From Bacteroidales bacterium (GTDB taxonomy: Bacteria > Bacteroidota > Bacteroidia > Bacteroidales > F082), in assembly GCA_015488735.1 (NCBI GenBank), contig WFNG01000128.1, positions 1 to 32,582 of the forward strand: 32,582 nt of DNA, in the 5' to 3' direction. Below the pieces are notes generated by a model, which saw only the letters and a program-made list of their open reading frames with translations, was not told the origin of the DNA and ran no database searches. This document shows positions 1 through 32,582 of this stretch, piece by piece (the stretch's first letter is position 1; every line of letters starts with the position of its first letter). The position numbers and the translations under genes are program-made.

Positions 1-1
1 A

Positions 2-88
2 TTACAAAAAGAGCTGGACGAGATTCACAATTCTGAGATGTGGCAAACCGGCGCCGCCGTGCGTAAGTTACGACCTGAAAGGAATTAA
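2..88 (+). CDS. C-terminal end of an unidentified CDS, truncated by the window edge
   Basis: Open frame LQKELDEIHNSEMWQTGAAVRKLRPERN* from the window start, followed by a strong hairpin terminator; too short for family assignment. Confidence 0.55.
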   Translation, partial: LQKELDEIHNSEMWQTGAAVRKLRPERN

Positions 89-111
89 TACGATTATTTT
101 TTCGTGGATGA

Positions 112-143
112 AGCCCTAAGAATCAATGATTCTTAGGGCTTTT
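112..143 (+). terminator. Rho-independent terminator
   Basis: Perfect 13-bp stem AGCCCTAAGAATC-AAT-GATTCTTAGGGCT followed by TTTT; 24 nt downstream of the first stop codon. Confidence 0.85.
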
Positions 144-163
144 GCATAAACAGCAAAAACAGG

Positions 164-346
164 TTAATTACCACAAGAGCCCTGCTCGATATCGTCAGCC
201 GTCGGGTTGTATCTGTTTCCCAGTATGAATAGTGAGTACACCTTTCCTGTTAAAGGTTCCGGATTGTTTTTCTTACATCCGGGAAAGCTCCAAAATCCTA
301 AAAACAGTAAAAGTAAAAAGGCAGTGACAAAAAGAGTTCGTTTCAT
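164..346 (-). CDS. Small putative lipoprotein
   Basis: Internal start MKRTLFVTAFLLLLFLGFWSFPGCKK: hydrophobic signal followed by a lipobox-like Cys; the longer ORF start at 415 overlaps the upstream promoter region. Confidence 0.5.
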   Translation of the reverse strand: MKRTLFVTAFLLLLFLGFWSFPGCKKNNPEPLTGKVYSLFILGNRYNPTADDIEQGSCGN

Positions 347-390
347 TTTGATGGGCTTGTAATATTTAACTGTAAAATTAAGAAAAATTC

Positions 391-398
391 TATCTTTG
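391..398 (+). promoter_or_regulatory. Putative Bacteroidetes -7 element (TAnnTTTG)
   Basis: TATCTTTG 18 nt upstream of ATG at 416. Confidence 0.45.
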
Positions 399-415
399 AA
401 CAAAATAAATCTCAT

Positions 416-1072
416 ATGAAAAAATCTACATTACTTTTGTTAATGTCAGTAATGTTTTTTTTGTTTTCCTGCAATAACAGCCATTCGGGGAAGAAAAAAC
501 ACAATGGGAAAACGGCTTCCAAAGTTGAAATCCGGCATCCATTGGTTGTCATGAAAACAGAATTCGGAACAATTGTAGCCGAACTCTGCCCGGACAAAGC
601 CCCTCAGACAGTAGCCAATTTTGAACGATATATTCGTGAAAACAGGCTAAAAGATGCAGTTTTTTATCGCACAGTAACCAGGAAAAATCAACCCGGAAAA
701 AAAATAAAAATTGAAGTTGTTCAAGGGGGACTTTACAGGGACAATCATCCGGACATGCTCCCTCCTATTCAACTTGAAACAACAAAGCAAACAGGATTAC
801 ATCATTTGAACGGTACGCTTTCCATGGCACGCGACAAGCCAAACTCTGCCACCAGTGAATTTTTTATTTGTATAGGAGACCAGCCTTCATTAGATTATGG
901 TGGCAAACGCAATCCCGACGGATTGGGATTTGCAGCTTTCGGACGGGTTATTAAGGGCATGGATGTGGTGAGAAAAATCCAGCAGCAGCCTTCCAACCAT
1001 CAAATCCTCATCCCAATGGTAAAACTGGACACAATTTTTGTCGGTAATTTAGGCTCTCTGCTAACATTATAG
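416..1072 (+). CDS. Cyclophilin-type peptidyl-prolyl cis-trans isomerase, lipoprotein
   Basis: Lipobox signal (LFSCNN) and cyclophilin motifs VMKTEFGTIVAELCPDKAPQTVANF, GTLSMARDKPNSATSEFFI, FGRVIKGMDVV. Confidence 0.92.
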   Translation: MKKSTLLLLMSVMFFLFSCNNSHSGKKKHNGKTASKVEIRHPLVVMKTEFGTIVAELCPDKAPQTVANFERYIRENRLKDAVFYRTVTRKNQPGKKIKIEVVQGGLYRDNHPDMLPPIQLETTKQTGLHHLNGTLSMARDKPNSATSEFFICIGDQPSLDYGGKRNPDGLGFAAFGRVIKGMDVVRKIQQQPSNHQILIPMVKLDTIFVGNLGSLLTL

Positions 1073-3490
1073 ATTCAGACTGTACTGAACCATTATGTTT
1101 CTGAGGGGTTCTGCTTTCAGCGGCCGCAACGAATACATTCTGTTAGTAACATTGTTGCTGAGAACGGATATTTTACTGCTTTTGCCCAGCTCATAACTTA
1201 CACGAACATCCCATATCATATTGCCATTGTTATGATGGTAGAAATAATTACGGTATAAAATGGCTTGCAAAGTGCCACCGGTGGCAAGGGTGACATCTTC
1301 AAATTCGAATATGGCTTTATCAAGATTTACAATCTTGCTGAAATAACGCATGGAGGTTCCTACCGCAAACCTGCCAATATCAAGTTCCAGATCCAGTTTG
1401 GCCGTATGCAGAAACCGATATTTTAGTATACGGGATGAAGGATTTACGCTGGTACTGTTATAAGAAAAAGCGGTATGCCCGCCGGGATTATAATCATGCG
1501 CAAAAACTTTATTCGGATCGAGCGTAACAGGATGTACATAAGTATAACCCGCCATAATGTTCAGTGTAGTATTGTGACTAAATCTTGCCTGGCCGGTCAG
1601 CGAAAAATCGATACCGGTTACACGAGAAGCTCCCGTATTAACAAATTTAAATCCTGCATAGGCAAAAGTATAGGTCGAGTCCCAAAAGCCAAACAGATAC
1701 TCCACCGTGTTTTTATACTCCTGATAAAAGAAGGCCACATCGGCATAGCCCCGGAATTTTTTGAACTTAAAAGCCTGTTTAATCCCGATTTCAGCATTCC
1801 AGCTTGACTCAGGCTTCAAATCGGGATTGTCAAAAACACCAAACGCTCCGATTTTGGTTCTTACATAACGTTCTGCAATAGTAGGAAACCGGTATCCCAT
1901 ACCAACAGATGCCCGAAGATATGTTGCCGGCGCCACCCGAAACGAAGAGCCAAACCGAAAGATGGGCTTGAACTTTTTTATGGTACCGCTGTTAAGGTCA
2001 AAATATTCAAAACGGACACCAAAAGAAAGATTTGCCACACTCCCATACTTTTTCTCAACTTCTGCATACCCCGACAAATTCCACAAATTGTTGGTGTCTG
2101 ATCCGGAACCCGAATACATTTTGGCTACGGAACGATCGTAATTACTTATTACACCAGCGACAAGGTCAACATTTCCAATTTTCTTAAACTGTTTCCGATA
2201 CTCATACTTGTTATAAATCATCATTGATTTACTTGACTGGTTTAAATTTGCTTTGGAATTGTCATACATAACCCTGGAAATAAATTCATGTTTTGCACCG
2301 CTTTTGGAATAGTAATTTATAAAAGGATCCAAATAGAAAACAAATTGATTGCTTAAGAGAATAGCACCCGGGTAGCCTCTGTAAAAGCCGGTTGTATCAT
2401 CGAGCCAGGCCATGACCGAAGCCTTTTTCTGTCGCATAAAGTTTCCGTTAAGTCCAAAATTCAGGCCTTCTGTTTTTTTTGAACGCCTGCGCAGATTAAA
2501 ATTAAACCGTATTAGTCTGTTGGCTACATCTTTCTTCGTAATTCCGGAGCTGTCTATTATAGGCGGAATAACTTTGGCCGGTCCCTGATAATTATGGTCG
2601 TAACTGGCAGTGCCGCCTATAACCAGATCGGTATGTCCATCACCAAGCCTTTGAGAATGGCTGAAAGCAACTCCTGTGATAGGGGCCAAGCCATTCCACC
2701 ACTTCTCTGCAATTTTATTGGGGGCAGTATACGTACCAAAATAAGAGCTCACATAAGTATGCGGTTTAAGGCCGGGATATTTCATGCGAACATAAATAGC
2801 TCCACTCAGCGATGAAGAGCCTGAAAGGACTGATGCAGCACCTTTTACCACTTCAATTTGTCTTATATCCTCAACCGGAATAAACGACCAGTCAGGCTTA
2901 CCGGCATCCGCGCTGGCAATGGGCATACCATCTACAAACACCCCTACTTTGGAACCCACGCCATACGTAAATCCACTCCCGCCTCTGATCTGCGGTTCTT
3001 GATCGAGAATAGTAACACCGGGGGTAAGATTGAGTATGGTGGCAATGTTCCGCGTATTGCGATCCTGAATAATTTTTGGTTTCATTACATCAATGGAAAC
3101 AGTCTGATCAACTAACTTTTTGTTGAATTTACCAGCACGCACCACCAGCTCCTGAACATTGTAACTTTTGGCTTCAAGTTGGATGGTTTTTAATTTAATG
3201 ATTGTGTTTTTTTTGATGTTAACCGTAAAAAGTTTTGACTTCATACCGGTGTAAGAAACCTCTATTTGCTGACTGCCAACAGGTAAAATTAGCTGAAAAT
3301 AGCCGTTGTAATCTGTAACAGTACCTTTAGACAGGTTTGCTTTCAGAAAAACATTTGCCCCTATCAGCGACATTCCGGTCCCTGATTCCACTACACGGCC
3401 GGAAACAGTTCCTGTTTGCCCGTTTGCCAGGCCTGGAGCCATGCCAAAAAGAAAAGCAAAGAAAAATAGAATTGAATATCTTTTTTCCAT
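1067..3490 (-). CDS. TonB-dependent receptor with N-terminal carboxypeptidase-like regulatory domain
   Basis: Signal peptide, GRVVESGTGMSLIGANVFL repeat domain, plug-like segment (TPGVTILDQEPQIRGGSGFTYG), C-terminal beta-barrel. Confidence 0.93.
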   Translation of the reverse strand: MEKRYSILFFFAFLFGMAPGLANGQTGTVSGRVVESGTGMSLIGANVFLKANLSKGTVTDYNGYFQLILPVGSQQIEVSYTGMKSKLFTVNIKKNTIIKLKTIQLEAKSYNVQELVVRAGKFNKKLVDQTVSIDVMKPKIIQDRNTRNIATILNLTPGVTILDQEPQIRGGSGFTYGVGSKVGVFVDGMPIASADAGKPDWSFIPVEDIRQIEVVKGAASVLSGSSSLSGAIYVRMKYPGLKPHTYVSSYFGTYTAPNKIAEKWWNGLAPITGVAFSHSQRLGDGHTDLVIGGTASYDHNYQGPAKVIPPIIDSSGITKKDVANRLIRFNFNLRRRSKKTEGLNFGLNGNFMRQKKASVMAWLDDTTGFYRGYPGAILLSNQFVFYLDPFINYYSKSGAKHEFISRVMYDNSKANLNQSSKSMMIYNKYEYRKQFKKIGNVDLVAGVISNYDRSVAKMYSGSGSDTNNLWNLSGYAEVEKKYGSVANLSFGVRFEYFDLNSGTIKKFKPIFRFGSSFRVAPATYLRASVGMGYRFPTIAERYVRTKIGAFGVFDNPDLKPESSWNAEIGIKQAFKFKKFRGYADVAFFYQEYKNTVEYLFGFWDSTYTFAYAGFKFVNTGASRVTGIDFSLTGQARFSHNTTLNIMAGYTYVHPVTLDPNKVFAHDYNPGGHTAFSYNSTSVNPSSRILKYRFLHTAKLDLELDIGRFAVGTSMRYFSKIVNLDKAIFEFEDVTLATGGTLQAILYRNYFYHHNNGNMIWDVRVSYELGKSSKISVLSNNVTNRMYSLRPLKAEPLRNIMVQYSLNL

Positions 3491-3506
3491 AAAACCCGCG
3501 TATGGC

Positions 3507-4466
3507 TTAATGTATTAAAATCTTTTTAGTCAAGATGTTATCACTATTTTCCGCTTGTACAATGTATATGCCTGAAGGCAGAAAGATGTCTATGATTTTA
3601 TTCTCTCCGCTTTTCATAGTCGTAACGGCCTGCACACGTCCAAGAATATTCAGCACACGGATTTTATATACGCCGCGCATTACATTTTTCAATTCGAGAT
3701 GCAGCTTATTGTTATTGGCAAATACATTTAACGCCCCCTTTTGAAAATGTTTTATACCGGTAGAATTATTGAAAACGACATTCAAATCATCAAATTTGGC
3801 ACTACTTCCGGCAATAGCGTGTTTTCCATTGCCCGAAGTCAGGATAATTAAAATATACTGCGGATTACTGTTGGAATAATATTTAAACGGAACCGAAAAT
3901 CGTGTCCATTTATTAATGTTTGACCCCGGAAGATCAAAAGAAGCCTTGGCCACCCAGGTGGAGGAATCTCCATTTAAAACAGGGCTGCGGGCATAACCTG
4001 TATGCAGAATAGCGAGAACATTGCCTCGGTCACCGGAAACCGATTTACACATAAACCATCCCACCAGGCTATCAGGTCGGGCGGTAAATGGTGTATTAAA
4101 CAATGGGTTGGATATATCAGTATAAACATAACTGTCATCAGCATTCATTTCTGCATGATAACGGCCATTTGACATGGTTCCTGTTGCCACAAGTCCCATA
4201 GAGGAAACATTAAATAATTTCAATGAATACTTACCGCTATGAGCTGTATCACATCGTTCCCAATTAACAGGTGCCAGAGAGCTAATGATGGCATTATCAC
4301 TATTTTTAATGCCATTCCAATCAACCGGGAGAGGATGATCAGCCGGAATACCAATGGGGACATGCCAATTTTCAAATCCGGAATTTTGAATTGTATCTGC
4401 TGTTTGAGCCTGTAATAAGGGCGAACCAAGTAAAATAACTGAAAGAAAAAGTATAGTTTTTTTCAT
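3507..4466 (-). CDS. PCMD-like secreted protein with T9SS type A sorting domain
   Basis: Signal peptide; DTIQNSGFENWH...PVDWN...; C-terminal domain LNILGRVQAVTTMKSGENKIIDIFLPSGIYIVQAENSDNILTKKILIH resembles the Por secretion sorting domain. Confidence 0.8.
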   Translation of the reverse strand: MKKTILFLSVILLGSPLLQAQTADTIQNSGFENWHVPIGIPADHPLPVDWNGIKNSDNAIISSLAPVNWERCDTAHSGKYSLKLFNVSSMGLVATGTMSNGRYHAEMNADDSYVYTDISNPLFNTPFTARPDSLVGWFMCKSVSGDRGNVLAILHTGYARSPVLNGDSSTWVAKASFDLPGSNINKWTRFSVPFKYYSNSNPQYILIILTSGNGKHAIAGSSAKFDDLNVVFNNSTGIKHFQKGALNVFANNNKLHLELKNVMRGVYKIRVLNILGRVQAVTTMKSGENKIIDIFLPSGIYIVQAENSDNILTKKILIH

Positions 4467-4544
4467 AATTTGACACTTTGGTTGTAAAAGTAGTAAAAAA
4501 ATTTATGAAAAGAAAAAATAACAAAACACTTCTCTGCTTAAAGC

Positions 4545-6035
4545 TTACTTGGTTACACCCTTTTTTCCACCAAAATTTAATATGGCTGATAAATAAAGGT
4601 TAACAGAATAATAATGCATGGAAGCATTGTTTTCCAACGGCCCTTGTAAGGGAATTTTGTCAACGGGATTATATTCTACCGGATTCGAAAAATTGGCTAA
4701 CTGTTTTTGGTGGCTTAACTTACTGAATGTAAATTCGACCCCGGAGATAATCCTTTGTCCAAAAATGGAAAATTCTGCTCCCCCTGTTAAATGATAATTA
4801 TCCGAATGAGAATATGGCAGAATGTTATAATGAGCGTACTTTCCAAAATTATAATTCTTCAGATAATTAAAATCTGTACGAAATCCCAGCATAAACCCCA
4901 CGTTATTAGCATTTTTCCAGTTGTAACCAACAGCAATATTGGTAAGTTTTTTTGATCCAGAAGCCACTGAAAGCCAGCGGTGTGCAAATTTGTCAGGCAA
5001 AGTTCGCGGATGAGGATAAGCTTCCAGCATAAGATAGGGCTTCAACCTGAAAAAATGCTCAATACTAAAGTAAACATGACTCCCCGAACCAGGAAAATGC
5101 AAAACAAAACCGGCTGAAATGGAAAGCGGCAACCGTTCGCGCGAGAGAACACCTTTGTCTTGCTCTGCCATAAAAATAACCTTGTCAGGCAATGGTTTAC
5201 CAAGATATGTGATATTATCCTGACTCTGCGTGCGAATAAGTTTTTTACTAATGGAAAGTAAGGTAAAAGACGGTGCCGTAATATTTAAGCCAAAACGCCA
5301 GTTTGCCAGTTTGTAACTAATGCCTACTTTAAAAATACCCCGGAAATTATTATAACTAATCAGGTTCCGGGTATTATAAATAGCCGAATACATACTGGAG
5401 TCATTTATGGTTTGTGCAGAATTTTCAATATCCTTAAGGTATTGCATGGATACAGAAGAGACGAAAAAACTAACCCCCACATGAAAACGGGAAGAAATGT
5501 CATAAGCAGCTGCAATTCCTACCCAGGTATCATCAAAACGGTTACGATAATCAAAATAAGCGTTGTACAGCTCATTACCTGGATGGCTTTTCAAAATATC
5601 CATCTCTTTTTGCAACGTGTAATTAATTTCTATCCGCTCATGAACACGGGTAAAAACGCTGGCTCCCAATGTGATTTTCCCTTTGGGAGGATTATAAATA
5701 TAAGTAATAAACCGTGGTTGAACAACAAAAGCAATAGTTTCCGGGCTTATGCCGTTTCCCAGCCCATTGGCCAGCTTATAGTAACGTAATGAAAACATTA
5801 CTGCTGAGAGGGACAGGTTGGAATTCTTACCCGCCTCCGAAATATTGGCCGGGTTATAATATATGGAACTACTCCCTCCATCTCCGGCAACTACAGCCCC
5901 CGATAACATGGACGATACCGAATTAAAACTTTGTGACCAGTAATAATTAGAAAGTTGTGCCTGAGCCACCCGGGGAAACATTTCTCCCACTAAAACAAAT
6001 AAAATATAAAATAAATTCCGTGTAAAAACTTTCAA
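4545..6035 (-). CDS. Outer membrane protein, FadL/PorV-like porin family
   Basis: Signal peptide, SGAVVAGDGGSSSIYYNPANIS motif near the N-terminus, long beta-barrel-like sequence. Confidence 0.72.
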   Translation of the reverse strand: MKVFTRNLFYILFVLVGEMFPRVAQAQLSNYYWSQSFNSVSSMLSGAVVAGDGGSSSIYYNPANISEAGKNSNLSLSAVMFSLRYYKLANGLGNGISPETIAFVVQPRFITYIYNPPKGKITLGASVFTRVHERIEINYTLQKEMDILKSHPGNELYNAYFDYRNRFDDTWVGIAAAYDISSRFHVGVSFFVSSVSMQYLKDIENSAQTINDSSMYSAIYNTRNLISYNNFRGIFKVGISYKLANWRFGLNITAPSFTLLSISKKLIRTQSQDNITYLGKPLPDKVIFMAEQDKGVLSRERLPLSISAGFVLHFPGSGSHVYFSIEHFFRLKPYLMLEAYPHPRTLPDKFAHRWLSVASGSKKLTNIAVGYNWKNANNVGFMLGFRTDFNYLKNYNFGKYAHYNILPYSHSDNYHLTGGAEFSIFGQRIISGVEFTFSKLSHQKQLANFSNPVEYNPVDKIPLQGPLENNASMHYYSVNLYLSAILNFGGKKGVTK

Positions 6036-6070
6036 TATTGTAACAATAAAAAGGTTAAGTGTTTATTCTG

Positions 6071-7057
6071 TTATTCTATACCGGAAAAATGCTTCATAAA
6101 CTGGATACGCTCATAAGCTGCCGGATTTTCCACCTCGAAAACGCTAAGCTTCCCTCTGAAATCATCGATACGCCTGTAATTGTGTCTTTCCATCCAGCTT
6201 TCCAGCTGATCAATCATGCTGCCGATTTCTCTAAATCCTTTTTTATAGAGTACAGAAGCTATTTGCACCACTGTAGCGCCAACCAACAATTGCTTGATAA
6301 GTGCCGTTCCGCTATGTACGCCGGTAGATGCAGCAATATCGCATTTCACTTTGGGCGATAACATAGCAATCCATCTCAATGGCAATGCGATGTCGGCAGG
6401 TGTACTAAAAACAAAAGAAGAGGTAATTTCCTCGTGTTCAATATCAATATCGGGGGTATAAAATCGATTAAAAAGAACCAGTGCTTTTATATCTGTCCAG
6501 GAGAGAGTGGTAAGTGTTTTTGCCAGACCTGAAAAATAATAACTTAGTTTCACCGCCACAGGGATATCGAGTTCTTTGGTAACCTTGCGGGCAATATCAA
6601 AATAAATCTTTTCATTCTCCCGGCTGTCTTTGCCCGGATCCGAAGGTAAAACAGCGATATTAAGCTCCAGCCCGTCTGCACCGGCAGCTTCTATTTTTTT
6701 TGCATAGGCTTCCCATTCGCTGTCTGAAACACAATTAATGGAAGCAATAATGGGGATATCTACCGCTTTCTTCGCGTTCTCAATAAGCCTGAGATAAGTG
6801 GCAACATCATTTTCAGCAGTATAATTCCGGATATAATCTTCGGCCTCAGGATACAGATTGGTATATCCATCCTGCATAAGAGTGTGACTGGCGTTGTAAC
6901 GAATTTGCTCTTCGAACAAGGATTTGAGCACAACGGCTGCGGCACCATTTTTTTCCAGCTCAATAATATTTTCCACAGAGTTGGTTAATCCGGAACTCGC
7001 AATAATAATCGGGTTCCGAAGATTCAGTCCCATGTACTGTGTTTCTGTATTAATCAT
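6071..7057 (-). CDS. Dihydroorotate dehydrogenase-like protein
   Basis: MINTETQYMGLNLRNPIIIASSGLTNSVENI...NCVS...GADGLELNIAV...VAVKLSYYFSG...ASTGVHSGTALIKQLLVGA; start trimmed from the supplied 475-aa ORF, whose extra N-terminus overlaps the divergent gene at 7380. Confidence 0.85.
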   Translation of the reverse strand: MINTETQYMGLNLRNPIIIASSGLTNSVENIIELEKNGAAAVVLKSLFEEQIRYNASHTLMQDGYTNLYPEAEDYIRNYTAENDVATYLRLIENAKKAVDIPIIASINCVSDSEWEAYAKKIEAAGADGLELNIAVLPSDPGKDSRENEKIYFDIARKVTKELDIPVAVKLSYYFSGLAKTLTTLSWTDIKALVLFNRFYTPDIDIEHEEITSSFVFSTPADIALPLRWIAMLSPKVKCDIAASTGVHSGTALIKQLLVGATVVQIASVLYKKGFREIGSMIDQLESWMERHNYRRIDDFRGKLSVFEVENPAAYERIQFMKHFSGIE

Positions 7058-7343
7058 TTTAGTTAAAATTTGGTTCGCAAAAAATAAGGCCACTGTAAAA
7101 ATAAAAAAAATTATGAAGTAGTGATAGTTTTGGTCAAAGTATATCAGGGGAAACTTAGCTGTATGACTATTGTACGCTACTGTTTGTATCTCAATTAGCA
7201 CAGCTATATACATAAAAGAATGATAAAAAATCAGGTAACACTTAAAAGGCTTTTTATAAAACGATAGCAGCCTGCCATTCTTAAAATAAATACAAAAAGG
7301 AAATATTCTGAAAAATGTCAAGGGAAATAAGGTTTTAAATTGA

Positions 7344-7351
7344 TATATTTG
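7344..7351 (+). promoter_or_regulatory. Putative Bacteroidetes -7 element
   Basis: TATATTTG (TAnnTTTG) 29 nt upstream of ATG at 7380. Confidence 0.4.
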
Positions 7352-7379
7352 TCCATGAAAGATATATAAGCCTAATATT

Positions 7380-8636
7380 ATGTCAGAATTCATAAACAAC
7401 ACAGAACAAAGGGTTAAGCAATTGCATAGTTTTGTAGATGGCATCATTAACCAGCGCGAAAATGGTGCCGGGCTCATTAAAAAGTACGAGGAGGCCATTG
7501 AACAGGTACAACCTTTTGATGTAGTAACTCTTGTTCATCTTATGATGGGAAAAAAGCCCAAAGGAGAAGCGCTGCAAAAATTGAAAAAAGGGATTAACAG
7601 ATCTTTGAACATGCTCTACAAGGGTCTGGTATCAAGAGCAATACCAGAATATAACAGCAAGCCGTTCTTTGGAATTCTCCAGCAGGAAAACAATGCACTG
7701 AATGAAAGGCTGATAGAGTTACGGCCTTTTATCAAAGCATTTAATGATAAAAATGCCAGTCAGCAGGAGATTACTGATTCTCTGACAGAAATTAAAAACC
7801 GCGTAAATGCTTTGCAGGAATTCAACCTGCACTATGTCAAAAAAGAGAATATTCTGTTTCCGTACGTGGAAAAACATTTGGTGGAATATGGATGTTTGCC
7901 CATGATGTGGTCTTACCACGATGATATCCGCAATTTTATTAAAGATACAGTCGAAATCATTGAAAATGAAAACACCGATCTGAAGCGTCTGAACCGTTTA
8001 CTCGGCGATTTGTTTTTCAATATGTATGCCATCCGCTTTCGCGAAGAATACATTTTGTTCCCCGTTATTTTCGACAGGATACCAGAGGAAGAACTGCACG
8101 GGATGCTGGAACAGGCTTTTGATGTGGGATTTGCGTTTATCACTCCACCTTCAAAAAAGCTGCTGGATAAACAGCCCAAAAAACAAATGGGAAGCAAAAA
8201 TGACAAGCTGCTCACCATCGATGAGCTGGGCGACAAGCTGCTGGATTTCGACACGGGCAAACTATCTATCAGGCAAGCCATCATGATGCTGAACCATCTG
8301 CCGGTGGATGTAACTTTTGTGGATGAAAACGACGAAGTACGTTATTTTTCCACACCGGGCGATCGGATTTTCCCCCGTTCCAAAGCCATCATCGGACGTT
8401 TGGTGGAAAATTGCCATCCGCCTTCAAGCGTGCATATTGTGAAAGAACTGGTAGATGCATTCAGAACGGGGAAAAAACAAAAGGAGAGTTTCTGGATTCA
8501 AATGGGAAAGAAATTCATCCTCATCCAGTACTTTGCCCTGCACGACGAAGAAGGTAATTTCCGCGGTACCCTCGAAGTGAGCCAGGATGTGAGCGATATC
8601 CGAAAACTGGAGGGCGAAAAAAGGCTGATGAATTAG
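7380..8636 (+). CDS. DUF438 / hemerythrin-like / PAS domain protein
   Basis: N-terminal helical region; HHE-type segment FNLHYVKKENILFPYVEKHL...SYHDDIR...REEYILFPVIFDRI; C-terminal PAS-like VDVTFVDENDEVRYFSTPGDRIFPRSKAIIGRLVENCHPPSSVHIV. Confidence 0.88.
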   Translation: MSEFINNTEQRVKQLHSFVDGIINQRENGAGLIKKYEEAIEQVQPFDVVTLVHLMMGKKPKGEALQKLKKGINRSLNMLYKGLVSRAIPEYNSKPFFGILQQENNALNERLIELRPFIKAFNDKNASQQEITDSLTEIKNRVNALQEFNLHYVKKENILFPYVEKHLVEYGCLPMMWSYHDDIRNFIKDTVEIIENENTDLKRLNRLLGDLFFNMYAIRFREEYILFPVIFDRIPEEELHGMLEQAFDVGFAFITPPSKKLLDKQPKKQMGSKNDKLLTIDELGDKLLDFDTGKLSIRQAIMMLNHLPVDVTFVDENDEVRYFSTPGDRIFPRSKAIIGRLVENCHPPSSVHIVKELVDAFRTGKKQKESFWIQMGKKFILIQYFALHDEEGNFRGTLEVSQDVSDIRKLEGEKRLMN

Positions 8637-8803
8637 TTTTGCGTTGGGCGTAAAATGCTTTTTCATATTTCCGGCTGGAAGTGGAATAAGAACACCTGAA
8701 AATTACCGGGTTAAAAAATCCAAAGGCTCACTTTGGCATTGGTATTACAAATTCAATTGAACCCGTGGAAAACTTGAAAAACAACATACTGTAGCAATTG
8801 CTA

Positions 8804-9205
8804 CTACAACTTATTCACCAGCTTAAGCATATATTCGATATCGCCATCAAACTCTTCTGCAATTTCCGGAGGAAACTCCCCAAAACCACTCATGCGTTTG
8901 GAAAGCGAATCATTGAGTATCTCCCAGGCTTTGGATTTGCGTGAATTCAAAAAATGACTTTCCACCATTTCCTGACGCGTGAGTTGGTATTTGTCGGCAA
9001 GTCTTGCAATCTCTTTTTCAATCTCAGTTACAGCTTTTAATACCGATTGCTTTTTCTGTACACTTAAATCTTTCTCTTCTAACTGCATTCGCAATTCATT
9101 TTCCGAGGTAAGCACCTCCCGGATTTCTACTGCCATCTTTTCAAGCAAATACAGCGTTGAAGAAAATGAACGCCTGTGGTTGGGCTGCAATTCTATCTTT
9201 TCCAT
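8804..9205 (-). CDS. Hypothetical helical/coiled-coil protein
   Basis: Complete 133-aa ORF with charged heptad-like composition; no family recognised. Confidence 0.6.
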   Translation of the reverse strand: MEKIELQPNHRRSFSSTLYLLEKMAVEIREVLTSENELRMQLEEKDLSVQKKQSVLKAVTEIEKEIARLADKYQLTRQEMVESHFLNSRKSKAWEILNDSLSKRMSGFGEFPPEIAEEFDGDIEYMLKLVNKL

Positions 9206-9386
9206 GTGTTTATATTTATATAACGGTTTTAATATGGTGCGTGGCGCATTTTCCTTGTTTTATTTTTCTATTTTCCGGTAACTTCATTTAATGTTTAATC
9301 GTCATATTTACAACTAATTGCGGTATGCATTATGAGCCTTTGTTATATGCCGGCTGTTTTCTTTTATCAATTCAAATGTTTCTATT

Positions 9387-9704
9387 TTACTGCAATATTG
9401 CTCGGTCATGGCGAAGGAGTAAGACGGACTGGAAGGCTCTTTTAGCATTTTTGGACAGTGGGTAAGCTTTGCGCCAAAAAACCTTTTCAGACGAACATAT
9501 ATCCCTAATACGAGCTAATAGTTCATCGAAATAATTTCCATCTCCTGCTTGTTTCAGTATATCATCGTTCATTGTGGAACGCGATTTTTGAAACAATTGG
9601 CCCATTTGGCCAATAGTCAGCCAAACGGTTTCTTCTTCCAAACGGACATCAATTTTTGTCTGTCCGTCTTCGGTTTGGTATAATAGTAGTTCTGAGTTGG
9701 TCAT
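9387..9704 (-). pseudogene. Internally deleted RhuM-family (virulence/RM-associated) remnant
   Basis: N-terminal LLLYQTEDGQTKIDVRLEEETVWLTIGQMGQLFQKSRSTMN joins directly to the central RhuM-like DDILKQAGDGNYFDELLARIRDICSSEKVFWRK; the segment normally between them and the C-terminal half are missing. Confidence 0.7.
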
Positions 9705-9705
9705 C

Positions 9706-12700
9706 TTAATTTCCCTCTATAATATTAATTTCCTCCTCCGTCAAACCATACAACTCATAAACCATTTGGTCTATTTCTTTGTCCGTTTTTTCTATTTCGG
9801 ATTTTAGTTTTTGGGCTTCCCTCGATTCCAAAAGAAAATATTCTTCCCATTCTGCTTCCTGCGAGAGCGAGAGTTTTATTTTCTTTTTACGCAATTCTTT
9901 AATAAAATTAGAGAATGAAAGCAGGTACCAGTCTTGCAGTTTTTTTGGGAGAGTTTCCATCTCAAATTTACGCTGCATTGCACGTTGGAACTTAGTGACC
10001 AGAGCTTGCAAATTATCAGTTAGCCGGGTTTGTTCTTTTGCATATTGTGCCAGTGTGGCCGTTTGTTCTTTATTGGCTTGCGGAACAGGAAAATGTTCGA
10101 AATAAACCTTGCGAATTTCTCGTGTTCCACCTTGAAGTTCGGGGCAATTGTACCAAATCCAAAGTTTTGCTAACGATGAGTTCAAGAGAGCTGTAAGAAA
10201 TAAAAGAGAAACTGAATTGTTTTTAGCGGTGAGAATAAAACTTTTGTCGTTTCCTAATATTCCACTTTCATCGTACATAAACGGAAATACCGAAGTCATA
10301 TTCGGATAAATAATTTTTGGTTTATTAAACTCCTGATTGTATGCAATACTATCCTGGGTTTCAAACCACCTGCCTCTTGTTTTTTTGCGTGAACCTTTGT
10401 CTCCGGTTTGTTTTAGGCGGTCGTATCCAAACGATAGCAAATGTTCTTTGATGGCCGGAAAACTTTCAATATCTAAATTAAGAGATGGAAAAGTAGTTAT
10501 CAAATACTCACTACCTGTTATTCCATAAGGAGAAATATCCCTGCCACGCACCATCGGTTTAATAATTTCATTACTTTTTGCATCGGCAGCAATTAGGTTT
10601 TTTCTGGTTTCTGCATCAATATAAAAGGCATCGTTATATCCAGTAAGTATTCCACGATAAATGGATACTGGCAAGTCCTTCAATTCAATACCCTCTCTGG
10701 ACATTTTTGTAAGTTTCTGAGCATCGGCATAAGGTTGAATGCTCCAGTTGTTTTCGCCAAAATTATTGGAAGAATAACTGTATAAGTTTGTTTTTACTTC
10801 TGAAAGGAAATCGCCATAATACGTTTTTCTATTTAGCGACAGAACTTCTACCTGTTTGTTAGCTTTACTTTTTTGAGTAACGAAAATGCACACGTAAGTA
10901 GTAGCTTCATCAAAAAACTGTATATCGCCAAAGTTTAGTATTTGTCGCAAACCAGTTTTCGATAAAAATTTCCGAAGTGGTTTACCATAGGCAACAATCA
11001 TCCATTTATTGGGCATAATAAACGACTGTAACCCTCCTTCATTCAGTAATTTGTAACCACGTTCAGTAAACAGACAATACAAATCGGCTCCTTTGTGGAA
11101 TGTTTCATAAGCACAACTCGCCAGTTTATCGCTCATTTGTCCCATTGACTGGAGTTGTACATACGGCGGATTACCAATCACCACATCGAAACCACCTTTG
11201 TATTCGGCACGGAATGCGTGTTCTTTTGTACATAGAAATTCCTTTTTTAGCTCTTCTATTCTTTCGCTTTTAGGTAGTTCGTGTTTTACGCGGTTATTTC
11301 GAATATATTCTATTACATTATTTAGATATTTTTCGTCTTTTATTTCGGATTTTCCGAACTTCTGCGTCCAGAGGGAATTATATTTTTCTTTTTTCTTTTC
11401 GGTATCGGTACCAGTACCGGTACCGGACAAGGGGACATGTCCCCTTGTTGTGCCCGTAGCACTCGTAGCAGTAGAAGGTATCGTTATACCTTTTTCTATA
11501 TTATATCTTCTTCCACTTACGGCTTTTATTTTTCCCACTATTTTCGGCAGTTCTTCCCGTTCGCACACCAGTAGCAGGTGCATATGGTCGCCACAGATAT
11601 TATATTCGATTATGTCAATGGGATAAATCCCATTGTTGTCAAGTTTGCTTTCTTTTACTATTTCGGCAATGGTTTTCGTTATTGTTATTTCATCTTCCTC
11701 TGTTAGCCAGATGGCCTCACCTGTCTTTACATGATTGTCGAACATTCGTTGCGAGTATCTCGAATTATGTGTTGCAGAAGTAATATGCCATGCTCTTTTC
11801 TCTTTTTTACTGAATACAGTAGGAAACTCTTTATACCAGTTAAAAGCCTTATCGCCTGCAACTTCAGGATCGTCAATTAGTGAGTTTCCACATTTTATGC
11901 TGTTACTAAGTGTATTGAGTTTTCGCCCTTTTTGGGCAGTACGTAACCAAAGTGAGAGTTTGGCAATTTCAACTGATTCTTCATTCAGATCAACACCAAA
12001 AATATTTTTTTCAAGGATGTCAGTGGTGATGTCGGAAAATATAATTGCCCCGCCAAAGAGCCGGGTCCGCAATTCATCAATTTTCCGATGTTCGTTTATG
12101 AGAAATTCCAATGCCTGATTCAAAAACGCACCGGATCCACAAGCAGGGTCAAGAATGGTTAATTTTAAAAGCCAGTTTCGGTATTCATCCAGTCTTTTGT
12201 CGAGTGCCCTTACAATGTCTTTTTTACGGTTCTTTCGTCCTTTGGCATATTCTTCGTCAACAATTTTTAGTTCAGTTCGTTTTTCGTTGCATAGTTTTCC
12301 AACCGTATTTTCTACAATGTATTTGGTAATGTATTTCGGGGTGTAAAAGATGCCATCCTTTTTGCGCTTGCTGGCACTGGCAACAGTGCCAGCCAACGGG
12401 TCATGACCCGTTGTTGCGGCTATTGCCGCAATCTCGCCCAATGAATGCTCAAAAATATGCCCCAGGATATTTACATCAACATCCGTGTCAAAATCGTAAT
12501 TACTTAATTTTAGTGTGTGTTCATGCAGAATTTCATCGTCAATTATAATATTGTCTAATACTTCATCGGGTTTAAAAAGTCCGCCGTTGTACGCATATAT
12601 TTCAGCACGATTTCCACTTTTGGGTCTGCCCACATTCAGTACATGAAAGTATTTTTTAAAGGTGTAGTAAAGCGGTTTGGCATCTCCAAAATCTACATCG

Positions 12701-13503
12701 TCTTTCCATTTATCGATAATTTGTGAAATGGAATTGGGCGGAACTAACAATCTGTCTTCGGCAAAAAAGATAAACAGAAAACGGTCGAGCAGTTTTTGTG
12801 TCTTTTTGAACAGTAAAAGTTTATCTGTTTCGGGATTGTTTTTTATAAGATTATTGTAAATCGCCGTTCTGAATGTTGAGTAATCGGCATACAATTTTTT
12901 TGTGATGTTTTCTTCCTGTAAAACCGATGAGTTCTTTATTTTTAATGGCAAATCATTCAGCAGGTTATCTTTTGCCAAACAAAGCCACATTAACGAGAAC
13001 TGTTCTTTTGTCAGGTTGAACAAATCGAAATCAACATGGTCAACGGCATCTTGAATGTAAAAGCGAAGTTTTTCAAAATTCGAGGTAATCACATAAATAC
13101 ATTTCGGATGGTGGTTTTTGTATCCGAATGCCTGTGTTTCAATTTTATCTAAATCAGATGTATTTGTACCCTTCAATTCGATAACTGCGGTTGCATATGG
13201 TTCTGCCAAGGGGTCATGACCCCTTGTAAGGATTGCACCGTCAGCTTTTTTACTGTTCGATATATTTTTTAATTCGGTAGTCAGGTTAAAATTCGGTTCA
13301 GGATTTAATGTATACCCTAAAATATTTACAAATAATTCCCGTAAAAACCCCTCCTGAAATTGTTCTTCTTTTGAGTTTCGAATGTTTTCCTGTCTTTCTG
13401 GATTTCCAAAATAGCTCTGAAAATCAGCATATTTTTTGTCGATTAATGCAGCGTTAAGGTCGTTTAAATATTTGTTTTCTACCGATTTTTGAAACAAACT
13501 CAT
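9706..13503 (-). CDS. Type IIG restriction-modification enzyme (Eco57I-like N6-adenine methyltransferase with C-terminal specificity domain) containing a nested HUH/Y1 domain
   Basis: Motif I TILDPACGSGAFLNQALEF; motif IV GGFDVVIGNPPYVQLQ; DGIFYTPKYITKYIVENTVG; TRD-like C-terminus; uninterrupted 1265-codon ORF. Confidence 0.92.
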   Translation of the reverse strand: MSLFQKSVENKYLNDLNAALIDKKYADFQSYFGNPERQENIRNSKEEQFQEGFLRELFVNILGYTLNPEPNFNLTTELKNISNSKKADGAILTRGHDPLAEPYATAVIELKGTNTSDLDKIETQAFGYKNHHPKCIYVITSNFEKLRFYIQDAVDHVDFDLFNLTKEQFSLMWLCLAKDNLLNDLPLKIKNSSVLQEENITKKLYADYSTFRTAIYNNLIKNNPETDKLLLFKKTQKLLDRFLFIFFAEDRLLVPPNSISQIIDKWKDDVDFGDAKPLYYTFKKYFHVLNVGRPKSGNRAEIYAYNGGLFKPDEVLDNIIIDDEILHEHTLKLSNYDFDTDVDVNILGHIFEHSLGEIAAIAATTGHDPLAGTVASASKRKKDGIFYTPKYITKYIVENTVGKLCNEKRTELKIVDEEYAKGRKNRKKDIVRALDKRLDEYRNWLLKLTILDPACGSGAFLNQALEFLINEHRKIDELRTRLFGGAIIFSDITTDILEKNIFGVDLNEESVEIAKLSLWLRTAQKGRKLNTLSNSIKCGNSLIDDPEVAGDKAFNWYKEFPTVFSKKEKRAWHITSATHNSRYSQRMFDNHVKTGEAIWLTEEDEITITKTIAEIVKESKLDNNGIYPIDIIEYNICGDHMHLLLVCEREELPKIVGKIKAVSGRRYNIEKGITIPSTATSATGTTRGHVPLSGTGTGTDTEKKKEKYNSLWTQKFGKSEIKDEKYLNNVIEYIRNNRVKHELPKSERIEELKKEFLCTKEHAFRAEYKGGFDVVIGNPPYVQLQSMGQMSDKLASCAYETFHKGADLYCLFTERGYKLLNEGGLQSFIMPNKWMIVAYGKPLRKFLSKTGLRQILNFGDIQFFDEATTYVCIFVTQKSKANKQVEVLSLNRKTYYGDFLSEVKTNLYSYSSNNFGENNWSIQPYADAQKLTKMSREGIELKDLPVSIYRGILTGYNDAFYIDAETRKNLIAADAKSNEIIKPMVRGRDISPYGITGSEYLITTFPSLNLDIESFPAIKEHLLSFGYDRLKQTGDKGSRKKTRGRWFETQDSIAYNQEFNKPKIIYPNMTSVFPFMYDESGILGNDKSFILTAKNNSVSLLFLTALLNSSLAKLWIWYNCPELQGGTREIRKVYFEHFPVPQANKEQTATLAQYAKEQTRLTDNLQALVTKFQRAMQRKFEMETLPKKLQDWYLLSFSNFIKELRKKKIKLSLSQEAEWEEYFLLESREAQKLKSEIEKTDKEIDQMVYELYGLTEEEINIIEGN
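11200..11808 (-). other. In-frame nested IS200/RAYT-like Y1 (HUH) transposase domain (about 203 codons) within the Type IIG enzyme
   Basis: AWHITSATHNSRYSQRMF..., HUH motif GDHMHLLL (HMH at 11578-11586), IKAVSGRRYN, LWTQKFGKSEIKDEKYLNNVIEYIRNNRVKHELP (Y1-like helix). Flanks read FNWYKEFPTVFS and GGFDVVIGNPPY, typically near-contiguous in Eco57I-family enzymes. Confidence 0.82.
11427..11448. repeat. REP-like perfect 22-bp palindrome inside the nested HUH domain
   Basis: ACAAGGGGACATGTCCCCTTGT equals its own reverse complement; abutted by a 10-bp palindrome CCGGTACCGG at 11417-11426. Confidence 0.9.
12370..12393. repeat. Perfect hairpin with GCAA loop, first of three abutting hairpins
   Basis: GCTGGCACTG-GCAA-CAGTGCCAGC, 10-bp stem. 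Confidence 0.85.
12394..12413. repeat. REP-like perfect 20-bp palindrome inside the RM gene
   Basis: CAACGGGTCATGACCCGTTG equals its own reverse complement. Confidence 0.92.
12414..12431. repeat. Perfect hairpin, third of three abutting hairpins
   Basis: TTGCGGC-TATT-GCCGCAA, 7-bp stem. Confidence 0.75.
13207..13226. repeat. REP-like perfect 20-bp palindrome inside the RM gene
   Basis: CAAGGGGTCATGACCCCTTG equals its own reverse complement. Confidence 0.92.
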
Positions 13504-13876
13504 ATTTTGGTTTTACTCTCTGTTTTTATCGAAATTAATTCAACTAAAATACAATTTTAATTTGTCACTATTTTAATAATTACCATAAAAGTGTGCGCCG
13601 GCAAAAAAGGCATGTATTTGACAGCGAAGGAACGGTTGCAGGGACGGGCTGGAAAATTTATGCTTTGTGCGTTGGCATTTTCTATTCTTTTTCTTTTTAG
13701 GTTGCAGTAAAATTTTTATGCTGTGGCTTCTTCTCAGCTTCCAACTAACGTCAAATTTTCATACTGGTATTCAGTTGCATATAACGGTTTGATAAATATA
13801 CAATTTCTATTCCAGTCCGGCTGCACTATACCGATGGTTGTGTCAGGTTTATTCGGCAAATACGTTTCAACGACAT

Positions 13877-16672
13877 TTATTTCTCCAGTTCAAAACCAAA
13901 ATCACGTCCTTTTTCTATGGCAGGGATCCCCTGTTTCATCCATTTGGGTTCCTCTGTGCCTTTCAGGTAATAATCGAAAAACTGTTGCATGCGACGGGTC
14001 AGGTCTTTTTCATCAGCACGCCGGCTCAGGTTGTGCGGCTGACCATTATAAACCAGCATCCAAACAGGTTTGTTCAGACGGCGCATGGCGTTAAAAAGTT
14101 CAATACCCTGATACCACGGCACCGCATTATCTTTGTCGTTGTGCATAATCAGCAACGGTGTATGGATACGTGGCACAAAGAAAAGCGGTGAATTCAACAT
14201 ATAAAGCGGTAACTTGTCCCAAAGTGTTCCGCCAATACGGCTTTGTGTGTGCTCATACTGAAACTCCCGGCTCATTCCCGTGCCCCAGCGGATGCCTCCA
14301 TAAGCCGAAGTCATATTGCTGACTGGCGCACCGGCTTCAGCACAACGGAACATATCGGTTTGCGTAACAAGATAAGCTGACTGATATCCACCCCAGCTTT
14401 GGCCCTGCATGCCCAACCGGGAGCGGTCGATGAACGGATAACGATCACACATGGCCTGTGTTCCACTAATAATGCAGTCGTATGCACTGGCGCCGGGATA
14501 CCCGACCTTGTATTTTATGTCGGGGACAAATATGAGGTAACCATTACTGGCATAATAGCTAAAATTAATAACGGAACGTATTGGCCTGGGCGAATAATAA
14601 TAATGCAGCCGGTTTGAATAACGTTCGTAAAAATAAACCAGCATGGGGTATTTTTTATTCGGATTAAAATTAGCCGGTTTATACAACAATCCCTGCATAG
14701 TATCGCCGTTGAAAGTAACCCATTGAACCAGATTTACCGTCCCCCACAAATAGTTTTTCTGCTGTGGATTGGCATCGGAAATTTTCCTGGCATCCGAAAA
14801 TTTCAGGTTACTCACGTATAAATCAGGATAAATCCGGAAACTCTCTTTCCGCCAGATAATTTCAGGTGCCTCTTTTGCTTTCAAAGGATAGCTGTAGGCA
14901 AAATCATTCAGTACAAGTTTCTCCGGTTTTTTATTTTTCAGATTCAATGAATAAAAACCGTCTTTTTTATTCTTTAACTGAAAAGCGGAAAGTAACATGT
15001 TACCAGGAAGGTACTGTGCATCTTTGTTTAATTTCACAAAACGAAAACGTAAATTTTCTTTGCGTCCCGTGCCGGAAGTTAAACTGACCGGAGCCGCTTT
15101 TCCTGAAGGATCCAGTTGCCAAAGATCGTAACGGTCATAAACCACCAGTTGTCCTTTTTTTGTCCAGCCTGCCATACCATAGGGTGGCGCCATGTTGGGA
15201 ACATCATTTAGTACGTTGTAAAAAGGATAAGGGATTTTCCCTGTCAGGTTGAAGCTCTTTCCGGCTTTTACCGAATAGGCGTACCATGCACTGTCCTGAA
15301 TATTATACCATGCCACAAACTGCTGATCAGGCGAAAGGCTGGCGTTGCCGGCAAGTTTTGAGATAATCAGTTTTTTAACACCGGTTTTCCGGTTAACAAG
15401 ATATACATTTTTATACCACTGTCCAATCCATGAGGTCATTTTAAGGAAAGGCCTGTTGTCGAATCCCAAGCTATACATGCCTTTGGCTTTAGTATTTATC
15501 CGTACTTCCTTTAATTCGGGGGTTGCCAGCTGAACCAATTTCTTGTCCCGTGGGTAGAAAACGGCAACAAAGCTCCGGTTTCTTTCTCTTTTCAGTTGAA
15601 CTTTTTGCTGCGGCTGCAACAGTGTATCGTGATAAGTCCAGATATCGAGACTTACCTTTTCGCTTGGCGCAAGTGTATCTTTTAACGGAAGCAATGGTTT
15701 TGGAGCAGTACCGAAATAGAGTTCCGAACCGGTTTTATTAAAATATATCTTCCCGTGTGAACTCACCGCCCATCCTTTTCTCAACGAGTTAAAATTTTTT
15801 CCCGAAACCAAGTCCTTCGCATCCTTTTTTAAATCAACATAATACAAGCCATAAGCTTTGTTTTTTACCGTATCTTCCGAAAAAGTAAAGGCACCCTGTT
15901 TGCCCTCTTCATCAAGCGCTACATTTTTTACAATGGCCCTGGCATCATAAAGCGTATCTGTTTTTTTCGATAAAACAGAAAAATATTGCACTAGAACTCT
16001 CTCCACAGTGTCGCGGGGCACACTGGCAAAAAGACACGAGCTACCATTTTTCGATAAGGCAAAAGTGGTTACATTTTTAAAAAGTACAGTATCGCCCGTC
16101 TTTACATTATAAAGCATCAAAACCGCACCTTTTGGTTTTTTCAACTTTTTGGCTTTTTTCGTCTGAGGATTATTTTCTTTCGTTTTTTTGCTTTTCTTTT
16201 CAGGCTGACTTCTCTTTTTCATCAACACAGCTATCCAGTCGGAAGAAGTTTTAGGAACCACCACCTTTTGTATCTGCCCAAATTTCTTTAGCAGGCCCGA
16301 CTCCAGCCAATAGATGGCCAGGGAATCTTTTGGAAGTTTATTACTTTTTACCTTCTTCCGTTCCAGTTTCAGCACTTTTTTAAACTGTGGTTTTATGGCA
16401 TAAACCAACACATTTGCATCGGGCATAAAGTGCGCCTTATGTCCGCGGGACAATGAATCCAAGCTATTCTTTCTGACGTCATATACATAAAGCCAGCCAT
16501 CGCCCTGTTGTGGATTAACCTCATAGGAGATCCAATTTCCATTACCGGATATCGTGCTGTTTTTTAAATCTTTCCAATGGTCGTAAACTGTATGATTGAG
16601 TGGTATTTGCTGTTGTGAAAAAGCTGTAAAACTTAATAGCAGACTTAAAAATAACAGGGTAATTTTTTTCAT
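13877..16672 (-). CDS. S9 family (prolyl oligopeptidase-like) peptidase, secreted
   Basis: Signal peptide; catalytic region GMQGQSWGGYQSAYLVTQ, IMHNDKDNAVPWYQG, YNGQPHNLSRRAD. Confidence 0.92.
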   Translation of the reverse strand: MKKITLLFLSLLLSFTAFSQQQIPLNHTVYDHWKDLKNSTISGNGNWISYEVNPQQGDGWLYVYDVRKNSLDSLSRGHKAHFMPDANVLVYAIKPQFKKVLKLERKKVKSNKLPKDSLAIYWLESGLLKKFGQIQKVVVPKTSSDWIAVLMKKRSQPEKKSKKTKENNPQTKKAKKLKKPKGAVLMLYNVKTGDTVLFKNVTTFALSKNGSSCLFASVPRDTVERVLVQYFSVLSKKTDTLYDARAIVKNVALDEEGKQGAFTFSEDTVKNKAYGLYYVDLKKDAKDLVSGKNFNSLRKGWAVSSHGKIYFNKTGSELYFGTAPKPLLPLKDTLAPSEKVSLDIWTYHDTLLQPQQKVQLKRERNRSFVAVFYPRDKKLVQLATPELKEVRINTKAKGMYSLGFDNRPFLKMTSWIGQWYKNVYLVNRKTGVKKLIISKLAGNASLSPDQQFVAWYNIQDSAWYAYSVKAGKSFNLTGKIPYPFYNVLNDVPNMAPPYGMAGWTKKGQLVVYDRYDLWQLDPSGKAAPVSLTSGTGRKENLRFRFVKLNKDAQYLPGNMLLSAFQLKNKKDGFYSLNLKNKKPEKLVLNDFAYSYPLKAKEAPEIIWRKESFRIYPDLYVSNLKFSDARKISDANPQQKNYLWGTVNLVQWVTFNGDTMQGLLYKPANFNPNKKYPMLVYFYERYSNRLHYYYSPRPIRSVINFSYYASNGYLIFVPDIKYKVGYPGASAYDCIISGTQAMCDRYPFIDRSRLGMQGQSWGGYQSAYLVTQTDMFRCAEAGAPVSNMTSAYGGIRWGTGMSREFQYEHTQSRIGGTLWDKLPLYMLNSPLFFVPRIHTPLLIMHNDKDNAVPWYQGIELFNAMRRLNKPVWMLVYNGQPHNLSRRADEKDLTRRMQQFFDYYLKGTEEPKWMKQGIPAIEKGRDFGFELEK

Positions 16673-16687
16673 GTTTTCATCTTTTGG

Positions 16688-17302
16688 TTAAAATTTAAAG
16701 CGGAGACTAATCCCTTTGTAAGCCGGCGTTTGAGGCAGGTTATAAGGCTGAATAACAGGTGTCACCTCCAGTGATAAATTGTTGGAAATATTCCAGTGCG
16801 ACAGGTGCGCATCCACGTTGGCATCGATTATCTGGAGAAGATACCATGCCCCTCCAATGATATAAGAAAGCTGCATGTTTCGCCGGTAATAATCCCGAAT
16901 CATTTTCAGCGTAGTTTTATCATATTTTTTGGCCAGATCGTTATTGCAATTTGTACTGACAGGGCTGCAGTCTGGATGACTGACTTTATAGTCGTAAGCC
17001 GCCCTGAATGTCCTGTAAAAATTGCGGTTTGTAACAGCAAAATAGCCAATAACGCCAAAACCTGCATAAACGATGGGCAATTTCCAGTATTTATGGTTAT
17101 AAATTTGCCCCAGCCCGGGAACCAGCGCCATGAGCATAGCTGTTTTAGGATTGCGTGGCGGATATCTTAGCGTATCGCTTTTGGTTTTATGGTCTTTGTT
17201 TTTATTCCGAAAAGGATGGGCGATGGCCGGAGAACTAAACACCAGCAAGAAAGCTGCCAATAGCCCTGCAATCAGTATATTTTTCAGCTTATTGTCATTC
17301 AC
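16688..17302 (-). CDS. DUF5683-like membrane protein
   Basis: RYPPRNPKTAMLMALVPGLGQIYNHKYWKLPIVYAGFGVIGYFAV; GTG start at 17302 (VNDNKLKN) avoids the parB overlap implied by the 221-aa ORF. Confidence 0.8.
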   Translation of the reverse strand: MNDNKLKNILIAGLLAAFLLVFSSPAIAHPFRNKNKDHKTKSDTLRYPPRNPKTAMLMALVPGLGQIYNHKYWKLPIVYAGFGVIGYFAVTNRNFYRTFRAAYDYKVSHPDCSPVSTNCNNDLAKKYDKTTLKMIRDYYRRNMQLSYIIGGAWYLLQIIDANVDAHLSHWNISNNLSLEVTPVIQPYNLPQTPAYKGISLRFKF

Positions 17303-17306
17303 AGAA

Positions 17307-18206
17307 TTACTTTTTCTCAAAAACAGAAACCAGATGTGCAAGAGCTTCGTCATTTTTGAACGAAATAACGATGCTGCCGGCGCCTTTATTGTTTCTTTTC
17401 AAACTTACTTTGGTTTCCAGTAGCTGGCTTAGCTCGGATGAAATTTTCTTATATCTTTCAGGAAGCTCAGGACTTTTTCGTTTTATTTTCCGCCTTTCGG
17501 GATAGTTCATATCACGCACCATCTGTTCAATTTGGCGAACACTTAGTCCTTCGTCTAAAATAAGTTTAAGCAACCGGAGTTTTGTCGTCTCCTGCTCTAC
17601 CGAAAGCAGTGCACGGGCATGCCCCATAGAGATGGATGCATCGCGTAAAGCAATTTGAATTTCGGGCGGTAGTTTCAATAAACGCAGAAAATTGGTGATG
17701 GTTGTACGGTTTTTACCTACTTTTTCGCTGAGTTTTTCCTGTGTCAGATCACACTCATCAATCAGTCGTTTATAACTGATAGCCACCTCAATGGCATTCA
17801 AATTCTGGCGATGAATATTTTCAATCAATGCCAATTCAAGCATTTGCTCATCGTTGGCCACACGGATAAAAGCCGGAATAGTTTCAAGGCCGGCCATTAT
17901 AGAAGCTTTCAGCCGCCGTTCTCCCGCGATGAGTTGAAAGTGACCACGCCCCATTTTACGAACAGTAACCGGCTGGATAACACCTTGATTTTTAATAGAG
18001 TCTGCCAGTTCACGAAGCATTCCCTCATCAAAATCAGAACGCGGCTGGAAAGGATTTGCATCAATTTTATCCACTTCCAGTTCGGCAATGGCCCCCGCCA
18101 CATAATTTCCTGAGATATCTTTGGAAGTTATATCTGTATCCGGACTACTGAGGATAGCATCCAAACCTCTTCCCAAAACTTTTTTTGTCGATTTGTTAGT
18201 TGTCAT
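17307..18206 (-). CDS. parB: Chromosome partitioning protein ParB
   Basis: VLGRGLDAIL, NPFQPRSDFDEGMLRELADSIKNQGVIQPVTVR, LIAGERRLKASIMAGLETIPAFIR, LIENIHRQNLNAIEVAISYKRL. Confidence 0.96.
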   Translation of the reverse strand: MTTNKSTKKVLGRGLDAILSSPDTDITSKDISGNYVAGAIAELEVDKIDANPFQPRSDFDEGMLRELADSIKNQGVIQPVTVRKMGRGHFQLIAGERRLKASIMAGLETIPAFIRVANDEQMLELALIENIHRQNLNAIEVAISYKRLIDECDLTQEKLSEKVGKNRTTITNFLRLLKLPPEIQIALRDASISMGHARALLSVEQETTKLRLLKLILDEGLSVRQIEQMVRDMNYPERRKIKRKSPELPERYKKISSELSQLLETKVSLKRNNKGAGSIVISFKNDEALAHLVSVFEKK

Positions 18207-19011
18207 TCGAAGTCTCTATTTGTCTTTCTGAATTTTTTATACCGGTCATATCGTTTTTCTGCAGCAGTTCTCTGGCAAAGTTCAGATAATTGATGGCACC
18301 GGTACTCTGTGCATCATGCATGATAATAGATTTTCCAAAACTTGGAGCTTCACCAAGACGCGTATTACGGTTGATAATTGTATCGAAAACCAAATGCTGA
18401 AAATGAGTTTTCACCTCTTCTACAACCTGCTTCGAGAGTCTTAACCGTATGTCGAACATCGTCAGTAGAATACCTTCAATATCCAAATCGGGATTCAGGT
18501 TACTTTGCACAATTTTAATGGTATTCAATAATTTGCCAAGACCCTCCAGCGCAAAATATTCGCATTGAACCGGGATAATTACCGAGTCGGCAGCAGAAAG
18601 TGCATTAATTGTAATCAGGCCCAGAGAAGGAGAACAATCGATGATAATGAGGTCATAGCTATCACGTATTTTATCGATAACCCGACGCATTTTCCGTTCC
18701 CTGTTTGGCATATTAACCATCTCTATCTCTGCTCCCACCAAATCAATATGCGACGGTAACAGATCCAGATTAGGCGTGGAAGTATGCAAAATCACATTTT
18801 CAGGATTTACATCATCAATCATACATTCGTAAACACTTGTTTGTATTTTCTTGGGGTCTATACCAATTCCTGAAGTGGCATTCGCCTGCGGATCAGCATC
18901 TACCAGCAAAGTTTTGTACTCCAGTACAGCCAGACTGGCCGCAAGACTGATGGCGGTGGTTGTTTTTCCTACTCCGCCTTTTTGATTGGTGATGGCAATG
19001 ACTTTCCCCAT
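18196..19011 (-). CDS. parA: Chromosome partitioning ATPase ParA (Soj)
   Basis: MGKVIAITNQKGGVGKTTTAISLAASLA, LLVDADPQANATSG, IIIDCSPSLGLITINAL. Confidence 0.96.
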   Translation of the reverse strand: MGKVIAITNQKGGVGKTTTAISLAASLAVLEYKTLLVDADPQANATSGIGIDPKKIQTSVYECMIDDVNPENVILHTSTPNLDLLPSHIDLVGAEIEMVNMPNRERKMRRVIDKIRDSYDLIIIDCSPSLGLITINALSAADSVIIPVQCEYFALEGLGKLLNTIKIVQSNLNPDLDIEGILLTMFDIRLRLSKQVVEEVKTHFQHLVFDTIINRNTRLGEAPSFGKSIIMHDAQSTGAINYLNFARELLQKNDMTGIKNSERQIETSNDN

Positions 19012-19139
19012 AACATATGTAACTTATTGTACAAAAATACGATTTCCTTTTTCGCCCGGTCAATCCGGGTAACCAAAGTTATTAACAGACCGAAAAGCAG
19101 ACACAAGATGAAATGTGCAAACTGCAAGCCAGGCAATGC

Positions 19140-19514
19140 TTATTCAGACGCCTGTACATCGTCTTTGCCCAAATCATCAAAACTTAAATCAATCTTGGTT
19201 TTAGGTTCCTCCGAAACAGTCTCTTCTACCGCTATCGTTTCCTCTTCGGGTTCTTCTCCCGTCTCAATAAAACGAATAGCAGCATCCAGTCCTTTTACAA
19301 ACTTCTCAAAATCCTCTTTGTAAAGAAAAATTTTATGTTTTTCGTAAATGAACTTCCCCTGGTCATTTTGAAAGCGGCGTTTACTTTCCGTGATGGTAAG
19401 GTAATACTGATCATTCCGCGTAGCCTTTACATCAAAAAAATAAGTTCTCTTTCCCGCCCTCACGGCCTTGGAAAAAATGTCTTCCCTGCGTTGCGTTTTT
19501 TCTTGTCCTTCCAT
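19140..19514 (-). CDS. DUF3276 (PUR-alpha-like) protein
   Basis: MEGQEKTQRREDIFSKAVRAGKRTYFFDVKATRNDQYYLTITESKRRF; start chosen at the internal Met. Confidence 0.85.
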   Translation of the reverse strand: MEGQEKTQRREDIFSKAVRAGKRTYFFDVKATRNDQYYLTITESKRRFQNDQGKFIYEKHKIFLYKEDFEKFVKGLDAAIRFIETGEEPEEETIAVEETVSEEPKTKIDLSFDDLGKDDVQASE

Positions 19515-19804
19515 GGGCATGCTCTCTGTTTTTATAAATTTCTTACAAGACAAAAATAAGAATTATCCGATAAACCAAAATCCATTTGTTCTGATATGTT
19601 GAAAAATTGGTTGTTTTGTTAACAACATCTTATATTTAACTGGATGTCGCCTCTTTACATTTACCTGAAGCAATAAACCTTTTCATGATTATTTTATTTA
19701 GACTTATTCCATATTGTTATATTTTTCGCTATTTTTGCACGCGAATGAGAAGTGAGACCAAAGGGTTAGTTTCCTTCATGATTGTTAAATTATCAATTGT
19801 TAAA

Positions 19805-21103
19805 ATGGCTAAATTTGAAATAGTGATGCCCAAGATGGGCGAGAGTATAATTGAGGCAACCATTACCAAATGGCTAAAAACCGAAGGCGAAAAACTGGAA
19901 GAGGATGACACCATCGTGGAAATTGCTACCGACAAGGTGGATTCTGAAATCCCCAGCCCCGTAGAGGGAGTATTGTTGAAAACGCTTTTCAACGAAGGGG
20001 ATGTGGTTCCCGTAGGAACGGTTATTGCCGTAATCGAAACCGAAGGCGAAAATGAAGAAAATGAAGCCGCTGTCGTGGCGGCGATTCCGGGAGTGGATAC
20101 GCTGGAAAATGAAGAGCCACAAATTTTATCAGAAAACAGTAAGACAGAACTGCAAAAGGAAAACAGCACGCGGTTTTACTCGCCACTTGTAAAAAGTATT
20201 GCCAAAAGCGAAAACATTTCTATTGCCGAATTAGAAAATATTTCGGGAAGCGGAAAAGAAGGCCGCCTCACCAAACGGGATGTGTTAGCCTATCTCGAAA
20301 AAAGAAAAAGCAAAAAAGCAACACCAACACTAACAGCACCTTCCCCGCAAAAAGCCATGCCCGAAATGGAACTTCCACCGGTAAATACCGATGCCGGGGA
20401 CCAGGTAGTGGAAATGGATCGTATGCGACGGTTAATTGCCGATCACATGGTAATGTCGAAACACGTCTCAGCACATGTTACATCATTTATTGATGCCGAT
20501 GTAACTAATATTGTAAACTGGCGTAACAACGTGAAAAACCGTTTTTTACAACGTGAAGGTGAAAAAATAACCTTTACTCCTGTTTTTATCGATGCAGCAG
20601 CCAAAGCCCTTCGTGAGTTTCCGCAAATCAATGCATCTGTTGATGGATACAATATTATTTACCGCAAAAATATAAATATAGGAATGGCCACAGCTCTTTC
20701 CAATGGTAACCTGATTGTTCCTGTTATAAAAAATGTAGATGAAAAAAGCCTGCTTGGCATAGTAAAATCCGTTAACGACCTGGCCGGTAAAGCACGCAGC
20801 AACAAACTCAACCCGGATGAAATTCAGGGAGGTACTTTCACAATTACCAATTTCGGTTCGTTCGACAGCCTGACTGGCACACCGGTCATCAACCAGCCGC
20901 AGGTAGCAATTTTGGGTGTCGGGGCTATTCGTAAGAAACCGGTGGTTCTCGAAACGCCGCAAGGAGATGTCATTGCCATAAGGCATATCATGATTCTTTC
21001 GCTGGCATATGACCATCGCATTGTGGATGGAGCTTTAGGTGGTATGTACATCAAACGGGTGAAAGAAATCCTGGAAAACTGGGATATGAGTACCGAAATC
21101 TGA
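19805..21103 (+). CDS. Dihydrolipoamide acyltransferase (2-oxo acid dehydrogenase E2)
   Basis: Lipoyl domain IVEIATDKVDSEIPSPVEG, E3-binding domain YSPLVKSIAKSENISIAELENISGSGKEGRLTKRDVLAYL, catalytic LSLAYDHRIVDGALGG; start trimmed to MAKFEIVMPKMGES. Confidence 0.94.
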   Translation: MAKFEIVMPKMGESIIEATITKWLKTEGEKLEEDDTIVEIATDKVDSEIPSPVEGVLLKTLFNEGDVVPVGTVIAVIETEGENEENEAAVVAAIPGVDTLENEEPQILSENSKTELQKENSTRFYSPLVKSIAKSENISIAELENISGSGKEGRLTKRDVLAYLEKRKSKKATPTLTAPSPQKAMPEMELPPVNTDAGDQVVEMDRMRRLIADHMVMSKHVSAHVTSFIDADVTNIVNWRNNVKNRFLQREGEKITFTPVFIDAAAKALREFPQINASVDGYNIIYRKNINIGMATALSNGNLIVPVIKNVDEKSLLGIVKSVNDLAGKARSNKLNPDEIQGGTFTITNFGSFDSLTGTPVINQPQVAILGVGAIRKKPVVLETPQGDVIAIRHIMILSLAYDHRIVDGALGGMYIKRVKEILENWDMSTEI

Positions 21104-21175
21104 TTTTCCTGAAAAGCAAAATATTGTTTGTCAGAAACAAACCTGCTTCCATTGCCGGAAATTAATCTGATTTTA

Positions 21176-21183
21176 TATCTTTG
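21176..21183 (+). promoter_or_regulatory. Putative Bacteroidetes -7 element
   Basis: TATCTTTG immediately upstream of ATG at 21190. Confidence 0.4.
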
Positions 21184-21189
21184 CTGATT

Positions 21190-21852
21190 ATGGTAGTAGC
21201 AGAAAATATTCATAAGTCGTTTGGCAAAGTTGAAGTACTGAAAGGCATTGAGTTACAGGTCAACGAGCAGGAAATTGTTTCCATAGCGGGAGCTTCCGGA
21301 GCAGGCAAGTCAACATTATTACAAATACTGGGAACCATTGAAAAACCAGATAAAGGCCGCGTTATTGTTGATGGTGTTGAAGCAGGCAGGCTGAAAGACA
21401 AAGCACTTTCGGCATTCAGAAATAAAAAAATCGGCTTTGTTTTTCAGTTTCATCATCTATTGCCTGAATTTACCGCCCTGGAAAATATTTGCATTCCGGC
21501 CTTTATTGCCGGCAAAAGCCGGAAAACAGCCGAACAACGCGCCTATGAACTTCTGGATTTTATTCATTTGAAAGAGCGGGCAGGACATAAGCCGTCCGAA
21601 CTTTCAGGGGGAGAGCAACAGCGTATTGCTGTGGCTCGTGCGCTTATGAATAACCCTTCGGTAGTATTTGCAGATGAGCCATCGGGAAACCTTGACTCTT
21701 CTGCCTCGGAAGCATTACACCAGCTTTTTTTTGATTTGAGAAAGAATTTTGGACAGACTTTCGTCATTGTTACTCACAACAAAGCACTGGCAGCCATGGC
21801 AGACCGTCAGTTTTTTATTAAAGATGGAATAATTTCGGGAGAAAATATCTGA
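21190..21852 (+). CDS. ABC transporter ATP-binding protein, LolD-like
   Basis: Walker [10 protein letters not shown], signature [15 protein letters not shown], Walker [13 protein letters not shown]. Confidence 0.92.
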
Positions 21853-21883
21853 CATAAAACCACGTTACTGAATACCACAACAG

Positions 21884-24577
21884 ATGAATCAAACCATGAG
21901 CCGTTCGGTAAAGTTTATTTTTTCGCTACTTTTTGTTATCATGCTTGGCATGTGCCTGACTTCTCCTGTTATGGCCCAACAGGCAAAAACATACCAGGAA
22001 GCCATTGCAAAAGGAAATCAACTGCTAAAGGAAAAAAAATACTTCGAAGCAAAAGGTTATTTTCAAATGGCTTTGCGATATAAAGTGCATGATCCTGTAG
22101 CCACAAAAAAAATTATTGAAATTGTCAAAATCCTGAAAGCCGGTGAGAGCCGACAAGAAGCCTATTACAACATCATCGATGATGCTGATAATTATTACAA
22201 CAAAGATATGCTTCAACTCGCATTGAAAAGTTACAAAAAAGCACTTACCATTATCCCCAACGACAGCTACGCATTAGGCCGGATAAATGAAATTCTTCGC
22301 CAACAAACAGTTGAAAAGGAAAAATTTATAAAATATAAACAGTTTATAAAATCCGGTAACATGCTGCTGAGTCATAATCTTTTTAATGAAGCTATCTCAG
22401 CATTTGAAAAAGCCCAAAACATCTTCCCCGACAAGCCAGCTGCATCCAACAAGCTAATACTGGCGCGACAAATGCAACATGACTACCTGAATAACAAGAA
22501 GAAAGCACAAAAAGAAATAGAAATTGCCGGTCGCTATCTTTTGATTAGAAATTATGCAGATGCCCTGCGGCATTACGAGCAGGCAGATTCACTCGTTCCC
22601 GGAAATCCGGTTGTAATCAAAAGAATCAACCAGCTAAAACCCAAAGCCCGTACACAGGATGCCTACAACAAAATTGCCAGTGAAGCAGACCGCCTTTACA
22701 TTGCCAAAAACTACATGGCTGCCCGTGTAAAATACCAGGAAGCACAAAAACTCTGGCCTGAAAATAGTTATCCTGCAGAGATGATTGGTAAAGTAAATCA
22801 ACAGCTGAATGAGCAACGCCAACATCTGGAAAAAAATTATCGCATGGCCGTTTCTCAGGCTGATAGCCTGTATAAATTACACGAAATGAAAAATGCACAG
22901 GCGCAATATAATCTTGCGCTGAACCTGAAACCAAACGCAAATTATCCCAAACAGCAACTTTCTGCCATTAAAACCTGGTTTATCAGAAAACAACAAAAAC
23001 TTCAGGCGAGCTATCATGCTGTTATCCGAAGTGCTGACAGCCTTTTTAACAGGAAAGCTTATCTGGAGGCACAGGAAAAATATGAACAGGCACTGAATAC
23101 AAGGCCTAAAGATCCATACCCTAAACAGAAACTTTCAGAGATCGGAAAACGACTTGCCGCACTCGCCAGACAAAAAGAGCAGAATGCCCAATACCAGACA
23201 CTGATAACCGAGGCAAAGCGTTTACAGGCGGGAGGGCATCTTGAGCTGGCAATTGATAAATACCGCCAGGCTCAGAAACTGAAAGGAACGGATACTTTCA
23301 GCACAAATCAGATTAATAAAATAAACCAGATGCTGGCGCAAATACAAAAGCAAAAAGAACGCGATGCCAAATTTGCCAAACAAATTGCATTGGGCCGGCA
23401 GTTGTTACAGCAGAAGCAACTGAAAGAAGCAAAGAAAGCTTTTACAAACGCCCTGACCATAAAACCGGAAGAAGTTTTTCCCGCGCAACGTATTCACTTT
23501 ATCGACAGCCTGATACAGAGGAAAATCCATTTGGCACAAATAGAAAAAGAATACCAGACATCTATTCGGCAAGGCAAATTGCTCTATGCTCAAAAGAAAT
23601 ACAGCGATGCGCTTATCCGCTTTAAAAAAGCCAGGGAACTTAAACCTGAAGACAGTTATTCGGGCAAAATGATACACAGTATTGAATCCACGCTGGCAGC
23701 TATTGCACGTGCCAAAGCATTGCAGGAAGCCTACACCGAAAGCAACGCCAAAGCGGACCAACTGCTGAAAGATAATAAATACGAATTGGCCAAAGCCCAG
23801 TACCAACACAGCCTCACATTAAAACCGGACGAAAGCTATCCCAAAAAACAAATTGCTGCTATTGAAATAACCTTGGTTCGGCTGGCCAAAGAACGCGACC
23901 AGCGATATGCTGCCGTTCTTTCCGAAGCAGACAGCCTGTTCAAGAACCACCATTACCAAAAGGCAGTAGAATTGTACAAAGAAGCTGCCAGTATTAAACC
24001 GGGTGAGCCCTATCCGGGAGAGCAATTATCAGCCTGCAAAACATTTATTGCACAAATAGTTGCCCGGCAAACACAGAAATACAAACTGGCCATTGCAGAA
24101 GCCGACAAATTATATGCCGCCAAGGTTTTTGACAAAGCCGTAAAAGCATACAAAAAAGCAGAAAAGGCCAAGCCGGATGAAACCTATCCTGCTAAGATGA
24201 TTAAGAAGATTACGGATTACATTACCAAAAATGCTATTGTTGATTTGGTAAACAAAAAAATTGTAATACAGCCTGACGAAACCAAAAAATTACCATTCAA
24301 AGCACTGCCCATCAACGTCAGAAAAGGAAATTATATATACGTGAAAGCCCATAATGTAGATGGAAAATCCTTCCGGATAATTTTTACTTATGGAAAAGAT
24401 AAAACCAAAAATGGCGGCTTTTTTGTACAAGTGCCTGCAGGTAAAAAAGACCAGGACTTTATTATACGGGTGGGAATACAATACAAGTGGTTTTCAGACG
24501 ATAACAACTGGCTTAGTATCTATCCGGAAAACAACCCCATCGAAATCAGCCTGGTACGTATTTCGAAAAGTGACTGA
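21884..24577 (+). CDS. Secreted tandem TPR-like repeat protein with C-terminal non-repeat domain
   Basis: Signal peptide; about 13 units of the form AD.LY....Y..A...Y..A..LKP.E.YP...I..I; distinct C-terminal segment from about VDLVNKKIVIQPDETKKLPFKALP. Confidence 0.8.
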   Translation: MNQTMSRSVKFIFSLLFVIMLGMCLTSPVMAQQAKTYQEAIAKGNQLLKEKKYFEAKGYFQMALRYKVHDPVATKKIIEIVKILKAGESRQEAYYNIIDDADNYYNKDMLQLALKSYKKALTIIPNDSYALGRINEILRQQTVEKEKFIKYKQFIKSGNMLLSHNLFNEAISAFEKAQNIFPDKPAASNKLILARQMQHDYLNNKKKAQKEIEIAGRYLLIRNYADALRHYEQADSLVPGNPVVIKRINQLKPKARTQDAYNKIASEADRLYIAKNYMAARVKYQEAQKLWPENSYPAEMIGKVNQQLNEQRQHLEKNYRMAVSQADSLYKLHEMKNAQAQYNLALNLKPNANYPKQQLSAIKTWFIRKQQKLQASYHAVIRSADSLFNRKAYLEAQEKYEQALNTRPKDPYPKQKLSEIGKRLAALARQKEQNAQYQTLITEAKRLQAGGHLELAIDKYRQAQKLKGTDTFSTNQINKINQMLAQIQKQKERDAKFAKQIALGRQLLQQKQLKEAKKAFTNALTIKPEEVFPAQRIHFIDSLIQRKIHLAQIEKEYQTSIRQGKLLYAQKKYSDALIRFKKARELKPEDSYSGKMIHSIESTLAAIARAKALQEAYTESNAKADQLLKDNKYELAKAQYQHSLTLKPDESYPKKQIAAIEITLVRLAKERDQRYAAVLSEADSLFKNHHYQKAVELYKEAASIKPGEPYPGEQLSACKTFIAQIVARQTQKYKLAIAEADKLYAAKVFDKAVKAYKKAEKAKPDETYPAKMIKKITDYITKNAIVDLVNKKIVIQPDETKKLPFKALPINVRKGNYIYVKAHNVDGKSFRIIFTYGKDKTKNGGFFVQVPAGKKDQDFIIRVGIQYKWFSDDNNWLSIYPENNPIEISLVRISKSD

Positions 24578-24641
24578 AGACGGAAGACAGAAAGTAGAAG
24601 GCAGAAGCCTACATCGTACATCAAAAATCTTCACAACAGCC

Positions 24642-25331
24642 TCACATCCCCGTCCCCGGAAACAACCAAATCAACACCACAATCACTACGAGTGCAGGCA
24701 ACATGTTGATAACTTTGATTTTTTTAATACCAAGGATATCAATACCCAATCCTAGCAATAGAATCCCCCCCACAGCTGACAGTTCGGTAATCATCATGGC
24801 CGGGAAGAAATTGCCAAGCCACATGGCCAGCAAAGTAATTCCGCCCTGAAATATCAACAAAGGGATGGCGGAAAACAGCACGCCAATCCCCAACCCCGAA
24901 GCGAGGGCAATGGAAGAAACACCATCCATAAGTGATTTGATGAAAAGCAAATGTGCATCTCCCGTCATGCCTTCCTGAATAGCGCCAAGGATGGTAAGTG
25001 ATCCCATACAATAGAGCAAAAATGCAGTGAGCAATCCATCCGAGAAGTTTTCATTGCTACTTTTAAACCGCTTTTTTATGAATTGTGCAAACTTTTCCAT
25101 CCCGCGATCCAAGCGGAGACCTTCACCAATAACGGCACCAATAATCAGACTGAAAACCATTTGCAGCACATGGGTTGATTTTAAAGCCATGGAAAATCCA
25201 AGATAAAGGGTGAAAAGTCCGATAACCTGAAAAAATATCTTGATAAAACGCTCGGGTAATCGACTTTTGAATAAAATACCGATCAGGCTTCCGACTACAA
25301 CCGTTGCCACATTGACTAAAGTGCCTATCAT
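24642..25331 (-). CDS. DUF554 family membrane protein
   Basis: MIGTLVNVATVVVGSLIGILFKSRLPERF..., GAVIGEGLRLDRGMEKF, YCMGSLTILGAIQEG. Confidence 0.88.
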   Translation of the reverse strand: MIGTLVNVATVVVGSLIGILFKSRLPERFIKIFFQVIGLFTLYLGFSMALKSTHVLQMVFSLIIGAVIGEGLRLDRGMEKFAQFIKKRFKSSNENFSDGLLTAFLLYCMGSLTILGAIQEGMTGDAHLLFIKSLMDGVSSIALASGLGIGVLFSAIPLLIFQGGITLLAMWLGNFFPAMMITELSAVGGILLLGLGIDILGIKKIKVINMLPALVVIVVLIWLFPGTGM

Positions 25332-25336
25332 AGTTT

Positions 25337-26617
25337 TTAACTCTTTTGACTTTTATCAGCTAACCGGGCAAAATCTCCACTTTTCGGAAACTGGTAAACA
25401 CGCAATCCAAATTCGGGTAAAACTGCCAGTACCAAATCAAAAATGTCTGCCTGAATATCTTCATAAGCAGCCCAGTCAGTTGTTTTTGTAAAAACATATA
25501 TTTCAATAGGGAGTCCTTTTTCGGAAGGTGGTAGCTGCCGTACCAAAAAAGTCATATCATCGCGAATATCGTCACGGTGGTGAAGATAAGCTTCCAGATA
25601 AGCTTTGAAAATACCAAGATTGGTTTGCCTGCGGCCGTTGACAATCACATCGGGATCCACATTAAATTTCTTGTTATAAGCCTCAATATCCTTTTCTTTT
25701 TTTTCGAGATAAGGCTTAAGCACTTTAATTTTCCGGAACTTAATCAACTCTTCTCCGGAAACAAAATGGACGCTGTCCATATCAATATAAACAGCCCGTT
25801 TAATACGCCTTCCTCCCGACTCTTCCATGCCCCGCCAGTTCTGAAACGAATTGCTCACCAAACTATATGTTGGAACAGTAACAATGGTTTTGTCCCAGTT
25901 TTGCACTTTAACCGTTGTGAGGTTGATTTCAAGCACGGTACCATCCGCATGGAATTGTGGCATACTAATCCAGTCGCCAATGCGTATCATCTTATTGAAA
26001 GTCAGTTGCAACCCGCCTACAAATCCCAAAATTGGATCGCGGAAAATTAACATCAGAACAGCTGACAGTGTTCCCAAACTAATCAAAAGGGAATTTAAAT
26101 CGCGATGAAAGAGTGTTGCAATAGCAAAAAGAGCACCAAACAGATAAATAATAATTTTAATAATCTGTACCAGGCCTTTTATGGGATGATCTTTGGAAAA
26201 ATCAAAACGATCGTAATAATCGTTCATTGTTGACAAGATGCTGTCCACAACCAGTACAATAATAATAACAAAAGTTACCTCTAAAATACGCCGTATCACG
26301 CTTACCAGCACCGGAATCGTATAAACACTATCCTGAACAAAATAATACAGAATGAGCGTTGGGACCAGATAAGATATTCGTCTGAACAACCGGTGTTTTA
26401 TCAACAAATCATCAAATTGGTTTTTTGTACGCCGAAACACAGGTATTAATATCTTTTTCATCGCACTCCAGGTAAGGCGAAAAATGAGATACGAAAAAAC
26501 GAACAACAATAACAGAGAAAGAATCTCACCCAAGATATCGGCCCAATTTTTCAGGAAACCTATTTTCCCGAAAAGGTCGATAATATAAACTGTTAGCTGC
26601 CTAAGATATTGATCCAT
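25337..26617 (-). CDS. Mechanosensitive ion channel (MscS/YbdG-like)
   Basis: FRDPILGFVGGLQLTFNKMIRIGDWISMPQFHADGTVLEINLTTVKVQNWDKTIVTVPTYSLVSNSFQNWRGMEESGGRRIKR. Confidence 0.92.
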   Translation of the reverse strand: MDQYLRQLTVYIIDLFGKIGFLKNWADILGEILSLLLLFVFSYLIFRLTWSAMKKILIPVFRRTKNQFDDLLIKHRLFRRISYLVPTLILYYFVQDSVYTIPVLVSVIRRILEVTFVIIIVLVVDSILSTMNDYYDRFDFSKDHPIKGLVQIIKIIIYLFGALFAIATLFHRDLNSLLISLGTLSAVLMLIFRDPILGFVGGLQLTFNKMIRIGDWISMPQFHADGTVLEINLTTVKVQNWDKTIVTVPTYSLVSNSFQNWRGMEESGGRRIKRAVYIDMDSVHFVSGEELIKFRKIKVLKPYLEKKEKDIEAYNKKFNVDPDVIVNGRRQTNLGIFKAYLEAYLHHRDDIRDDMTFLVRQLPPSEKGLPIEIYVFTKTTDWAAYEDIQADIFDLVLAVLPEFGLRVYQFPKSGDFARLADKSQKS

Positions 26618-26631
26618 TTATTAATAGTAAG

Positions 26632-27336
26632 TTATAGTTTGGAAATATTTTCAAGATATTTTTCACGAATGGAAGATAATTTCTCCGATAGGAAATTTTT
26701 ATCAAAGATACGCACAAAATCAAAAATCCCTTCCGTTTCGTAAACATAGCCAATGGCAGCATCAAATTTATTGTCGAGCATATTGTACTTTATCTCCAGG
26801 GTAATCTTTTCAAAAGTATTCCATCGCATAGAATATGGAACCTGAAGATAAAAAAGCATTTTCTGGTTCATATCCTGATAAATACCTTCCGCAACATTTT
26901 CCATCTCAAAAAACTTTCTGATTTTTATTAACGCGTTAAACCGGGATATTTTTTTCTTTTTCATGAAGTCAATCTCATAGCGCCGAAAAGATTCCAGCAA
27001 CTCCGGAATATGCATATAACTCAGGTTTTTCAACCGGATAACATGTACCGTTTTATTGTTCATTGTAATGGTTCCGGGGGCGCCCTCAAAAGCATAAGGA
27101 AACACCTTTTTTATATTCATAATAATCCTGATAATTTTATCATCGTTGTAAGCCTGTTTCAAAACGAGAAACATGGAGTCGGGTTCTCTTTTGGCCGGAA
27201 TTACAGTACCGTGATAACCCGGAAACGGATCTGCAGATTCCAGGAGCATAACTTTGCAGCCGGAAAGCTGCTCAACAGGTATAAGGTTCTCTTTTTTAGA
27301 AATAATTCCAATGGAACGGATAACTTGTTTACGCAT
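26632..27336 (-). CDS. Hypothetical protein
   Basis: Complete 234-aa ORF in a tight collinear run; no family recognised. Confidence 0.65.
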   Translation of the reverse strand: MRKQVIRSIGIISKKENLIPVEQLSGCKVMLLESADPFPGYHGTVIPAKREPDSMFLVLKQAYNDDKIIRIIMNIKKVFPYAFEGAPGTITMNNKTVHVIRLKNLSYMHIPELLESFRRYEIDFMKKKKISRFNALIKIRKFFEMENVAEGIYQDMNQKMLFYLQVPYSMRWNTFEKITLEIKYNMLDNKFDAAIGYVYETEGIFDFVRIFDKNFLSEKLSSIREKYLENISKL

Positions 27337-27468
27337 AAGTTCTGGTATTTAGAAAGTTGGTGCTAATATAAGGATTTATCACTTTAAAGTGCATGTTTTG
27401 TTGAGAATAAAGAAAAATTCATGCTTAAAAAGCAGTCCCACAAACCGCCTACAGATTTTAACAAATGA

Positions 27469-28866
27469 TTATTGTTCCGGTGCGAAAACGGGATCCCATG
27501 GTGGTAACAAAACAGCTTTGCTCTTCAGAATTTTCAAGACATCCTGAGAAATGTACTTTTTGTTTATGACCAGTCTGAACATGTAGTTATCAAACCATTT
27601 ATCGGTGGCTGTCAGAAAGCCGTGGTTTCCTTTGTCCGCTCCCCAGCTGTTCTCAATCAGCCATTTATCGGGTTTACCATCGGACAGAAGATTCACCCCC
27701 ACCAACGCCATACCATGCGTGGAACCGCTGTCGAATGTCTTGATACGTTGTTTTTTATTCATGCCAAAACGTACACCAAAAAGATCGTTATAATCATAAA
27801 GTTTTGTATCCAGAAAACCGGCTTTGTCATCAAACTGCTTTCCCACATCGCAGGAGAGATACATGGCCTGATTTCCCAAAATGGATTTGATGGCAAATTT
27901 TTTGATGGTATCGTTGGGCAGATTGATATATTTCCAGTTACCGCCTTCCACCAGATTACGGTCAAATTCCACATCATAAAGCTTGTAATAAGGACGCGTG
28001 GGATCGTTCATAAACATCACATAATTATCCACGTTAACGCCAACAACCTGTTTGAAGAATGATTGTGGGGTATATTTTACAGGTTGGCTTATCTTTCCAT
28101 TCTTGTTCTTGTATTGCCAGGTAAATTCCTGAGGTGGTTCGCCGAGATTCAGGACAAGAATTCTGTATATCTGTGTAAGCATGGATATTTTACGGGCGTT
28201 AATTTGTTTTCCGGAAGCTTTACCGGCAACCATACGGCGCAATTCCAGACCATCCTCGCGAAGTTTCCGGCGCAGCAACCTTGACATGTTGGAAGTATGG
28301 TTGCTTTGGTAAGTTTCGGGCATAGCAGAAGAAGGAACCAGTCCATATTTCTTTACCAAATCGTTGAAGGTTGCCCACTGCCCGCCATCGCCAATGGGAT
28401 TGTGAAATAACCATGTCACCATACGGCTGTCCATGGGCTCTTTGGCTGTGGATATAGCAATTTCCATGAACAGGTTGGCCTTTTCAAACTGATCCCAGAA
28501 GAAATTATAGTTCTCTGAGAATTCAAAGTTGGACAGGTTATATTTCTTTGTTACCACAGGCCGCAGCGTATTCAGCGAAGTAAACAGCCAGCATCGCCCC
28601 GATGATTTCTGATTGGTGGTGGCCAGTGCATCCGTCACTTTGTGGTTGATAAAGTGGTTCACTTTCCCTTCGTTGCCGCGGTCTTTGGCCAGTTTACGGA
28701 TATCGTTGTGGGTGATGGCATTTTGCAATGCTATGTTAGCAGGACTGTTTTTGTAAGATGACATGATTTTGTGAATGGTTTTCATATCCAGTTTTCCGTT
28801 GGTGTTCTGTGCATTCAGCGTCGTTATACCAGCTATGACCAGTGCCAGCAGTAATATTTTTTTCAT
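27469..28866 (-). CDS. Secreted aminopeptidase C (bleomycin hydrolase family, C1B)
   Basis: Signal peptide; Cys motif TNQKSSGRCWLFTSLN, His motif GSTHGMALVGV, Asn motif WLIENSWG. Confidence 0.92.
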   Translation of the reverse strand: MKKILLLALVIAGITTLNAQNTNGKLDMKTIHKIMSSYKNSPANIALQNAITHNDIRKLAKDRGNEGKVNHFINHKVTDALATTNQKSSGRCWLFTSLNTLRPVVTKKYNLSNFEFSENYNFFWDQFEKANLFMEIAISTAKEPMDSRMVTWLFHNPIGDGGQWATFNDLVKKYGLVPSSAMPETYQSNHTSNMSRLLRRKLREDGLELRRMVAGKASGKQINARKISMLTQIYRILVLNLGEPPQEFTWQYKNKNGKISQPVKYTPQSFFKQVVGVNVDNYVMFMNDPTRPYYKLYDVEFDRNLVEGGNWKYINLPNDTIKKFAIKSILGNQAMYLSCDVGKQFDDKAGFLDTKLYDYNDLFGVRFGMNKKQRIKTFDSGSTHGMALVGVNLLSDGKPDKWLIENSWGADKGNHGFLTATDKWFDNYMFRLVINKKYISQDVLKILKSKAVLLPPWDPVFAPEQ

Positions 28867-28929
28867 AAATCTATATTTAAATTAGTTTTAATTTATTTCA
28901 ATATTTTCAAATTATGACAGCCTCTATTC

Positions 28930-29268
28930 TCAGCCGCCGTGTAATTTCACTTTATAGCCCTCCTTTTCAAGCATGGCTTTTACTTTTTCACGAAAGTCAC
29001 CCTGTATTAATATTTCGCCATCTTTTACAGAACCACCAGAACCACAGGCAGTTTTTAAGTATTTACCGAGCGTTTTAAGGTCGTTATCGTTTCCCACAAA
29101 GCCCGTCAGAAGGGTTACTTTTTTTCCTTTGCGTTGCTTTTTATCTAATGAAAGATACAGCTTTTGTTGCGCTGGCGGGAGCGTTGCGACTGTTTCTTTT
29201 TCTTCTTCGAATTGATAATCAGGATTGGTGGAATAAACCATCCGTGTATTTTTCTTATTTGATGACAT
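28930..29268 (-). CDS. SUI1/eIF1-like translation factor (YciH family)
   Basis: KKVTLLTGFVGNDNDLKTLGKYLKTACGSGGSVKDGEILIQGDFREKVKAMLEKEGYKVKLHGG. Confidence 0.92.
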   Translation of the reverse strand: MSSNKKNTRMVYSTNPDYQFEEEKETVATLPPAQQKLYLSLDKKQRKGKKVTLLTGFVGNDNDLKTLGKYLKTACGSGGSVKDGEILIQGDFREKVKAMLEKEGYKVKLHGG

Positions 29269-30166
29269 GTTTTGGAATAATTACTTTTAAGGATAGAGGA
29301 TGAACTTTTATTTCCAGTTTTTTATCAATTTTCCTGGCTTCGCCATCGATATTGACAGCCCGGTTGTTTTTTCGGTGGATCCAAAAATGGCCTGACCGGA
29401 AACTTTTCACATACCGCGACTTATCAATAGCACGCAATAGCATCAAATTAGCGATCACCGGCAAATCAAAAATACCAGGTTTTTGCACCACGATAACATC
29501 CAGTTTCCCATCGCGCAACAGCGCATTGGGTGCAATAGCTGTGTTGTAACCAAATTGATTGGAATTAGCAAAGCTGATGAAAAGAGCACGTGTTTTCAGC
29601 GTTACATCATTCTCAAATATAATTTTACATTTTTTAGGCTTATAATACAGAAAGTTTGTAGAGATAAGGTGGGCATAGGAAAAAAAACCTCTGCGCTCGC
29701 CTTTGGCAAACAATTTGGCTATCAAAGCATCGAATCCCACGCCGGCAATACTTACAAAAGGAATTCCGTTTATAGAGGCGGTGTCGATTTCTGTCACATT
29801 CTGTCTGTTTATAAGACGCATGGCACCTGGTATTGTTCTTGGGATCCCCAAATGGCGTGCCAGTCCGTTACCGGAACCTTGCGGGATAATTCCTAATACT
29901 GTGCTGCTGTGAATAATTTGAGAAGCCACTTCGTTGATTGTTCCATCGCCTCCTACGGCCACAACCACGTCGACATGTTTTTCTACAGCCTCACGACTCA
30001 ATTCTATGGCATGTCCGGCATAAGCCGTTTCCACAACTTCAGAAATAAACTTTTTGGTATTGATGTGCTTCTTGATGGCTTCGGCAAGTTTTACACGCCG
30101 ATGCATTCCCGAAATAGGATTTACAATAAACAGAATTTTCTTTTTCTCTTGCAGAGTTTGCTGCAT
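29255..30166 (-). CDS. Diacylglycerol kinase family lipid kinase (YegS-like)
   Basis: KILFIVNPISGMHRR, VVAVGGDGTINEVASQI, GIIPQGSGNGLARHLGIP. Confidence 0.93.
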   Translation of the reverse strand: MQQTLQEKKKILFIVNPISGMHRRVKLAEAIKKHINTKKFISEVVETAYAGHAIELSREAVEKHVDVVVAVGGDGTINEVASQIIHSSTVLGIIPQGSGNGLARHLGIPRTIPGAMRLINRQNVTEIDTASINGIPFVSIAGVGFDALIAKLFAKGERRGFFSYAHLISTNFLYYKPKKCKIIFENDVTLKTRALFISFANSNQFGYNTAIAPNALLRDGKLDVIVVQKPGIFDLPVIANLMLLRAIDKSRYVKSFRSGHFWIHRKNNRAVNIDGEARKIDKKLEIKVHPLSLKVIIPKHVIK

Positions 30167-30604
30167 CTTTCTTTTTTTGTTTAAAAATTTCCACGTTGGC
30201 CTTACGGATTACATTGACAATTTTGTTGCCGAATGTCTCGCTCACATTTTATAAAATACTTTTTAATTACTTGTCAAATGAAAATTTTCACTGTAAAGCA
30301 TACGCAAATACCAACTGCTACGCAATACATTACAACTTATGTGTCTGTTTACGCCATTATCTGCATTGGCCGGGTTCTCAAAAAAAAGTATCCAAACTTT
30401 GCGAAAAACCATGGGAAATATCTTTATGATACCCGGTGTCAGCCAGAGATACTTAACCGGCTAAACCAACGTTTCAATTCATTTTCTGGTTGCAAAGCTA
30501 TAAAATTTAAGAGATATTGTAATAGCCTGCATCCATGCTATATGGGAATATTCAGGATTTTGAATAACAGACCCGCACAAATGAACAATTAAATCTCACA
30601 AATT

Positions 30605-31375
30605 TCAAAATAATTTAAGCAGGTTTTCGATGAAAATAGAAAGGCCAATCAAGATAATGAAGAGGGAAAAAATACGGCGCAAAATGGCCTGATCAATCCG
30701 TTTGGCATAATAAGCACCAATAACACCTCCCAGAGATCCTCCAACTACGAATATTCCACTGATAAGCAGATTGATTTCACGTCCCTGAATCAAATAACTC
30801 GCCAAACCGAACATTCCGAAAAGGAAAATAATAAATAAGGAAGTAGCAATAGCCTCTTTCATTTTTAAATGAGCGCCCAGGAAAAGAGCCGGAACCAGCA
30901 GAAATCCACCGCCAATTCCAAAAAAGCCGCTGGCTAAACCTGTAAGAAAACCAAGTATTAATATTCTGGGATAGTTGATGGAGCCATCCCCGGACAAACG
31001 TTTGTCGTCCATGGATTTTTTTCTTGTCATCAGGTAACCAATGTAAATCATTAATATGGCAAAAACAAGCAACAAAACAGGTCCTTTAATCTGTTTGTTT
31101 ACAAAGGCACCGAGGTATGTACTTACAAGGCCCGGAGCAGCCATAAAAAAGGCAATTTTGAATTTCACCAACGATTGACGCATGTAGCTCACCGAAGAAA
31201 TAAGTGATGTTACTCCCACTGCCACCAAAGAAGTTCCGATGGCCAAATGAATATTTTCGCCAACAACATAAACCAACAACGGGACTGCCAAAATGGAACC
31301 ACCACCGCCGGTAAGGCCTAATGCTCCTCCCGATAAAAAGCCACTAAGTAATGCAAAAAGATAAGGTAAAGACAT
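30605..31375 (-). CDS. Sulfite exporter TauE/SafE family membrane protein
   Basis: GGALGLTGGGGSILAVPLLVYV and repeated FLTGLASGFFGIGGGFLLVPAL. Confidence 0.92.
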   Translation of the reverse strand: MSLPYLFALLSGFLSGGALGLTGGGGSILAVPLLVYVVGENIHLAIGTSLVAVGVTSLISSVSYMRQSLVKFKIAFFMAAPGLVSTYLGAFVNKQIKGPVLLLVFAILMIYIGYLMTRKKSMDDKRLSGDGSINYPRILILGFLTGLASGFFGIGGGFLLVPALFLGAHLKMKEAIATSLFIIFLFGMFGLASYLIQGREINLLISGIFVVGGSLGGVIGAYYAKRIDQAILRRIFSLFIILIGLSIFIENLLKLF

Positions 31376-31402
31376 CTATATGTTTTTTAAAATATGACAA
31401 AA

Positions 31403-31768
31403 TTAAATTTCGTGCGTCTGAACAGCATTTTTTGGTTCATAGTTATCCCATGTTACGGGAAGATCCAGCTCAATCCATTCCCTGATTCCTCCGCTCAGGC
31501 TATACACATTTTCAAATTCCTGTTCAATTAAAAAAAGTGTTACATCACCACTCCTGTTTCCGCTGTGACAGCCCAAAATAACTTCCCTGTCTCTGGGAAT
31601 CTCCCGTAAACGCAAAGTTAGTTCGCTTTGAGGAATAAATAACTGCTCTTCCATATCGAAAGCAACCATCTCAATTTCTTCCAATTCACGAATATCAATT
31701 AACAATGCGCCATTCCGTATCATTTCAAGTGCCGTTACCGAATTAACCTCTTTGATTTCCTGATTCAT
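31403..31768 (-). CDS. Rhodanese-like domain protein
   Basis: LLIDIRELEE, active-site loop VILGCHSGNRSGDVTLFL, VYSLSGGIREWIELDLPV. Confidence 0.92.
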   Translation of the reverse strand: MNQEIKEVNSVTALEMIRNGALLIDIRELEEIEMVAFDMEEQLFIPQSELTLRLREIPRDREVILGCHSGNRSGDVTLFLIEQEFENVYSLSGGIREWIELDLPVTWDNYEPKNAVQTHEI

Positions 31769-32140
31769 TTTTCACATAATTTTAAATAATAAAAATTACC
31801 AGTACCCGAAGGTTTGTAAAAGAAAAAATATCACCATCTCTTTTTGTTCAAACATGAAATGAACCTGCTTTTTTCTTTACCATAACAAATAAGCTCCCTG
31901 GATTCGGCGGCAAATGTAGGACGGTTTGGCACAGGTAGTATATTGTATTTAATTATGTGTTATAACCAAATGTTATCTTAAGAAAAGTCCGGACATAAAT
32001 AATTTTGGCAGCAATACGGAAGCTAAACCAAAATATACCACCAGAACCTGAACGAGTCCAAAGCCACTTTTATCCTGTACCGATATATACCAGGGCAAGT
32101 TTTATAACGCCTGTAATTATTCTGAAATACATATTTTCAG

Positions 32141-32176
32141 AAACAACGGTGAACAAATAATCCCGAGCCGTTGTTT
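32141..32176 (-). terminator. Possible terminator hairpin of the AGCS symporter gene
   Basis: Perfect 9-bp inverted repeat AAACAACGG...CCGTTGTTT with an 18-nt loop, directly after the stop at 32179; no clear U tract. Confidence 0.35.
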
Positions 32177-32178
32177 AC

Positions 32179-32582
32179 TTAAAAAGCCCTTCTTTTTTTC
32201 CTTTCTCTGTCCAGCTTCTTCATGGCATCAAAATATTGGCGGGTTTCTTTAACAACTACACCGGAGAGCAACAGCAATGCGATAAGGTTGGGTATGGTCA
32301 TGAAGGTAATTACCATATCTACAAAATGCCACACCAGATCAATGCCCCACACCGAGCCAAAAAAGACAAAAAGGCCATATAAATAGCGATAAGGGACAAT
32401 GGCTTTTTCTCCCAACAAATAGTTTGCCGCGCGTGTACCGTAATAAGACCAACTAATAACAGTGGAAAAAGCAAACATCAATAGTCCGAAAGTAATAATA
32501 TGTTTTCCGATATTCGACAAGCCAATGGCAGCAAGACCTTCATTCATTCCGAGGATGGTCATCCCTACCCCTTTTATACCTG
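32179..32582 (-). CDS. Alanine/glycine:cation symporter (AGCS), C-terminal part, truncated by the window edge
   Basis: GMNEGLAAIGLSNIGKHIITFGLLMFAFSTVISWSYYGTRAANYLLGEK; frame remains open to the window end. Confidence 0.88.
   Translation of the reverse strand, partial: GIKGVGMTILGMNEGLAAIGLSNIGKHIITFGLLMFAFSTVISWSYYGTRAANYLLGEKAIVPYRYLYGLFVFFGSVWGIDLVWHFVDMVITFMTIPNLIALLLLSGVVVKETRQYFDAMKKLDRERKKRRAF

Follow-up and report, generated by a model that had tools for sequence, protein, structure and literature searches.

The window, by which we mean the whole stretch of 32,582 nucleotides that was analysed, carries on its minus strand a Type IIG restriction-modification (RM) gene with an insert of the HUH type. 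The gene and the motifs of its restriction and methyltransferase (MTase) parts are located as follows.

9706..13503, minus strand: Type IIG RM gene with HUH insert, 1265 aa (Pfam, PADLOC)
13168..13248, minus strand: PD-(D/E)xK-like region KADGAIL...AVIELKG, residues 86-112, intact around a palindrome
12124..12150, minus strand: MTase motif I, DPACGSGAF
11155..11196, minus strand: MTase motif IV, GGFDVVIGNPPYVQ (NPPY; residues 770-783), directly past the insert

The reading frame is intact over its 1265 aa with no internal stop, as an earlier note made from the sequence had stated, and the domains follow the order N-terminal nuclease, gamma-type adenine MTase and TaqI_C-type specificity domain. 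Around the insert, Pfam matches Eco57I (E=5e-48) and TaqI_C (E=8e-14), and the PADLOC Type IIG model PDLC03609 aligns protein residues 1-566 with profile positions 1-555, which places the HUH segment outside the ordinary Type IIG enzyme. Motifs I and IV, the specificity domain and the nuclease, which we take from KADGAIL...AVIELKG (motif only) to be PD-(D/E)xK-like, are combined in a single polypeptide, and on this sequence evidence the window protein is assigned to the Eco57I-like Type IIG enzymes. It has the same domains and motifs as PDLC03609 but differs in an extra domain of ~200 residues before motif IV. Immediately downstream of the RM gene, a short ORF (9387-9704, minus strand) matches part of a RhuM-family profile (60-98 of 252) and is probably a truncated or rearranged RhuM gene.

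Identity of the inserted domain

The earlier note had also read an HUH/Y1 domain lying in frame in the catalytic core of this enzyme, and Pfam, the modelled fold and homologs with an empty site all agree with it.

11200..11808, minus strand: in-frame Y1/HUH (RAYT-like) insert, residues 566-768, just before MTase motif IV (profiles, fold, empty-site comparison)
11578..11589, minus strand: HUH metal-binding motif D639-H640-M-H642, invariant in 59 relatives
11305..11307, minus strand: candidate catalytic tyrosine Y733 (EYIRNNRVKHEL), invariant in 59 relatives

The insert is flanked by FNWYKEFPTVFS (residues 554-565) before it and GGFDVVIGNPPYVQ after it. Pfam Y1_Tnp matched with E=1.3e-8 in the whole protein and with 2e-10 for the segment alone, exceeding the curated cut-off, and NCBIfam REP_Tyr_transpos (NF047646) gave 42.2 bits (E=7e-11), which is under its 80-bit cut-off. 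When the segment was modelled with AlphaFold2 together with 59 relatives, an autonomous fold was obtained (pLDDT 85.3, pTM 0.80) in the order beta-alpha-beta-beta-alpha, a disordered linker (model residues 116-138, where a palindrome is encoded), and then a beta strand and the Tyr helix. The best Foldseek matches in the PDB were ISDra2 TnpA, ISHp608 TnpA and the E. coli RAYT-REP complex 4er8, and all top matches were IS200/IS605 TnpA or RAYT proteins (E 2e-4 to 1e-3, probability 1.00); TM-scores were modest (0.36-0.44 on query, 0.5-0.65 on target) because of the linker and insertions. In a larger model of the MTase with the insert (pLDDT 75, pTM 0.46), HUH stays a separate fold and the interdomain arrangement is uninterpretable. 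Alignment positions D75, H76, H78 and Y169 (window D639, H640, H642 and Y733) were unchanged in 59/59 relatives, which bears out the HUH motif and late tyrosine of the earlier note, and W and K positions were likewise invariant among the 59 inserts. The HUH motif and tyrosine in a modelled Y1 fold thus assign the segment to the Y1/HUH superfamily (IS200/IS605-RAYT), as an intact domain whose catalytic residues are complete. Since HMM and fold matches are present and the segment is no ordinary part of Type IIG enzymes, neither of the two objections that the earlier note had raised against itself holds.

That note had called the domain IS200/RAYT-like. The RAYT/TnpA_REP-like half of the label stands, and the idea of a complete IS200/IS605 element was rejected: the insert borders lack bracketing terminal hairpins, the palindromes lying in the linker and host gene instead, so transposition as a unit is not supported. 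An intein was rejected as well, because by inspection the ends (KKEKRAWHIT at the start, HAFRAEY at the end) have no splice residues, neither Cys/Ser at the N-terminus nor His-Asn at the C-terminus. Elsewhere in the genome of the window there are two more tyrosine transposases (L164 and L165; C155 and C235 of G000), both of which read as full RAYT-type ORFs with NHxH and YIHNNP; none of the other Y1 genes in this genome matches the insert.

Distribution, gain and loss of the insert

Scanning GTDB contigs with a profile gave 184 relatives; the 80 that were kept come from Bacteroidota, Chlorobiota/Ignavibacteria, Cloacimonadota and Neomarinimicrobiota, and nearly all of them occupy one and the same position within one RM gene. 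In a phylum-wide sample, 6/395 genomes had a match, and 6/6 of these were again at this site, within long frames of RM size. This HUH clade is thus largely specialised to one host gene and to the site just before motif IV, and the window gene, far from being an isolated fusion, belongs to a set of about a hundred such genes. When homologs were compared at this boundary, as the earlier note had proposed, 83 had the insert and 35 did not, and the site was always identical. Most insert-less homologs have their flanks joined as EFPxVFxK-GGFDVV and a few have a short unrelated loop between them, in keeping with that note's statement that these flanks are normally nearly contiguous. One insert-less homolog (L182) carries a short repeat, NPSLRGTKQS (DNA CCGTCATTGCGAGGAACGAAGCAATC), at the exact HUH insertion site, indicating that the loop accepts other repeats too.

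On a host tree built from the first 565 residues, the insert changed state 22 times, at least 19 of them on well-supported branches, and the N-terminal identity of insert-less homologs reached about 78%. In one allele pair, L044 with the insert and L030 without it, DNA identity was 95.7% over the 1.7 kb upstream and 90.7% over the 1.4 kb downstream, and the insert was the main difference. Near the junction, insert-bearing alleles read FCWEKEFPK and insert-less alleles FNWQTEFPK, a distinct upstream flank of ~36 nt being common to the insert-bearing alleles; the module therefore appears to travel with these ~36 nt, as recombination would predict. With allele pairs more than 90% identical, cis-action, homing and the effect on restriction are directly testable.

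The window insert is 82% identical to that of L060, with a host N-terminus of 60%, and 50% identical to that of L091, with a host of 87%. Forcing the host clade {window, L091, L100} onto the insert tree cost 105 log units (AU test, p-AU 0.017), and between the window and L061 dS was 0.29 for the HUH core and 0.81 for the host N-terminus. These sequence comparisons show differing histories of insert and host gene. The dN/dS of the HUH core was 0.01-0.27 in 12/13 pairs, the remaining, very close pair giving 0.83 with few changes, which at the codon level shows purifying selection on the HUH domain.

A few HUH genes stand alone. Three of them (L070, L112, L116) are followed downstream by GFDVVIGNPPY remnants, and L070, L095 and L130 start like the RM gene (M..FQKS). 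With these RM remnants around them, the solo HUH genes descend from embedded copies whose RM part disappeared while the HUH frame remained open. Together with the low dN/dS of the HUH core, the open solo ORFs argue for selection on the nuclease itself. We regard it as highly improbable that the insert is inert, an old transposase relic which a loop tolerates and which hitch-hikes with the RM gene. Such a relic would fit the optional insert and the RM core conserved around it, but the HUH and Tyr residues are invariant, dN/dS is far below 1, HUH ORFs are intact where the RM gene is deleted, and palindrome turnover, described below, is continuing. Solo HUH genes in two genomes (L112, L116, L122) lie beside thyA and/or dihydrofolate reductase-like genes, and this shared neighbourhood suggests a common ancestral location.

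Phage or plasmid carriage of the module was considered and rejected, as no relatives were found in the viral contigs, plasmid or phage collections searched.

Palindromes in the gene and their confinement

Absent from the earlier note are the in-frame palindromes of the window gene, which are listed below.

13207..13226, minus strand: REP-like perfect palindrome CAAGGGGTCATGACCCCTTG, nuclease beta-turn between the D and ExK elements; encodes TRGHDPLA
12370..12431, minus strand: palindrome cluster in the pre-MTase loop, TTGCGGCAATAGCCGCAA, REP CAACGGGTCATGACCCGTTG and GCTGGCACTGTTGCCAGTGCCAGC; replaces the loop of homologs
12394..12413, minus strand: REP-like perfect palindrome CAACGGGTCATGACCCGTTG, linker before the MTase domain; encodes TGHDPLAG
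11427..11448, minus strand: REP-like perfect palindrome ACAAGGGGACATGTCCCCTTGT, disordered linker of the HUH domain; encodes TRGHVPLS
11400..11425, minus strand: imperfect palindrome CGGTACCGGTACTGGTACCGATACCG, same HUH linker, adjacent to ACAAGGGGACATGTCCCCTTGT

Three near-identical REP-like palindromes of 20-22 nt thus lie in frame in one gene. In the whole genome (2.88 Mb) these three copies, all in the RM gene, were accompanied by only one site with 3 mismatches, and a dispersed REP family in this genome was rejected for that reason. Both body palindromes of the window have the core GTCATGAC and the linker copy has GACATGTC; given this mismatch, and since GTCATGAC copies are extragenic in relatives, the body copies could come from another RAYT.

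Across the gene family (perfect palindromes with arms >=10 and GC >=0.4), we found 128 palindromes in the 83 insert-bearing genes, 0 after codon shuffling and 2 in the 35 insert-less genes; 72/83 insert-bearing genes had at least one, and 11/83 had none by this criterion. Within the N-terminal body only, the figures were 25/80 with the insert vs 2/34 without it (Fisher p=0.003, ignoring relatedness), and with independent pairs on the tree the link between palindrome and insert ran in the right direction but was weak and not significant (4.8 vs 0.7 pairs, median p 0.22). Of the 27 genes with palindromes in both the body and the insert, 18 had one 8-nt core common to the two, 4.5 being expected (0/5000 permutations). 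In other genes these loops hold palindromes with other cores (GACATGTC, GGCATGCC, AGCATGCT, ATTAAT, TTGCAA, TTTAAA and TTAAC types) and in more than one reading phase, so that repeated insertion or conversion must have occurred. Two insert-less RM genes (L037 and L190) have a palindrome in an RM loop and are surrounded on the tree by insert-bearing relatives; these palindromes are probably scars left where the HUH insert has been lost.

We looked for the pattern CAAGGGNNCATGNNCCCTTG in 172 family genomes and 46 insert-bearing genomes. In the family genomes, 18/26 sites fell in RM-HUH genes, solo HUH genes or insert-less relatives (reversed-pattern control, 0), and in 45 insert-bearing genomes (without G931) 56/69 sites fell in the RM-HUH or solo HUH gene, which makes up about 0.1% of a genome. 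With the REP-rich G931 left out, 81% of the CATG-core copies in the searched genomes were in RM-HUH or solo HUH genes. G931, the insert-bearing genome of L099, is the exception to this cis-confinement, having 42 dispersed palindrome copies with, among those listed, mostly the core GTCATGAC. Among the remaining copies in the family is CCGGTAGGGACAAGGGGTCATGACCCCTTGT, a GTAG-tagged REP that lies outside genes and so links the palindrome with the REP class. The foot tag GT[AG]G is clear in only a minority of the copies; extragenic relatives have it too, and the window copies lack it. The GTAG tag as a universal mark was accordingly rejected. Six loci in relatives (L154, L155, L157-L160) are extragenic GGTAG-tagged REPs with the same palindrome, several of them at ORF ends, e.g. 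that of an efflux adaptor-like gene.

Palindrome hotspots are the nuclease loop, the stretch that precedes the MTase and the one that follows the specificity domain. A domesticated module that serves the RM enzyme, in which nicks at palindromes of the domain borders would promote exchange of specificity domains and diversify target recognition, might be expected to leave such a pattern, and C-terminal halves do vary strongly among genes with similar N-termini while the HUH domain is under purifying selection. However, insert-less genes swap C-terminal halves too, solo HUH genes persist without an RM enzyme, and palindromes also build up in the HUH linker itself, a place from which no swap of specificity results, so we consider this role unlikely. 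Palindromes with matched cores, in cis in the encoding gene, might also be bound as DNA or mRNA hairpins by the HUH domain and tune RM expression without any mobility. This seems to us very improbable, because the palindromes lie far from the start codon, at widely varying positions and in numbers from 0 to 4 or more per gene, and the catalytic Tyr is invariant though binding alone would not need it. A bifunctional defence enzyme, whose HUH part would sense or nick hairpins in invading single-stranded or replicating DNA and so add to restriction, would agree with one polypeptide having intact MTase, nuclease and HUH motifs; we hold it to be very improbable, as the cores within a gene change together, which points to self-directed substrates, the insert is freely gained and lost, and the viral contigs, phages and plasmids searched had no relatives. 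Among the roles suggested in the earlier note, self-mobilisation is favoured, because the gene itself holds REP-type palindromes and the insert comes and goes repeatedly along the host tree; specific evidence for target recognition or defence was not found.

A proposed RAYT-like module with an RM gene as host

We presume, with somewhat better than even confidence, that the insert is a RAYT/REP-like module which has the Type IIG gene as its host, acts mostly in cis and spreads between alleles by recombination. A RAYT/TnpA_REP-like HUH nuclease would have adopted the RM gene, its self-contained domain being extruded from a tolerant loop before MTase motif IV, and as a separate domain in such a loop it should still allow the RM enzyme to be made and to fold. 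Its substrate would be the REP-like palindrome of its own linker and of loops in the same gene, whose hairpins, extruded in single-stranded DNA, may be cut at the foot by the HUH metal site and the Tyr. Action mostly in cis would make palindromes accumulate in the encoding gene, where selection would keep their frame and loop position. Homologous recombination or gene conversion, perhaps promoted by nicks at the palindromes, would carry the module and short RM flanks from allele to allele, always to one fixed site, and the RM gene would supply persistence and horizontal transfer. More tentatively, and with rather less than even confidence, we propose a class of intragenic mobile element in which an HUH nuclease, resident as a protein domain in RM genes, mobilises its palindromes within that gene only and, through recombination that the HUH enzyme stimulates, homes to a single conserved site of alleles lacking the insert.

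The common view of RAYTs is of stable genes in single copy, with REPs dispersed over the genome. The module shares with RAYT/TnpA_REP (E. coli, 4er8; NF047646) the Y1 HUH fold, core-matched palindromes near or inside the HUH gene, so that cognate palindromes are associated with the gene as in RAYTs, and GGTAG-tagged relatives of the window palindrome in related genomes. It differs in that the domain is in frame in a Type IIG enzyme with palindromes mostly confined to that gene, the clade of the window has YIxxNRxxHxL instead of Y...NP, the score is under the NF047646 cut-off, and the GTAG tag is mostly absent. A RAYT-like domain thus appears to persist inside a mobile defence gene in which its palindromes are concentrated, which bears on how RAYTs persist, and Type IIG annotation may hide a putative nicking activity. 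Inteins and other homing elements resemble it as optional in-frame inserts at one fixed conserved site that apparently spread with flanking sequence; here, in contrast, the enzyme is HUH and not a homing endonuclease, splice residues are absent, and homing is proposed only.

TnpA_Y1 subclass 2.4 is abundant in Bacteroidetes and has REPs within the transposase gene that give rise to a variable internal segment (Quentin et al. 2018, PMC6006769), a feature shared with the present genes. That subclass, however, has NH[IFV]H and YIxNNP vs DH[MVI]H and YIxxNR here, which places the insert outside it, and its internal segments lie between beta3 and alphaC (PMC6006769), whereas here the linker past the helix following HUH is used. 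The same survey discarded unusually long fusion proteins and did not mention a restriction or methylase fusion. We found no HUH/RAYT domain fused to a Type IIG enzyme or methyltransferase in the openly licensed literature, the wider absence being uncertain, and came across no account there of an RM enzyme that contains a RAYT-like domain and has palindromes in its gene; REPs inside transposase genes and other ORFs are known. Intragenic GTAG/CGTC REPs, including Rickettsia palindromic elements, are short palindromes in ORFs that encode extra residues, often in DNA-related genes (PMC3733652). The palindromes described here likewise lie in ORFs and encode residues; the former are scattered over many genes, whereas ours share a gene with an HUH enzyme. 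Outside RM genes, we observed the same palindrome in frame in an MBOAT-like acyltransferase gene (L156), where it encodes TRGHAPLTLPG.
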